58,235 nt of DNA from Candidatus Gastranaerophilales bacterium (lineage in GTDB: Bacteria > Cyanobacteriota > Vampirovibrionia > Gastranaerophilales > Gastranaerophilaceae). Where the stretch lies: assembly GCA_944323265.1 (NCBI GenBank), contig CALURX010000010.1, forward strand, positions 1 through 58,235. The letters are read 5' to 3'. Below the pieces are notes generated by a model. It made no database searches and had not been told where the DNA came from. It worked only from the letters and a program-made list of their open reading frames with translations. Below, in pieces: positions 1-58,235 of this stretch (positions are counted from its first letter, which is position 1; every line of letters starts with the position of its first letter). The position numbers and the translations under genes are program-made.

Positions 1-181
1 GCCATATCAGAGGCTGACTGCAAAGTCTGTTATGCAGCTCTACGAGCAGCAGCTCTAGAGAAATCAGCAACTACAACGTTATCTGTAGCATTTAATTTAG
101 TTTGCTCGTTGATAAGCGGGAACAGCGCCCGCACTCGCAATCCGATTCTACCAATCACGGCGTCAAAACCAGTACATCCCC
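1..181 (-). ncRNA. ssrA: tmRNA, 5' part (cut by the left edge)
   Basis: tmRNA rescues stalled ribosomes by acting first as a tRNA and then as a short message. On the minus strand the RNA starts at 181 with GGGGATGTACTGGTTTTGAC, which fits the tmRNA 5' acceptor and D-like arm. A GCGGG/CCCGC hairpin follows (pseudoknot 1 position). A tag reading frame of 19 codons lies at 33-89, giving ATDNVVVADFSRAAARRAA, then a TAA stop at 30-32. The distance from the 5' end to the resume codon (GCT, 87-89) is about 93 nt, close to the E. coli spacing. The alanine-rich end with AA at the C-terminus is a typical proteolysis tag. The 3' half with the second acceptor strand lies outside the window. Confidence 0.85.
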
Positions 182-312
182 ATGCTATGTGGAATCTTTG
201 AGAAGACGGCTCCGCTCGAAAAACCTGCTCGCATTGCTCTCGCAACGCGACACCGTTTTTCTCGGCTTGCCCATTGCCCTCGCCGGGCAGGCGTCAAAAC
301 CAGTACATCCCC
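159..312 (-). repeat. Duplicated tmRNA 5' end flanking a 108-bp hairpin-rich insert
   Basis: The first 23 bases of ssrA (159-181) are repeated exactly at 290-312, in the same orientation and 131 bp upstream. The DNA between the copies is more GC-rich than its surroundings. It holds short inverted repeats, such as TGCCC/GGGCA near 275-289 and GAAAAAC/GTTTTTC near 217-263. Because the 93-nt spacing to the tag fits the proximal copy, the distal copy is probably a relic or an attachment-like duplication. A CATAAT box lies just upstream of the distal copy and could be part of the ssrA promoter. Confidence 0.75.
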
Positions 313-442
313 TTATTATGTCTTTAGTATCATTGGGCAGGTATGCCCAACCGACAAAACTGATAAAATTTGCCAAGCTTTCAATGTGCGTAAATACAGT
401 ATATGCGATGGGCCTGTCTTTTTCAAGTGGGAAAATAAAAAC

Positions 443-1906
443 CTAAGCAAATGGTATGTCCGGACCATTATATTTTTTATACAAAGCCATTACATCGTCC
501 GGAAGCTTTTCACCTCGAATCATTTTTGCGTAAGTATCTGCGATGAACTCTCCGATACTTGTTTGTGCATAACTGGAAATCTTTCCGGCAGTTTGCTGTG
601 TTTCTTGATTTGTTAAAAATTCGTACAAATCAGGATATTGTTTCTTAAACTTTTTAGGATTCTTTTCAAACAACTCCTGAAAACCATCATAAGTTAATCC
701 GCTCCATCTGTTGTCAACAAACTCTATTTCTGCTGTATTTTGATGTTTTTTGCCGTTTTTCACTTCGTTCCAGGCATCTTTAAAACTCGGCATTTTCCAA
801 TGTTTTATATCTAATTCTTTTAAATTTTTCGCAAAATCTTGCAAGTGCCCCATTTCATGATAAATAGTATGTTCTGTCGGGACAAGTTTCAAATTAAATT
901 GTATTGGCGAGCCTTTTTCGCCTAATGCTTTAGTCATTGTTATAAGAAATTCTTCTTGTTCTTTCGTTGTCTTTTGGGCAAGCTCTTCTATATTAATCTT
1001 TTGATTTAACTCTTTTTCAAATAAATTTTTATGTTTCTTTATTGTATCCAATGGAAAACGCTCAAATTTACCTATAAGTTCACTCCATTGACTATTGAAA
1101 GAGTAGTATAGAGTACGCATATCATTAACATTCATACTGTCAGGATTTTTATAGAACTGGTTTATTAATTTAAAGCTTTCTTTGCTCGGAACAATTGGAA
1201 TTCCGGCAAATATTGTGGTTGTAATCCTATCTTTATCTAGCTTTTTATATGTTTGTATTCCTTTTTCATCAAACAGGTACTTATTTATCTGTTTTTTCAA
1301 AAATTCTTTATCAAAATATTTTTTATTGATTGCAAGTTCGCCAAATCGCGGAGAATCAATCGTTCGTATAACATAAGCGACGGCATTGCCTTCCATCTCT
1401 TCATAACAAAGTTTTTTCGGAATGAAAAGTCTGCCTTTGTTTGCGTTTGCGACTTCTGTCAATCCTCTGTTTGCGTAATTTATTGCATCCAGGGTAAAGT
1501 TTTTATCTACATCACCGACTTTTAAGACCTCTTTTGCAAATTTTATCCCTTCCTCAACAGTTTTTGCCTCTTTAAAATCAATCTTGTCACCCAGATTAAC
1601 GAGCTGCATCTTTTCGTTATAAAGTTTTGTCAGTTTACCGATTTGGTGTTTTGCCAAAAGGATTGCAGTCGCAGCCAGAGTCGCAATAGCGCTTCCAATC
1701 CCAATAGCCCATTTCTGACCTTTTGATAAACCTTCTTTCTTTATTTTTTTGTCTGCAGAGATTTCTACAACGTCAGGAGCTGTATAAGGAGCGTTTATAG
1801 GAACTGTTGGAACATTCACGGCAGCAACAGTATTTCCACCCGAACGAAATCCGATATTCGCGGGGTAAATATTATAATATGGAATATTATCTATTCTTAA
1901 TGACAT
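443..1906 (-). CDS. Membrane-anchored zinc metalloprotease-like protein (HEMGH)
   Basis: 487 residues; the specific family is not recognised. A Pro/Val-rich N-terminal stretch (1-58) is followed by one clear membrane helix (about 66-85) and a long soluble part. HEMGH at 350-354 is a zincin HExxH motif, and GEFIADTYA (E453) about 100 residues later could supply the third zinc ligand, as in gluzincins. The 200 residues before the motif are charged and helical. The ATG at 1906 has AAGG seven bases upstream. The gene stands alone between ssrA and the glycosylase gene. A role in cleaving envelope or surface proteins is inference. Confidence 0.75.
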   Translation of the reverse strand: MSLRIDNIPYYNIYPANIGFRSGGNTVAAVNVPTVPINAPYTAPDVVEISADKKIKKEGLSKGQKWAIGIGSAIATLAATAILLAKHQIGKLTKLYNEKMQLVNLGDKIDFKEAKTVEEGIKFAKEVLKVGDVDKNFTLDAINYANRGLTEVANANKGRLFIPKKLCYEEMEGNAVAYVIRTIDSPRFGELAINKKYFDKEFLKKQINKYLFDEKGIQTYKKLDKDRITTTIFAGIPIVPSKESFKLINQFYKNPDSMNVNDMRTLYYSFNSQWSELIGKFERFPLDTIKKHKNLFEKELNQKINIEELAQKTTKEQEEFLITMTKALGEKGSPIQFNLKLVPTEHTIYHEMGHLQDFAKNLKELDIKHWKMPSFKDAWNEVKNGKKHQNTAEIEFVDNRWSGLTYDGFQELFEKNPKKFKKQYPDLYEFLTNQETQQTAGKISSYAQTSIGEFIADTYAKMIRGEKLPDDVMALYKKYNGPDIPFA

Positions 1907-1979
1907 AATCTAACCTTATGTATAGATAAAGTCTAAAAGAAAAGAATAATTGCTATTTTGTAAACAAATATTAACTAAA

Positions 1980-2567
1980 TCATTTGTTTATAAACATTTT
2001 AATTTTCTGCAAATCCTTGAGCATCAAGTCTCTTGGGCTTCCCTCTTCCAACGAATGATATCTCAAAAGGTAGGACGGATGAAAAATTGGAATACATTTC
2101 CTTTTTTCCCCTCCGATTTCAAGCTCCAAAACCTCGCCGCGGATTTTTGATATAGCAATCTTTTTGTCGTAAAAAGACTTAAGTGCCGTAGCTCCGCAAA
2201 ATATCAATAGTTTAGGATTAATAATCTCTATCTGTTTCAAAAGATAATCTTCACAGGCCTTTTTTTCACTATCAGCCGGTACACGATTCTTCGGCGGGCG
2301 GCATTTTACGGTATTAATTATATACAAATCTTTTTCTCTGGAAATTCCGGCTTTTTCCAGAAACTCGTTCAAAAGTTTCCCCGCTCTTCCTACAAAAGGA
2401 GTGCCGGTCTTGTCTTCATTTTCCCCGGGAGCTTCGCCGATTAAAATGGCCCGGGCTGTTTTCGGGTTGCCGTCAGAAAATACGATATTGATTCTTGTTT
2501 TGCCAAGCTCGCATCTTAGGCAGTCTTGGCATTCTCTCTTTAATTCTTCTAATTGTTTTGTTTTCAT
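1980..2567 (-). CDS. Uracil-DNA glycosylase, family 4 (iron-sulfur)
   Basis: 195 residues. Removes uracil from DNA at the start of base excision repair. GEAPGENED (44-52) is the family's motif 1 and HPSYLLR (163-169) its motif 3. Cys16, Cys19, Cys89 and Cys105 have the spacing of the [4Fe-4S] cluster ligands. The ATG at 2567 was chosen because the family domain begins there; an in-frame upstream ATG at 2642 would add 25 residues running through the neighbouring RNA cassette. There is no Shine-Dalgarno site, but a TATAAT (2575-2580) sits seven bases before the ATG, so the mRNA may be leaderless. Confidence 0.92.
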   Translation of the reverse strand: MKTKQLEELKRECQDCLRCELGKTRINIVFSDGNPKTARAILIGEAPGENEDKTGTPFVGRAGKLLNEFLEKAGISREKDLYIINTVKCRPPKNRVPADSEKKACEDYLLKQIEIINPKLLIFCGATALKSFYDKKIAISKIRGEVLELEIGGEKRKCIPIFHPSYLLRYHSLEEGSPRDLMLKDLQKIKMFINK

Positions 2568-2581
2568 AATAACTATTATAC

Positions 2582-2609
2582 TTGAAAAATTATAAAAATA
2601 GGTTAAAAT
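2582..2609 (+). promoter_or_regulatory. Promoter of antisense RNA, copy 1
   Basis: TTGAAA at 2582-2587 and TAAAAT at 2604-2609 with a 16-bp spacer, on the plus strand. Predicted RNA start is about 2616. The same arrangement with the same spacing occurs in copy 2, although the spacer sequence has changed. Confidence 0.7.
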
Positions 2610-2615
2610 AAGAAT

Positions 2616-2710
2616 ACAGGCATGGGCAGCTGTGATGCCCACACCCGCACCATATTAAAATATGGATTTGAGTGTAAGAACTAATGCTAATATAAGTATT
2701 AGTTCTTTTT
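2616..2710 (+). ncRNA. Predicted antisense RNA (antitoxin candidate), copy 1
   Basis: Predicted plus-strand RNA of about 95 nt, antisense to codons 7-24 and the 3' untranslated part of the 24-codon ORF on the other strand. Hairpin 1 is TGGGCA/TGCCCA (2623-2628/2636-2641). Hairpin 2 is CCATAT/ATATGG (2650-2655/2660-2665). Hairpin 3 is AGAACTAAT/ATTAGTTCT (2677-2685/2698-2706) followed by a T-run to 2710, a weak intrinsic terminator. In copy 2 each hairpin has different bases but still pairs. Start and end are predictions from the promoter and the T-run. Confidence 0.7.
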
Positions 2711-2729
2711 CGCTGATTTTAACTATCAT
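2655..2729 (-). CDS. 24-residue hydrophobic peptide, copy 1 (type I toxin candidate)
   Basis: The ORF has 24 codons: an N-terminal MIVKISEKEL, a Leu/Ile/Val/Ala core (residues 10-20), then Lys21 and a hydrophobic end. This fits the size and make-up of small membrane toxins of type I systems (Ibs, ShoB and TisB are comparable in kind, not in sequence). AGGAGG at 2735-2740 is five bases from the ATG. Copy 2 encodes a peptide differing at only four positions (6, 11, 16, 23), three of them Ile/Leu swaps, despite many silent changes. Both the start codon and the ribosome site sit inside a 13-bp hairpin. No toxicity evidence is available from sequence. Confidence 0.75.
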   Translation of the reverse strand: MIVKISEKELILILALVLTLKSIF

Positions 2730-2758
2730 CTTAACCTCCTTTCTTTGATAGTTAAAAT
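2716..2758 (-). promoter_or_regulatory. Hairpin masking the start of peptide copy 1
   Basis: A perfect 13-bp inverted repeat: ATTTTAACTATCA (2716-2728) with TGATAGTTAAAAT (2746-2758). In the minus-strand mRNA the AGGAGG lies in the 17-nt loop and the TG of the start codon is paired. This would lower translation unless the structure is opened. Confidence 0.75.
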
Positions 2759-2807
2759 GTTTTGTTAAAATCTTCTGCCTGTATTCAATTTTCAATGTAT
2801 GAACTAC

Positions 2808-2835
2808 TTGAAAAATTCAAGAAATAAGTTAAAAT
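2808..2835 (+). promoter_or_regulatory. Promoter of antisense RNA, copy 2
   Basis: TTGAAA at 2808-2813 and TAAAAT at 2830-2835, spacer 16 bp, predicted start about 2842. The -35 lies in the palindrome CTTGAAAAATTCAAG. On the minus strand the same spot offers a TTGAAT for transcription of peptide copy 1, so the promoters may be divergent and overlapping. Confidence 0.7.
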
Positions 2836-2841
2836 GAGAAT

Positions 2842-2934
2842 ACAGGCATGGGTGACGTAAACACCCATACCCGCGTCTCTAAAACAGAGACTTGAGGGTT
2901 AGAACTATTGCTAATATTAGTAATAGTTCTTTTT
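2842..2934 (+). ncRNA. Predicted antisense RNA (antitoxin candidate), copy 2
   Basis: Predicted plus-strand RNA of about 93 nt. Hairpin 1 is ATGGGTG/CACCCAT (2848-2854/2862-2868). Hairpin 2 is GTCTCT/AGAGAC (2875-2880/2886-2891). Hairpin 3 is a 15-bp stem with one G-U pair (2901-2915/2916-2930, only a tight turn in the middle), followed by T's to 2934. Compared with copy 1, hairpins 1 and 2 and the CTAAT/ATTAG part of hairpin 3 have changed on both sides so that pairing is preserved. Confidence 0.7.
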
Positions 2935-2953
2935 CGTTGATTTTAACTATCAT
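2879..2953 (-). CDS. 24-residue hydrophobic peptide, copy 2 (type I toxin candidate)
   Basis: Same length and layout as copy 1, with Asn6, Leu11, Ile16 and Leu23 in place of Ser, Ile, Leu and Ile. AGGAGG at 2959-2964 precedes the ATG at 2953 by five bases. The stop codon differs (TAG instead of TAA) at the same relative place. A TATAAT on the minus strand (3031-3036) may be its promoter, with a start about 3024, so the mRNA would carry the outer GAATACAGGC arm at its 5' end. Confidence 0.75.
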   Translation of the reverse strand: MIVKINEKELLLILAIVLTLKSLF

Positions 2954-2981
2954 TTTAACCTCCTTTCTTGATAGTTAAAAT
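2940..2981 (-). promoter_or_regulatory. Hairpin masking the start of peptide copy 2
   Basis: The same 13-bp stem as in copy 1 (2940-2952 with 2969-2981), with a 16-nt loop holding AGGAGG and the A of the start codon. The stem is identical in both copies while the loop differs by a one-base deletion and substitution. Confidence 0.75.
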
Positions 2982-3012
2982 GTTTTGTTAAAATCTTCTG
3001 CCTGTATTCAAC

Positions 3013-3054
3013 TTTAAAAGGTACAGGTTTATTATACAACCTGCACCTTTTAAA
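3013..3054 (-). terminator. Terminator after the flavin reductase-rubredoxin gene
   Basis: A 17-bp inverted repeat: 3013-3029 with 3038-3054, one G-U mismatch, loop of 8 containing ATTATA. It lies 21 bases past the stop codon at 3075. It lacks a long U-run, so it may act as a weak terminator or in both directions. The loop doubles as a possible -10 box for peptide copy 2. Confidence 0.55.
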
Positions 3055-3074
3055 TAAATCCGTTTTTTAATGTA

Positions 3075-3683
3075 TTATCCGATTCTTTCAAAATCTGCCG
3101 CGCCATGTTTACAAATCGGGCAGATGTAATCCGGCGGAAGTTCTTCTCCTTCATATATAAACCCGCAAATTTTGCATATCCAGCCTTTTTTGGCAGGAGC
3201 AGACTGAGGTTTTGGTTTAATATTTTTTTGATAAAAATCATACGTCACAGTCGGAACATCGCTCAAATTTTCGGCTTCAACGAGCTGCGCTATAAACAGA
3301 ATATGGGTTCCCAAATCTATTTCCTGCTGGACGTAGGCAGACATAAACGCATTTGTATTTTGAGTTATATACAAAACTCCATTCGGACTTCTTTTGGTAT
3401 CATAAAAAGAAGCAAACTTATCCGAATCACGTCCTGAGTGGTAGCCAAAATGTTCAAAGATATCAAATTTGGCTGTTTCAGACAGAATTGATAGATTGAA
3501 CTTTTTTGTTTTTTGAATCATACCTGTGGTAAAGTTTCTTTTATTAACGGCGATTGCAATCTGGAGCGGATTAGATGTAACCTGCATAACTGTATTAATA
3601 ATACATCCGTTATCTTTTTCTCCTTCTGATGCGGTTAGAACATAGAGTCCATAGCCGATTTTAAACATAACATTTGTATCCAT
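3075..3683 (-). CDS. Flavin reductase-rubredoxin fusion (NADH/rubredoxin-type oxidoreductase)
   Basis: 202 residues. Residues 1-155 are a flavin reductase-like FMN-binding split barrel. Residues 166-202 are a rubredoxin domain with CKIC (170-173) and CPIC (188-191) holding one iron. This is the layout of 'high molecular weight rubredoxin', which in anaerobes passes electrons to flavodiiron or other oxygen-detoxifying proteins. The start has AAGGA about 8 bases upstream, inside the end of the preceding AbrB-like gene. The two are four bases apart and probably co-transcribed. Confidence 0.9.
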   Translation of the reverse strand: MDTNVMFKIGYGLYVLTASEGEKDNGCIINTVMQVTSNPLQIAIAVNKRNFTTGMIQKTKKFNLSILSETAKFDIFEHFGYHSGRDSDKFASFYDTKRSPNGVLYITQNTNAFMSAYVQQEIDLGTHILFIAQLVEAENLSDVPTVTYDFYQKNIKPKPQSAPAKKGWICKICGFIYEGEELPPDYICPICKHGAADFERIG

Positions 3684-3686
3684 AAT

Positions 3687-3842
3687 TTAATCCTTTTTAA
3701 TTTTTCTTATTCTAATTTCGTTATCTTCCAGATACAGTTCGACCTGATCAAGTACCGGATTAATGCCAAGCCCATCCAGTATTGCCTTTGGGATTATAAC
3801 ACCCCAGCTTCCCCCGATACTGCGTAGTTTTTTAGTAATCAT
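3687..3842 (-). CDS. AbrB/MazE-type DNA-binding protein, 51 residues
   Basis: Small swapped-hairpin (SpoVT/AbrB) protein. It starts MITKKLRSIGGSWGVIIPKA, where the SxGGSWGVxIPK pattern is the hallmark of MazE-like antidotes and AbrB regulators, followed by a short acidic and basic tail. AGAGGTG precedes the ATG. No partner toxin of the MazF kind is nearby; the next gene in the same direction is the flavin reductase-rubredoxin. It may regulate that operon, which is inference. Confidence 0.75.
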   Translation of the reverse strand: MITKKLRSIGGSWGVIIPKAILDGLGINPVLDQVELYLEDNEIRIRKIKKD

Positions 3843-3878
3843 ATAAGCACCTCTTTTTTGTAATTATAGCAAAATATA

Positions 3879-3908
3879 TTGACATTTTATGACTACATGT
3901 ATTACTAT
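3879..3908 (+). promoter_or_regulatory. Promoter of the 63-residue protein gene
   Basis: TTGACA at 3879-3884 and TACTAT at 3903-3908, spacer 18. It fires away from the AbrB-like gene, whose own TATAAT (minus, 3863-3868) lies next to it, making a compact divergent control region. Confidence 0.6.
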
Positions 3909-3933
3909 TTTAATTACTATAAAGGAGGCTCTA

Positions 3934-4125
3934 ATGGACGAAAAAGGTATCAAGGAATTTAATGAAATAATGAAAATGTTTGAAACATCTTTGTATGCAC
4001 TAAAATGGCTTAAAAACGGCAACTACGGAGATTACGATTCACTGGTTGTGCAAAACGAACACCTGCTCAAAAGACTGAGGGCTTTTTGTATAAATTATGT
4101 CGGAGATGCAGAAGAATATTGTTAA
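3934..4125 (+). CDS. Small hypothetical protein, 63 residues
   Basis: No family recognised. It starts MDEKGIKEFNEIMKMFETSL and is helical, charged at the N-terminus and ends in Cys. AAAGGAGG seven bases before the ATG at 3934 makes this start convincing; the longer frame from 3889 is not needed. It overlaps the end of the convergent RhuM-Fic gene by four bases. The strong ribosome site and promoter suggest a real gene. Confidence 0.65.
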   Translation: MDEKGIKEFNEIMKMFETSLYALKWLKNGNYGDYDSLVVQNEHLLKRLRAFCINYVGDAEEYC

Positions 4126-5111
4126 TCGGTACTATTTAATATACTTATAACTATTTGTTTCATTGTCTCCATTTCTTCTGGTTTGCTTTCTGCGATAAGC
4201 AATGTCAATGCAAACAGTGCTGCGCTATCTAAACAAGGGGTTTCTCCTTTGTACAAAAGCCCATTCCGCTCAAGAAAATACAAAAAACAGCTTGCTGCAA
4301 TACGTTTGTTTCCGTCAGAAAAAGAATGGTTCTTTGTGATTAGATAGAGAAGCATTGCGGCCTTCTCTTCCAGAGTAGGATAGCAATCTTGTCCGCCATA
4401 AGTTTGATATATCTGGTTGATAGAACTTTCAAAGCTGCTGTCTTTTGGTACCCCAAAGACAGCGCTTGTAAATTCTGATTTCATGCTGGTTATGATATTC
4501 AAAAATTCGGATTTTGTAATTTTAACAACTTTTTTTCGGCTTAAACCTTGTTTATCTAAAGTTTGATGATCAAAATTGTCTAATAAATCAAGTCCTCTTG
4601 CAAATTTATCAAGTATTGCAGAAACATTTTTTGCACCATTTATGGTTTCAATTTGATTATCAATACTTCGGTTAAGCAGATGGATTGCCGTTTGAAGAGC
4701 TTTTATTTTTTCACTTTGTGCTTTTAGCAGCTTTTCATTAACAACATAGCCATCTTTTAAATATTGCTTTAAAATATTTGTAGCCCAAATACGAAACTGT
4801 GTACCCCTTATTGATTTTACTCTGTAGCCGACAGAAATGATTACATCCAAATTATAAAATTTTGTATTATATAGTTTTCCATCGCTTGCAGTTATCCGGA
4901 ATTTCCGGATAACTGATTCATCATCAGAAAGCTCCCCTTCTTTGAAAATGTTTTGTATATGTTCATTGATAGTACGGATATTCTTATCAAACAATTCTGC
5001 CATCTGTTTTTGTGTAAGCCAAATAGTCTCATCTTCTATCTGAGTATCTATAGCGATTTTACCGTCGTCGCTTGTATAGATAACGATTTTGCCTTTAAAA
5101 TCTTCGTTCAT
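4122..5111 (-). CDS. RhuM-Fic fusion protein
   Basis: 329 residues. The N-terminal 140 residues match the RhuM family (TIWLTQKQMAELFD, FYNLDVIISVGYRVKS, FRIWATNILKQYL). The C-terminal part is a Fic/Doc domain with HSFSDGNKR at 262-270. The Lys in place of Gly in the last loop makes it Doc-like rather than a typical AMP-transferring Fic. Doc is a kinase of EF-Tu. The stop of ksgA lies one base upstream, so the two are likely translated from one message. It could be a solitary toxin or a regulator; no separate antitoxin is seen. Confidence 0.85.
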   Translation of the reverse strand: MNEDFKGKIVIYTSDDGKIAIDTQIEDETIWLTQKQMAELFDKNIRTINEHIQNIFKEGELSDDESVIRKFRITASDGKLYNTKFYNLDVIISVGYRVKSIRGTQFRIWATNILKQYLKDGYVVNEKLLKAQSEKIKALQTAIHLLNRSIDNQIETINGAKNVSAILDKFARGLDLLDNFDHQTLDKQGLSRKKVVKITKSEFLNIITSMKSEFTSAVFGVPKDSSFESSINQIYQTYGGQDCYPTLEEKAAMLLYLITKNHSFSDGNKRIAASCFLYFLERNGLLYKGETPCLDSAALFALTLLIAESKPEEMETMKQIVISILNSTD

Positions 5112-5112
5112 T

Positions 5113-5949
5113 TTACACCATAAGCAGCTCGGAGAGCTTCCCGAATTGTTCTATAGATAATTTTTCGCCGCGGATATTCTCATCAAGACCCAATTCCGAG
5201 ATTGCGGAAGTAATTTTATTCTTATCAAAACCTGCGCCTAAAAGGCAATTTTTCAAGGTTTTGCGCCTTTGAGAAAATGCAGCCTTTATTGTTTTTCTAA
5301 AATGAGAATAGTCTTCAAGCTTAAGGAGCGGATTTTCTCTTACCTTCATAGATACAAGCGCCGAATTAACTTTAGGAGCCGGATAGAAGGATTTTCTGCC
5401 GACAAGCCTTATTATTGAACAGTCGGCCCAGAATTGAGAAAGTATTGTTAAAAGTCCGTATTGTTTTGCGGAACTCTTTTCTGAAGCGACAATTCTTCTT
5501 GCAACTTCTTCCTGCACCATTAGAATAATATCAGTTATGCTATTCCTGTTTTTATTATTCAAATCATCAATTTCGCCGAGCAGATGAGCTATAATAGGCG
5601 AGGTTATGTAATACGGGATATTTGCAACAACTTTAACTTTCTCATCCGTGAGAGACGATATATCTGTTTTTAGAATATCCTGATGAATAATTTCCAGATT
5701 GTCACAGTCAAGTTTTTCAAGCTCTTTTACAGCTTCTTCATCAAGCTCTATTGCGATAACCTTTTTTGCATACTTAACCAGCTGCTCTGTTACAAATCCG
5801 ACACCTGGGCCGATTTCCAGAACAACATCTTCTTTTGATATGTTTGCAAAGTCAATGATATCAGAGATTACGTCAGGGTTTATCAGAAAATTCTGACCTA
5901 ATCTTTTTTTTGTTCTAAAAAATTTTGCGCGTTGTAAATAATCCACCAT
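5113..5949 (-). CDS. ksgA: 16S rRNA dimethyladenosine transferase (KsgA/RsmA)
   Basis: 278 residues, the normal length. Dimethylates two adjacent adenosines in the 3' terminal hairpin of 16S rRNA. Visible motifs are RLGQNFL near 16-22, the SAM-binding VLEIGPGVGFVTEQL around 43-57 and the catalytic NIPYYITSPI around 111-120. The C-terminal domain includes the AAFSQRRKTLKNCL stretch. The 5' region has no clear Shine-Dalgarno site. It is followed directly by the RhuM-Fic gene. Confidence 0.96.
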   Translation of the reverse strand: MVDYLQRAKFFRTKKRLGQNFLINPDVISDIIDFANISKEDVVLEIGPGVGFVTEQLVKYAKKVIAIELDEEAVKELEKLDCDNLEIIHQDILKTDISSLTDEKVKVVANIPYYITSPIIAHLLGEIDDLNNKNRNSITDIILMVQEEVARRIVASEKSSAKQYGLLTILSQFWADCSIIRLVGRKSFYPAPKVNSALVSMKVRENPLLKLEDYSHFRKTIKAAFSQRRKTLKNCLLGAGFDKNKITSAISELGLDENIRGEKLSIEQFGKLSELLMV

Positions 5950-6060
5950 GGTATTAATAATAGTACAAACAGGGAGATGTTAAAATCTTAAATATTATAT
6001 ATATTAATAAAGCGGAGAAATTTCGGCATATTTTATGTATAATGGGAAAAGGAGAATATT

Positions 6061-7320
6061 GTGAGTTATTGTAAAACAGAATCTCAGGAACGTTTAGAAT
6101 ACAACCAGCTGCTAGACGAGTTTATACTCGGTTGTAAAACAACACAAAAAATCGGTATGGAATATGAGCGCATTCCGATTATAAAAGTAACTCGCGAAGT
6201 TGCGCCTTATGGCGGCGAATATGGAGTTTGCGAGCTTCTGCGCGAGGTTGCAAAGGTTGATAATTGGGATTATATTTTGGATGATATAAATATCATCGGG
6301 TTAAAAAAACTGCATGACACAATAACTCTTGAACCGGGCTGTCAGATTGAGCTCAGCTTAGAGCCAAAAGAATTTATAAGAGAATTAAAATCAAGGGTTG
6401 AAGAGATTGATAAAGTAATGGAGCCGATTCTTGATAAGTTTGGGATAAAACTTCTCAATAAAGGCGTTTCTCCGACAACGACTTACAAAAATATAAAACT
6501 GCTTCCGAAGCGCAGATATCACCTTATGGCAAATTACCTCTGGGGTATTTTATCCGATGTTATGATGAGAGAGACAGCAGGGATTCAGGTCGGGATAGAT
6601 TATAAGTCGGAAGAAGATGCGATGAGGAAATTCCGTGCCGCCAATCTTATGATGCCGTTTGTTACGGCAATGTATGCAAATTCAAGAATAAGGGGCGGGG
6701 TAGATACCGGATACAAATCCTTTAGAGCGCTCGCCTGGCTTAATACTGATAATGAAAGATGCGGTTTTGCGACGAAATTCAATGATGGCATGGGCTTTAA
6801 GGACTATGTTAACACGCTTCTAGAAACTCCGATGATTTTTATAAACAGAGAAGGACATACGGTAAGTCTGAACGGCAGATTAACTTTCAAGCAATTTATG
6901 GAAAAAGGTCATGAGGGATTTCAGGCTACAATTGAGGATTGGCAGCTGCATGCAAACCTTTATTTCCCAGAAGTCCGACTTAGAAACTTTATAGAAATCC
7001 GAAACCACGATTGTGTAGGAGGCGGGCTTGAATACTCAATTCCGGCTCTGTATAAGGGGATTATGTACAATTCTTCTGCCCTGGAAGAGGTCGATTCTTT
7101 ATTATGCAGATATTCTTTTAACGAAATAAATGAACTCCGATACAATGTTGCGCGTTATGCTATCAATGCGAAACTAAGAAAGAATCCGATTTCAGCAATA
7201 TGCAAAGAGCTTGTTGAAATTGCCTATTATTCACTAAAGACGCAATATGAAGACGAGGAAAAATTCTTAGAGCCGATAATGGAATTGCTGAAGAAAAATA
7301 AAGTTCCTGCAGATGTCTAA
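6061..7320 (+). CDS. Glutamate-cysteine ligase, GCS2 type
   Basis: 419 residues. First step of glutathione-type thiol synthesis (gamma-glutamylcysteine). It resembles the plant/cyanobacterial/alphaproteobacterial GCS2 family: KIGMEYER near the start, an LEPGCQIELS block, HLMANYLWGILSDVMMRETAGIQV and a later IEIRNHDCVGG block. The start is GTG at 6061, supported by AAAAGGAG seven bases upstream and a TATAAT at 6038-6043. The gene ends 18 bases from the convergent acyltransferase. No glutathione synthetase is in the window. Confidence 0.88.
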   Translation: MSYCKTESQERLEYNQLLDEFILGCKTTQKIGMEYERIPIIKVTREVAPYGGEYGVCELLREVAKVDNWDYILDDINIIGLKKLHDTITLEPGCQIELSLEPKEFIRELKSRVEEIDKVMEPILDKFGIKLLNKGVSPTTTYKNIKLLPKRRYHLMANYLWGILSDVMMRETAGIQVGIDYKSEEDAMRKFRAANLMMPFVTAMYANSRIRGGVDTGYKSFRALAWLNTDNERCGFATKFNDGMGFKDYVNTLLETPMIFINREGHTVSLNGRLTFKQFMEKGHEGFQATIEDWQLHANLYFPEVRLRNFIEIRNHDCVGGGLEYSIPALYKGIMYNSSALEEVDSLLCRYSFNEINELRYNVARYAINAKLRKNPISAICKELVEIAYYSLKTQYEDEEKFLEPIMELLKKNKVPADV

Positions 7321-7338
7321 GCGCTTTGTACTGCGCAT

Positions 7339-8001
7339 CTAAACACATTCTTCCGGCGCTCTTCTATCCCACGATATTCCTGTTTTAACGATTTTGGCAG
7401 GTATACCCGATAATATGATATTACCTTCTTCAAATTTTTTATTAACGAGAGATGCCATGCCTACAATAGAATTATCTGGGATTACAGCTCCTTTCAGGAT
7501 TTTAGAGTACGCACCGAGCCAGACATGATTTCCGATAATTATATCTTTCTCAAAATTACAGGGGAGTTTTTCTCCCTTTGAAAATATCGCATGCCCATCT
7601 CCGCTCCAGACTTCAATATTGTAAGAGAACATGCAGTCGTCTCCGATAGATATAAGTCGATTATTACCGTATAATCTGAATTTTGTATTGTTAACCGAGG
7701 TATTTCTGCCTATTTTAAAAATATTGCCATTTCCTCTTATCACAAGTTCTGACTTTGAAAAATCGGAGCTTTCATCTATTATTATTTCATTATTACTTCC
7801 ATAAACTTCAATATTAAGTCCAAACTTTACAAATTTTTGTCTTACTTTTTTCCCATTTTTAATTACATAAAATTTTACGCCTTTAGGACATAATTGAGAG
7901 ACCAAGAATTCTTTTCTAATCAATCTTCTCAGTCTTTTTGAAGGGATAAAAGCTGTAGTTAAACGCATAATTGCGTTAAATATTGTAAGTAAGAATTTCA
8001 T
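7339..8001 (-). CDS. Hexapeptide-repeat acyltransferase
   Basis: 220 residues. The second half is a left-handed beta-helix of repeated I-G-x-x and V-x-G turns (IGRNTSVNNTKF, IGDDCMFSYNIEVWSGDGH, IIGNHVWLGAYSKILKGAVI, SIVGMASLVNK), as in O-acetyltransferases that decorate sugars. SGDGHAIF holds the likely catalytic His. The N-terminal 50 residues are basic and hydrophobic. It is related in style to the second acyltransferase at 43532-44314 in the glycan locus but is separated from it. Substrate unknown. Confidence 0.82.
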   Translation of the reverse strand: MKFLLTIFNAIMRLTTAFIPSKRLRRLIRKEFLVSQLCPKGVKFYVIKNGKKVRQKFVKFGLNIEVYGSNNEIIIDESSDFSKSELVIRGNGNIFKIGRNTSVNNTKFRLYGNNRLISIGDDCMFSYNIEVWSGDGHAIFSKGEKLPCNFEKDIIIGNHVWLGAYSKILKGAVIPDNSIVGMASLVNKKFEEGNIILSGIPAKIVKTGISWDRRAPEECV

Positions 8002-8115
8002 AAAAAACTATCCTTTTTCAAATATTATATAAAAAAATATTTAAATTTACACTCAATATTTTAGTGTATAAATAAAGTGTATAAATTATTTTAAAATACA
8101 CATAAAATATGAAGT

Positions 8116-8277
8116 ATGTTTAAAGTCAGCAAAACCGAAATGATTAATAAAACATTCAGACTGCCTCTAAAGCTTGTGCAAGAGTTGCAAATAATTGCAC
8201 AGAATAAAGACGTTTCTTTGAATAACCTTGTAAAACAATGTTGTGAATATGCTCTTAAACATTTAGATAAAGATTAA
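8116..8277 (+). CDS. Ribbon-helix-helix DNA-binding protein, 53 residues
   Basis: A short gene starting at ATG 8116. The pattern NKTFRLPLKLVQELQIIAQ...VSLNNLVKQCCEYAL is the beta strand, helix, turn, helix of Arc/CopG-type proteins. Basic N-terminus and two adjacent Cys at 42-43. There is no strong Shine-Dalgarno site, and it lies 35 bases upstream of the atpD promoter. It may be an orphan antitoxin-like regulator; no partner is seen. Confidence 0.7.
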   Translation: MFKVSKTEMINKTFRLPLKLVQELQIIAQNKDVSLNNLVKQCCEYALKHLDKD

Positions 8278-8311
8278 CCCTTTTGGTTATCCTCCCTAAG
8301 TCAAAAAATGA

Positions 8312-9778
<1,467 letters not shown>

Positions 9779-9791
9779 TGAATAGAAATTA

Positions 9792-9822
9792 GTGAATAGT
9801 GAATTTTATAATCACTATTCAC
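9792..9822 (+). promoter_or_regulatory. Stem-loop between atpD and atpC
   Basis: GTGAATAGTGA (9792-9802) pairs with TCACTATTCAC (9812-9822), an 11-bp stem with a 9-nt loop and no T-run. It is built from GTGAATAG-type units that also occur at the atpD stop codon (9777-9785). It may limit read-through or protect the atpD message, giving more beta than epsilon. Confidence 0.6.
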
Positions 9823-9848
9823 TATTCACCTGCTTTGAGGTTCAAATT

Positions 9849-10241
9849 ATGAAGTTAAAAATAATAACACACGAGAGAATAGTTTTTGAAGGCGAGGTTG
9901 ATGAGCTAGTTCTTCAAACCAAAGGCGGCCAGATTGGTGTATTAAAAGACCATATTCCGATAACAACTGCTTTAGAAATAGGTGTAACTAAGGTTCGTAT
10001 GGGTGAGGCGAATAAGTATTTCGCAACAATGGGCGGAATTTTCCAGTTTAAGAATAATGAAGCTACTATTCTTACAGATGTTTGCGAAGACGGATGCGAT
10101 ATTGATGTGACAAGAGCTAATGCCGCAAAAAATAGAGCTGAACAGAGACTTGCTGATGCCAGCGCAAAAATTGATGCGGATAGAGCTCAAGCTGCTCTTG
10201 CAAGATCTTTAGCCAGATTAAAAGCAGCTTTGGCTAAATAA
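9849..10241 (+). CDS. atpC: F1 ATP synthase subunit epsilon
   Basis: 130 residues. The N-terminal beta sandwich (MKLKIITHERIVFEGEVDEL, GQIGVLKDHIPITTALEIG) is followed by the C-terminal helical hairpin rich in Ala, Arg and Lys (from about 90), as usual for epsilon, which couples rotor to catalytic head and can inhibit ATP hydrolysis. The start at 9849 has GAGG upstream; the frame is open upstream to 9792 only through the stem-loop. Confidence 0.95.
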   Translation: MKLKIITHERIVFEGEVDELVLQTKGGQIGVLKDHIPITTALEIGVTKVRMGEANKYFATMGGIFQFKNNEATILTDVCEDGCDIDVTRANAAKNRAEQRLADASAKIDADRAQAALARSLARLKAALAK

Positions 10242-10254
10242 AAGGATGGTTTTT

Positions 10255-10689
10255 GTGAAAAAATACTTAATATTTGGTTTAGCGTTATTTGTAGGGTGCT
10301 CACTTGTTATTGCGGAAGAAGCAATTTCATCAAACTTTGTAAATGCCCTGAAGACTTGTTCAACTTCGTATTCTGAAAGCGGCAGCTTTACAACAGAAGG
10401 AATGAATGTTACTTCTACAAAGAAAATTTTAGGCTGGGAAAATGACAGGTGTGTCTACCAAGAGACTGTTAATTTCTCAGGCATGAATACTTGCTTAACC
10501 TGTAAGTTAGCGAAATCTCAGATTGATGAACTTGTTTCTGTGATGCAAGCTTATGAAGTTGTGCAGAAATATTCAAACGAGGATATTGATACTTCCAAAC
10601 TGTCTGCAGTACAGGACAACCCTGTTGTAAAGGTTTGGAACAAGTTTTTGCAGGATAGCTCAACTTGCACGATGAAGCAAGTTCAATAG
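10255..10689 (+). CDS. Exported hypothetical protein with four cysteines after the signal
   Basis: 144 residues, no family recognised. It begins with a signal peptide (KKYLIFGLALFVGCSLVIAEE) and continues with a soluble domain bearing CSTS, CVYQ, CLTC and a late STC, so it is likely disulfide-bonded in the periplasm. GTG at 10255 was chosen over ATG at 10246 because AAGG abuts the ATG but is well spaced (about nine bases) from the GTG. It follows atpC by 13 bases and precedes hepT by six, so it may be in the same transcript. Confidence 0.65.
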   Translation: MKKYLIFGLALFVGCSLVIAEEAISSNFVNALKTCSTSYSESGSFTTEGMNVTSTKKILGWENDRCVYQETVNFSGMNTCLTCKLAKSQIDELVSVMQAYEVVQKYSNEDIDTSKLSAVQDNPVVKVWNKFLQDSSTCTMKQVQ

Positions 10690-10695
10690 GTTTTT

Positions 10696-11112
10696 ATGGC
10701 AACAATTAATACTGAATATCTCGAAAAATCTCTTGCGACTTTAGAAAGAGCATATACACTTATAAAAACTGTTCCAGAGGGCAGTATTGATTATGAGATG
10801 TATAGAAACTCGCTTGTTAAGGGTTTTGAAATGACGCTTGAACAAAGCGGAAAGCTTTTGCGAAAAAGATTACTGCCGTATTTTTCAAGTAAAAAGGCTG
10901 TAGATGTCCTAAACTTTAAGGACTTGTTCAGAGAGGCTGCGAAACATTCGCTTTTGTCAGAAACAGAAGTCTGCCGCTGGTTTCAGTATCGGGATAATCG
11001 AAATAATACGGCGCACGATTATGGCAGGGCTTTTGCAGAAGAAACACTGGCATTAATTGATGGATTTATAAATGATGTAAAATCTTTAAAGGATGTTATT
11101 GAAAATGAATAA
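10696..11112 (+). CDS. hepT: HepT-type HEPN toxin (nucleotidyltransferase substrate-binding family)
   Basis: 138 residues, all helical. It belongs with the HI0074 family. The HEPN signature RX4HXY is intact as RNNTAHDY (Arg102, His107, Tyr109). In type VII toxin-antitoxin systems such a protein is an RNase-like toxin or is neutralised by AMP transfer to its Tyr from the MntA partner. It overlaps the downstream mntA by eight bases, which indicates translational coupling. Confidence 0.82.
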   Translation: MATINTEYLEKSLATLERAYTLIKTVPEGSIDYEMYRNSLVKGFEMTLEQSGKLLRKRLLPYFSSKKAVDVLNFKDLFREAAKHSLLSETEVCRWFQYRDNRNNTAHDYGRAFAEETLALIDGFINDVKSLKDVIENE

Positions 11113-11404
11113 CCTTTTTATAAATCCTGCTTATCTGAAAATGCTGAAGGATATATTTGATTCCTATTGTCCCGAGGCCGAAATTTGGGCTTACGGAAGC
11201 CGTGTTGGGGGAGATGCTCATGAAGGCAGTGATTTAGATTTAACAGTCAAAAGTTTTAATTCAGAAACCCCTACGCTCGGGAGATTAAAGGAGCTGATAA
11301 GCGAGAGTAATATTCCTTTTTTTGTAGATATCAACGAATTTGATAAACTGCCGGAATCTTTTCAGCGAGAAATTGAAAAAAAGTTTGTCGTTATATATCA
11401 ATAA
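11105..11404 (+). CDS. mntA: MntA-type nucleotidyltransferase antitoxin
   Basis: 99 residues. The minimal nucleotidyltransferase motif GSX10DXD is complete: Gly31-Ser32 with Asp43 and Asp45 in YGSRVGGDAHEGSDLDL. A third acid is likely in FFVDINEF. In HepT-MntA pairs this enzyme AMPylates and silences HepT. The ATG at 11105 lies inside the end of hepT. Its 3' end overlaps the convergent pabA gene by 14 bases. Confidence 0.85.
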   Translation: MNNLFINPAYLKMLKDIFDSYCPEAEIWAYGSRVGGDAHEGSDLDLTVKSFNSETPTLGRLKELISESNIPFFVDINEFDKLPESFQREIEKKFVVIYQ

Positions 11405-11948
11405 AGTTTCTGAAAATTTCGATACCGCTTTCTGTTAGGATTGCTTCCGGATGAAATTGAACGCCGTATATGGATTTATTCTTAATCTTTAGCGCCATTG
11501 GAAGCTTGTCTTCTGTATGGGCAGTTATTTCTATACTAGAGGATGGATTTGCTACGATAAGCGAATGGTATCTTGTTGCGCTAAATCCTTGCTTTAGTCC
11601 TTTAAAAATCTGAAAATCCTCATCAAAAAATATTTTGGAATTTTTACCATGATAAGGCTCCGGCGCTTTTATAATCTCTGCACCGAAGTATTTTGCAATA
11701 CACTGCATTCCAAGACAGACGCCGAATATCGGCTTTAGATTCTGGTAAAAATCTATTACCTCCATTGTTACACCTGAATTATCAGGATTTCCCCAGCCGG
11801 GTGAGAGAAGGATTCGTGTAAAATTAAGCTTTTTAATCTCCTCTAAAGTTAACTCATCATTTTTTATTACAATAGGACTTACCCCGAGGATTTTTAAATA
11901 TTGAACAATGTTATATGTGAATGAATCGTAATTATCTATTACAAGCAT
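11391..11948 (-). CDS. pabA: Aminodeoxychorismate/anthranilate synthase, glutamine amidotransferase subunit
   Basis: 185 residues. Class I glutamine amidotransferase supplying ammonia to PabB. The catalytic triad is visible: Cys78 in GVCLGMQ, and His166 and Glu168 in FHPEA. The usual LSPGPG motif reads LSPGWG (residue 52), an unusual Pro to Trp change next to the oxyanion region. It overlaps pabBC by ten bases, so p-aminobenzoate synthesis is the likely role, though such subunits often serve tryptophan synthesis too. Confidence 0.9.
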   Translation of the reverse strand: MLVIDNYDSFTYNIVQYLKILGVSPIVIKNDELTLEEIKKLNFTRILLSPGWGNPDNSGVTMEVIDFYQNLKPIFGVCLGMQCIAKYFGAEIIKAPEPYHGKNSKIFFDEDFQIFKGLKQGFSATRYHSLIVANPSSSIEITAHTEDKLPMALKIKNKSIYGVQFHPEAILTESGIEIFRNFIDI

Positions 11949-13492
11949 ACTTCCACCATTTTTCTTACGGAATTAAAACAGAAGATTTTTTCTGCGGAGC
12001 GTAAATCTTCAGGATACAGAATTTTTTCTTTCAACTTTCCTTCATCAATCAATTTTTGGCGGTAAACACCGTTAAGAAGTCCGGATGAAACAGTCGGGGT
12101 AAAGAGCTCTCCGTCTTTTAGGACGGCTATATTTGTAAAGGTTCCTTCCGTAATCTCTCCGCGCTCATTGATTCTGATTTCATCAAAACAGTCTGGAGGC
12201 GAAGACTCTCTTATTGTTGTTTTATGATAAAGAAACGGATTTGCTGAATTTACGACACCCTGAATCTTGATTTTTCTGGATTTAATCTCACTAAAAGGTC
12301 TGTAATCCACTTTATAGCTGCCGTCTCTGTTAAGCAGAACTCTTGTTATACAATCCTTTGAGAGCTTTAATGTTTCTATATCTTTGCACCATTTAAAGCC
12401 AAGCTCATCTGCTGATTTTTTCATCCTTTTTACATGTAAATGCCAATCATCAACGGCAGTTTCAATAATACTAAATTCAGTTTCCAAAAACTTCATTTTA
12501 GTAACAGTCTCATCCCATTCGTCCTCGGCTGTTGAATCCCAGACGATTGCTCCGCCTACGTTATAGATAAACTTGTGATTTCCGCCCTGCAAAATTCTTA
12601 TCGGCACACTAAACACAGTCTCCTCAGGCGATAAAAATCCGATAGCGCCGCAGTAGATATTCCTATTATACGGTTCTGTCTCTGATATAACCCGCATTGT
12701 TGAAAGCTTTGGCGCGCCGGTTATTGAGCCGCAGGGGAAAATCGCCTTGAAAATGTCATACAAACGAATATTATCATCCAGCTCTGCAGAGATTTCCGAG
12801 GTCATCTGGAAAAGTGTAGGGTGCTCTTCGATTTCAAATAGTTTATCAACCTTAACTGTTCCTGTTTTGGCGAATCTTCCAAGGTCATTTCTGAGCAGGT
12901 CGACAATCATGATATTCTCGGCGCGATTTTTTATATCACGATATAAAAAATCGCGCCTCTTAGCATCTTCCTCCTTGTTTAATCCGCACGGAGCGGTTCC
13001 TTTCATTGGTTTAGTCAGGATTTTACGTCCTTGCAGCTTAAAAAACAGTTCCGGCGAAAAAGAAAGCAGGGTTAAGTATTTATTTTTCAAAAAAGTATTA
13101 TAAGGAGTTTTTTGCCGGGCGAGCAGCGCCTCATATAAATCTAAATCATCAAGGTTTGTCCGCACCTCATAAGGATATGTGTAGTTAACTTCATAAGTTA
13201 TTCCCTCGGAAATATAATTTTTAATCTTTTCGATATTTTGAACATAATCCTCTTTTGTAATTAGCGGCTTGGTTAATATGCCGAGCTGTTTGGGGTTAGA
13301 GGGCGTATATTTTTTATAAGAGTCATAGAGCTCAAAATAAAGATTTTGAAAATCATAAGTGATATATCCGAGAGCGTAGAATTTTTTGCAGAGGATTTCA
13401 AGCTCATTAAGAGCGTTTTTTATATTCTCTTCTCCTTTTACATCAAAAATCCTGATAGGATTTTCGAATTGCTTATCGGCATAAATCTGCAT
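11939..13492 (-). CDS. PabB-PabC fusion: aminodeoxychorismate synthase and lyase
   Basis: 517 residues. Makes p-aminobenzoate for folate. Residues 1 to about 320 are the chorismate-binding PabB part (KPMKGTAPCG, AENIMIVDLLRNDLGR, GSITGAPK). Residues from about 325 on are a fold-type IV PLP enzyme with the lyase motifs YHKTTIR (PLP lysine) and GEITEGTFTNIAV. It lacks a PabB N-terminal lobe of full length. A TATAAT (13499-13504) sits six bases before the ATG with no Shine-Dalgarno site, suggesting a leaderless mRNA. Confidence 0.92.
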   Translation of the reverse strand: MQIYADKQFENPIRIFDVKGEENIKNALNELEILCKKFYALGYITYDFQNLYFELYDSYKKYTPSNPKQLGILTKPLITKEDYVQNIEKIKNYISEGITYEVNYTYPYEVRTNLDDLDLYEALLARQKTPYNTFLKNKYLTLLSFSPELFFKLQGRKILTKPMKGTAPCGLNKEEDAKRRDFLYRDIKNRAENIMIVDLLRNDLGRFAKTGTVKVDKLFEIEEHPTLFQMTSEISAELDDNIRLYDIFKAIFPCGSITGAPKLSTMRVISETEPYNRNIYCGAIGFLSPEETVFSVPIRILQGGNHKFIYNVGGAIVWDSTAEDEWDETVTKMKFLETEFSIIETAVDDWHLHVKRMKKSADELGFKWCKDIETLKLSKDCITRVLLNRDGSYKVDYRPFSEIKSRKIKIQGVVNSANPFLYHKTTIRESSPPDCFDEIRINERGEITEGTFTNIAVLKDGELFTPTVSSGLLNGVYRQKLIDEGKLKEKILYPEDLRSAEKIFCFNSVRKMVEVCL

Positions 13493-13520
13493 AGAATTAT
13501 TATATCTGAAATATTTTTGT

Positions 13521-13585
13521 AATTGAGTTTGCGGAAAAATTTACATTTTTCTCGCAAACTTTTGGATTTTTCCGCATCCTCAATT
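13521..13585. promoter_or_regulatory. Nested palindrome between pabBC and grpE
   Basis: Two competing pairings. The long form pairs AATTGAG (13521-13527) and GCGGAAAAAT (13531-13540) with ATTTTTCCGC (13566-13575) and CTCAATT (13579-13585). The short form pairs AGTTTGCG (13526-13533) with CGCAAACT (13553-13560). It lies upstream of the promoters of both divergent operons, so it could be an operator or a switchable RNA element. No CIRCE-type heat-shock element is seen. Confidence 0.5.
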
Positions 13586-13620
13586 GTTAAAAAAAAATAA
13601 ATTTTCCCCATCAATCTGAT

Positions 13621-13648
13621 TTGATACTTTATAATTATCTTATATAAT
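13621..13648 (+). promoter_or_regulatory. Promoter of grpE-dnaJ
   Basis: TTGATA at 13621-13626 and TATAAT at 13643-13648, spacer 16. The message would start about 13655 and the GGGAGAAAATC ribosome site precedes the grpE ATG at 13671. Confidence 0.75.
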
Positions 13649-13670
13649 ATAAGTAAATAGGGAGAAAATC

Positions 13671-14315
13671 ATGAAAAATCCATTCAAAGGGGGAAATGAT
13701 AGTATAAATGATGGGGTAAATGACAAGACCCTGCAGGAAAGTGAAACCCTTTTAGATAAAGACAACGAAGGTGTTCAAGAAGAAGTAAAAGCCGACGAAG
13801 AAAAGCTTGCGGCTGAAAACTCAGAAGCTGAGGCAGAAGAAAAAACTGAAGAGGCAGCCTCTGATGTAAATCCGTTTGAAGAAAAATATAATCAGTTGAA
13901 CAATCAATACATCAGACTTGCCGCTGATTTTGATAACTATAGAAAACGTCAGGAACAGGAAAGAGAAGCTCTTCTTAAGTATGGCGCAGAAAATACGATA
14001 AAGAAATTTATTGAGGTTCTCGACAATTTTGACAGAGGACTGAAAGCTATAGAAACTGTAGAAGACTGTGACAAGGTAAAAGAGTGCTACAATTTAGCAT
14101 ACAAAAACTTTACTGACGTTATGAAAAAGGTTGGTGTAGAGCCTATTGACGCAGAAGGCCAGATATTTGATCCGAATTTTCACGAAGCTGTAATGCAGAC
14201 GCCTACAGCTGATAAGCCGGAACATACAATTATAGCAGAACTCCAGAAGGGCTACAAACTAGGCGACAAGGTGCTTAGACCTTCTCTGGTAAATGTTGCG
14301 ACATCTGCCGAATAG
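13671..14315 (+). CDS. grpE: Nucleotide exchange factor GrpE
   Basis: 214 residues. Releases ADP from DnaK. The first 70 residues are acidic and probably disordered. The GrpE coiled coil and beta domain follow (YIRLAADFDNYRKRQEQERE, FIEVLDNFDRGLKA, GVEPIDAEGQIFDPNFHEAVM, VLRPSLVNVA). It is followed by dnaJ after 38 bases; no dnaK is in the window. Confidence 0.96.
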   Translation: MKNPFKGGNDSINDGVNDKTLQESETLLDKDNEGVQEEVKADEEKLAAENSEAEAEEKTEEAASDVNPFEEKYNQLNNQYIRLAADFDNYRKRQEQEREALLKYGAENTIKKFIEVLDNFDRGLKAIETVEDCDKVKECYNLAYKNFTDVMKKVGVEPIDAEGQIFDPNFHEAVMQTPTADKPEHTIIAELQKGYKLGDKVLRPSLVNVATSAE

Positions 14316-14353
14316 AAATAAATAGCAAGGAATAGAAATAGAAAAAGATAAAG

Positions 14354-15478
14354 ATGAGTGATTATTATGAAATACTTGGCGTAAGCCGAAACGCCAGCAA
14401 AGATGAGATAAAAAGCGCATTTAGGAAAATGGCGCGCAAGTGGCATCCGGATGTAAACAAATCTCCGGAGGCGGAATCTAAGTTCAAAGAGCTTGGTAAA
14501 GCATACGAAACGCTTATGGACGACGAGAAGCGTGCGACTTACGACAGATTCGGAGAAGACGGTCTTAAAAATGCCGGATTTAATACTCAAGGGCCTTTTG
14601 CAGGCGGTTTTGGCGATTTGGACGAAGTATTTAACTCATTTTTTGGCGGCTTTGGATTTGGCGGCGGAAGCAGAAAAGCAGACCCTAATGCTCCGCAAAG
14701 AGGCGATGATTTAAGGCTCGACATAGAATTAGAATTTGAAGAAGCTGTATTTGGGCTCACTAAAGAGATTACAATTGATCATCTTGAGACCTGCGAATCT
14801 TGCAAGGGAACAGGCGCAAAAGAGGGCTCTAAGCCTACAATGTGTAAGACGTGCGGAGGCTCCGGAAGAATACAGCAGACAACAAAAACTATTCTCGGTC
14901 ATTTCACTCAGATAGTAACCTGCCCTCACTGCCATGGTAAAGGTACAGTAATTTCAGATCCATGTCCTGACTGCAGCGGACAGGGAAGAAAAACTGTTGA
15001 AAAGAAAATTGAAGTTAAAATCCCTGCAGGTGTAGACAACGGCTCAAAAATGAGACTTTCTCACGAGGGTGATGCCGGTATAAACGGAGGTATTGCAGGG
15101 GATTTGTATATAGTAATCCACGTTAAACCATCACTTTATTATAAGAGAGACGGTATCAATGTTTACACAAAACTTGATATAACACCTGCACAGGCTGTCC
15201 TGGGAGATACAGTAACCATAAAAACTCTTGATGGAGAAAAAACAGTTTCGATTCCTGCAGGAATCCAGCATGGCGAAGTTGTGAAACTAAGAGGGGCAGG
15301 AGTTCCGAACCTTTCAAAACCTTCTGTTAGAGGGGAACATATAGTCGTTGTTGGAATTAAAACTCCTACACATATCTCTAATGAAGAAAAACTCTTGTAT
15401 CAGAAACTCTACGAGATTCAGGCCGGAAGAAAATCAAAAGAATCTGTTAAAGAACGTCTGAAAGGTGTTTTTAAATAA
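14354..15478 (+). CDS. dnaJ: Chaperone DnaJ
   Basis: 374 residues, type I J-protein and DnaK co-chaperone. J domain at 1-70 with HPD at 31-33, then a Gly/Phe linker (about 75-105). The zinc centre has four CxxCxGxG repeats ([32 protein letters not shown]), followed by the C-terminal substrate-binding domains. Only an A-rich weak ribosome site precedes the ATG, so expression may depend on coupling with grpE. Confidence 0.97.
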
Positions 15479-15521
15479 TAAAACTTGTGGTAAAATTATA
15501 GAAAAATGGGAGAGAAAAAGT

Positions 15522-16961
15522 TTGCGCAAGTTTTTGTTATTGTTAGGAATATTACTGATTAGCAGCACAAATGTTTTTGCGGCAAAGATTCCTGCAGAAG
15601 TAAAAGCCTATATTCTGGACAAAGTTCCTCAGGCTGATATTCGTTTTGACGGCGTAATCATTTTTCCTGATAATACGATTTACCTTCCATTATATCCGTC
15701 TTTGTTCTCTGATATAACAACTTTGAAAATAAAAGAAACTTATCCTGCGAATAAAGATTTAAAACAAGAGCCTGATATTATAATTTTTAATAATGATTTT
15801 GTCTTGATGAAAGTTCTTACAGACGGCGAAGGTCACAGAACCGTGTTACACCAGACAACTCCGCCTTTGCAGGTAAGAACAGGGCTTCTCCCGCAGGATA
15901 TGCTTGTTCCAAGCGGATTAATTATTCCGGAAAATATCAAGGGTATAATCGGAAACCTTAAGATTGATATTAAAAACGAAGATATAATCAAGGTTGAAAA
16001 TGAGGATTCTTATGAACAATTTTTGTCGGAAGGCGAGCCAAGCGTTCAACAAACTTTAATTTCTCAGCTTAAAGACAAAATTCTTTATGTTTCAACGAAC
16101 TATTCCAAAAACATTCAGGTAGTGGAGCCTGCCAAGGCTGTGCCGAGTTACTCACTGGCTCAAAAATCAATCCCGATTGATATAAAAGCTGTAAACGGCG
16201 GCAAGTTTCTTTTGGTAACCTCATACGACAGACCGTTTATTGATATTGTATCTGTTGCAGACGCGAGATTTATCAAACAGATAAATTTAACCTCCAATCC
16301 TGCTGAAATTTTGATTGATGAGACCTCTAAAAGAGCCTATGTAACCTCTCCGGAGGCTTCTACCATATTTGTTCTTGATTTGGAGTCAATGTCTCTTATT
16401 CAAAAGATTAAAATTAACGGATACTGTGAAAAACTTTTGTTGACAGAAGACAAGCTCTTTTATGTTGATAAACTGAAAAATGAAATTTGGGCAATTGAAT
16501 TAAAGAACGGTTATGAACTAAAAGATATCGGAAAATTCCCTAATGTTTCAGCGCTGGCTTTTGCTGATAACAAACTTTATATCTCAAGCAGAACCAAAAG
16601 CCGTATTGCGGTTATAGATTATACGACATTTGGTTTAATAACGGAGTTTACGACTGTTAATAAACCTCTTGCGATGCTTATGTATAATAAGGTTTTGTAC
16701 GTATTGGGCGCTGAAAATAACATAATCCAAAGGATTGATACATCTACGGATAAGGTTATCGGAAGTATTGAGCTTGGAACCGGCGGATTCTCGTCAGGAT
16801 TTCATAGGATTAATAATACAAATCTTGCAGTTGTAACGGATTTGAAGAAAAATGCGTATTCTATTGTAGATTTGTCTAAAAATAAACTTCTGAAAACATA
16901 TATTTTGAACGTTCCGATAAAAGATGTTGTGATTACAAACAAAGTTGAATTATTTGAATAG
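15522..16961 (+). CDS. Exported beta-propeller protein (YVTN/YncE-like)
   Basis: 479 residues if started at TTG 15522. This start gives a clean signal peptide (RKFLLLLGILLISSTNVFAAK) with GGGAG about ten bases upstream; the frame is open to a GTG at 15465 inside dnaJ. The C-terminal two thirds has repeats such as KRAYVTSPEASTIFVLDLESM and NKLYISSRTKSRIAVIDYTT, typical of seven-bladed YVTN propellers. The N-terminal 180 residues are of unknown fold. Probably periplasmic or outer-membrane associated; function unknown. Confidence 0.72.
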   Translation: MRKFLLLLGILLISSTNVFAAKIPAEVKAYILDKVPQADIRFDGVIIFPDNTIYLPLYPSLFSDITTLKIKETYPANKDLKQEPDIIIFNNDFVLMKVLTDGEGHRTVLHQTTPPLQVRTGLLPQDMLVPSGLIIPENIKGIIGNLKIDIKNEDIIKVENEDSYEQFLSEGEPSVQQTLISQLKDKILYVSTNYSKNIQVVEPAKAVPSYSLAQKSIPIDIKAVNGGKFLLVTSYDRPFIDIVSVADARFIKQINLTSNPAEILIDETSKRAYVTSPEASTIFVLDLESMSLIQKIKINGYCEKLLLTEDKLFYVDKLKNEIWAIELKNGYELKDIGKFPNVSALAFADNKLYISSRTKSRIAVIDYTTFGLITEFTTVNKPLAMLMYNKVLYVLGAENNIIQRIDTSTDKVIGSIELGTGGFSSGFHRINNTNLAVVTDLKKNAYSIVDLSKNKLLKTYILNVPIKDVVITNKVELFE

Positions 16962-16970
16962 CGGTGAATT

Positions 16971-17528
16971 ATGGATAAAATAACATCAGAAGTTATGGCG
17001 GAGCTTGAAAAAACACAGAAAGAGTTTTGGAATATTCCGCGAACAACAGGCGTGTTGTTGAATATGTTTATAAAAATGATGAATGCGCAAAGTGTTCTTG
17101 AAATCGGAACTTCAAACGGATATTCGGGGCTTTGGCTTGCAAAAGCTTTGAAAGAGACAGGCGGAAAGCTTACAACAATTGAGTTTTATGAAAAAAGACA
17201 GAGCATTGCCATAGAAAACTTCAAAAAATGCGGAGTGTCTGATATAATCCGTCCCCTGCAGGGTTCGGCGTGTGATGTTATTAAGTCATTTGATGAAAAT
17301 GAAAAATTCGATTTCGTATTTATTGATGCAAATAAAAGGGAATATGTAGAATACTTTAGGCTGATAAAACCGCATTTAACCCCCAAAGTTATGATAGTTG
17401 CGGATAATATAACCTCTCACAGAGAAAAAGTTCAGACTTTTATTGATGCTGTTGAGGCTGACAAAGACTTTCAGTATGAAATAATAGAGGTTCCGGGCGG
17501 TGTTTTAACCGCTTATAGAGCAGGATAA
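16971..17528 (+). CDS. Class I SAM-dependent O-methyltransferase
   Basis: 185 residues. SAM-binding VLEIGTSNGYSGLWLA near 43-58, an acidic TTIEFYEKRQ after strand 2, and FDFVFIDANKREYVEYF, as in the catechol/caffeoyl-CoA O-methyltransferase family (family 3). It lacks the longer N-terminus of that family. It lies nine bases after the propeller gene and ends at a hairpin. Substrate not predictable. Confidence 0.85.
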   Translation: MDKITSEVMAELEKTQKEFWNIPRTTGVLLNMFIKMMNAQSVLEIGTSNGYSGLWLAKALKETGGKLTTIEFYEKRQSIAIENFKKCGVSDIIRPLQGSACDVIKSFDENEKFDFVFIDANKREYVEYFRLIKPHLTPKVMIVADNITSHREKVQTFIDAVEADKDFQYEIIEVPGGVLTAYRAG

Positions 17529-17530
17529 AA

Positions 17531-17557
17531 AAATAACCGGTTTAACACCGGTTATTT
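17531..17557. terminator. Bidirectional terminator
   Basis: AAATAACCGG (17531-17540) pairs with CCGGTTATTT (17548-17557), loop of 7, with T-runs on both strands. It separates the methyltransferase gene from the convergent acidic coiled-coil gene. Confidence 0.85.
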
Positions 17558-17559
17558 TT

Positions 17560-19083
17560 TTATTTTTTATCTTTTTCATCCTCCGGTTTCTTTGAAGAAT
17601 CATCCTGTGCTGGGATTCCGAATCCGCCTCCGGTCGAAGATGTTGTTGAAGTTGTTCCTGCCGCAGCTTCTCCGCCTGTTGTAGCCGACGCTGCAGCAGC
17701 TGCGGCTTCAGTTTCTTCAGATACAGCTTCCATATCTTCTTCAAAGTCCTTTGGCACTTCCAGTTCAAAGTCTTCCAAAGTTTCCATAGAGCCTTCGTAG
17801 CCCTCTATTGACTCATCATATATATCACTTGTCTCTGCATTTAAGTCTTGGGTAGCTTCTCTCATGCCGATTTCTGTCCCGACTTCGCCGGCCCACTTGA
17901 ATTGTTGAGTTGCCCCGACACCGCTCATAGCTGCACCCGCTGCGCCCATGGCTGCAAAACCCCAGGCCCATGCTGTAAATATTCCTCCTGATGCGGCAAA
18001 TTTACCTGCAGAAAATGCGTGTTTTGCACCGCCCGCTGCATTTAAAGTTTGTGCGGCACCTTCCATATAACAGCTTGTTTTAGTTGCTTCATCAAAACTT
18101 TCTGCATAGTCAGTCAGGCCTTGAACCTCACCCACTGTCTCGGCTGCATAATCATAGTTTTCTTGATATGTTCCCATTTCGTCATAAAGTTCTGTTACAG
18201 CCTCGCCTGTTTCATCCATCATATCCTGCATTCCGACACCAAGTTCCTGCATATATGGGAGCAATTCCTGCATCAAAGCCTGTTCCTCTTCTGTTAAAGG
18301 GGTTCCTGATTCAACTTTAGCTTTTAGTGCCTCATAACTGGCTTTATACATATCAAATTCTGTTTTTTGTTCTTCTATTTGTTCATTAGTGTCCTCATTA
18401 TATGTCTGAGCTTCATCTGAAAGTGCCGTTACTTCTTCTCCAGCAGCAGCCATTTCTTCTTGCGCTGAGTATACAGAGCTTTGAGCGTTTAACATTTCAT
18501 CCTGCAAAGCATCACAAGCTTCCTTTTGATCCTTATTTGGTTTTTGCGCCATATATTTTGTAGCTGTTGCCAATGTCAATGGTGCACCAACAATCCAGCT
18601 GCCTGAGTTTTCTCCAGATTTAGCAACTTTAGCAGAAGTTTCTACACCTTTTTCTAGAGCTTTCTCTGCACTTTTTTCAACTAATCCTGAGCCAATATTA
18701 CCTATAGCATAGTGCCCAACAGAATTTAAAGCCCCTGTTGACAGAACGGCACTTGCACCTCCAAGAACTATATCTCCGGAAGCATTTGCAATCATTTTGC
18801 CACCGCCGCCGCCTTCATAGCCGGTTTTTTCTTGAGCATTATTTTTGCCACTGTCAACAGCTGTATTGAAGTCGTCATCTTCTATTTCATAAGCATTTTC
18901 ATCTGATTCAGCATTAGCCTTCCAATTTACAAGCTCGCCGCTCCAGTTCTGCGTAATTGAGTTCATATCATCCGCAGAAATACGCATTGTATTGCCGCCA
19001 TAATTATAGTTATACCAGCATTTGTATGCATAAGACTGTGAATCTAATGCTCTTGAGACGTTAAATGAATCTTGAATTGCCAT
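17560..19083 (-). CDS. Large acidic coiled-coil protein, unknown
   Basis: 507 residues, no family recognised. No signal peptide at the N-terminus. Order of features: a hydrophilic acidic start; a small-residue hydrophobic stretch (about 105-135, GDIVLGGASAVLSTGALNSV); a long Glu/Gln/Ala coiled coil (about 185-320); a second hydrophobic Ala/Gly region (about 355-390, FTAWAWGFAAMGAAGAAMSG); an acidic helix; and a Ser/Thr/Gly-rich disordered tail ending in Lys/Glu/Asp. GGAGGG precedes the ATG. The layout recalls secreted pore-forming translocators but there is no sequence evidence for that. Confidence 0.6.
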   Translation of the reverse strand: MAIQDSFNVSRALDSQSYAYKCWYNYNYGGNTMRISADDMNSITQNWSGELVNWKANAESDENAYEIEDDDFNTAVDSGKNNAQEKTGYEGGGGGKMIANASGDIVLGGASAVLSTGALNSVGHYAIGNIGSGLVEKSAEKALEKGVETSAKVAKSGENSGSWIVGAPLTLATATKYMAQKPNKDQKEACDALQDEMLNAQSSVYSAQEEMAAAGEEVTALSDEAQTYNEDTNEQIEEQKTEFDMYKASYEALKAKVESGTPLTEEEQALMQELLPYMQELGVGMQDMMDETGEAVTELYDEMGTYQENYDYAAETVGEVQGLTDYAESFDEATKTSCYMEGAAQTLNAAGGAKHAFSAGKFAASGGIFTAWAWGFAAMGAAGAAMSGVGATQQFKWAGEVGTEIGMREATQDLNAETSDIYDESIEGYEGSMETLEDFELEVPKDFEEDMEAVSEETEAAAAAASATTGGEAAAGTTSTTSSTGGGFGIPAQDDSSKKPEDEKDKK

Positions 19084-19256
19084 AATCCCTCCAATGATTT
19101 ATAAGTTTTGCTACTTATGTTTACGGCATTTTTTGAGAAAACTTTAGAATTTTCTTATATTTTGTTACAAAAGTTAATATTTATATTACGTATCTTCTAC
19201 CCTTGACTGATAGTTACTCTCAAACTGTATTATAATAATAGAAAAGGAGAGTAAAT

Positions 19257-21023
19257 ATGCAAAGTACAATTACAAATGTTTTGGATAGAGTTAATTCCCC
19301 TGATGATGTAAAACAGCTTTCTTTAGGGGAATTAAATCTGCTTGCCGATGAGATAAGGCAAACAATAATTAAACGTGTAAATATAACAGGCGGGCACTTC
19401 GGCCCGAATTTAGGTATAGTTGAGGCAACTATTGCACTTCACTATGTTTTCAATTCCCCTGTTGATAAGATAGTTTTTGATGTATCCCATCAGTGCTACC
19501 CGCATAAAATGCTAACAGGAAGAAAGGAAAGCTTTACAAACCCTGAAAAATATGGGATTTACACAGGCTACACTGCGCCGGAAGAAAGTCCGCACGATTT
19601 GTTCAAAATCGGCCACACTTCAACCTCAGTAAGCCTTGCAACAGGTCTTGCCAAAGGACGTGATTTGACAGGTGGAAAAGAAAATATTATTGCGCTTATC
19701 GGAGATGGGTCCCTTAGCGGAGGCGAAGCTTACGAGGGCTTAAATAACGCTGCAGTGCTCGGAAGCAATATAATTATCATAATTAACGACAATGATATGT
19801 CTATTGCGGAAAACCACGGCGGACTTTACGGCAACTTGAAACTTTTGAGAGACACAAACGGACAGGCCGAAAATAATTTCTTTAAGGCCTTAGGTTTTGA
19901 ATACCATTACATTGATGAAGGTCACAATATCGAAAAATTGATTGAACTCTTCACCAAGGTTAAAGACACCAATCACCCTGTCGTTATTCATATGCACACA
20001 ATTAAAGGTAAAGGCGTAGAGGCTGCAGAGCTTGATAAAGAAAGCTATCACTGGATTGTTCCAGGTGCATTGGATAAAAAAGAGCCGGCTCCTGTTTTCG
20101 AAAGTTATGAAAGTATAACAGCAGATTACATAACTCAAAAATATAATGAAGATAATTCCGTAATCGCAATATCTCCTGCAACTCCGGGAGTAAGCGGTTT
20201 TACAAAAGAATTCAGAGACAGAGCCGGAATCCACTATACAGATGTTGGTATTGCAGAAGAACACGCAGTTGCCTTCTCATCAGGTATCGCAAAAAACGGC
20301 GGTAAACCTATCTTAGCGGTTATGAGTTCTTTTATTCAGAGGACTTATGACCAGCTCTCGCAGGATTTGGCGCTCAACAGCAATCCTGCAACCCTTTTAA
20401 TCTTCTGGGGTTCAATAAGCGGAGCTGATGCAACACACCTCACCTGCTTTGATATTCCTCTGATTAGCAATATCCCAAATATGGTTTATTTGGCTCCTGT
20501 GAACAAGGAAGAATACCTAAAGATGTTGGATTGGTCTGTTAATCAAAATGATTATCCTGTAGCAATAAGGGTTCCGGTAGGAAATGTTATCTCAACCGGA
20601 GTAGAAGACAATACAGATTATTCAATTTTGAACAAGTTTAAAGTTGAAGAATCCGGAAGCGAGGTTGCAATAATCGGGCTTGGAAACTTCTTTGAACTTG
20701 GAAAAGCTGTTAAAAATGAGTTAGCAGCAAAAATGGGAATTAATGCTACGCTTATTAATCCGCATTTTATTACAGGAATTGATGAGGAACTCCTAAATTC
20801 ATTGAAAGACAACCACAAAGTTGTTATAACTCTTGAAGACGGAGTTCTTGACGGCGGATTCGGAGAAAAAATCGCAAGGTTCTACGGAAACTCTGATATG
20901 AAAGTCCTTAATTTCGGGGCAAAGAAAGAGTTTACAGACCGAATTCCGCTTGATGTAATATATAGAAACAATCACCTGACACCTGATTTAATCGTAGAAG
21001 ATGTCAAAAATTGTTTAAGTTAG
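19257..21023 (+). CDS. dxs: 1-deoxy-D-xylulose-5-phosphate synthase, divergent type
   Basis: 588 residues, shorter than the usual 620-640. Thiamine-diphosphate enzyme joining pyruvate and glyceraldehyde 3-phosphate for isoprenoid precursors. The TPP-binding block GDGSLSGGEAYEGLNNAA, the GHFGPNLGIVEATIALHYVF start and the YTDVGIAEEHAVAFSSGIA block are clear. The usual GADG(x)THQG motif reads GADATHLT and other active-site loops differ, so a related transketolase-like activity remains possible. AAAGGAG precedes the ATG. Confidence 0.78.
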   Translation: MQSTITNVLDRVNSPDDVKQLSLGELNLLADEIRQTIIKRVNITGGHFGPNLGIVEATIALHYVFNSPVDKIVFDVSHQCYPHKMLTGRKESFTNPEKYGIYTGYTAPEESPHDLFKIGHTSTSVSLATGLAKGRDLTGGKENIIALIGDGSLSGGEAYEGLNNAAVLGSNIIIIINDNDMSIAENHGGLYGNLKLLRDTNGQAENNFFKALGFEYHYIDEGHNIEKLIELFTKVKDTNHPVVIHMHTIKGKGVEAAELDKESYHWIVPGALDKKEPAPVFESYESITADYITQKYNEDNSVIAISPATPGVSGFTKEFRDRAGIHYTDVGIAEEHAVAFSSGIAKNGGKPILAVMSSFIQRTYDQLSQDLALNSNPATLLIFWGSISGADATHLTCFDIPLISNIPNMVYLAPVNKEEYLKMLDWSVNQNDYPVAIRVPVGNVISTGVEDNTDYSILNKFKVEESGSEVAIIGLGNFFELGKAVKNELAAKMGINATLINPHFITGIDEELLNSLKDNHKVVITLEDGVLDGGFGEKIARFYGNSDMKVLNFGAKKEFTDRIPLDVIYRNNHLTPDLIVEDVKNCLS

Positions 21024-21032
21024 GTATTAACT

Positions 21033-21071
21033 AAATAAGGGGCGAGCTTTTCCAAAGCTCGCCCCTTATTT
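21033..21071. terminator. Bidirectional terminator after dxs
   Basis: An 18-bp perfect stem: 21033-21050 with 21054-21071, loop TCC, core GGGGCGAGC. T-rich on both sides. It ends at the stop codon of the convergent TolC-like gene. Confidence 0.9.
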
Positions 21072-22552
21072 TATTTCTTCTTTTTATATCTTATTCTATG
21101 AACATCCCCCTCATCACATCCGAGCGCCTTATTTAAATGCTCAATCAATTCGCTTGAATGATAATGAACAGCATGTTCTGATTTGTGGTGAATATCTACA
21201 ATATGATAGTGCATCGCCATCTCGACCTGAATCAGGGCCATATTGTAATCATAAAGAGCACTGACATATTTATTAACTGCCAAAATATAGTCTTCTCTTG
21301 CTCTTTGCAGGGCAACATAATCCAAACTTCCGGCAGTGTATTTATCTCGTACGAGATTAAGATTCAAAAGCGCTTGATTTGCCCCTTCTGCTGCAATAGG
21401 AACCTGTCCTTGAGCCTTATCTACATTGTTGAAAGCACGCTTAACCTCAAAAAACAAATCCTTTTTAAAAAGCGTAATTTCATTTTCCGCAATATTTACC
21501 TGAGCATCCGCCCCTTTTATACTATGCCTCAGCTCCATTAGATTAACCGAAGAATTGAGATTAACCCCCACTTGAAAGCTGTTATTTGAAGTCAGGTTTG
21601 AGTTATTAAAACCATAACCCGCACTTGCCGTCAAATCCGGAAAGTACATTCTTTTTATGTATAAAAGAGATTGAATCATTGCATTTTTAGTAGCTTCAAG
21701 CACATTTAAATCAGGACTGTTATCGTAAGCTAGCTGTACAGCATCTTTGAGCGGAAAATTAAATACAATAGGTGTGAACGCCGGCATTGTCGTTTTGCGG
21801 CTTCCGTACGCAAAATCATTATCGAAAGAAAATGTTTTTGTATTATAGACCTTAAAATCCGGTTGATTGTCTAAATACATTGAATTATCGAGATCAATCC
21901 TTGCGTTGTTATAATTATTTTTCGCCTCCAAAAATTGTACTCGTGCCTGACTTAGATTAAGTTCGGCCGTCGTTATGTCCGGCTCTTTTTTGTTTTTGGC
22001 AAGCTTAAGAAACTCTTCATTAATTTTTACATTGTTTTGTGCAACCTGCATCAGCGCTTTTGCACGCAGCAGGTTATAATATTTCTCTTTTACGTCAAAG
22101 AGAGTTCGGCATAAACTATCCATAAACTCATATTCAGCCCCGAGCTTGTAAAACTCTTCCATTTTGATATAGGCTGTTGTTTTACCAAAATTCCAAACAA
22201 GTTTGTTAACCGTAACCGCAACTGTTGGCAGTTGTCTGTAATGTACATCATAGTATCGGTTGTCTGAGTTGTTTTCATTATAGAATCCTACGCCGGCACC
22301 TATTACAGGGAAATATTGTGACTTAGCAATTCCAACGTTACTTTTTGCTACATCAAGATTATATTTCATCCTCTTGATTACAGGACTGTTTTTAAAAGCT
22401 GCGGCAACGCAGTCCATTACAGTAACCGTAGAACCGTCGGAAATTTCTATCGGCTTAAATAATTCATCATGTACATCTTCTATTGCAAAACAGGGTTTTA
22501 CTATGAAAATCGAACTTAACAATAAAAAACAGCTAAACTTCTTAAAAGACAT
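21071..22552 (-). CDS. TolC-family outer-membrane efflux protein
   Basis: 493 residues. Signal peptide (FSCFLLLSSIFIVKPCFA). Two related halves of coiled-coil and barrel segments, each starting with a VAxAFKNSPVIKRMKYNLDVAKSNVGIAKSQYFP or LAYDNSPDLNVLEATKNAM type motif, as in TolC trimers that form the exit duct of type I secretion and RND/ABC efflux. The C-terminus is unusually His-rich (MHYHIVDIHHKSEHAVHYH, about 450-470) and ends in Lys residues. No partner pump is next to it. No Shine-Dalgarno site is seen. Confidence 0.85.
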   Translation of the reverse strand: MSFKKFSCFLLLSSIFIVKPCFAIEDVHDELFKPIEISDGSTVTVMDCVAAAFKNSPVIKRMKYNLDVAKSNVGIAKSQYFPVIGAGVGFYNENNSDNRYYDVHYRQLPTVAVTVNKLVWNFGKTTAYIKMEEFYKLGAEYEFMDSLCRTLFDVKEKYYNLLRAKALMQVAQNNVKINEEFLKLAKNKKEPDITTAELNLSQARVQFLEAKNNYNNARIDLDNSMYLDNQPDFKVYNTKTFSFDNDFAYGSRKTTMPAFTPIVFNFPLKDAVQLAYDNSPDLNVLEATKNAMIQSLLYIKRMYFPDLTASAGYGFNNSNLTSNNSFQVGVNLNSSVNLMELRHSIKGADAQVNIAENEITLFKKDLFFEVKRAFNNVDKAQGQVPIAAEGANQALLNLNLVRDKYTAGSLDYVALQRAREDYILAVNKYVSALYDYNMALIQVEMAMHYHIVDIHHKSEHAVHYHSSELIEHLNKALGCDEGDVHRIRYKKKK

Positions 22553-22558
22553 ATAATA

Positions 22559-22587
22559 TTTAAACCACTATAGACATTTTTTGTCAA
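22559..22587 (-). promoter_or_regulatory. Promoter of the TolC-like gene
   Basis: On the minus strand TTGACA (22582-22587), a 17-bp spacer, then TTTAAA (22559-22564). The RNA would start within a few bases of the ATG, so the message may be leaderless or nearly so. Confidence 0.5.
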
Positions 22588-22673
22588 TGAGACCTAACAA
22601 GTACAAAATTATAAGCCAATGGAGGGAGTGAGAACCCGAAAATCGAAGATTTTCGCGTGAGAATCCACCCAAC

Positions 22674-22700
22674 AAAAAAAGACCCCGAAAGGAGTCTTTT
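22674..22700 (-). terminator. Duplicated terminator (copy A)
   Basis: On the minus strand AAAGACTCC-TTTC-GGGGTCTTT followed by T's; same as copy B with one loop base changed. It has no intact gene directly upstream. Confidence 0.75.
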
Positions 22701-22861
22701 AAAGTGGTGGGCAGGGGTAAGGACTCCGTTGGCGAGCAGCAAAAGGTGACTAAATGTCACGTTTTGCGTTGCGGTGCAGAGCAAACCTCAAGTCAAGCAT
22801 AAGCCAATGGAGGGAGTGAGAACCCGAAAATCTTCGATTTTCGCGTGAGAATCCACCCAAC

Positions 22862-22888
22862 AAAAAAAGACCCCGGAAGGAGTCTTTT
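22862..22888 (-). terminator. Terminator of the tRNA operon (copy B)
   Basis: On the minus strand AAAGACTCC, loop TTCC, GGGGTCTTT then a T-run, five bases past the tRNA-Tyr CCA end. One G-U pair in the stem. Confidence 0.85.
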
Positions 22889-22891
22889 AAA

Positions 22892-22978
<87 letters not shown>

Positions 22979-23000
22979 TTATAAAATTTTCATTTAAATT

Positions 23001-23072
23001 TGCCTTTGACGGGATTTGAACCCGTGGCCTCTCCCTTACCAAGGGAGTGCGCTACCCCTGCGCCACAAAGGC
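23001..23072 (-). tRNA. tRNA-Thr (GGT)
   Basis: 72 nt. Acceptor GCCTTTG pairs with CAAAGGC. Anticodon loop TTGGTAA gives GGT. T arm GGGTTCAAATCCC. CCA is not encoded, unlike the neighbouring tRNA-Tyr. Confidence 0.95.
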
Positions 23073-23121
23073 TTAATGCCGCGAGGGCTTATTTAGTTTT
23101 CAAACACTTTTTGATTTTGGA

Positions 23122-23213
23122 ACCAAGGGAGTGCTGCTACCCTCCTCCATTTCGAACGATACTTAATCGTTCTCAACGGAGTCCTTGCCACAAAGGCTTA
23201 ATGCCGCGAGGGC
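23122..23213 (-). pseudogene. Partial copy of tRNA-Thr 5' half with a hairpin insert
   Basis: The DNA just upstream of tRNA-Thr (GGT) repeats its 5' half and leader. 23187-23213 equals 23062-23088 (27 bp, including CCACAAAGGCTTAATGCC), and 23122-23142 resembles 23038-23057 (anticodon stem and D arm). Between the two matching parts there is about 41 bp of extra sequence with the stem GAACGAT/ATCGTTC framed by CTCC and GGAG. The 3' half is absent, so it cannot be a working tRNA. Confidence 0.75.
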
Positions 23214-23242
23214 AAACTACTCATCTTAATTTCTATAAGAAT

Positions 23243-23314
23243 AGCCGGTAATAGGAATCGAACCTACAACCTACGGTTTACAAAACCGTTGCTCTACCGT
23301 TGAGCTATACCGGC
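23243..23314 (-). tRNA. tRNA-Thr (TGT)
   Basis: 72 nt. Acceptor GCCGGTA pairs with TACCGGC. Anticodon loop TTTGTAA gives TGT. T arm GGTTCGATTCC. CCA is not encoded. First gene of the tRNA cluster on the minus strand. Confidence 0.95.
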
Positions 23315-23407
23315 GTCAAGTCTTATGATATTAGAAACAAGATTTATTGTCAACAATAATTTTGACTTTTTGAAAAATATCATTATTAAAATATTAAACT
23401 ACATTAA

Positions 23408-23456
23408 TCGGATGATTTTACATATTTTTACTAAAGAATATGTACTATTTATCCGA
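23408..23456. promoter_or_regulatory. Two-tier inverted repeat upstream of the flagellar genes
   Basis: TCGGAT (23408-23413) pairs with ATCCGA (23451-23456), and inside it ACATATT (23420-23426) with AATATGT (23437-23443). It sits 30 bases before the first flagellar gene and could be an operator or leader structure. No sigma-54 or sigma-28 promoter pattern was recognised. Confidence 0.4.
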
Positions 23457-23485
23457 AGAAATAAGGTAGTAAATGAGGTATAACT

Positions 23486-24184
23486 ATGCAAATCAGCGGT
23501 GGTGTAAATTTTTGCGAACCAGGTATGCGCTCTTCCATTAGGGCGATGCACGTTCAAAGTGAAATTCTCGGCATGATTAATGAAAACGTGGCGGGATTCG
23601 ACAAGGTGGGCTATCAAAGAAGAGAGCCGGTTGTATCTTCATTTACCGAGTATATCGGCGTGCATGGTCTTTCTACAACCATTGATGATCAAGTCGGCCG
23701 TATCATGGTTTCAAAAAATCCGCTTGATATAACTATGGCAAACAAAGGGTATTTCCAAATTCAAACCCCAAACGGCGTGCAATTAACCAGAGACGGAAGA
23801 TTTAAGCTTGATAAAGACGGAAATCTTTTGAATCTCGAAGATTGTCCTGTTCTTTCAGATGCCGGAATGCCGATAAAACTTCCGATTGTTCCTGATAACC
23901 CGGCGCAGGTCGTTGTGAATACAAAAGGTAAGGTTAGTGTGTATGCAAAAGATTCAAACCAGCTTTTGACTGCAGGGTATTTAGGTATTGTAGATGCCAA
24001 CGGCATGGCTGTGCTTAACCCTGATGTTAAGCAGGGTTACAATGAGCACTCAAACGTTACCATACAGAATGAGTTTCTTGCTGTAAAACCTGTTGTAAGG
24101 AATTTTGAGGCAAACAGACAAATTTTCTTAATAGAGAGCTCTAATTTACAGAAAGTAATAAGCCAATTGGGCTCTACTTCATAG
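23486..24184 (+). CDS. Flagellar hook-basal body protein, FlgF/FlgG family (first copy)
   Basis: 232 residues. Rod component. The region MRSSIRAMHVQSEILGMINENVAGFDKVGYQRREP corresponds to the N-terminal rod-protein signature (NNxANxxTxGYK), in degenerate form. NPLDITMANKGYFQIQTPNGVQLTRDGRFKLDKDGNL is the typical D1 entry block, and the C-terminal LAVKPVVRNFEANRQIFLIE matches the family helix. The shorter, more divergent N-terminus suggests FlgF. GAGG precedes the ATG. The four rod genes run in one direction with short gaps. Confidence 0.85.
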   Translation: MQISGGVNFCEPGMRSSIRAMHVQSEILGMINENVAGFDKVGYQRREPVVSSFTEYIGVHGLSTTIDDQVGRIMVSKNPLDITMANKGYFQIQTPNGVQLTRDGRFKLDKDGNLLNLEDCPVLSDAGMPIKLPIVPDNPAQVVVNTKGKVSVYAKDSNQLLTAGYLGIVDANGMAVLNPDVKQGYNEHSNVTIQNEFLAVKPVVRNFEANRQIFLIESSNLQKVISQLGSTS

Positions 24185-24196
24185 GAGGATTAAACT

Positions 24197-24910
24197 ATGT
24201 ATAATATGCAAGCCGTAATAAGAAAAAGTATAAATAATACAACAATGCAGTTTGAAAAGTTAGGCTATTTAGCCAATAACCTTGCAAACTATAACACCGT
24301 AGGTTATAAAACTTCTCGTTTTGAGCAAATCCTTCGTGAAGACGGTTATGTTGACGGGGCAATCAGAACCAATGCTCTTCAAGGGTCAATAAGGGTTACG
24401 GCAAATCCTTATGATATTGCAATTGACGGAGAAGGTTACATTCCGGTTGTTTCTCCTGACGGAGAAATCCAATATACCAGAGACGGTTCTCTAAAAAGAG
24501 GTGAAAACGGCTACCTTGTAACTGTTGATGATTGGATGGTAGGTGACGGAATTAAGATTCCTGCAAATTCTTACAGGTTTGAGATAAAACCAAATGGGGA
24601 TGTTATGAATTATGACAATGCAGGCTCTCTGCCTGAAAAAATTGGAACAATTCCTATTGTTCAATTTGACAACCCGGAAGAGTTAGAGCAGGGGCATAAC
24701 AACAAGATGGTTTATAATGAACAGTCAGGTGCTCCAAAAATTATAAAAGATTCAGATAATATCAGGCAGAATGCAATAGAAGTCTCTAATACTAATATTT
24801 ATGATGAGATTAATGACCTTATGAGGCTTAATACATCAATGATTGCGAGTATGAACCTGATGAAGGTTGCTGATGATATGTACAACAAGGCTATTAATAT
24901 CAGAGAATAA
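24197..24910 (+). CDS. flgG: Flagellar basal-body rod protein FlgG-like
   Basis: 237 residues. LGYLANNLANYNTVGYKTSRFEQIL is the N-terminal rod signature; the NPYDIAIDGEGYIPV and YTRDGSLKRGENGYLV blocks are characteristic. The C-terminal helix follows (IEVSNTNIYDEINDLMRLNTSMIASMNLMKVADDMYNKAINI). It resembles FlgF and FlgG about equally; FlgG is chosen from the better-preserved ends. GGAGG precedes the ATG and 12 bases separate it from the previous gene. Confidence 0.82.
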   Translation: MYNMQAVIRKSINNTTMQFEKLGYLANNLANYNTVGYKTSRFEQILREDGYVDGAIRTNALQGSIRVTANPYDIAIDGEGYIPVVSPDGEIQYTRDGSLKRGENGYLVTVDDWMVGDGIKIPANSYRFEIKPNGDVMNYDNAGSLPEKIGTIPIVQFDNPEELEQGHNNKMVYNEQSGAPKIIKDSDNIRQNAIEVSNTNIYDEINDLMRLNTSMIASMNLMKVADDMYNKAINIRE

Positions 24911-24921
24911 GGTGATTTAAG

Positions 24922-25272
24922 ATGACATTTACAAGTTTGGATTCAATGGGTAAAACCAATTTAATGATGGATTTAATATCACAAAGACAGCGTGCTTTGG
25001 GCTCTAATATCGCGAATGTCGATACTCCAGGGTACGTAAGGCGTGATATTGATTTTTCTCAATACTTAGGCTCAATGAACAGCCCTCTTGAAACAAAATT
25101 ATCTACTGAATTAGGGCCGTCTGGTATCATTGAAGACAGGCGAAAACAAGATGTTGATATTGCACAAGAACTTACTGAAATGCAAAAGAATTCAATTCTG
25201 TACACGATGGCAACCAGAAGAATGTCGAACATTATTACGGAAATGAAAACAGTAATTAATGTAGGCAAGTAG
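24922..25272 (+). CDS. flgB: Flagellar basal-body rod protein FlgB
   Basis: 116 residues, the normal length. LISQRQRALGSNIANVDTPGYVRRDIDF is the rod signature and the QDVDIAQELTEMQKNSILYTMATRRMSNIITEMKTVI helix is typical of FlgB. It forms the proximal rod with FlgC. FlgB and FlgC are usually adjacent with fliE next; here fliE is not visible in the following DNA. Confidence 0.93.
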   Translation: MTFTSLDSMGKTNLMMDLISQRQRALGSNIANVDTPGYVRRDIDFSQYLGSMNSPLETKLSTELGPSGIIEDRRKQDVDIAQELTEMQKNSILYTMATRRMSNIITEMKTVINVGK

Positions 25273-25327
25273 GCAGGGGTAAATTTTAGGGGTAAATTCC
25301 TCTAAGCCCAGAGTGAAAACACCTGCC
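25272..25327 (+). repeat. Structured spacer between flgB and flgC
   Basis: GGCAGG (25272-25277) pairs with CCTGCC (25322-25327). Inside are two direct copies of GGGGTAAATT and a partial repeat of GTAGGCA with the end of flgB. The 83-bp gap is long for this operon. Confidence 0.45.
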
Positions 25328-25355
25328 AAATAAGACAAGAAAGTGAGGCAATAAA

Positions 25356-25802
25356 ATGAGTATAATGGAGTCAATAAATATAGGTTCAAACGCCTTAAAG
25401 GCACACGGCCTCAGACTTGATATTCACGCAAAGAATATCGCAAATATTGATACTCCTAATTATGTAAGAAGAATTCCTGTTCTTAACGCCTCAGAAGACA
25501 TTTCTTTTCATGGGCTCTTAAATACAATGAAAGAAGATGTATTTGGAGTTGGAACTCTTCCTTATCTTCAAGGCGGTGTTGTATTCAATGGCTGCGTAGA
25601 AGACCCGACTGTAGGAGAAAGGATTTACTCTCCAGGTCATCCGGATGCGGATGCCAACGGATATATAAGAGCCTCTAATGTTAACGCGATGGTTGATATG
25701 GCGGATGCTATTATGGCACAGAGAGCTTATGAAGCTAACCTTGCTTTAGTCAATATTTCTCGTTCGATGGCTTCAAGAGCGGTTGAAATCGGCAGACAAT
25801 AA
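25356..25802 (+). CDS. flgC: Flagellar basal-body rod protein FlgC
   Basis: 148 residues. HGLRLDIHAKNIANIDTPNYVRRIPVL is the N-terminal rod signature, SPGHPDADANGYIRASNVNAMVDMADAIMAQRAYEANLALVN is the diagnostic FlgC C-terminal block. The usual weak ribosome site (GTGAGG) lies ten bases before the ATG. Last flagellar gene here. Confidence 0.95.
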   Translation: MSIMESINIGSNALKAHGLRLDIHAKNIANIDTPNYVRRIPVLNASEDISFHGLLNTMKEDVFGVGTLPYLQGGVVFNGCVEDPTVGERIYSPGHPDADANGYIRASNVNAMVDMADAIMAQRAYEANLALVNISRSMASRAVEIGRQ

Positions 25803-26072
25803 TTTCCTATTTGCAGCTTTTATTTGCTTTGCACGTTTAACTATAGCTTTATAATCTGGCTTTATTCGTGCCATATCATTGAGCACAAATTCTAAAAGTT
25901 TAATAAATGAAAAACAAAACATTGTAGAGACTAACATTCCGGGGATATTCTGCTTATAAGCACAAGCACCCGCTGCAGGAAGCGTTGTTCCGATTCCGGT
26001 TAAACTTGTTCTCTTTATTTTTCTTAAAAACTTATATTGCCTGTTTATGGCATTTCCGCCAACTACTTTCAT
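25773..26072 (-). CDS. Small putative membrane protein, 99 residues
   Basis: No family recognised. Basic N-terminus (MKVVGGNAINRQYKFLRKIKR), a small-residue stretch, then one probable membrane segment (GMLVSTMFCFSFIKLLEFVL, about 45-64) and a basic C-terminus. AAGGA lies about ten bases before the ATG. It runs against flgC and overlaps its last 30 bases, which lowers confidence. Confidence 0.5.
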   Translation of the reverse strand: MKVVGGNAINRQYKFLRKIKRTSLTGIGTTLPAAGACAYKQNIPGMLVSTMFCFSFIKLLEFVLNDMARIKPDYKAIVKRAKQIKAANRKLLSADFNRS

Positions 26073-26277
26073 ATACGGTTTTCCTTTTTATGTATAAAAA
26101 ACCGTAAAAATTTTTTTTGCCCCTATGTTTTATTTTCATTTCTCATGCGCTTAAAAACAACTGCGTATTGCAAATCATAAACATTGTTGATTTTAATACC
26201 ATCAATTTCTCAAACCTGATTTTTAATTTAAAATTTATAATTTTTTAGAGTATAATTAAATAAAAACGGAGTTTATT

Positions 26278-27123
26278 ATGTTTGAAGAGTTTAATGAAGT
26301 TATCTGCCTCGGAATGGGAGGCTCATATTCAGAAATTGCTAAAGACAAATTGTTTAAAGCTTATGATTTGTATCTTTATCAAAGGTCGTTAACCTCTATA
26401 AAAGAATGTATAGACTACGTAGATGAAAACTGTAATGCTATTGCTGTTCTGCCGGTTGAAACAACTTATAAAGGAATCATAAGAGAAACTATTGATAATT
26501 TGATTCTTACCAAGAACCAGAATATTAAAATTCTTGCTGAAACAATAGTTCCTGTTAATGATTGCATATTATCAAAGACTACTGAATTTTACAGCCTTAC
26601 AGGCTTGATTGCAAATCCTAATGCTCTTGCAAAAAGTAAAATTTTTGTAAGAGATGAAATGCCAAGGCAGTTAAATATCGTTATTGCAGAAAGCATGGAT
26701 GAGGCTGCAAGGCTGCTTAATAACTATAATTTAACTTATTCAATTATTGGTACGCACAAAACCGCAGAGATATACAACCTTAATATCTTAAAAGAACATA
26801 TTGAAGACGATAAAAACAATAAACGCAGATTTATTGTAATAGGTGATGCTGATACCCATCCAACAGGGCATGACAAGACAAGTATTGTTTTATTTTTAAA
26901 TGATAGACAAGGAGCACTTTTGGATATCGTTCAGGTATTCGTAAAATACCACATAAATATTACACAGATTAACTCTAAAATGATGAATAATAATGCGGAA
27001 GAGCAAGCTGTATTTATTGATTTTGACGGTCACAGAGATGATGATATTATAAAAAATTTAATATCAGATTTGGAACCTCAGGCAAAAAGCGTAAGGGTTA
27101 TAGGTTCATACGCAAAATTCTAG
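26278..27123 (+). CDS. pheA: Prephenate dehydratase with ACT domain
   Basis: 281 residues. Converts prephenate to phenylpyruvate for phenylalanine. The periplasmic-binding-like catalytic fold spans 1-195 (AVLPVETTYKGIIRETIDNL, NKRRFIVIGD as the equivalent of the TRF motif). The ACT domain is at about 200-281 (GALLDIVQVFVKYHINITQINSK), the Phe-sensing module. Several motif residues are changed (PVETT for PVENS), so it is a divergent member. CGGAG precedes the ATG and a TATAAT lies about 20 bases upstream. Confidence 0.85.
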   Translation: MFEEFNEVICLGMGGSYSEIAKDKLFKAYDLYLYQRSLTSIKECIDYVDENCNAIAVLPVETTYKGIIRETIDNLILTKNQNIKILAETIVPVNDCILSKTTEFYSLTGLIANPNALAKSKIFVRDEMPRQLNIVIAESMDEAARLLNNYNLTYSIIGTHKTAEIYNLNILKEHIEDDKNNKRRFIVIGDADTHPTGHDKTSIVLFLNDRQGALLDIVQVFVKYHINITQINSKMMNNNAEEQAVFIDFDGHRDDDIIKNLISDLEPQAKSVRVIGSYAKF

Positions 27124-27205
27124 CCTATATGTACTATATAAAAAAATTGCTTAAGTGATATGTGTATGGTAGGATTTTCATTATAATTTTTAAAAAGGTT
27201 TTATA

Positions 27206-28750
27206 ATGACAGAGAATATAGAAGAGCACCATATAAACCCTTGGCTTACGTGCCTGCCTACTATGGCGGCTGCGTTTATGTTTGTACTTGATGAGACAAT
27301 TGCTAACGTAGCACTTCCGCATATGGCAGGGAGCTTTTCTGTGAGCAGGGAAGAGTCAATGTGGATTTTGACTTTTTATCTGATTGCAAGCGGTATTGTA
27401 ATCCCTATGGTAGGCTGGTTCAGCAAGGTGCTTGGAAGAAAAACTTTTTTCATTCTTAGTATAGTATTATTTACTGTTGCTTCCGGCTTATGCGGAATAT
27501 CAGAAAACCTTGAAACAATGATTTTTGCAAGAATACTGCAAGGTATTGGAGGCGGAGGACTGCTTCCTATTTCTCAGGCAATCCTGATGGAGAACTTTAA
27601 ACCTCATGAAAGAGGCAAAGCCATGGCTGTATTCGGGCTGGTTATTGTTATTGCTCCGATTATAGGGCCTGTACTCGGCGGATGGATTACGGAAAATTGG
27701 TCGTGGCCGTTTATTTATTTTATTAATATTCCGATTGGAATACTGACTATTTTTCTTGCTAAAGAATTAATATACGACCCTCCGTACGCAAGAAAACAAA
27801 AGGGCGTAAAGACTGATGGCTTTGGATTTTTTACACTGTCATTGTGGCTTTTAACATTGCAGATTGTATTAGATAAAGGAAATAATGCGGACTGGTTTGG
27901 CTCTGCCTGGATATGCTGGCTTTCTGCTGTATCAGTAATTGCAGGTATAGCATTTTTAATCTCGCAAATTCTTAATAAAGAATCTCTGGTTGATTTGTCT
28001 GTTTTTAAAGATAAAAACTTCTTAATAGGAACGGCGGTTCAGGTGGTTATGCAGGCTGTACTTCTTGCATCACTTGCAATATTACCGCAATTTTTACAGT
28101 CTTTAATGGGGTATGATGCTTATAAAAGCGGACTTTCTATGATGCCTCGCGGATTAGGCGCATTGCTTGCCATGATACTTTGCGGTACAATGGCAAATCT
28201 TATCGACAACAGACTGCTTGTAATGATTGGGCTCTTGTGTATTGCAGGCGGAAGCTGGATGCTTGGGGGACTTAATCTTCAAATATCAACAATGAATATC
28301 GGATTTCCAAACTTTTTATTCGGGGTCGGACTAGGGCTTGCAATGATTCCTATTATTACATTATCTATGGCAACAATCAGTAATAATCAGATGACAAACG
28401 CAAGCGGCCTGCAAAACTTATTAAAAAATATCGGCGGAGCATTCGGAACTTCAATTGTTGCAACATTACTTTCAAGAGGAGCACAAAAGCACCAGTACAT
28501 GCTGATACAACACCTTACTGATACGGCACAGCCTTATATTGAAAGAGTACAGGCATACGGAAGCATGTTTATGACATCTGTTGATCCGCATACGGCACAT
28601 TATATGGGCCAGCATACCGCATACAATCTGTTAAGGCAGCAGGCAAATCTTGCCTCCTTTATTGATGCCTTCAGAATTTTTGCGATAGCAAGTGTTGTAA
28701 TTATTCCGTTAATCCTTTTGCTGAAAAATTTAAAAAAAGAAAATGCTTAA
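27206..28750 (+). CDS. DHA2-family multidrug MFS transporter (EmrB/QacA-like)
   Basis: 514 residues, about 14 membrane helices. Motif LDETIANVALPHMAGSF in helix 1, GWFSKVLGRKTFF (MFS motif A) in the first loop, RILQGIGGGGLLPISQAIL (motif B) and GLVIVIAPIIGPVLGGWITENWSWPFIYFINIPIGI (motif C, antiporter signature). Drug:proton antiport is expected. The membrane-fusion partner EmrA is not adjacent; the TolC-like gene is 5 kb away. AAGG precedes the ATG. Confidence 0.92.
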   Translation: MTENIEEHHINPWLTCLPTMAAAFMFVLDETIANVALPHMAGSFSVSREESMWILTFYLIASGIVIPMVGWFSKVLGRKTFFILSIVLFTVASGLCGISENLETMIFARILQGIGGGGLLPISQAILMENFKPHERGKAMAVFGLVIVIAPIIGPVLGGWITENWSWPFIYFINIPIGILTIFLAKELIYDPPYARKQKGVKTDGFGFFTLSLWLLTLQIVLDKGNNADWFGSAWICWLSAVSVIAGIAFLISQILNKESLVDLSVFKDKNFLIGTAVQVVMQAVLLASLAILPQFLQSLMGYDAYKSGLSMMPRGLGALLAMILCGTMANLIDNRLLVMIGLLCIAGGSWMLGGLNLQISTMNIGFPNFLFGVGLGLAMIPIITLSMATISNNQMTNASGLQNLLKNIGGAFGTSIVATLLSRGAQKHQYMLIQHLTDTAQPYIERVQAYGSMFMTSVDPHTAHYMGQHTAYNLLRQQANLASFIDAFRIFAIASVVIIPLILLLKNLKKENA

Positions 28751-28760
28751 AAAGAAAAAA

Positions 28761-28793
28761 GCTGCTTTAGTCAATAGAAAGCAGCCTTTTTTT
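28761..28793. terminator. Bidirectional terminator between the MFS gene and minE
   Basis: GCTGCTTT (28761-28768) pairs with AAAGCAGC (28778-28785), then a T-run to 28793. The other strand has a run of A's giving T's for minCDE transcription. Confidence 0.85.
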
Positions 28794-29303
28794 CTAATTT
28801 TCGCTATGACATTCGTCTTTTATGCAATCTTCTTGTTTTGTTGAACTCATTCCCTCTGGAGCTGATACAAGTTGGGATTGTTCAGAATCATTTTCTGATT
28901 TAATTTCATTATTAGCGTTATCTTCTGTATCCGCTTCGGCATTATTTTCAGAATTGTCTTGCTCGCTGCTTTCTTCTTCACATTCGGCAACTCGTTGTTT
29001 TAAAGCTTCTTCAATTTCTTCTTCGTCTTTAGCCCTAATTACAGGGATAGAAAGCATCAACGCTACCTGATCGCCTTCCTGCTCAAAATTCAACTCCAAA
29101 AGTTCCTTATCCATTTCCACATATCTTGAAAGCAGGTCTATTAACTCACTGCGCATCTGCTCAAGAATTTTAGGAGTAAGATTTGTTCTATCCTGCATCA
29201 AAACAAGCTTTAACCTGTTAGTCGCAACCGATTTGGAAGCATCTTCTTCCTGCGGGCGGAAGAATTTGGCTACCGTGTTATAAATATCCGTAAGAATCCC
29301 CAT
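28794..29303 (-). CDS. minE: Cell-division topological factor MinE with long acidic tail
   Basis: 169 residues, about twice the usual 85-95. Residues 1-100 are MinE: the membrane-targeting N-terminus MGILTDIYNTVAKFFRP, ATNRLKLVLMQDRTNLTPKILEQMRSELIDLLSRYVEMD (MinD-binding and beta region) and LSIPV. Residues 100-169 are an acidic Glu/Asn/Ser tail, probably disordered. MinE drives MinD-MinC oscillation or removal from mid-cell. The gene is three bases after minD. Confidence 0.92.
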   Translation of the reverse strand: MGILTDIYNTVAKFFRPQEEDASKSVATNRLKLVLMQDRTNLTPKILEQMRSELIDLLSRYVEMDKELLELNFEQEGDQVALMLSIPVIRAKDEEEIEEALKQRVAECEEESSEQDNSENNAEADTEDNANNEIKSENDSEQSQLVSAPEGMSSTKQEDCIKDECHSEN

Positions 29304-29306
29304 CTC

Positions 29307-30119
29307 TTACACCTTCGCTTTCAATTTTGCAAACGCATTTTTAATTTTAGCCATAAATCCCTTGGGTTCATCCAAATCTAAGAAAGGAACTTCTTCACCG
29401 AGGATTCTTTGAGCAACATTTCTGTAAGCCTTGCCGGCAAGTGCATTTTCATCGTTAACAATAGGTTCACCCTTGTTAGTTGATGTTATAATTCCGGTAT
29501 CTTCAGGTATTATACCAACCAGCGGGCAGGAAAGAATTTCCACAACATCATCAACACTCATCATCTCGTTAGATTTAATCAAACTCGGACGAACTCTGTT
29601 GAGAAGCAATTTGTAGCTCTTAATTTCTTCTTTTGCTTCCAAAAGCCCGATAATTCTATCAGCATCACGTATTGCAGACATTTCAGGAGTAGTAACGACA
29701 ATAGCTTCGCTTGCTCCTGCAACTGCGTTTTGGAAACCTTGTTCAATACCTGCAGGACAATCAACAAGGACAAAGTCATTTTCTTCTTTTAATGTATCGC
29801 AAATTTCTTTGAGCTGTTCTGCATTAACTGCTGTTTTATCTCTTGTCTGAGCTGCAGCAAGAAGTGAAAGGTTAGGATTCTTTTTATCCTTAACAAGCGC
29901 CTGTTTTAATTTGCAGCGCTCTTCAATAACATCTACAATTGTGTATACGATTCTGTTTTCAAGACCTAATAACAGGTCCAAGTTTCTCAAGCCCAAATCA
30001 GTATCAATCAGTACAACTTTATATCCGTCCTTAGCAAGAGCTGTACCTATATTGGCGCTTGTTGTTGTTTTTCCTACTCCGCCTTTACCGGAAGTGATTA
30101 CTATTACTCGACCAGTCAT
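29307..30119 (-). CDS. minD: Septum-site determining ATPase MinD
   Basis: 270 residues, normal. Deviant Walker A GKGGVGKTT at 11-19, LIDTDLGLRNLDLLLGLENR, FVLVDCPAGIEQGF as the second acidic motif. The C-terminal amphipathic helix AKIKNAFAKLKAKV binds membrane. Its ATG overlaps the stop of minC by one base (TAATG). Confidence 0.97.
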   Translation of the reverse strand: MTGRVIVITSGKGGVGKTTTSANIGTALAKDGYKVVLIDTDLGLRNLDLLLGLENRIVYTIVDVIEERCKLKQALVKDKKNPNLSLLAAAQTRDKTAVNAEQLKEICDTLKEENDFVLVDCPAGIEQGFQNAVAGASEAIVVTTPEMSAIRDADRIIGLLEAKEEIKSYKLLLNRVRPSLIKSNEMMSVDDVVEILSCPLVGIIPEDTGIITSTNKGEPIVNDENALAGKAYRNVAQRILGEEVPFLDLDEPKGFMAKIKNAFAKLKAKV

Positions 30120-31129
30120 TAATCTCTCCTTAACTTTTTATAAATAACTATTTTTCCATCTTCAATTTGAGCTTCCTCTGGGGTAAACTCATTTGTTTTT
30201 TGAACGTATGGTACGTTCAAAGTATCATTTCTGCGAGCGTATAAGCCTGCTATTCTTAGCTGAATAGCATTAAGCTTTAATGCTCTGACTTTTGATGTTA
30301 TGTTGCCTTGTGCTCCGGCATGTGCAATACCGCCAAGGATACCCCATACTGTAATGTCTCCTGTAGCAACGATTTCACTACCCGGATGTGCATCACCTAT
30401 AATCAAAATATTTCCTTCATAACTTACTGTCTGTCCAGAACGAAGTGTTTGATTAATATACAATGTAGGAAGGGTTTCTGTATTAACAGAATTTTCTTCC
30501 ACGCCTTGAGGCAGAACATCGCCTGTATCAAGAAGAATATATTTACTTGCATCCTCTGCAATCAGACCTTCTGAGGTTGCAAGAGTTTCAAAATCGGAAT
30601 CAAAGTGTTCTGCAGGAATTATTTCTGCAATTTCTTGTGTTGATTCTTCTTCATAAACATCTTCGACACCTTCTGTAGTTTCAATCGGGCTTGAAGGCTG
30701 CGGAATATCTGCGTGAACTTCTACAGTTTTGCCGATTTCATCAGAAATATTCGCGGTTTCTTCGTGAATTTCTTCTTTAACCTCAACCGGTTCAGGCTTA
30801 ATCTCTTCGTTTGCAGAGTCACAAACAATTGACGGAAGCTCTTCATTAGAGATTTTAGAAACCATAATTCCAAGACTTACTGCAGAAGCCTCTGTCTGTC
30901 CTGACGCTGTATCTATAAAAGCAATAGATGCTTCCATTGATTCTATTAAAGCTTTTATACTCAAAAGCTGAGATTGTTTCAAATCAAGGCTTCCAAGTTT
31001 CAAGCAAATCTTCTTTCCCTTCACATCAGGGTGTTCCATTATTGAACTCAATTCAAACACAAGCTGGGTTGTATTTTTTGCATTGCTTAGGTCAATAATG
31101 AACCCATTTTCAACAAAACCTTTTTCCAT
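30119..31129 (-). CDS. minC: Septum inhibitor MinC with long acidic linker
   Basis: 336 residues, well above the usual 220-270. The N-terminal domain (1-110) leads into an acidic Glu/Val/Pro linker of about 100 residues. The right-handed beta-helix domain follows (GQTVSYEGNILIIGDAHPGSEIVATGDITVWG, GGIAHAGAQGN, about 235-320), which binds MinD and FtsZ. First gene of minCDE. Confidence 0.93.
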   Translation of the reverse strand: MEKGFVENGFIIDLSNAKNTTQLVFELSSIMEHPDVKGKKICLKLGSLDLKQSQLLSIKALIESMEASIAFIDTASGQTEASAVSLGIMVSKISNEELPSIVCDSANEEIKPEPVEVKEEIHEETANISDEIGKTVEVHADIPQPSSPIETTEGVEDVYEEESTQEIAEIIPAEHFDSDFETLATSEGLIAEDASKYILLDTGDVLPQGVEENSVNTETLPTLYINQTLRSGQTVSYEGNILIIGDAHPGSEIVATGDITVWGILGGIAHAGAQGNITSKVRALKLNAIQLRIAGLYARRNDTLNVPYVQKTNEFTPEEAQIEDGKIVIYKKLRRD

Positions 31130-31233
31130 TTAAAAAATACCCAAATAATCTACCACATTTTCAGGATATATTAAATATTTTTTCATATCAAGAAAATGTA
31201 ACGTAATATGTAGTTATCTGTTATAATAAGAAT

Positions 31234-31773
31234 ATGCATATTAAATCTGCAGAGTTTGAGCCAATATACAAGGATATGCTTACTCAATTCCCGCCGGAGG
31301 AATTAAAGCCGTATGGACGGTTTTGCGAAATTCTGGGTGAGAATTATAAAGCGTATGAGTTTTGGGAGGATGAGCCGGTAGGATACGCGATAATTTTTGA
31401 GGATAAAAATTATGCTCTTATTGACTATCTTGCAGTATACAAAAAATTCCACTCAAAGGGTTATGGAGGGAAATTTTTGGCAGGCTTAAAGGATGTTTTT
31501 CCGCACAAAAAAGGGTTTTTATTTGAGGTTGAAAAACCTGATGAGAAAAATATTAATACTATTCGGCGCATTAAGTTCTATGAATCCAATGGCGCTGAAA
31601 AAATTAATATAGATTATTTTTATCCGGCACCGGAGGCGCCGCTTCCGATGGATTTATACTGCATCGGAGAGTATGAGACCGAAGAAATTAAAAAATTTAT
31701 CGAGCATCTTTTTAGAACTATTCATAACGATTGCAAATATTTAGAAGAAATTCTTAAAAAAATAGTGTTATAA
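31234..31773 (+). CDS. GNAT-family N-acetyltransferase
   Basis: 179 residues. The acetyl-CoA loop is seen as YKKFHSKGYGGKFLAGL (about 70-86), after the beta strand NYALIDYLAVY. The C-terminal part is degenerate. Substrate unknown. TATAAT at 31222-31227 is six bases before the ATG with no ribosome site, so a leaderless mRNA is likely. Confidence 0.8.
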   Translation: MHIKSAEFEPIYKDMLTQFPPEELKPYGRFCEILGENYKAYEFWEDEPVGYAIIFEDKNYALIDYLAVYKKFHSKGYGGKFLAGLKDVFPHKKGFLFEVEKPDEKNINTIRRIKFYESNGAEKINIDYFYPAPEAPLPMDLYCIGEYETEEIKKFIEHLFRTIHNDCKYLEEILKKIVL

Positions 31774-31814
31774 ATTTTTAAAACTGTGGAATTATATTAT
31801 TAAGAGGTGTTTAT

Positions 31815-33164
31815 ATGAAATACATTTGGCTTTACGTAGTAGCAGTAATAGCGTCTTTGGGCGGATTATTATCCGGATATGATACCGGTGTAATCTCAGG
31901 TGCTTTATTATTTATTAACGAAACATGGGTACTGCCAGATACTCTGCAGGGTTTTCTCGTCAGCTCTGTGCTTATCGGTGCTGTTATTGGTGCGGCAACG
32001 AACGGAATATTAGCGGATATTTTCGGACGAAAAAAAATTATTATGGCAACTGCCGTAATATTTATTCTGGGCTCAATATTATGCGCATTTGCGCCAAATG
32101 TATACGTACTTATCTTATCGAGAATTTTTGTCGGATTTGCAGTCGGTATAGTCAACTTTGTAGTACCTCTGTATCTTTCGGAGATTTCGCCAAAAAATCT
32201 TAGAGGAACTCTTGTTTCGCTTTATCAATGGGCGATTACCGCAGGGATTTTATTTTCGTATTTTATAAACGCTGTTTTTGCTCAGGCTGTATACAGCTGG
32301 AGATGGATGTTATTTGCAGGTGTGCTGCCGGGCTTAATTCTTTTTATCGGAATGTGTTTTATGAGCGATACTCCGCGCTGGTTAGTAAGCAAAAACAGAG
32401 AGGATGAAGCGGAAAAAGTTTTCAAAAAAATTGAGCCGGATGTTAATATTGAAAAAGAAATCGCTGATATAAAAGCAACTTTGGGTAAAGAAGAGAAAAA
32501 ATTCAAATTCAAAAAATGGATGGTAATGCCTTTTGTTGTTGGGATTGGGATTATGTTTGCCCAGATTTGTACAGGTATAAATACTATAATTTACTACGCG
32601 CCTACAATATTCAAGACAGCGGGATTTGATAGTAATCTTACTGCTATTTATGCTACAACCGGAATCGGGGTGGTAAACTTCATAATGACAATTGTTGCGG
32701 TGTTCTTTACTGATAAACTCGGCAGAAAACCGCTGCTGTATTTCGGCTTAACAGGAGTTATGCTTAGTTTATTTGCGCTCGGAACTTCGTTTGCCTTTGC
32801 AGGAATTCTCGGCGACAGCCTAAAATGGGTTGCCGTAGGAAGCTTGATAACTTATATAGTATGCTTTGCTATGAGCCTTGGGCCTATCGGCTGGATTCTT
32901 GTTTCTGAAGTATTTCCGCTCAAAATCAGAGGAATTGCTATGAGTATATGTACGGTATCAAACTTTGCATTTAACTTCTTTGTTGTAGGAAGTTTCCCTG
33001 TTTTGCTGCATAGAATCGGCGGAGCCTGGACATTCTGGATGTTCGGGGTTGTATCTTTGCTATGTATAATCTTCGTTTATTTCTTTGTGCCGGAAACAAA
33101 AGGGATTTCTCTGGAGCAAATTGAATCAAACTGGCGCAGAGGAATTAACCCTAGAAAGTTTTAG
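31815..33164 (+). CDS. Sugar porter family MFS transporter
   Basis: 449 residues, 12 membrane helices. Signatures of the sugar/H+ symporter family: GYDTGVISGALLFI in helix 1, DIFGRKKIIMATAVIF in loop 2-3, RWLVSKNREDEAEK after helix 6, QICTGINTIIYYAPTIFKTAGF in helix 7, GPIGWILVSEVFPLKIRG in helix 10 and FVPETKGISLEQIE at the end. Similar to XylE/AraE-type pumps; substrate not predictable. GAGGTG precedes the ATG. Confidence 0.93.
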   Translation: MKYIWLYVVAVIASLGGLLSGYDTGVISGALLFINETWVLPDTLQGFLVSSVLIGAVIGAATNGILADIFGRKKIIMATAVIFILGSILCAFAPNVYVLILSRIFVGFAVGIVNFVVPLYLSEISPKNLRGTLVSLYQWAITAGILFSYFINAVFAQAVYSWRWMLFAGVLPGLILFIGMCFMSDTPRWLVSKNREDEAEKVFKKIEPDVNIEKEIADIKATLGKEEKKFKFKKWMVMPFVVGIGIMFAQICTGINTIIYYAPTIFKTAGFDSNLTAIYATTGIGVVNFIMTIVAVFFTDKLGRKPLLYFGLTGVMLSLFALGTSFAFAGILGDSLKWVAVGSLITYIVCFAMSLGPIGWILVSEVFPLKIRGIAMSICTVSNFAFNFFVVGSFPVLLHRIGGAWTFWMFGVVSLLCIIFVYFFVPETKGISLEQIESNWRRGINPRKF

Positions 33165-33212
33165 CCTTAGTGTCCGATTTTGGAAATTGGTGATTCATAT
33201 AATAATCCCAAT

Positions 33213-34121
33213 ATGGCAAAAGCTTTTAAAATTATTTTGATATCCATAGTTGTACTTGCAGGTCTTATATTTGTAGTACACAGTTTTGATAATGTTCATG
33301 TAACAGCTGTGTTTGATGAACTTGAACCGTTTCCGAACAATATTAATGTTTACTATAAAGGTTTTAAACTCGGACGCTCTTTAAGGGTTTATCCTTCAAA
33401 AGATTTTAAGAGTACAAGGGTTGATATGCTGCTTAATGCGAGAAATTTAAATCTTCCTGCCAATGTAGTCGCCAAGGTTAAAAGTAAAAACAAGCATGAT
33501 TATATTGAAATAATTTATCCTGATGAGCCGATGCTTGCGACGCTCAAAAACCGTTCTGTTATTCAAGGCAAAAAGGGGATAAATATTTCGTCATACATAT
33601 CTGACAGCGCAGACTCAGGAGATTTAGACGAAATAAAAGAGAATTTAAACACCACGATTCAGGCAGCGGGTGAAACAATGGAGGCCTTAACAGGGATGCT
33701 AAAAATCGGAACAGATATTCTCACAGATTTGCGTCCATCTATCAAGAGTGCAGGAGAAAATCTGGCTGCGACTACACAAAATCTTGCAGAAGTGTCAGCA
33801 GAGTTAAATTCATCTACAAGGCCAAGACGACTGAAAAACTCTTTTGAAAATATAGAGCTTATGACAAGCAACCTCGAGCGTTCTACAAGGAATTTTGAAC
33901 TTGTATCAGCAAATGCCGTAAATATTACAAATCAGGCTAATAGTGAAACCGTCCGCCTCACGAATTGTGTAATAAAAAATATTAACACTGTTGTATGCAA
34001 CATTAACAAGGTTGTGAATAACGTAAATGACATTATCAAAGGCTTTAAAGCCACTTTGAGCAAACGCTTTGGCGGCGCAAGAATTATTTTTGGAAAACCA
34101 ATCGATGAGAAAAACAGTTAG
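33213..34121 (+). CDS. MCE/MlaD-family lipid-transfer protein
   Basis: 302 residues. One N-terminal membrane helix (about 5-24), an MCE domain (about 28-105, VTAVFDELEPFPNNINVYYKGFKLGRS) and a long helical coiled coil (about 140-290). MCE proteins shuttle phospholipids between membranes, normally with MlaE/MlaF-type ABC parts, absent here. ATG at 33213 was preferred over the TTG at 33180 because it starts the membrane helix cleanly; neither has a strong ribosome site. Overlaps the convergent GT8 gene by four bases. Confidence 0.82.
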   Translation: MAKAFKIILISIVVLAGLIFVVHSFDNVHVTAVFDELEPFPNNINVYYKGFKLGRSLRVYPSKDFKSTRVDMLLNARNLNLPANVVAKVKSKNKHDYIEIIYPDEPMLATLKNRSVIQGKKGINISSYISDSADSGDLDEIKENLNTTIQAAGETMEALTGMLKIGTDILTDLRPSIKSAGENLAATTQNLAEVSAELNSSTRPRRLKNSFENIELMTSNLERSTRNFELVSANAVNITNQANSETVRLTNCVIKNINTVVCNINKVVNNVNDIIKGFKATLSKRFGGARIIFGKPIDEKNS

Positions 34122-35947
34122 CTGTTTAAAATCTCATCAAAAAGTTTATATACAATCTCTGTTTTTCCCTGTGAATCCTGCCATTCAGAGCCGTCAATCA
34201 TATGAAGCCAATTTTTGTTATCAAAATACTGTATTAAGTCAGTTTGGGCTAAAGCTCTGATATCTTCATCCTTTACCGGCGAATTTTGCCTTATATTCCA
34301 ATGTAAAGAATCGGCAAACTCCAAGTTCTGTACATTGTATTTTGAATACAATACCGGCCAATTAGCGCTTCCGGTATCAGCACCAACAACTTTAACTTTC
34401 AAAAAACCAAACCTGCGCCATTTGCCGAAATTTGCTTTTTTGTTCTTTACGGCACTATATCTAAAAAACGAAAAACCCGGCCAAAGGTACCACATCCCCT
34501 TATTAAGTATATAATATTTATGAGGACATCCTTGCGCTCCGTAAAAATCTTGTCCATGCAGATATTCTTCAATATTTACAGGAGCAACAGGCATAATGTC
34601 GTGGTCCAGAAAGGCAAAATCATTCTGTCTTGCCTTTACAATATTTTGGTAAACCCAGTTTAGTGCAATACCGTGAGAATCGCTGTAACCGTTAGGATTT
34701 TGTTTTGCGTTTATCCTGATAAATGTTACGCCTAATTTTTCACAAACATTACGTATTGCTTCTGATTTTTCTTTTACATTTGAATTATCGCAAATAATCT
34801 GGGTATAGTTTCCATTTAAAAATTTTCGGATTAATTTTATTTGATATTCGATAACTCTGGGATTGTTAAAGGATATTGTTATCAAATCAATATTAGTATT
34901 TTTGTTGTAGTCCTCAGCATAAAACGGAGGAACATCAAATTTGATTTTAGATAGTTTTCTATGTTCCTTTTTTCTGTATTTACGGTCAATGTCCTCCGGA
35001 GTGAGCGGTTTGCCGAGTTTTATTTTTACCCCCAGAAGTCTCAAAACTTTTGTCTTTGTACGTCCTGCGTACTCATTTTTGATAGAAAATAATTTTTCAC
35101 CTAATTTCGGCCCCAAATTCGGTTCTTTAGAATTTTCATAATCCTTTTTGAGTTCATCATAAATTGGGGTTAATTTTGCGTACTCCCACCAGATACCTTT
35201 ATAAACATTTCCGCACCCCTTAAAAGCCGGCTTTGGTCCTGTGCAATGCGCTATTACTGCATTCTTAAACGCATCAAGGTATTCTTCTTCATATTCTCCA
35301 GAATACTCATAATACCCATTTCTCCACCAAGTATCCATAAAGTTATATTTAGGCGATAAAACAACTTTTTTCTCGTCCACAACTTTGTTTATGGAATCCT
35401 GATCGCAAAATTCTATAATTTTCTCGTTATTATTTGCAAAATCAACTATTTTTTCAAAAAACTTTTCACGGCGGCAGTAATCGCAATTGAACAAAAGCAT
35501 ACCTGAATTCAAATAAATCGGGCTTTGCATCCCAAGACGCTCCACATACCTGTTTACACCCCAAATATCTTTTACGCCTGCGAGGAATTTCCCCTCAAGA
35601 TTTGTATTGAATAACTCTCCCAAATCTCCAAGTACAAGAGTGTCACAGTCCAGATAAAGTATTTTATCCAAATCCTCGCACATATCAGGAAGCTTTATTC
35701 TAAACCATGCCTGAATAGTTACCCAGTGAGATAGAGGAAGCGATGAAAACATACTTTCATCCATTTTAAGAAATCTGACATTTGCGCCAATAGCATTCAG
35801 CTTTTTTACACTTTCATCAGTTAAAGAAGAGTACATTATAATGAACTCAATTTCGTGAGATTTGTTATTTTTCAGAGCACTAACCATTGAAACTATTGTT
35901 TGGTTTACGTATTTATCGTCAGGTGCGTACGCTATATTTATTTTCAT
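34118..35947 (-). CDS. Two-domain glycosyltransferase (GT8 plus a second GT-A domain)
   Basis: 609 residues. Residues 1-300 are a GT8 domain with DCD at 100-102 (ILYLDCDTLVLGDL) and HCTGPKPAFK, resembling LPS galactosyl/glucosyltransferases. A linker contains KTKVLRLLGVKIKLG, also seen in other transferases of this locus. Residues about 355-609 form a second nucleotide-sugar domain with FLDHDIMP. A two-step transferase is plausible. It is the last gene of the minus-strand glycan operon; overlaps the next gene by one base. Confidence 0.8.
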   Translation of the reverse strand: MKINIAYAPDDKYVNQTIVSMVSALKNNKSHEIEFIIMYSSLTDESVKKLNAIGANVRFLKMDESMFSSLPLSHWVTIQAWFRIKLPDMCEDLDKILYLDCDTLVLGDLGELFNTNLEGKFLAGVKDIWGVNRYVERLGMQSPIYLNSGMLLFNCDYCRREKFFEKIVDFANNNEKIIEFCDQDSINKVVDEKKVVLSPKYNFMDTWWRNGYYEYSGEYEEEYLDAFKNAVIAHCTGPKPAFKGCGNVYKGIWWEYAKLTPIYDELKKDYENSKEPNLGPKLGEKLFSIKNEYAGRTKTKVLRLLGVKIKLGKPLTPEDIDRKYRKKEHRKLSKIKFDVPPFYAEDYNKNTNIDLITISFNNPRVIEYQIKLIRKFLNGNYTQIICDNSNVKEKSEAIRNVCEKLGVTFIRINAKQNPNGYSDSHGIALNWVYQNIVKARQNDFAFLDHDIMPVAPVNIEEYLHGQDFYGAQGCPHKYYILNKGMWYLWPGFSFFRYSAVKNKKANFGKWRRFGFLKVKVVGADTGSANWPVLYSKYNVQNLEFADSLHWNIRQNSPVKDEDIRALAQTDLIQYFDNKNWLHMIDGSEWQDSQGKTEIVYKLFDEILNS

Positions 35948-36837
35948 TATTGAAACTCCTCTAAAATATGTTCATACAATGTATCTTCAAGATTTATATT
36001 TTTTTCCTTTGTAAGAACGGACTGTTTGTGTGTTAACTTATGAACCGATGTCATTTTTTGCAGCTCTTTCCATCTTGTAGGACTAAATTTGTTCAAGAGT
36101 TCTCCCTGAGTAAGCTGTACAGGAATAAAGCTGAAAAAAGGAACCTTGGAAAATAAATCTTTATTATACTTGGTAACCATTGTAAACGTATGTAAGAAAG
36201 TAAAATAGTTTACCAAAAAATTATTTTCTTTCCAGTAATATTCAAGAGCTTTCAATGTCTGAGCAAGAATTCTGTTACCTTTTTTTGAAGCAATAAAATA
36301 GCTTGCCATATTCAATCCGTCAAGGTCAACTTTTAAATCATTCTGGAATACAAATAAATCCGCCTCGGTTATGTATTCGGGAAGCTCATCTGTCAGCAAA
36401 ACAGTTGCATCAATCCAGATACCGCCATTTTGAATCAAAAGACAGGCTCTTAAAATATCCGAAAAAAATGCAGTTTTGATTACACCCTTCTTTTTAAGCC
36501 TTATAAAAATCTCCGGAATCTCAACGTAATTGCTGATTGTATCAGGCGTTAGCAAAATTCTTTTTCTTTTACCCTTAAATTTTGCTACACTATTCAAACA
36601 AGCCTGAACAAGCGGCGGAATTGAGCCGTCAGGGCTTTCCCAATACTGCCAGATTATATCGGAAGTTCCATCAGACGGTAATTCCTTATATTTTTTTACA
36701 GCCTTTTTTACATACTTGTACAAATAAAATTTTGCCCAGTTCCCCTTGAGCACCCTTCTGATTCTTCTGTCATATATAAATACTTCCAGAAAAATTTTTA
36801 TTATGCTGTTAACAATTTGCCAGAATAAAGATTTCAT
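35947..36837 (-). CDS. Capsular polysaccharide synthesis-type glycosyltransferase
   Basis: 296 residues. Matches the Caps_synth/GT32-like group: DIIWQYWESPDGSIPPLVQACLNSV near the start, then the DxD-type FFSDILRACLLIQNGGIWIDATVLL block (about 118-145). The N-terminal 30 residues could be a membrane-associating helix. Overlaps the preceding gene by four bases (translational coupling). Acceptor unknown. Confidence 0.8.
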   Translation of the reverse strand: MKSLFWQIVNSIIKIFLEVFIYDRRIRRVLKGNWAKFYLYKYVKKAVKKYKELPSDGTSDIIWQYWESPDGSIPPLVQACLNSVAKFKGKRKRILLTPDTISNYVEIPEIFIRLKKKGVIKTAFFSDILRACLLIQNGGIWIDATVLLTDELPEYITEADLFVFQNDLKVDLDGLNMASYFIASKKGNRILAQTLKALEYYWKENNFLVNYFTFLHTFTMVTKYNKDLFSKVPFFSFIPVQLTQGELLNKFSPTRWKELQKMTSVHKLTHKQSVLTKEKNINLEDTLYEHILEEFQ

Positions 36838-37730
36838 TCCTTCTCCAATATATCAAGAATTTGCGGATACTTCTTAAGAATCGCTTCATACGCTTCTTGA
36901 AGCGACATCCCTACACCGGCCTTATTGATTTTACACAAACCGTACTGCTGGGAATCTTCAACATAATTTATTGATTCCGAATACCCTTTAACAAGTCTCG
37001 TTTTGTATCCCCCAAGAACAGTCATCCCCCATAGCCAAACGTCATCATGGGTCGGAAGGATTTCTCTGAACAGGTTTTCCTCGGCAACATCTTTGTAAAA
37101 GCATCCCGGAGGATAAAGAACAGCTCCATAGCCAGTAAGTCTGTTATGAAAACTTGCCTGCTCTCTGTGCTTGTCCTTGAAAAGTTCCCTTGTCTTTTCC
37201 CAAGTAATCTTGCTTTTTTCAACCTTAACCCAATCGCACCTGTGAGCCTGAACTTCATCTTTATGCGCCAGATAGGATTTATACAAACTCTCAACCGTAT
37301 CTTCAGCATAATAAATGTCATCATCGGTTGTAATAATAACCGCATTCGGGAATTTTTTAAGCGCAGGTATAATTTTTTTATAAGAGCGAATGTCTTTATA
37401 CCAGTCAATTGTGAGCCCATACTGTCTCAAATCAAGCAGTTCTTTCGGAAGCTCGGCTTCTTTATTCGAAAACTGCTCCGGCGCAAGCCAAAGAATTACT
37501 TCATCCGGCTTCATAGACTGATTCAAAAGTGTTTTAATCGTTTTTACAACGGTATTAATCCTCTCCGGAAAACTCGTCAGAGAAACTACAACTTTTTCTT
37601 CCCGCTTGATTTTCGTAACCCCGAGAGATGTAACTTCCGGACAGTTGTAAGGTTTAGAGTGTTTTATCCTGATTATCACTCCAAACAAATTTATTATAAT
37701 ATGTCCGTCAAAATATCTTACAAATTTCAT
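36834..37730 (-). CDS. Glycosyltransferase of GT2-like fold
   Basis: 298 residues from ATG 37730, which has AAGGG upstream and overlaps the previous stop (ATGA). A short N-terminal segment HIIINLFGVIIRIKHSK is like the G-V-K-I-K motif in three neighbours. VVVSLTSFPERINTVVKTIKTLLNQSMKPDEVILWLA and VIITTDDDIYYAEDTVESLYK (DDD metal site) show a nucleotide-sugar transferase. Acceptor unknown. Confidence 0.82.
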   Translation of the reverse strand: MKFVRYFDGHIIINLFGVIIRIKHSKPYNCPEVTSLGVTKIKREEKVVVSLTSFPERINTVVKTIKTLLNQSMKPDEVILWLAPEQFSNKEAELPKELLDLRQYGLTIDWYKDIRSYKKIIPALKKFPNAVIITTDDDIYYAEDTVESLYKSYLAHKDEVQAHRCDWVKVEKSKITWEKTRELFKDKHREQASFHNRLTGYGAVLYPPGCFYKDVAEENLFREILPTHDDVWLWGMTVLGGYKTRLVKGYSESINYVEDSQQYGLCKINKAGVGMSLQEAYEAILKKYPQILDILEKE

Positions 37731-38662
37731 ACCCTTGCTCCGCAAAGTTCATTATAAGCATCCATAATCTCTTTTGGAGAATGATACCCATCCAGCGTTT
37801 TTGCCCTGTATAACCTCTCATCAGGCGCCCACATATCTGTATGCCCGTCATAAAATATACTTACAACAGGAATCCCGAGAGCATTTGCAAAATGAAGTGT
37901 TCCAGTATCCACAGTTATACAGCTCCCGCAGATTTTCATAATATTTGCAAGCTCTACAAAACTTGTTTGATTAACAAGGTTTACAAATTCACACCCCTCA
38001 AGTTTCTCTGCAAAGTCCGCACTGACTGCACCTGCTCCTGTATAAACAGGAGTTAAGCCTTCATTATTCATCAACTTGAATAATTCAACACAGTCATTTA
38101 CTTCCATATCCTTTTTATAATAATTGCTTGTGGTGCTTATTATAACAGGGCGCTTGAGGGATTTGACTTTCTGAACCACAGGCGTATTAACCTCCGGCGG
38201 ATTGTATTTTATCGGCAAATTCTGATACTCTCCGACAAGAGCCTCAATCATTCCTGCCCAGCAATCCTTCATGTGAATATATTCCGGGATTTTAAACTTC
38301 TCCCTTGTATTCAAAAGCCCATAAATACCTTTGTGGTTTGATAAGACATGTTGTGAACCTAAAAGCCTCGAAATAAGAATATTCCTCTCATTTGAATAGG
38401 TAACAAAAGATGCAAAAGGCTTTTTGTAAGGAAAATTCTTTACAAAATTGAATATTCCCTTCAGGGTTTTATCTTTTTTCTTGTCAAAAATAACGACATC
38501 GTCAACGCCGTCTTGGTATTTTGCAACATCAACAAAAGGGGTGTTACATATAAATACAACCTTTGATTGCGGATAATAATATTTTATGTTCCGAACAAGC
38601 GTGTTAGTAACAAGCATATCGCCAATAGCGGCTGTATTAAAAACGAGAAAAACCTTTTCCAT
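37727..38662 (-). CDS. Glycosyltransferase family 9 (heptosyltransferase-like)
   Basis: 311 residues. VFLVFNTAAIGDMLVTNTLVRNIKYYYPQSKVVFICN at the start, with the AIGD motif of heptosyltransferases; late CITVDTGTLHFANALGIPVVSIFY (DTGxxH) is the donor-binding region. It fits transfer of the heptose made by the enzymes at 45353-49159. TAAAAT lies seven bases before the ATG and no ribosome site is seen, so the mRNA may be leaderless. Confidence 0.88.
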   Translation of the reverse strand: MEKVFLVFNTAAIGDMLVTNTLVRNIKYYYPQSKVVFICNTPFVDVAKYQDGVDDVVIFDKKKDKTLKGIFNFVKNFPYKKPFASFVTYSNERNILISRLLGSQHVLSNHKGIYGLLNTREKFKIPEYIHMKDCWAGMIEALVGEYQNLPIKYNPPEVNTPVVQKVKSLKRPVIISTTSNYYKKDMEVNDCVELFKLMNNEGLTPVYTGAGAVSADFAEKLEGCEFVNLVNQTSFVELANIMKICGSCITVDTGTLHFANALGIPVVSIFYDGHTDMWAPDERLYRAKTLDGYHSPKEIMDAYNELCGARV

Positions 38663-38696
38663 AACATTTATTTTAGCATAAAAAGACAGAATAAAA

Positions 38697-38730
38697 TCTG
38701 GCGGACAAAACTTATGTTTTGTCCGCCAGA
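38697..38730 (-). terminator. Terminator after pgi
   Basis: TCTGGCGGACAAAAC (38697-38711) pairs with GTTTTGTCCGCCAGA (38716-38730), a 15-bp stem with a 4-nt loop, followed by T's on the minus strand. It divides the glycan locus into two blocks. Confidence 0.9.
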
Positions 38731-38744
38731 CATATACTTAGATT

Positions 38745-40043
38745 CTAGGAAATTCTACCCGGAACAACAACTCCGCCCTTTAAGTTTTTCTTATAAAACT
38801 CAACGTGCGGCTGTAGAACGCTGTCCAGAACTTCCGGAAGTTCTCTGTTTTGCATAACAGCTTCCACGATTTCCTGATAAACAGTTGCAAACGCTCTCAG
38901 TTGAGTAACAGCACCTGCTGCTTCTGGAGTTAATCCAAGCTTAGAAGTCTCAACGTATTCTTTAAAGAATGCGCCAGTTGATTCGTAAGACTTAGTTAAG
39001 GCACCGATATATGCTTCTGCGTTTTCAGAACAAACACCATTATCTACAGGAACCGTAAGCGCAAATACAAGTTTGTTTGCAGGATTAAAGTGTGCTTCTG
39101 CAGAGTGGTGCATAGCGTCCGGAACCTTTGCAATCTGTTTTAATGTATCTTTTACAGACTCATTCTGCATTTGTGCATGCCAGTAAACAGTATTTTCAAA
39201 CATTGACCCCATATACTGATGAACAGAAGCCTCAATTCCGTTCAACTTAGCGTCAGCCCAGAAAATACCTTCTTTTAAAGCGTCATTCATTTCCAAGTCA
39301 TCTGACAAAGAAAGTGAAGAAATTTCTTGAGCTGCTTTTAGCATAGATGCCATGTCTTCTTTTTTCATACCTGCATAAGCAAGTGTGAATAAGGCGTGGT
39401 CATCAAAAGCAGAGAATCTTCCGCCAACATCGTCGTGAATATACAAATCGCCGAGCCAGCCGTTTTCATTAGAAGTTCTTCTAAGTTCACTCTTTTCAGC
39501 GTTTTTGTCAGTAACCGCAATTAAGTGTTTAGCAGCTGATTTTTGAGCTTCCTCAGGAGACTGACCTTTCGCCATGTAAGCTTCTTCAAGCATTTTTTGT
39601 ATTCTCAAAAAACCGTCTTTTGTTTCAAACGTAGAGCCTGACTTGGAGGCAATAAGATAGTTTGAAGATAAAACATCGTTATTGAGCTTGGATAAGAATC
39701 TTGCAAGGCTGATTGAATCGACATCAGAATAGAATTCAATTTTGTCGCCTGCGATATTAAGCCCATTGATACCGAGCATGTGCTCAACAGTATGTTTAGA
39801 GCCGCCGATACCTAAAACGCTAAGCTTTTCTGCTCCTGTTTGAGATTTCAATTTTTCTGCCAAAGAATAAATCTCGTCGAGCCTTGTAAGCTGTAATTTA
39901 GGCAAGTCAACCCAGTTAAGGAATTTTCCCGGCTGATTTGCACGAGACGAGAATTCTTTAACGAATTGAGCAGTCTTAGATGCGTATTTAGAGAAATCCA
40001 CACCTGTGAAAGTTGTTTTTAAAGCTGAAGTTTTAGTTAACAT
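38745..40043 (-). CDS. pgi: Glucose-6-phosphate isomerase
   Basis: 432 residues, close to the shorter Gram-positive-type enzymes. Interconverts glucose and fructose 6-phosphates. SIS domains with LGIGGSKHTVEHMLGI and IASKSGSTFETKDGFLR; GGRFSAFDDHALF, and NGIEASVHQYMGSMFENTVYWHAQM further on. It sits inside the glycan locus and may feed sugar phosphates. GGAG precedes the ATG. Confidence 0.95.
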   Translation of the reverse strand: MLTKTSALKTTFTGVDFSKYASKTAQFVKEFSSRANQPGKFLNWVDLPKLQLTRLDEIYSLAEKLKSQTGAEKLSVLGIGGSKHTVEHMLGINGLNIAGDKIEFYSDVDSISLARFLSKLNNDVLSSNYLIASKSGSTFETKDGFLRIQKMLEEAYMAKGQSPEEAQKSAAKHLIAVTDKNAEKSELRRTSNENGWLGDLYIHDDVGGRFSAFDDHALFTLAYAGMKKEDMASMLKAAQEISSLSLSDDLEMNDALKEGIFWADAKLNGIEASVHQYMGSMFENTVYWHAQMQNESVKDTLKQIAKVPDAMHHSAEAHFNPANKLVFALTVPVDNGVCSENAEAYIGALTKSYESTGAFFKEYVETSKLGLTPEAAGAVTQLRAFATVYQEIVEAVMQNRELPEVLDSVLQPHVEFYKKNLKGGVVVPGRIS

Positions 40044-40087
40044 AATCGTACTCTCCTTTTTCTTCTATGATAGCATGAAAAAAGAGT

Positions 40088-41155
40088 TTATATTTTACAC
40101 AAATCAACACGTTCGTATCCTGTAAAAAATCTACAAGTATTACAAGGCGATATTTTTTCTCCATTGCACGCAAGTAGTCGTCTGTAATTTATAATTTTTT
40201 CACCTTGGAATATATCAGCAAGAGAAGATTCCATGACATTACCTATAATGAACTTTTGATGTTCTTTTACATCATGCCGCAAGTTACAACATAGCATTAC
40301 ATCACCGTTATAATCTATATATAAGTGTTGGAAAGGAACAATACAAGAAGCCGTTCTTGTATATGGTTTAATATTTTGGGAAAGAGTTTCTCCCCGGTTA
40401 TTTGCCATATTTTTAAAATCATACATAGAATATGTTAATTTTAATTTTTCATAATCAAAATATGCTATAGAATATTTATCATGATTTTCTATGTGGTAAT
40501 TTAAATTAAATCTCTTGGCGAACTTTTGAGTTTTTTCTTCAAAAGTTTTGACACTAAAAACTTCATTTTCATTTAAATAACATTGGACAGAGAGTTCATT
40601 TAAACCTGCATCTGCGAGCTCATTAAGATATTCTATCGATGTTAAAAAATCTCCGTTTGAGTTGGTCCTAATCAAAGCTTTTGGACAGTATTCTCTAGCA
40701 AGTTTTATACTTTTTAGAAAAAATTCTTTTTGTGATAATGGTTCATTATATCTTGAATATGTTATCACATTAGAATAATCTATTTCTGATAGTTGTTTTA
40801 GAATATTTAAATATAAATATTCATCCATAAATATATTACTACTGTGCCTGTCTATAAAACTATTCGGGCAAAACCAACACTGACGGTTACAATAAGAAAA
40901 AAGCTCAATTTCTATTTGTGTTAAATTTTTTCGCAGAATATCTCTATTATTGGCGGTGGAGTAACCCAAAAGTTCGGCAACATTGTTTATTATAAGGGGA
41001 ATATCAGGTGATATATTAATTTCAGATTTTTGTTGTTTAAGCGTTTCTCTTAATTTACGTAACTTCTTATAATCTAGAAATTTAAATTTTATTCCTAACA
41101 CTGTATAAATATCGTGCAATTCGTCTGCTGCTTTATTAAATAAACTGTTCTTCAT
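40088..41155 (-). CDS. Radical SAM/SPASM domain protein
   Basis: 355 residues. CX3CX2C at Cys89, Cys93, Cys96 (SYCNRQCWFCPN) binds the radical-SAM iron-sulfur cluster. The C-terminal SPASM region has CIVPFQHLYIDYNGDVMLCC and CNTCRFF. The N-terminal 80 residues are of unknown fold. Located among glycosyltransferases, it may modify a sugar or a surface peptide. It overlaps the next gene by four bases. Confidence 0.88.
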   Translation of the reverse strand: MKNSLFNKAADELHDIYTVLGIKFKFLDYKKLRKLRETLKQQKSEINISPDIPLIINNVAELLGYSTANNRDILRKNLTQIEIELFSYCNRQCWFCPNSFIDRHSSNIFMDEYLYLNILKQLSEIDYSNVITYSRYNEPLSQKEFFLKSIKLAREYCPKALIRTNSNGDFLTSIEYLNELADAGLNELSVQCYLNENEVFSVKTFEEKTQKFAKRFNLNYHIENHDKYSIAYFDYEKLKLTYSMYDFKNMANNRGETLSQNIKPYTRTASCIVPFQHLYIDYNGDVMLCCNLRHDVKEHQKFIIGNVMESSLADIFQGEKIINYRRLLACNGEKISPCNTCRFFTGYERVDLCKI

Positions 41156-42315
41156 TTTATTTTTTCCTCTTTTGTTTTTTTTATTATCTCTCTGTATAAG
41201 TCAATAATTTCATCGATATTATTTTCAATATAATATTTGGGTACAATTTCTTTATACGCATTTTCACCCATCTTTTGTCTTAATTCGGCGTCTCTGATTA
41301 ATAAAGATAGTTTCTCATACCATTCATCAGTATTTGAAGCAATAAAACCATTGTGTCCATCCTTTATACATTCTTTATAAGGAATAATAGGTGAAACTAC
41401 GGAAGGTATTTTGAGCAGGGCTGATTCAAATATCTTTAGCTCACTTTTGGAGTTATTAAAATCATTGATTTCTAATGGGGCAATATTTATATCCATTTGA
41501 GATACATATTTTTGCAGTTCTAAATAATTCATGTATTTATGTTTATAAACCTGTTTACAAAACCTTTCAAGTTTAGATGGAAGCTCTAAAGGACCTATCA
41601 AATGAAATTCTACATGCGAATTCTCTTCTAAAATTCTATATATAGCGTCTGAACACTCAAGAAAATCTTTATTATGGCTCATCGTGCCACTCTGATATGT
41701 AATTCTAATCTTATTACTTTTATACTTCTTTATTTTACTTGCAAGTTTATATTGTTTGTAATTAATAGTATTTTTTACAATATGTACATTATTATTTAAA
41801 ATTTTATAAAAATTTGCTAAGGTACTAGTTGTTACAGTTACCATGGAACTTTTTTTTACTAAACTCGACACTGCTTCTGAAACGGTATCTTGTCTATGAT
41901 GGAATAATAAATCATCTACATCATAAATTATAGGAATATTATTAAGGATAAAAGAATTATACAGGTCGTTTATTTCATCAAAATAATCAATATCCTTACC
42001 ATCTCCACTTCTGAACACCATTAACAAATTATATTTATTAACATTTTTCTCTAAAATTTTGATAGAATTCTTATAATACCTATCTGCAGGAATAGACCTT
42101 TTGCTCAAACCCTCTACAATGTTATTTACACGATATCTTTCCGAACGATTATCATCGCACCCGACATAAAATGCAAACCGCAAATTACTTTTATTTTTTA
42201 ATGTAGAATATTTAACATGTGGAATTCTTATACTAAATTTGAATCCCATAATACGTATAAGCTTATGTTTTCCTCTATTTGTTATTGAAAAAATATGTTG
42301 ATATAATTTTGTCAT
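41152..42315 (-). CDS. Glycosyltransferase, GT-B fold (GT4-like)
   Basis: 387 residues. Starts with KHKLIRIMGFKFSIRI, the small motif also present in other proteins of this locus. The C-terminal half has the GT4 pattern: RITYQSGTMSHNKDFLECSDAIYRIL, HLIGPLELPSKLERF, and KIFESALLKIPSVVSPIIPYKECIKDGHNGFIASN. Overlaps both neighbours by four bases. The donor is probably a nucleotide sugar; acceptor unknown. Confidence 0.83.
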   Translation of the reverse strand: MTKLYQHIFSITNRGKHKLIRIMGFKFSIRIPHVKYSTLKNKSNLRFAFYVGCDDNRSERYRVNNIVEGLSKRSIPADRYYKNSIKILEKNVNKYNLLMVFRSGDGKDIDYFDEINDLYNSFILNNIPIIYDVDDLLFHHRQDTVSEAVSSLVKKSSMVTVTTSTLANFYKILNNNVHIVKNTINYKQYKLASKIKKYKSNKIRITYQSGTMSHNKDFLECSDAIYRILEENSHVEFHLIGPLELPSKLERFCKQVYKHKYMNYLELQKYVSQMDINIAPLEINDFNNSKSELKIFESALLKIPSVVSPIIPYKECIKDGHNGFIASNTDEWYEKLSLLIRDAELRQKMGENAYKEIVPKYYIENNIDEIIDLYREIIKKTKEEKIK

Positions 42316-43544
42316 TGTTTCAAATTTTCCTTGTTAATTATTACTTTAATAATAGTTTGTTCTACAACTTCTCCCATCTTATCTTCGCCATCAAATTCTT
42401 GTTCAGCCCATAATCTTCCATTTGTACCAACATGTCTTAACAAATCAGGACTGTTTATAATGTTGTACAATTCTTCTGCCATTTTCTCAGGAAGCGGATT
42501 TACAAGAAATACATTATCTCTGCTACCTCCGTATTTAGATTCTGCACCTTCCATATCAAGGTCAACAACCGGTAATCCGCAGTGCATCATTTCATAGGGA
42601 ACTAAACTCGGGTTTGTTGTAGAAAATACAATGCCTAAATCCGCACTTCTATATAAATTAGCTAAGTCTTCTAAAGTGGGTAACAAGCCTTTCACTTCTG
42701 CATCAAAAGGAATTGAGTTAACCTTATCAGAACCAAATAAAATAATTTTAACCTCTGGAGCTCTCTTTTTTAGGATTTCTAAAGCCTGAATGCCAATTTC
42801 ATAACACCTTCTTGGCATTTCAGGTTTTGCAAAAAATACTATTTTCTTAGAATTAGTGTTTTTCGTTTCTTTTACATAATAAATGGATTTGTCTACTGGA
42901 AATTGAAAATACTCTGCCTGTGCATTATATTTTTTTATTAAGAAATTTTTACACCAGGGCCCCGAACAAATATGAAAAAATCCTAGCCTATAGGTATTTT
43001 CCGCCATTATATATTGGGTTGACATTGGAGAAAAAGAGGGCTCAAAATCCTGTACAAAATAAAATGGATAGCTTATTTTTTCAATATTATTTTTAAGACA
43101 ATAAGCCGTTTCCCACCAAGTAGCAATCGCAACATCATGGTATCCCAGCTGACCTTCATAACAGATAAAAGGAATATCTCCCATATCATAAAACCAAGAA
43201 CTAACATTTTGTTTTACTATGTCAGCAGGTTCCAATAAATCTGTGTAATAAACGGTTATTTTATGTCCTTGTTCTTTTAAATATTTCACTGCCCTATAAA
43301 TATTGCGATGACCGCCACTACCCTTAATAGGAGGTGGTACAATAAAAGCAATATTTAAGCACGATGTGTTTACATCAGAGCTCTTTGCTCTTTTAAATAC
43401 TTGGTTCATATACTGCTTATTTTGCAAAGATTCTCGCGAAATCTCTACATTTTGAAATTTTTGGGCTATTTTGACACCAAATATTTTTATTATTATATGA
43501 TTATTATCTTGTCTTATGGAAAAAACTTGTTCTAATAAACGCAT
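42312..43544 (-). CDS. Glycosyltransferase, GT4-like
   Basis: 410 residues. Near the start NHIIIKIFGVKIAQKF (the locus motif). IAFIVPPPIKGSGGHRNIYRAVKYLKEQGHKITVYY resembles rhamnosyltransferase-like GT4 enzymes, and IVFFAKPEMPRRCYEIGIQALEIL plus VPYEMMHCGLPVVDLDMEGAESKY complete the GT-B signature. Overlaps the acyltransferase gene by 13 bases. Confidence 0.83.
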   Translation of the reverse strand: MRLLEQVFSIRQDNNHIIIKIFGVKIAQKFQNVEISRESLQNKQYMNQVFKRAKSSDVNTSCLNIAFIVPPPIKGSGGHRNIYRAVKYLKEQGHKITVYYTDLLEPADIVKQNVSSWFYDMGDIPFICYEGQLGYHDVAIATWWETAYCLKNNIEKISYPFYFVQDFEPSFSPMSTQYIMAENTYRLGFFHICSGPWCKNFLIKKYNAQAEYFQFPVDKSIYYVKETKNTNSKKIVFFAKPEMPRRCYEIGIQALEILKKRAPEVKIILFGSDKVNSIPFDAEVKGLLPTLEDLANLYRSADLGIVFSTTNPSLVPYEMMHCGLPVVDLDMEGAESKYGGSRDNVFLVNPLPEKMAEELYNIINSPDLLRHVGTNGRLWAEQEFDGEDKMGEVVEQTIIKVIINKENLKQ

Positions 43545-44314
43545 ACACCCTCCATTTGAAGATTTTTTCTGGGATTATTGGTATGTCTATATGAATCATT
43601 AACATAAAATGACCAGCCGATATTAGTTTTTCTAATGTCTGCTGGAGCTCCTGCAATAAGGACATTTGATTCTGTGAATTCTTTATTTACAATACTACGC
43701 ATTCCTACAACACAATTATTTAAAATTCTTGCCTTGTTTAAAAACACAGTATCCTCGCAAATCCAATTGTTATCACCAATTGAAATACCGCGTTCTTTAT
43801 TTATTTGTTCCATTGTTGATAAATCATATATTAGGTGATCCGTAATTCCCTTAATATGAATATTCCTTGCAAATACGTTATTATTTCCTATTGACGTACT
43901 TCCATCCAATGTTGTTGGCAAGACAATTTCAACGGCGCCGTTAAAAAGATTATTATCTCCTATAACAAAAGAAGATTTAGACAAAGAGCCGGGAGCATTA
44001 TAGCCGGTTATAAATATCCCCGGATTATTTATTGTATTATTTTTCCCAAACTCAAAAATAAAATTATCTACTCGTAAGTCAATAAAAATACCGCCTGTTC
44101 CATCAAAACAGTTCAATTTTATAGTGTTTCCCTTTCCTTTAATATCTAATTTTATATTCAATTTTTCATCGAGCTCAAAAATACGCTTGCCATCAAGAAA
44201 TATTTCATTGTTTAAAAACATTTTTCTGTTTTCAAAGTTCTTTCTTTGCTGCCTAAGCTTATTTCTTATCCCTCTTACAAATAGCTCTATATCATACAAT
44301 ACAGGTATTTTCAT
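43532..44314 (-). CDS. Hexapeptide-repeat acyltransferase of the glycan locus
   Basis: 260 residues from ATG 44314, where AGAGGAA is seven bases upstream and the start overlaps the preceding stop (ATGA); the ATG at 44320 is too near the ribosome site. Left-handed beta-helix repeats (FVIGDNNLFNGAVEIVLP, SIGNNNVFARNIHIKG, SIGDNNWICEDTVFL, CVVGMRSIVNKEF). Similar in layout to the acyltransferase at 7339-8001. Likely O-acetylates a sugar. Confidence 0.83.
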   Translation of the reverse strand: MKIPVLYDIELFVRGIRNKLRQQRKNFENRKMFLNNEIFLDGKRIFELDEKLNIKLDIKGKGNTIKLNCFDGTGGIFIDLRVDNFIFEFGKNNTINNPGIFITGYNAPGSLSKSSFVIGDNNLFNGAVEIVLPTTLDGSTSIGNNNVFARNIHIKGITDHLIYDLSTMEQINKERGISIGDNNWICEDTVFLNKARILNNCVVGMRSIVNKEFTESNVLIAGAPADIRKTNIGWSFYVNDSYRHTNNPRKNLQMEGVCVY

Positions 44315-45360
44315 AAACATTTCCTCTTAAATTTCAAAACCATCAGCCCAAACAAGTACACCTTTATCAATCCGACGGTTTCAACAACCTTACCGATTGG
44401 AACAAGCCCAAACAATGACACAGGGGTTACGTAGAGATATTTTTTTTCAATCCCTTTATAACGCTTCCTGCACAAGAGCTCTAGTGTATACAGACCATAG
44501 GTATTAAGCTCCATTTGTTCAAACAGCTCATAAGCATACGCAAGAAGCAAAACTTTATCGGATTTTTTGCAGTGACTTAATGCTATCTGTATCCAATTTG
44601 CATAAATCTTGGCAAACAGCTCGCTGTTTCTGTTAAAATTTCCGGCAGCCCTGAGGCTTTCATACAAATAATAACATCCCCTCAAATGGTCTTTTACCGC
44701 CTCATATTCCTGATGATAAGTCTTTGTCATGCCGGAATCGCGGCGCTGATTATAATTGTAAAGATTTTCTTGTAAATAATACGCTGCATTCGAAGCCATT
44801 ACGTACTGAAAATAAAACGGAAAATCTTCGTACTGCATATTCTCCGGGAAACGGATTTTAAATTTGTCTATTATCGATTTTCTAAAAACTTTATTCCACA
44901 CATGAACATTGGTTTTTAATATCACGTCATCGCTCACGGAAACTCCGCCTCTGAATTTCGGGCTCAAGTAGTCCGCAAGCCCCTTGGTAATTAATTCCTC
45001 ATCCCCGACAACATTCGCGCCAAAAACGACAAAATCAGCACCTGTCTCAAAACCGTTCATAGCTTTTTCAAATGTATCAGGCTCTATCCAATCGTCGCTG
45101 TCAACAAATGTCACAAACTCACCTTTCGCGACATCCAAACCTGCATTCCTTGCGCCTCCAAGCCCTTTCTTGATATCCTTCAAGACTTTAACTCTTCTGT
45201 CCTTAGCATATTCATCACAAAGCCTATGTTCTGCCTCGTCGCCATCTGATACCAGAATAACTTCAACATCTTTATAACCCTGCGTCAAAATGCTTTCCAT
45301 ACATTTAGGCAAATACTCCGATGTCTTATACACTGGCACTATCACGCTTAGTTTAGCCAT
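44311..45360 (-). CDS. Glycosyltransferase family 2
   Basis: 349 residues. LSVIVPVYKTSEYLPKCMESILTQGYKDVEVILVSDGD and KGLGGARNAGLDVAKGEFVTFVDSDDWIEPDTFEKAM (DSDD metal site) are classic GT2-A. The second half is helical with a hydrophobic C-terminus. Overlaps the gmhA-like gene by eight bases. Confidence 0.92.
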   Translation of the reverse strand: MAKLSVIVPVYKTSEYLPKCMESILTQGYKDVEVILVSDGDEAEHRLCDEYAKDRRVKVLKDIKKGLGGARNAGLDVAKGEFVTFVDSDDWIEPDTFEKAMNGFETGADFVVFGANVVGDEELITKGLADYLSPKFRGGVSVSDDVILKTNVHVWNKVFRKSIIDKFKIRFPENMQYEDFPFYFQYVMASNAAYYLQENLYNYNQRRDSGMTKTYHQEYEAVKDHLRGCYYLYESLRAAGNFNRNSELFAKIYANWIQIALSHCKKSDKVLLLAYAYELFEQMELNTYGLYTLELLCRKRYKGIEKKYLYVTPVSLFGLVPIGKVVETVGLIKVYLFGLMVLKFKRKCL

Positions 45361-45934
45361 ATATAAGCTCCTTTACGTCAGCCTTGGAAGTCATTACACT
45401 ATGAATCATGTGACAAATCATTATATGGATGTCTTCGCTTACCTGCATATTGTTTATATTGGCATTAATAGAGTGTCTGCATATTTTACGCAAAACTCCG
45501 CCGTCATAACCTGTAAGCCCAATGGTTACAGCTCCTTTTGAATTTGCATACTCTATTGCTTTCAATATATTTTTTGAATTTCCGCTGCCGGAGATTCCGA
45601 TAACTACATCATCCTCGTTTAAAAAATTCTTCAATTGCTCCACAAAAATATCTTCATAACTTATATCGTTAGAATACGCCATCATTGTAGGAATGTTGTC
45701 ATTCAGGCATATAACCTTAAAACGCTTGTCTTTGCCGTAACTCATTCCTTTATTAAAATCGCATACAAAATGACTTGCAGTAGATGCAGAACCGCCATTT
45801 CCCATTATATAAATACATCTCCCTTTATCTCGTGCATTAAGCAGAATGTTTATAAAGGTTTCAAGCTCCGTTCTGTCAAGGTTATCCAGAGTTTGTTTTA
45901 ACAGCTGAAAATAATTGTTTATTGATGTCCGCAT
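45353..45934 (-). CDS. gmhA: Sedoheptulose-7-phosphate isomerase (GmhA-like)
   Basis: 193 residues. SIS domain with IMGNGGSASTASHFVCDFNKG (about 43-64) and VIGISGSGNSKNIL. First step of heptose synthesis from sedoheptulose 7-phosphate. One base separates it from hddA upstream. With the kinase, phosphatase and guanylyltransferase in the neighbouring genes this makes GDP-D-glycero-D-manno-heptose. Confidence 0.92.
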   Translation of the reverse strand: MRTSINNYFQLLKQTLDNLDRTELETFINILLNARDKGRCIYIMGNGGSASTASHFVCDFNKGMSYGKDKRFKVICLNDNIPTMMAYSNDISYEDIFVEQLKNFLNEDDVVIGISGSGNSKNILKAIEYANSKGAVTIGLTGYDGGVLRKICRHSINANINNMQVSEDIHIMICHMIHSVMTSKADVKELIYG

Positions 45935-46939
45935 CTACACTACACTCCTATATAAGTTTGCTTTGTTATAATAAATTACACTCGTGCCTTTGTTATCAAA
46001 TTTAAAATCAATTTCTTTAAGATCCGAAAGAGCACGCCTTACACGGCTTCGGTGTTGTTCTTCTACATAAAACAACAAGAAGCCTCCGCCGCCTGCTCCA
46101 AGAAGTTTGCCTCCGAGAGCGCCGTTTTTTATCGCTAAATCGTAGTAATAATCTATATCCTGATTACTGATTCCGTTTGCAAGTTCTTTTTTATACATCC
46201 AGCCTGTATGGAGAATTTCGCCCATTGCATTGGTATTACCTTTGAGAAGTTCTTCTTTCAAATCTTTTGAGAGCTGAACCATTTTATGCAGATTCTTAAT
46301 TTTTGCCTCATCGTTTGTTGTATTTTTCTTTTGCTCGGCTAAAATACTTCCTGCTGCACGAGTTGTTCCTGTATAAAACATTAAAAGATTTTTCTCCAAA
46401 ACGTGATAAGCGTCTGATTGAAGATAGAGTTTTTCCACATCTACAACGCCGTCTTTATAAAACTCAATAAAGTTAAGCCCTCCGCAGGCGCAGGCGTACT
46501 GATCCTGTTTTCCTATCGGCTCTTTCAAGTCCTCAATTTCAACCTTGCATGCCTTCTCCGCAATAACTTCCTTATTCATATATTGGTCTGTGTATGCGTT
46601 ACACAGGTTAATAAGTCCGACTGTAAAAGCTGATGAAGAAGCAAGCCCGGTTCCGGATGGAATATCGGCGCTTGAATTAAAATCAACACCTCTGATACCA
46701 TAATCTTTAAACACAGTCCTTATTATCGGGTGCTGAATTTCATCCACTCCTTTTGCCTGCTCTGTTTTTGAATATTTAAGAAGATATTCATTTTCCTCAA
46801 AATATGGGTGCATGGAAAGATAAATATATTTATTTATGGAAACACTTACGACAGATCCGCCGAACTTTTCATAATAGTTTCTCAAATCGCTTCCGCCGCC
46901 AGCAAAGCTTATTCTAAAAGGGGTTCTTGTGATTATCAT
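45935..46939 (-). CDS. hddA: D-glycero-D-manno-heptose 7-phosphate kinase (HddA-like)
   Basis: 334 residues. GHMP kinase fold: ITRTPFRISFAGGGSDLRNYY at the start, PSGTGLASSSAFTVGLINLC (ATP loop), KLLGAGGGGFLLFYV near the end. HddA makes the alpha-1,7-bisphosphate that GmhB then dephosphorylates. Overlaps the epimerase gene by four bases. Confidence 0.9.
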   Translation of the reverse strand: MIITRTPFRISFAGGGSDLRNYYEKFGGSVVSVSINKYIYLSMHPYFEENEYLLKYSKTEQAKGVDEIQHPIIRTVFKDYGIRGVDFNSSADIPSGTGLASSSAFTVGLINLCNAYTDQYMNKEVIAEKACKVEIEDLKEPIGKQDQYACACGGLNFIEFYKDGVVDVEKLYLQSDAYHVLEKNLLMFYTGTTRAAGSILAEQKKNTTNDEAKIKNLHKMVQLSKDLKEELLKGNTNAMGEILHTGWMYKKELANGISNQDIDYYYDLAIKNGALGGKLLGAGGGGFLLFYVEEQHRSRVRRALSDLKEIDFKFDNKGTSVIYYNKANLYRSVV

Positions 46940-47892
46940 ACCAAAACACCGTCCTTATCTAAAATATATCTTATTGATTTTCTGACAGCCTCATTGGAAG
47001 ATACTTTTGCGCTCCAGCCGAGTTTATGAATTTTATCAAGACTGTAGCTGAAATCCGGAACATCTCCGACCCAGCCCCTGTTTCCGCCGGTATATCTTAT
47101 TGACGCATCAAGCTTCATTTCTTCTATAACCATTTCTGCCATCTCTTTTACGGTTGTCCTTGTCTCAACCCCAAGGTTATAGTAGTTAAACTTTTCATCT
47201 GTTGTTGTCCAAACAAGAATAATCGCATCCACAAGATCTTTTACATAAAGATACGGCTTAATCTGCGTTCCGTCTCCAAGAACTTCAAGCTCTTTCGGGT
47301 TCTTTTTTAACTTGTTTATAAAATCATAGATTGCACCATGTGTCGCTCTTTCTCCAACAACATTAGGAAACCTCGTTATCCATGCTTTAAAGCCGTAATT
47401 CTCGCAAAAGCTTGAAATATACGCTTCTGATGCAAGTTTTGATGCACCATAATGAGAAATAGGGAATAACGGGCCGTAATTTTCACTTACGCTCACGCCT
47501 GTCTCGCCATAGATTGCAGAGGTGGAAGCAAAAACAATATTTTTAACCCCAAACTCCTTCATCGCAAGAAGAACATTGTAAGTCGTTGACAATGTGTTAT
47601 CAAAATCAACATCAGGATTGGCATGACTTTTTGCAATATCAGAGTTTGCAGCCATGTGAAAGACCGTATCAAAATTTCCTTCCTCAAAAAGTTTAAACAA
47701 AGCCGTTTTATCTAAAATATCACCCTTCACAAATTTAAAATTCGGATTTTTTGAAGCCTCTTCAAGATTACTCAGCCGCCCCAAAGACAAGTTATCAAAT
47801 ACCGTAACCTTACAACCGTCATCTAAAAGTCTGTCCGTAAGATGACTTCCTATAAACCCTGCACCACCTGTTACAAGAATATTTTTAGACAT
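46936..47892 (-). CDS. NAD-dependent sugar epimerase/dehydratase
   Basis: 318 residues. Extended SDR fold: TGGAGFIG at 8-15, YGASK active-site pattern, MAANSDIAKSHANP. Resembles UDP-glucose 4-epimerase-like enzymes; its place between HddA and HddC suggests action on the GDP-heptose or another locus sugar. Overlaps the HddC-GmhB gene by eight bases. Confidence 0.88.
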   Translation of the reverse strand: MSKNILVTGGAGFIGSHLTDRLLDDGCKVTVFDNLSLGRLSNLEEASKNPNFKFVKGDILDKTALFKLFEEGNFDTVFHMAANSDIAKSHANPDVDFDNTLSTTYNVLLAMKEFGVKNIVFASTSAIYGETGVSVSENYGPLFPISHYGASKLASEAYISSFCENYGFKAWITRFPNVVGERATHGAIYDFINKLKKNPKELEVLGDGTQIKPYLYVKDLVDAIILVWTTTDEKFNYYNLGVETRTTVKEMAEMVIEEMKLDASIRYTGGNRGWVGDVPDFSYSLDKIHKLGWSAKVSSNEAVRKSIRYILDKDGVLV

Positions 47893-49159
47893 TCTTATCT
47901 CCTTTTATAATATATTCAACTGCTTGTACTAAATTTTTCGCACAAAAATCCGCCCCCAAGCCTTCACCAATTGACACGGTTTTACATCCGGCATTCTTTC
48001 CTGCTTCAATGTCTCTCTTGCTATCACCTATCATCCAGGATGATGATAAGTCTATATTCATATCTTTAGCGGCCTGTATAAGCATTCCCGGCTTTGGCTT
48101 TCTGCAAGAACACTCTATCTTTAACTCCGGCACTTCTCCCTCAAAACCTTTTTCAGGGTGATGCGGACAATAATATATTCCACTCAAAAAAGCATGCTCT
48201 TTCCCAAGCAAAGTTTCCATCTTCTTATTAATTTCTTCTGCTTCATTCCGACTGATAAAACCTTTTGCAATCATCGGCTGATTTGTTACAACAACAGCTA
48301 AATAATCACTGTGATTAATCATTTTAATCGCTTCTGCAGCACCTTCCAAAAGTTCAAACCCCTCAACAGAAGGTGAAGAATCCATATCTTTGTTAATCAC
48401 ACCGTCTCTATCAAGAAAAATACAGGAACGTTTGTTAATTTTATTGAGCCTCCGAACTTTTCCGGACAAGAAATCCTGTTTAACCTTTTCAAACCTGTCT
48501 GCAGTCCCCATGTCTTTTATATATTCCGGAGTTCTGTATCCCATAAGACATTCGCCTGATTCTACAAGTTTCTCAAAAATATCCCTGCCAAAATCCTGAG
48601 ACTTATCTTTTTCTATATATTTAAAAATCTTTGGAGAGAAGATATATACAGCCGCATTAACAAGGTTCTGATAAAATTCTCCGTCCTTATGAGGTTTCGG
48701 CAGCATTTTTACAACCCTATTATTATCATCCAGCTCCAGCAAATCGCTGTCATAAGGATGGTCGTTTGGATGCACTATAATCGTCCCTATAGAATCGTAC
48801 CTTTTATCAAATTCAATAAACTCATTTATATCAAAATCCATGACCACATCGCCGTAGAAAACAAGAAATCTCTCCGCCAGTTTCCCCTCTAGAAGTTTTA
48901 TACAACCTGCTGTTCCCAGCGGGTAAGGTTCGACAACATGGTGAATTTTTACACCAAATTTTGTTCCATCTCCAAAATAATCAACAATTTTATCAGAAAG
49001 ATGACCGGATAGGATAAAAATTTCATCTATACCAAATCTTTTAGCTAAACCAATTTGATGCTCCAACAAGGGTTTATCGCCAATTTTCACCATCGGTTTT
49101 GGAATATCTTTAAGCCCCAGCCGGGTTCCTTTTCCTCCGGCTATTATTACAAGCTGCAT
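47885..49159 (-). CDS. HddC-GmhB fusion: heptose-1-phosphate guanylyltransferase and 1,7-bisphosphate phosphatase
   Basis: 424 residues. Residues 1-235 are a nucleotidyltransferase (IIAGGKGTRLG...KPMVKIGDKPLLEH; FYGDVVMDFD metal site). Residues 244-424 are a HAD phosphatase of the GmhB type: FLDRDGVINKD (Asp250, Asp252), the zinc loop CPHHPEKG...CSCRKPKPGM and WMIGDSKRDIEAGKNAGC. In most bacteria these are separate proteins. It is the first gene of the minus-strand locus. Confidence 0.9.
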   Translation of the reverse strand: MQLVIIAGGKGTRLGLKDIPKPMVKIGDKPLLEHQIGLAKRFGIDEIFILSGHLSDKIVDYFGDGTKFGVKIHHVVEPYPLGTAGCIKLLEGKLAERFLVFYGDVVMDFDINEFIEFDKRYDSIGTIIVHPNDHPYDSDLLELDDNNRVVKMLPKPHKDGEFYQNLVNAAVYIFSPKIFKYIEKDKSQDFGRDIFEKLVESGECLMGYRTPEYIKDMGTADRFEKVKQDFLSGKVRRLNKINKRSCIFLDRDGVINKDMDSSPSVEGFELLEGAAEAIKMINHSDYLAVVVTNQPMIAKGFISRNEAEEINKKMETLLGKEHAFLSGIYYCPHHPEKGFEGEVPELKIECSCRKPKPGMLIQAAKDMNIDLSSSWMIGDSKRDIEAGKNAGCKTVSIGEGLGADFCAKNLVQAVEYIIKGDKNV

Positions 49160-49357
49160 TACAACTCCTCAGTATTCATCGTGTTATTTTCAACATTTTG
49201 ATAATTATGTTGAGTATGATAAATTTAATATATCACAATACTTGTAAAATAGATATTAGTCGATAAGTTTTGTTAAATATTCTTAATAATCATTTAAAAT
49301 TCAAATTACATAGGAAGGTTCAAAAATTTTATATATTGTCTGTTCTTTTCTCGTTTT

Positions 49358-52117
49358 TTATAGGCATTTATAAATAAGGTTTTGCTCTTTTAATTCTACA
49401 AATTTTTTATATATGTATGGAATACTGACAGAAATTTCGCCATACTGTTCATCAGGAATAAGACTATAGTCATTTATAAAGTTTTTATCCAGTGAAATTT
49501 TATACTGTCCCGGAGAAATTCCTGAAAAATAATAATTTCCTGCATCATCAACCGTTGAATATGCAACTTCTGCGCCGGTCTCATCATAAAGGGATATGAT
49601 AAAATCTGATATATTCATTTTTCTATTAAAATCATCTGATATAAGAAGTTTTCCTGTTATATTCCCAACAGAACTTTTGAGAGGAAATTCTACTCTTGTT
49701 GTCTTTTGAGGTTCTACATATATATATTCTTCTGATTTTTTTTGCGCAGAGAGATTTGCATGCATATTATCAGAATCAAGACTTACGTCATAAAAACCCT
49801 TTTCAACACTCTGTAAATCACAAAAGCCGTTCCTTTTAGTCATTATCGGATTACTTTTCCAACTAACTTTTATTGGGACATTAGAGACTTTGATATCCTT
49901 ATTATCAAAGATTCCGTTATTATTTTTATCAATATAAGTAACAACTTCAACGAAGCCTTGATTTGGGGATGTTGTTCCGACAGACTGCAAACCGTTATTT
50001 GTAAAAGCAAAGGTATCATTAACTGTAAAATTAATAGAGTGGCGTGCATTTGAGGGAATATACATATTATTAAAAATATAGCCCATTGCGGTATTATATT
50101 GATAATTCAAGCTTACAATCATTCCGGTTTTTGTTCTGTAACCTATGGCAGCACTATAGGTACAGCCGCCGTCTAAGCCCTGATATTTATAGCCGATTCC
50201 GAGCCCGAGGAGAAATCTTTTAAATTCCGGAAACTGATAATTTATCCTTATCATATTATAATCATTTTTCGCCCCGTTTGATTCATAAGATACTGTATCA
50301 TGCCCGAGTTTTATTGCGCCTTTATTTTTGGGCAATCTGTAATTAAGATTTGCATAAGTTGAATTATACGAACTTTTAAAACCGTTTGTTAAACTGTAAT
50401 TTGAAGAATACTGAGTATCATACGCATTCCCCATGTTACCTGCTTCAACAGATAAATTTTGTTTTATATTTTTTGAGAAGTTTAAGTTGTAGTAATAATT
50501 CAAATTATGCCCTATACTATTTTCTCCGTATCTAATATTTCCGTTAAGCCTCATTCTTGCATTACCGAAGATTTTCGCACCGGCATTAAAATATGCTTCA
50601 TCAAACGAGGTTAACCCTCCGGAGTATCTGCTATCAAGATTTGAATAATACCTTGTATAACGCAAATTAGCATTTAAACTATCTTTTGTATATGCAGCAG
50701 CGACTTCCGCACCCAACCTGTCGCATATGAATCCTGAATCGGAGCCTGCTACGTAATAATCCGGAGATTGCTGATAAAGCCTTAGTTTCAATGTGGAATT
50801 TTTATAATCAAAGACATTTTCAAGCGAAAGTGAATATCCAAGATTATAAGGACTATCATTATAATTAAAATCTCTCATTATCGAGGCAGCAGCAAGCGCA
50901 TTCAGACCGTAATACTTATTTTTATACAAATTTAATGTATTAATTAGGCTCAGCCCCTCCATAGTATTTGGGTTTCTGTAAACACCGGACGAGAGAAGAG
51001 AATAATCATTGTTAAAACCTGATATAAACAAGGCATTATCATTTTGTTGGAGAATTTTGTCATAAATTATTTTAGTATCAAGCTTCATATTATCCGAAAG
51101 CCCATATTGACGATTTGCTCCTGCAACAAGCTTTTTGGAAGTCATCTGGTAAATATATCCGTTTGAGCTGAAAAGTCTGTTATTATATCCGGAGATTCCG
51201 GCAAAAATACGGTTTTTAGATTCACCTTTCGTCAGAAATTCTATTTGTTCCTGATTCAGCTGCCTTTTTTCATACTGATTATAGTCAGAAATCTGTGCAC
51301 CTATGAGCATTGTTCCAATTGAATTATATTTATCCCTCAAACCAGACACCTGACCGAGTTCGTAATAATAATCTCTGAATTTATTTTTGTATGTAAAACT
51401 TAAACCTCCAAAAGAGAAAAAACGTTCCGCATAATTGTTTGTATTGAAATTTAGTGCATAATCTCCCTCATACAATTTGCCTTTCAAACTCATACGCGTG
51501 TTATTATTGAACATAACATTATTCTGGCTTGCATTTAAATAAACTTGCTTTGTTGAATCGCTCATCATTGAGTTATTTATCTCAAATGTATCAAATGAAA
51601 ACCTGCCTTTTTCTTTCGGATTTATAGCTTCTTTTACAGGCAGCGAGTCCTCATACGATTCGGCAACGCTCGTTGGGTTTTCTAAAGCCCTGTTCATAAC
51701 ACTCACACATAGTGAGACTGCATCAACCGAAATATTTGAGTCAAAAATTTTAGAGGCAGTATTTTCATCAATAAAAAACTCATCAGCTTCTATAATTCCG
51801 TCCCTCTTGAACTTCGGCTTGGCATCTATCAAAACTCCGTTTAGAAAAATACCCTTTTTACTTACTACAACCTCTTTGTCATCCAAAACGGAAAATTTTA
51901 TTTCCTTGGCAGAATGATTCTCTTTAAATGGAATTTTTAAAATTCTTGCGGTTTGTTTTACCGGCACATAAATTTTGTTAGAAGAGTCCATATAAACTTC
52001 TATATCGCTATAGTCCGATTTGTTAAGTTCAAGCCCGCTTACGGTTGTTTCGTCGCAATATGCACTTATACAACAAGAGAAAAAGAGCAAAGACGCAACA
52101 AACAGACATTTCCACAT
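49358..52117 (-). CDS. Outer-membrane usher-like protein
   Basis: 919 residues. Signal peptide (1-21). Residues 25-135 form a small N-terminal domain (YVPVKQTARILKIPF). About 170-730 is a long beta-barrel of alternating strands rich in Asn/Tyr. The C-terminal 200 residues hold Ig/CnaB-like plug or tail domains (DKNNNGIFDNKDIKVSNVPIK, GNITGKLLISDD). This fits ushers of divergent (alternate) chaperone-usher systems. Its ATG overlaps the upstream pilin stop (TAATG). Confidence 0.75.
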   Translation of the reverse strand: MWKCLFVASLLFFSCCISAYCDETTVSGLELNKSDYSDIEVYMDSSNKIYVPVKQTARILKIPFKENHSAKEIKFSVLDDKEVVVSKKGIFLNGVLIDAKPKFKRDGIIEADEFFIDENTASKIFDSNISVDAVSLCVSVMNRALENPTSVAESYEDSLPVKEAINPKEKGRFSFDTFEINNSMMSDSTKQVYLNASQNNVMFNNNTRMSLKGKLYEGDYALNFNTNNYAERFFSFGGLSFTYKNKFRDYYYELGQVSGLRDKYNSIGTMLIGAQISDYNQYEKRQLNQEQIEFLTKGESKNRIFAGISGYNNRLFSSNGYIYQMTSKKLVAGANRQYGLSDNMKLDTKIIYDKILQQNDNALFISGFNNDYSLLSSGVYRNPNTMEGLSLINTLNLYKNKYYGLNALAAASIMRDFNYNDSPYNLGYSLSLENVFDYKNSTLKLRLYQQSPDYYVAGSDSGFICDRLGAEVAAAYTKDSLNANLRYTRYYSNLDSRYSGGLTSFDEAYFNAGAKIFGNARMRLNGNIRYGENSIGHNLNYYYNLNFSKNIKQNLSVEAGNMGNAYDTQYSSNYSLTNGFKSSYNSTYANLNYRLPKNKGAIKLGHDTVSYESNGAKNDYNMIRINYQFPEFKRFLLGLGIGYKYQGLDGGCTYSAAIGYRTKTGMIVSLNYQYNTAMGYIFNNMYIPSNARHSINFTVNDTFAFTNNGLQSVGTTSPNQGFVEVVTYIDKNNNGIFDNKDIKVSNVPIKVSWKSNPIMTKRNGFCDLQSVEKGFYDVSLDSDNMHANLSAQKKSEEYIYVEPQKTTRVEFPLKSSVGNITGKLLISDDFNRKMNISDFIISLYDETGAEVAYSTVDDAGNYYFSGISPGQYKISLDKNFINDYSLIPDEQYGEISVSIPYIYKKFVELKEQNLIYKCL

Positions 52118-52725
52118 TAGGGCTTCCTGTATATATTCAAAGTTATTACAGCTTCATACACTCCTGCCCCATCATCCTCCAGTGAATATGTTCCCGAAAG
52201 CGGGGTGTTTCCGATATGCTGAGACACATTAAAGTTTTGTTTTCCTTCACTTAAAAATTTGCAGCATACACTGCCGTTATAGTTTTGATATGTGCTCTGA
52301 AATTCCGCACTTTTCAAAACCGGATAAGCAATCATATTTTTATTGCTCTTGGGTGCAGCGGAATAAATATCGGCAAGTGAAGCTAAATCAGGGAAGTGCT
52401 CTTTGTTTGCAAGTATAAGATATAAGTCCCCATCTTTTAAGAAATATCCGTTCTTTTCACCAGCTTCTGTATTTATTGAGCTTGAGAGTACAAAATCGTA
52501 TGTACTGTCATCCCCATTTGTTTTTACATTAAAGACAGCCCCCAATCCCATATGTGAACCTGTCTGCGGATTTATGGTGCTATTATTTATTGCAGACGGA
52601 ATAGTATTTACAACAGCGGCAGACGGAATGATAACAGTAAGTACACTATCAGTTACTGCCGCACCGGAACAAGCCGGTGCGGTTATTAGTAACAAAAATA
52701 AAAATCTTATAAGATTATTTTTCAT
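52117..52725 (-). CDS. Putative pilin subunit (minor)
   Basis: 202 residues with a signal peptide (KNNLIRFLFLLLITAPACSGA). Beta-rich exported domain resembling the protein at 52738-53349: both have an alanine/proline-rich start after the signal, a FFxKxGxLYLIL-type strand, IAYPV and a C-terminal YEAxITL strand. The AAGGA before the ATG is well spaced. Between the usher and the other pilin it is most likely a subunit; sequence alone cannot show assembly. Confidence 0.6.
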   Translation of the reverse strand: MKNNLIRFLFLLLITAPACSGAAVTDSVLTVIIPSAAVVNTIPSAINNSTINPQTGSHMGLGAVFNVKTNGDDSTYDFVLSSSINTEAGEKNGYFLKDGDLYLILANKEHFPDLASLADIYSAAPKSNKNMIAYPVLKSAEFQSTYQNYNGSVCCKFLSEGKQNFNVSQHIGNTPLSGTYSLEDDGAGVYEAVITLNIYRKP

Positions 52726-52737
52726 TAAAGGAAATCC

Positions 52738-53349
52738 TTATGTTGTAGTATCTGTCAGAATAATATATGCTTCATAATTTCCTGCTCTGTCATCAAATGA
52801 ATAAGTTGTACTGTCAACAGCAGTTGAAATAGTTGTCAGAGCAGTTGTTACCCCCTGCTCTACACTGAATTCATATTGTTTTTTAGAGTCATTAAATTCA
52901 GGATCGCTGGTATACTTGCCCTGAAGGTCGACATTTGCAATCGGATATGCAATTGCATTCTGGTTATTTTCAGGTGTTGCAGAACCGCTTGTAATATCTG
53001 TAATAGCAGCAGCAGAGGGCTTCATCGTTGTATGACCTAATACAAGATAGACAACTCCGCTTTTTTTGAAAAATCCGGGCATTGCAGTTCCGCCGTCAGC
53101 AATTGTTTCGGCTTTCAAGTATAAATTGAGTTTGTCATTTGAACTAATTGTAAATTTTGACGTAATGGTATTTTCCAATTCACCTGTTTCAGGTTTGATA
53201 TTACTATGCAGACCGCCTTCTTCTGCTTTAATATCAACATAGGCCGGTAAAGTCGCCTGTACGGTTTGTCTTGCAAAATTCTCCGCATGAGCGCAGGTTG
53301 CAGTCGCAGCAAGCATTAACATTGCTGCCAAAAATTTTCTTGTTTCCAT
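52738..53349 (-). CDS. Putative major pilin subunit
   Basis: 203 residues. Signal peptide (KFLAAMLMLAATATCAHAE), then ARQTVQATLPAYVDI, which resembles ARQIVQAELPEILHI in the divergent protein at 55224. C-terminal half ends in YSFDDRAGNYEAYIILTDT, a possible donor-acceptor strand. AAGGAGG precedes the ATG, the strongest ribosome site in the locus, which fits a major subunit. Confidence 0.62.
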   Translation of the reverse strand: METRKFLAAMLMLAATATCAHAENFARQTVQATLPAYVDIKAEEGGLHSNIKPETGELENTITSKFTISSNDKLNLYLKAETIADGGTAMPGFFKKSGVVYLVLGHTTMKPSAAAITDITSGSATPENNQNAIAYPIANVDLQGKYTSDPEFNDSKKQYEFSVEQGVTTALTTISTAVDSTTYSFDDRAGNYEAYIILTDTTT

Positions 53350-53361
53350 TTTTCCTCCTTT

Positions 53362-54192
53362 TTAAATTGAATCGTTTACGTGAAATTGTGTTTCTTTTAT
53401 CAAGTTTTTATTTTCACCCTTTTCGTTTTTATATGTAAGAATAACTTTAAAAACATAATCACCTTCTTCTAAGTTTCCGGGCAACAAGCCTATTTCTGAA
53501 AATACGCCGTTTGCGCGTATCGTGTTACTGTTGACAGGAAATTCTTTAATCAGTTGGTTATTTTTTATAATTTGAGCTTTGCCATGATAGCGGACTTTAC
53601 TATTACCGCTTGCGCTTAAATCCATTTTGTATACCAGATTTTTATTACTATTTTTTTCGACTTTCAGGTCATTAAAATTTCCGGCTTTTACAACCCGCCC
53701 TTTATCAACATAAATAGGAATTCCCAAACGAGTTTTGACAATAAGCCGTGTATTCAAATTTTTATTAGCATTCGGCAGCATTATCTCTTTTGCGGCAACA
53801 TCTTCAATAAACATTACCATCCTTGATTCACCGTCAGGCAAGCTTTTTAAATCAGTAAAAGTTACACGTACAACTTGCGGTACACCGTTTTTCAAGGTAA
53901 ATTCATTCGGCACAAAACGTGCATGGGAAATTAAATTATCAGCATTGCTTGAAACAGGTACCGCATCCATTTTCCCTTCATTTGTAATAGTAAAATACTC
54001 AGGATAAAGTTTAAATCTCACTGTCTCATTTTTATCTGCCTGAACAGAAAAAGATGTTGTTAAATAATTACCCCTGCTTTTATTTGCATTCAACTCTATT
54101 AGAGTCGGCATTACTTTCACAGTAGCAAATGCCGGCGTTAGCTGCGACAAAAAAAGTAACAATACAGCAAATTTTTTCAAAAAGTTTTTCAT
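53362..54192 (-). CDS. Periplasmic pilus chaperone (PapD-like fold)
   Basis: 276 residues. Signal peptide (FLKKFAVLLLFLSQLTPAFA). VKVMPTLIELNANKSRGNYLTTSFSVQADKNETVRFKLYP is the first Ig strand set of alternate-type chaperones, FVPNEFTLKNGVPQVVRVTF and NTRLIVKTRLGIPIYVD follow, and a second Ig-like domain extends to the end. It guides pilin subunits to the usher. It ends 12 bases before the pilin gene. Confidence 0.8.
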   Translation of the reverse strand: MKNFLKKFAVLLLFLSQLTPAFATVKVMPTLIELNANKSRGNYLTTSFSVQADKNETVRFKLYPEYFTITNEGKMDAVPVSSNADNLISHARFVPNEFTLKNGVPQVVRVTFTDLKSLPDGESRMVMFIEDVAAKEIMLPNANKNLNTRLIVKTRLGIPIYVDKGRVVKAGNFNDLKVEKNSNKNLVYKMDLSASGNSKVRYHGKAQIIKNNQLIKEFPVNSNTIRANGVFSEIGLLPGNLEEGDYVFKVILTYKNEKGENKNLIKETQFHVNDSI

Positions 54193-54193
54193 G

Positions 54194-55105
54194 TCATTCT
54201 CTCTCCAATATGTAAGTAAACGGATTTTGTCTCACTCCTTCTTTTATATAGGCGTCAGAATTTGTATTTTTAAATGAATACTCAATTGTAATGTTAGTCG
54301 GGACTTTGTTACCGCATTCAATCCCCTCCAGAGTCGGCTCGCCGGAAGCAAGTAAATATCGTTTATTGGCAAGAAGTCTTGTACTGTCAGGTTCGTAGTT
54401 TAACACCTTTCCGGAGACATTTTTCAATTGAAAATAATATTCACAATTTTCATCGTCCAAAGACGATGTACTAAGCCACAATTTCCACCTGGTATTTGAT
54501 GCCAAATCAAGTCTTACATCATTTTGATTTTTTATACATAACTGTTTGTTAAAAATATCATTTTCGGACAATATAATAATAGGATCACCGCTCGTTGAAA
54601 TAATCGAATGCTTATCCTCTATAATAAACGTAAACAAGAGTTCACATTCGTAGTCCATTGTAAGCCCTGTTTTATCTAAGAACTTGAGAAGCACGGTATA
54701 GGTTCCCGCAGGAAGTTCCCCAATATTTTCAAGCTTTAAATTAATATTTTTCTGGGCAGAGCCTGTTATATCAAAAGTATCAATGTAAAACCTCTGCCAC
54801 CCATTATTACTAATTTGAAATTGCTGACCGTCACAGAAAAGATACAAGTTTGTTATAGGAATTTTTATATTCGGATTTTCGTTATTAATTATATAGCTAT
54901 CAGCAGAAGTGACAAAAAGTCTTGAATACCCCATCTGTATGTAAGTCAGGTTAACATTTGCAGTCACACTGTTTTCCGTAACAATCGGAAACCCCGTAAT
55001 CTCGGCTCTAAAGTGCGGATTGGCAAAAACACGCGGACAGATTACTGACATAAACAATATTATTACTGTTATTATTAAATTTTTCACTTTCGTATAAATC
55101 CTCAT
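54194..55105 (-). CDS. Exported pilus-locus protein (possible tip subunit)
   Basis: 303 residues from ATG 55105, chosen because a signal peptide starts there (KNLIITVIILFMSVICPRVFA); the open frame extends upstream to 55537 only through the divergent gene. Beta-rich with repeated ITN/DGQQF-type strands and several Cys (CDG, CELLF, LCIKN, CEYYF, ECG). No family recognised. The chaperone gene follows one base after it. A tip adhesin or second chaperone-like role is inference. Confidence 0.6.
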   Translation of the reverse strand: MRIYTKVKNLIITVIILFMSVICPRVFANPHFRAEITGFPIVTENSVTANVNLTYIQMGYSRLFVTSADSYIINNENPNIKIPITNLYLFCDGQQFQISNNGWQRFYIDTFDITGSAQKNINLKLENIGELPAGTYTVLLKFLDKTGLTMDYECELLFTFIIEDKHSIISTSGDPIIILSENDIFNKQLCIKNQNDVRLDLASNTRWKLWLSTSSLDDENCEYYFQLKNVSGKVLNYEPDSTRLLANKRYLLASGEPTLEGIECGNKVPTNITIEYSFKNTNSDAYIKEGVRQNPFTYILERE

Positions 55106-55223
55106 ATCTTTTATAAATTTTTGTTTAAGATAAAAAATCGGCTTGTTGTCTAAAGCTTTAAGGGTAGATTTTTTATACTCTGTAAGGTAATTTATATGCC
55201 TGACAAATACGGTTAGAGTTTTT

Positions 55224-55715
55224 ATGATGAAAAATTTAAAAAAATACTTGTTTTTAATAATGATAATATTTCTCAATGTAGGAACTGCTTCTGCCAATAA
55301 AGATGCCAGACAAATTGTGCAAGCAGAGCTGCCGGAAATTTTACACATTGAAAAAATCATTGTTGAAGGAGCTGAATATGAAAAGGATGATATACTTACC
55401 AATGTTGATATCAAAAGTGTCGAACCGTTAAGCGAAACTTGCTTCAGGTTAAATTTAAGTCCGTTTGTAGTAAGAATACATACCAATCTTGCCGAGCCCA
55501 TACAGGTTAGCGCAAAGTTTGAGGATTGCTGCAGCACCTGCGGACGATATCCGATGAAAAACGAAAATCTCTCAATTACACCTTCTTCATATACAATTCA
55601 AAATCCGTATGATAAAGTCGAAACGGACTTTTTCACACCACATGTACTTGCTCATGATGATACTGTCTGTACGACTTACAACGCAAAATTGATTATTACG
55701 CTTGGAAGGGTTTGA
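55224..55715 (+). CDS. Putative pilin-like exported protein
   Basis: 163 residues, divergent from the pilus operon. Signal peptide (KKYLFLIMIIFLNVGTASAN), then ARQIVQAELPEILHIEKI as in the major pilin. Cys residues CCSTC in the middle. Only a weak ribosome site. The next gene starts one base past this stop codon. Confidence 0.6.
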   Translation: MMKNLKKYLFLIMIIFLNVGTASANKDARQIVQAELPEILHIEKIIVEGAEYEKDDILTNVDIKSVEPLSETCFRLNLSPFVVRIHTNLAEPIQVSAKFEDCCSTCGRYPMKNENLSITPSSYTIQNPYDKVETDFFTPHVLAHDDTVCTTYNAKLIITLGRV

Positions 55716-55716
55716 T

Positions 55717-56466
55717 ATGATAAAAAAATTTTTAACAATTTTTATAATGTTGTCATTAAGCATCCAAACAGCTGTTTTTGCAAGAGAGGGAAGACCCGCA
55801 TTTGTATTTGCAATTGATGATTACTTTGATGATTCAAGCACATCTAACTCCGGCGGCGGTCTTTCCGGCGGAGCCATTACAGCAATAACACTGGGTTCAA
55901 TCGGAGGGGCTGCGCTTCTTGGTCTTGGAGGATGGCTTTACAAAAGAAAAACTGAACAATGTCTTGCGGCAGGGTGCATAAGAGGTGCAGGAAACCCCAT
56001 TGTGCCATTCTGTATGGAAACAAATCCCAATGCGGAAATTTATGCACGCATCAATAATAATTATCCTTATTTAAAAAAAGCCTTAAGTCTCAACGAAATC
56101 CACTACTGCCCTAATTCAAAATATCTGCTTGTATATGATACTCCTATTGAAAAACGCAAATTCGACTCTGTAAAATTTGAAATTCCACAAGGTACAAAAG
56201 CGCTGAAAATAACCCACGTTACCGATTCTTTTGCACGTAAGGATGTAACTGCCGAATTATTTTTATATAAAAATGAAACAAATACAACAGAACCTTATAT
56301 GGCAGAGTTAGAAAACATCTCGGAGAAATCTTCTGAGAAAAATGGAATCATCATGAAAACTTTAAGTATGGATTTCCAAAACTATCCTTATGCGGCATAC
56401 GTTGTATCAAATTACTCAGACAAAAAAATCTACGCAGTTGTAATAGAATTTATCTTCCAAAGTTAA
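55717..56466 (+). CDS. Exported protein with a glycine-rich membrane segment
   Basis: 249 residues from ATG 55717, preceded by GGAAGGG. Signal peptide (IKKFLTIFIMLSLSIQTAVFA), a Gly/Ser/Asp-rich stretch, then a likely membrane segment (GGGLSGGAITAITLGSIGGA, about 48-68) followed by KRKTEQ. The rest is a soluble domain with four Cys in two pairs. No family recognised; co-transcribed with the pilin-like gene, so part of the pilus or its surface anchor by inference. Confidence 0.6.
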   Translation: MIKKFLTIFIMLSLSIQTAVFAREGRPAFVFAIDDYFDDSSTSNSGGGLSGGAITAITLGSIGGAALLGLGGWLYKRKTEQCLAAGCIRGAGNPIVPFCMETNPNAEIYARINNNYPYLKKALSLNEIHYCPNSKYLLVYDTPIEKRKFDSVKFEIPQGTKALKITHVTDSFARKDVTAELFLYKNETNTTEPYMAELENISEKSSEKNGIIMKTLSMDFQNYPYAAYVVSNYSDKKIYAVVIEFIFQS

Positions 56467-56474
56467 AAACAAAT

Positions 56475-57002
56475 TTAGAAATTATAACTCAATATTGCAT
56501 TTATTCCCCAATTTTTTCCGGAATTGTCTTTTATGTCCTGAAGATTATAGCGTTGTCCTTCAATAGAAAGAGACGAGTTATTTCCTATTTTTTGTGTAAA
56601 TCCTGCAAAGATTCCTGCGCTGTTTGTCCATTTATTATTTTTATAATCGTACTTTCCTGCATAATGAGGATTGGCATAAAAACTCAAGTTTTTGTTTAGC
56701 GGAACCTCAACAGTCAATGGCGAATATCTTATTTGGGTTGCCGAACTATTTATACCTATTGTATTTCTTATGCGCAGATTTTGGTTCAAAATCCCATTTT
56801 TATCATATTTCATACTGCCTTTTAGATCTATAACCAGCATCGCATCGTTATTAAAATTCGTACCAATACCAATAAAAGATCCGGCAGAAGTTCTTGGAGA
56901 TACAGCTTTTTCTTCTATCCCCGCTATTGTTAAGTTGCTGCCATCAAAGTTTTGGTATGTATTTAGGCTGGCAGAGCCTTTTGTTATTACTGGATATGGC
57001 AT
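56475..57002 (-). CDS. Beta-barrel-like outer-membrane protein, short
   Basis: 175 residues of alternating strands ending in SYNF, an aromatic end typical of outer-membrane barrels. GGAG lies seven bases before the ATG. It starts MPYPVITKGSASLNTYQNFD with no signal peptide, so it may be an N-terminally truncated barrel. The start resembles IAYPVLKSAEFQSTYQNYN inside the pilin at 52117-52725. Function unknown. Confidence 0.55.
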   Translation of the reverse strand: MPYPVITKGSASLNTYQNFDGSNLTIAGIEEKAVSPRTSAGSFIGIGTNFNNDAMLVIDLKGSMKYDKNGILNQNLRIRNTIGINSSATQIRYSPLTVEVPLNKNLSFYANPHYAGKYDYKNNKWTNSAGIFAGFTQKIGNNSSLSIEGQRYNLQDIKDNSGKNWGINAILSYNF

Positions 57003-57099
57003 GATTTCTCCTAAAATTCCCTTATTTATATAAAGTATTTTTAGGAATAAAAATTGCCTTATTTTAGTATAATTTTACAAAATATGTTATAGTTAAAGT

Positions 57100-57162
57100 A
57101 TGAAAACACAAACTTCTTCGAAAATTGGAATTGTAGAGACCTCTTTAAATATTAATTGGTAA
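57100..57162 (+). CDS. Leader peptide of the acetyltransferase gene, 20 residues
   Basis: A 20-codon ORF from ATG 57100 that starts MKTQTSSKIGIVE and ends with TAA at 57160-57162. Its last codons lie inside the hairpin that hides the downstream ribosome site. Inducible cat genes of Gram-positive origin carry a short leader like this, on which a drug-stalled ribosome opens the hairpin. TATAAT at 57068-57073 may be the -10 box. Ribosome site weak. Confidence 0.65.
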   Translation: MKTQTSSKIGIVETSLNINW

Positions 57163-57175
57163 TATTTAAGGAGGT
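57139..57175 (+). promoter_or_regulatory. Attenuator hairpin masking the acetyltransferase ribosome site
   Basis: A 16-bp inverted repeat with one G-U pair: ACCTCTTTAAATATTA (57139-57154) with TAATATTTAAGGAGGT (57160-57175), loop ATTGG. The right arm contains the AAGGAGG (57168-57174) of the gene at 57180. Folding would block translation initiation. Confidence 0.8.
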
Positions 57176-57179
57176 TAAA

Positions 57180-57818
57180 ATGAAATTTGAAATAAAAGAT
57201 AATAACTGGAAACGATATAATTTATTCTGGCATTATATCGATAATTTGCGTAATGTAATTAGTATGACCTGTGATATTGATATAACAGGATATTTAAATT
57301 ATGTAAATAGTAATGGGTATAGATTTTACCCCAGCTTTATGTGGGCAGTAAGTAAAATTATCAACACCCACGAAGAATTTAAACTCGGTTGGGGTGATAA
57401 AAATCAAGTGGGTGTATATGACATTATTCACCCATATTTTGCTCACTTCTATAAAGAAGATGAACAATGCGCCTTGCTCTATACTGAATATCACGAAAAT
57501 TTGGGAGAATTTCACAGAAACTTTGTAAAGACACTTGAAGAATACAAGGCTTGCCGTGCATTTGATTTCCAAGATATTCCGAAAAACATATTTAATGTAT
57601 CCTGTCTGCCGTGGATTCATTACAAAAGTTTTGATATCCATGTATTTGATGAAGGCAAGTATCTTGCACCAGTCGTAACCTGGGGTAAATATACTCCAGT
57701 TGGAGATAAAATAATGATACCCCTATCATTTAATATACATCACGCATCAGCTGATGGTTTCCATCTCTCAAGATTTTTTGTTGAACTTCAGGAATACATA
57801 GATTCTTATAAGTATTAA
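57180..57818 (+). CDS. Chloramphenicol acetyltransferase-like protein
   Basis: 212 residues. HHASADGFH at 187-195 is the HHxxxDG active-site motif of CAT enzymes, which acetylate chloramphenicol. Other matches are the start NNWKRYNLFWHYIDN, FYPSFMWAVSKIINTHEEFKLG and PLSFNIHHASADG. Normal CAT length. ATG 57180 has AAGGAGG upstream. Followed by a terminator. Some members of the family are not resistance enzymes, so activity needs testing. Confidence 0.9.
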   Translation: MKFEIKDNNWKRYNLFWHYIDNLRNVISMTCDIDITGYLNYVNSNGYRFYPSFMWAVSKIINTHEEFKLGWGDKNQVGVYDIIHPYFAHFYKEDEQCALLYTEYHENLGEFHRNFVKTLEEYKACRAFDFQDIPKNIFNVSCLPWIHYKSFDIHVFDEGKYLAPVVTWGKYTPVGDKIMIPLSFNIHHASADGFHLSRFFVELQEYIDSYKY

Positions 57819-57826
57819 TTCTGCAC

Positions 57827-57853
57827 AAAGAGGCAATATTGCCTCTTTTTTAT
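57827..57853 (+). terminator. Terminator of the acetyltransferase gene
   Basis: Palindrome AAAGAGGCAATATTGCCTCTTT (57827-57848; described as two 11-base arms) followed by T's to about 57851. Confidence 0.85.
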
Positions 57854-58001
57854 ACAAATAAGACATATTAACTTGATGTTTGCAAAAGAACACATGATTT
57901 GATTATTTGGGGCAACATAAATTTAAAATATTAAATAAATGAACAAATTTACAATTTCAAGACTATAAAGTCCCTGTCATAAAAAAATTAAAATATATAA
58001 T

Positions 58002-58235
58002 TTAACCCTGCATTTTATCAAGCAGAGTTTTAATTTCCATAATTTTATCTTTAGCGATTTCAGAATCAGAAAAAGATTTAGCAACACATTCTTCAAGATG
58101 TGTTTTTAATATATTGCTCTCAATATGCTTGATTGCCGAACGTACAGCCTTAAGCTGTACAATAATATCCGGACAATATCGTTGTTCTTCAATCATTTTT
58201 TTGATACCTTCCAACTGACCTATTGCCCTGTTTAG
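58002..58235 (-). CDS. CsoR/FrmR-family metal or formaldehyde-sensing repressor (5' end cut)
   Basis: 77 residues visible, the reading frame open to the right edge of the window. RAIGQLEGIKKMIEEQRYCPDI, VQLKAVRSAIKHIESNILKTHLEECV is the all-helical family pattern. Cys in YCPDI and His and Cys in THLEEC follow the Cu(I)-binding C-H-C pattern of CsoR. Target genes are not in the window. It is separated from the acetyltransferase by about 180 bases with nothing recognisable. Confidence 0.85.
   Translation of the reverse strand, partial: LNRAIGQLEGIKKMIEEQRYCPDIIVQLKAVRSAIKHIESNILKTHLEECVAKSFSDSEIAKDKIMEIKTLLDKMQG

Follow-up and report, generated by a model that had tools for sequence, protein, structure and literature searches.

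A CAT-family O-acetyltransferase gene from a Candidatus Gastranaerophilales bacterium lies behind a short leader reading frame that runs into a hairpin hiding the gene's Shine-Dalgarno (SD) sequence, and the locus is probably a drug-induced translational attenuator of the cat-86 and catA7 kind. We also propose a more specific reading, to which we give an even chance. In it, the device would be an antibiotic-responsive attenuator with a leaderless arrest peptide specific to Gastranaerophilales, in which a drug stall would unlock SD-led CAT translation on the same RNA, and leaderless genes with a TGnTATAAT-N6-ATG layout would be widespread in the lineage. The window is the whole stretch of DNA analyzed, 58,235 nucleotides (contig CALURX010000010.1, positions 1 to 58,235, forward strand).

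Layout of the leader, hairpin, and CAT gene

The features of the locus are as follows.
57085 to 57093, + strand: putative extended -10 element TGTTATAGT (hexamer 57088 to 57093), 6 nt before the leader AUG, with the same spacing at five of six leader loci
57100 to 57162, + strand: leader peptide ORF of 20 codons, MKTQTSSKIGIVETSLNINW (ATG at 57100, TAA at 57160 to 57162)
57139 to 57154, + strand: left (anti-SD) arm of the hairpin, an inverted repeat that doubles as leader codons 14 onward
57160 to 57175, + strand: right arm of the inverted repeat
57168 to 57174, + strand: AAGGAGG, the CAT gene's ribosome-binding site, base-paired within the hairpin
57180 to 57818, + strand: CAT-family O-acetyltransferase, 212 aa (PF00302, E=1.4e-52; NF000491, 198 bits; 3cla, E=7.5e-40)
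57827 to 57851, + strand: terminator-like hairpin AAAGAGGCA-ATAT-TGCCTCTTT plus a T run after the CAT stop, read by eye

The leader frame reaches the left arm with codon 14, and its stop codon forms the first 3 nt of the right arm. The inverted repeat has 16-nt arms and a 5-nt loop, with 15 Watson-Crick pairs and one G.U pair; the isolated hairpin has a minimum free energy of -16.5 kcal/mol, and an extra G.U pair lengthens the helix to 17. The AAGGAGG stands 5 nt from the CAT ATG at 57180, and no SD was seen upstream of the window's leader ATG. A sequence-only reading had described a 20-codon leader ending inside a 16-bp hairpin with a buried AAGGAGG, which the ORF and inverted repeat confirm and which recurs at five other loci. 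Its comparison with the cat translational attenuators also stands, as the layout is that of a short, selected leader ORF running into an SD-sequestering hairpin. Among 147 SD-led ORFs that a simple ORF rule picked out from 456 kb of the source genome, the CAT gene has the longest SD-covering helix (17 with G.U; the next are 13 and 10). An Rfam search of positions 50000 to 58235, with E values up to 5, gave nothing useful, and the terminator-like hairpin was not among the calls of the promoter and terminator scan.

The protein has a PF00302 match of 179.1 bits (gathering score, 23.5) over profile positions 6 to 205 of 205, and the earlier label "CAT-like" holds on this basis. Its best family and structure matches, both over the whole protein length, are the NCBIfam model CatA (NF000491), at 198.3 bits and thus under the curated cut-off of 270 for this type A CAT equivalog, and CAT III (3cla). 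Aligned to 3cla, the window's CAT shows HHASADG, NVSCLPW, and NWKR. It keeps all of Arg18, Tyr25, Leu29, Ser148, His195, and Asp199, which, together with the motif HHxxxDG, we take to be the catalytic and key positions of CAT III. Identity to the plasmid CATs compared is 34 to 48%. Based on the PF00302 match, the kept residues, and the NF000491 score below cut-off, the protein is a CAT-family enzyme, probably active, and is not a catalogued catA.

Several other observations concern the surroundings. An element, TATAAAGTATT ... AAAAATTGCCTT, occupies window positions 57012 to 57082 and occurs at nine other places in the genome (L002 to L008; 10 matches including the window), some copies lying upstream of ORFs. 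Proteins encoded at 49358 to 56466 resemble, by look, a fimbrial or pilus-type export cluster; the four tried matched no NCBIfam family, and Pfam gave only SdrD_B, in a 919-aa protein. At G000:C5, immediately before 3803 (L067), a 13-bp hairpin with six T behind it covers the SD of a thioredoxin-like gene; this may be a terminator or a further SD lock.

Conservation of the leader peptide and stem

The six leader loci encode the peptides MKTQTSSKIGIVETSLNINW (window), MKTQKSSKIGIAKTSLNI (L015), MKTQKSSKFCIEAASLNI (L016 and L017), MKKQKSSKIGIAAASLNI (L019), and MKTQKSSKFCIEGASLNI (L020), with 18 to 20 codons and the consensus MKTQKSSK[IF][GC]I..[TA]SLNI. Over codons 2 to 8, pS is 0.485 and pN is 0.054 across the six loci (pN/pS of 0.11). 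Over codons 2 to 13, pN/pS is 0.35. Read in the two other frames, the ratio is about 2.3. The leader peptide is under purifying selection in frame. A leader frame not conserved in homologues had been named beforehand as counting against attenuation; that objection fails, since the frame is kept at six loci under in-frame purifying selection.

The left arm of the stem is invariant across the six loci (0 of 14 columns variable, versus 14 of 36 in codons 2 to 13; p=0.005). With third positions alone, 0 of 4 vary in stem codons 15 to 18 versus 7 of 12 in codons 2 to 13, a difference that is not significant (p=0.09). The pair adjoining the stem alternates between A-U and G-U among loci. No compensatory pair changes were found in the stem at the six loci, an absence that speaks neither for nor against the helix. 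A covariance model of leader plus hairpin, run on 383 family genomes, recovered the six CAT loci at E≤3.3e-13, and the device appears tied to the CAT gene because the strong matches are CAT loci only. Three further matches (L052 to L054, E of 0.05 to 0.07) had by eye no leader or SD stem and were taken as chance.

A probably leaderless start

The leader is probably leaderless, with the RNA beginning at its AUG, based on the position of the extended -10 and the lack of an SD. At five of six loci, exactly 6 nt separate the end of TGTTATA[AG]T from the leader AUG, and five of six have no SD 4-mer before the leader; L019, which lacks the extended -10, has AGGA. An RNA starting about 7 nt after the -10 box would start on the leader AUG, and we infer a transcription start at or next to 57100. 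The element at 57085 to 57093 was not among the calls of a -35/-10 consensus scan. Among loci, the 20 nt directly preceding the leader AUG have a mean identity of 51%, and the two 20-nt blocks beyond them have 36% and 30% (14 pairs, with the near-identical L016/L017 pair left out). In bacteria, according to excerpts of PMC3160421, leaderless genes are usually marked by a -10-like signal some 10 bp ahead of the start. A transcription start downstream of 57139, which would speak against a translated leader, is not indicated, as the putative promoter lies upstream of the leader AUG.

The same signature occurs across the genome. Among 410 ORFs (456 kb), 20 have an extended -10 located 5 to 7 nt ahead of a potential start (a spacing of 6 nt in 16 and of 7 nt in 4); an SD is missing from all 20, and the internal-ATG control gave 1 of 2206. 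The corresponding counts are 4 of 193 ORFs versus 2 internal ATGs in G077 and 5 of 176 versus 1 in G066. In 26 family genomes, TGNTATAAT-N6-ATG (TGnTATAAT-N6-ATG) occurs 669 times, 15 to 38 per genome, versus 22 for the reversed pattern, an enrichment of about 30-fold; with the spacing changed, TGNTATAAT-N10-ATG gives 119 versus 79. Enrichment is much weaker elsewhere in the phylum, where the N6 pattern gives 107 versus 56 across 43 genomes. An example in the window is at 31219 to 31236. As part of the joint reading, and with the same even chance, leaderless genes of this fixed layout would be widespread in the gut lineage.

Proposed mechanism and alternatives

Folding calculations predicted a single dominant hairpin for the leader RNA, with the SD fully paired in free RNA at all six leader loci. 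We computed SD openness with the RNA hidden as far as 15 nt beyond the first base in the P site. Under this masking rule, the SD stays closed for P-site codons up to 9, is 30 to 38% open at codon 10, and is 40 to 93% open from codon 11 on. The control RNA of staphylococcal catA7 (pTZ4), treated by the same rule, opens at codons 4 to 5, to 32 to 39%. Cat leaders stall at about codons 4 to 5.

Drug induction and stalling are, like the transcription start, what we infer from the DNA, and the following course would fit it. The leader would be entered by a 70S ribosome directly at its bare 5' AUG, and CAT would initiate by its SD. Without drug, ribosomes would clear the leader, the hairpin would re-form, and CAT would barely be translated. 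A peptidyl-transferase drug such as chloramphenicol would stall a ribosome on the leader; with the P site at about codon 10 to 11 or later, the left arm would be covered, the SD would open, and CAT would be made. The likeliest stall would have codon 15 or 16 in the P site, with Thr/Ala14 or Ser15 as the -1 residue, and would place the conserved N-terminal residues in the exit tunnel. According to excerpts of PMC8987054, chloramphenicol and linezolid arrest best with Ala, and less with Ser or Thr, as the penultimate residue, and the rule appears likewise for chloramphenicol in excerpts of PMC12121999. Position 14 is Thr or Ala and position 15 is Ser in each of the six leaders, and codon 15 or 16 in the P site fits both the -1 rule and the masking. 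This conservation is not independent proof of the stall site, because the same codons are fixed by the stem. In the model, a stall prompted by the conserved Ser6-Ser7 would fall at Lys8, too early for the stem to open.

The alternatives bear on different parts of this scheme. A chance origin of the ORF and hairpin in AT-rich DNA is very improbable: such sequence commonly contains weak inverted repeats, and the window has perfect 16-bp helices (counting G.U) at several further sites, but the longest SD-covering helix of 147, the recurrence at five other loci, and the pN/pS of 0.11 argue against it. Another, rather unlikely possibility keeps the attenuator and puts the leader inside a longer 5' UTR, where it would be initiated weakly, with no SD, rather than as a leaderless ORF. 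The RNA would then come from a promoter at TATAAT 57068 to 57073 or further upstream. That TATAAT is present, in a stretch that belongs to an element repeated in the genome, yet the other leader loci do not have it in common; what five of six share is TGTTATA[AG]T at 6 nt, and the 6-nt spacing is a family-wide signature.

Other alternatives accept the leader and doubt what it senses. We think it improbable that CAT depends on leader translation as such, through translational coupling or any ribosome slowing, with no specific drug stall. The left arm would lie under a ribosome that terminates at the leader stop, the masking calculation has late codons freeing the SD, and toiL is, in excerpts of PMC12121999, a uORF sensing several drug classes; against this, selection acts on the peptide, beyond the frame alone, and the cat layout is classically stall-dependent. 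It is also rather unlikely that the sensor answers a drug or natural product other than chloramphenicol and that the enzyme acetylates another substrate. The protein falls below the CatA cut-off in keeping with such a shift. The cat-86 leader is MVKTD and that of catA7 is MKKSEDYSS, and the window's leader differs in sequence from both, which likewise counts toward another drug, but the presumed catalytic positions of CAT III are kept. The Ala/Thr-Ser rule fits chloramphenicol, although linezolid follows the Ala/Ser/Thr rule too (PMC8987054, in excerpt).

Distribution and origin

A protein scan of a genome contig collection found eight loci 71 to 83% identical to the window's CAT, with titles naming Gastranaerophilales, Scatousia, "uncultured bacterium," and, once, "Fusobacterium sp. 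CAG:439." We took the last as a label problem and not a Fusobacterium source because G196, which belongs to the window's family, contains the identical sequence. Among 383 family genomes, 18 have a CAT match at E≤1e-30, 13 of them at 67 to 100% identity and 5 at 31 to 32%. Leader and hairpin are present in six of the 13 (window, L015, L016, L017, L019, and L020); five have the start region and neither leader nor hairpin (L018, L021, L022, L037, and L038), and two (L041 and L042) consist of the C-terminal half only, residues 86 to 212, and were not judged upstream. The device is therefore at 6 of 11 checkable loci of one CAT clade (at least 71% identical to the window), and the control is dispensable, as the other five clade members do without it. 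L021 is a shortened copy that ends after about 130 aa. An SD-helix scan with a wide zone covered the window, the five clade loci without a leader, and four outside loci.

In a tree, the ten intact clade proteins form one clade (100/98), on which leader presence needs one change. Outside it, the nearest row (96/96, long branch) belongs to a Clostridia plasmid protein; this protein is the best plasmid relative, 48% identical to the window's CAT, and no leader or SD hairpin was found upstream of it. The tree left out the shortened L021, L041, and L042 and the distant L012, L013, L014, and L047; among the rows kept, L011 and the L010/L043-L046 group sit on long branches. The gene is absent from the other genomes of the window's genus (0 of 33), and no relative was found in a viral collection. 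Across the scan of close-relative contigs and the 383 family genomes, the leader and the CAT clade (at least 67% identity) were found in Gastranaerophilales only. The CAT gene is a patchy possession of Gastranaerophilales, in several genomic contexts.

The sequence-only reading had seen in the control region a sign of acquisition from, or sharing with, Gram-positive gut bacteria, and this part is not supported. Leader and CAT clade turned up in Gastranaerophilales only in these scans, the nearest outside relative found is 48% identical and lacks the hairpin, and the leader start, apparently leaderless, differs from the SD-led staphylococcal cat leaders. We rejected a recent Gram-positive origin on the contig-scan loci (a scan that reaches close relatives), the plasmid relative, and the tree; a far older exchange with Firmicutes may have occurred. 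Neighbors in relatives, which had been put forward as a check, are mostly different apart from those shared by L016 and L017, and no mobile element common to the five other leader loci was seen. At L020, a recombinase-like ORF adjoins CAT.

A cysteine-rich small protein and a CsoR-like regulator lie behind CAT at L016 (1014 to 1719) and L017 (1840 to 2546), and the window's CAT likewise has a CsoR-like neighbor. The region of that gene, at the contig end (57891 to 58235), is 93% identical to a contig end of G014, and pieces of it are 91 to 95% identical in G428, G003, and G004. This suggests a recently shared segment, because other matches in the genus are only 65 to 77% identical.

Implications and comparison with known systems

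If the proposed reading is true, drug-inducible CAT control would extend to nonphotosynthetic cyanobacterial relatives in the gut, where it has a leader-peptide family of its own and shows no trace of a recent Gram-positive import. Two initiation modes would meet on one short RNA, a leaderless sensor and an SD-led effector, and the interplay of drug and initiation mode in attenuation becomes askable. The family-wide leaderless signature could be tested with any 5'-end transcriptome of these bacteria. The novelty of an antibiotic-responsive leaderless attenuator is provisional: no example was found by title and abstract start in the open-access literature, outside which most subscription papers lie. 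The same kind of search for Gastranaerophilales with chloramphenicol returned nothing on such a CAT attenuator, and open-access literature on Melainabacteria or gastranaerophil- returned nothing on leaderless genes.

The closest known systems are cat-86, in which a chloramphenicol-stalled leader controls the gene (PMC4191407, in excerpt), and staphylococcal catA7. In both, as in the window, a CAT gene is preceded by a short leader ORF that extends into a hairpin sequestering the SD, and the catA7 control RNA (pTZ4) opens under the same masking rule. The window-type leaders differ in length (18 to 20 codons), in sequence (MKTQKSSK...), and in host, Gastranaerophilales. Their stem starts at codon 14, so the stall must come later than in cat-86 and catA7. 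In the two catA7 leaders seen, GAGGTG or GGGGTG precedes the ATG, whereas five of six window-type leaders have no SD.

Leaderless short-ORF attenuators with polycysteine leaders were reportedly described in mycobacteria by Canestrari et al. in 2020. Excerpts of PMC9031893 present these polycysteine ORFs as cysteine-responsive, and the idea of a leaderless attenuator appears in excerpts of PMC4633059. They resemble the window in having a leaderless short ORF, here a putative one, that controls a downstream gene. The mycobacterial devices sense cysteine supply in Actinobacteria, whereas here a peptide is probably stalled by drug and the output is the hidden SD of a CAT gene; window-type leaders contain no Cys or one and are not polycysteine. 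In ermC-type macrolide attenuators, a drug-stalled ribosome on the leader opens a hidden ribosome-binding site (PMC5418344, in excerpt), as proposed here. ermC encodes a methylase and answers macrolides, whereas the window has a CAT-family gene behind a single dominant predicted hairpin.
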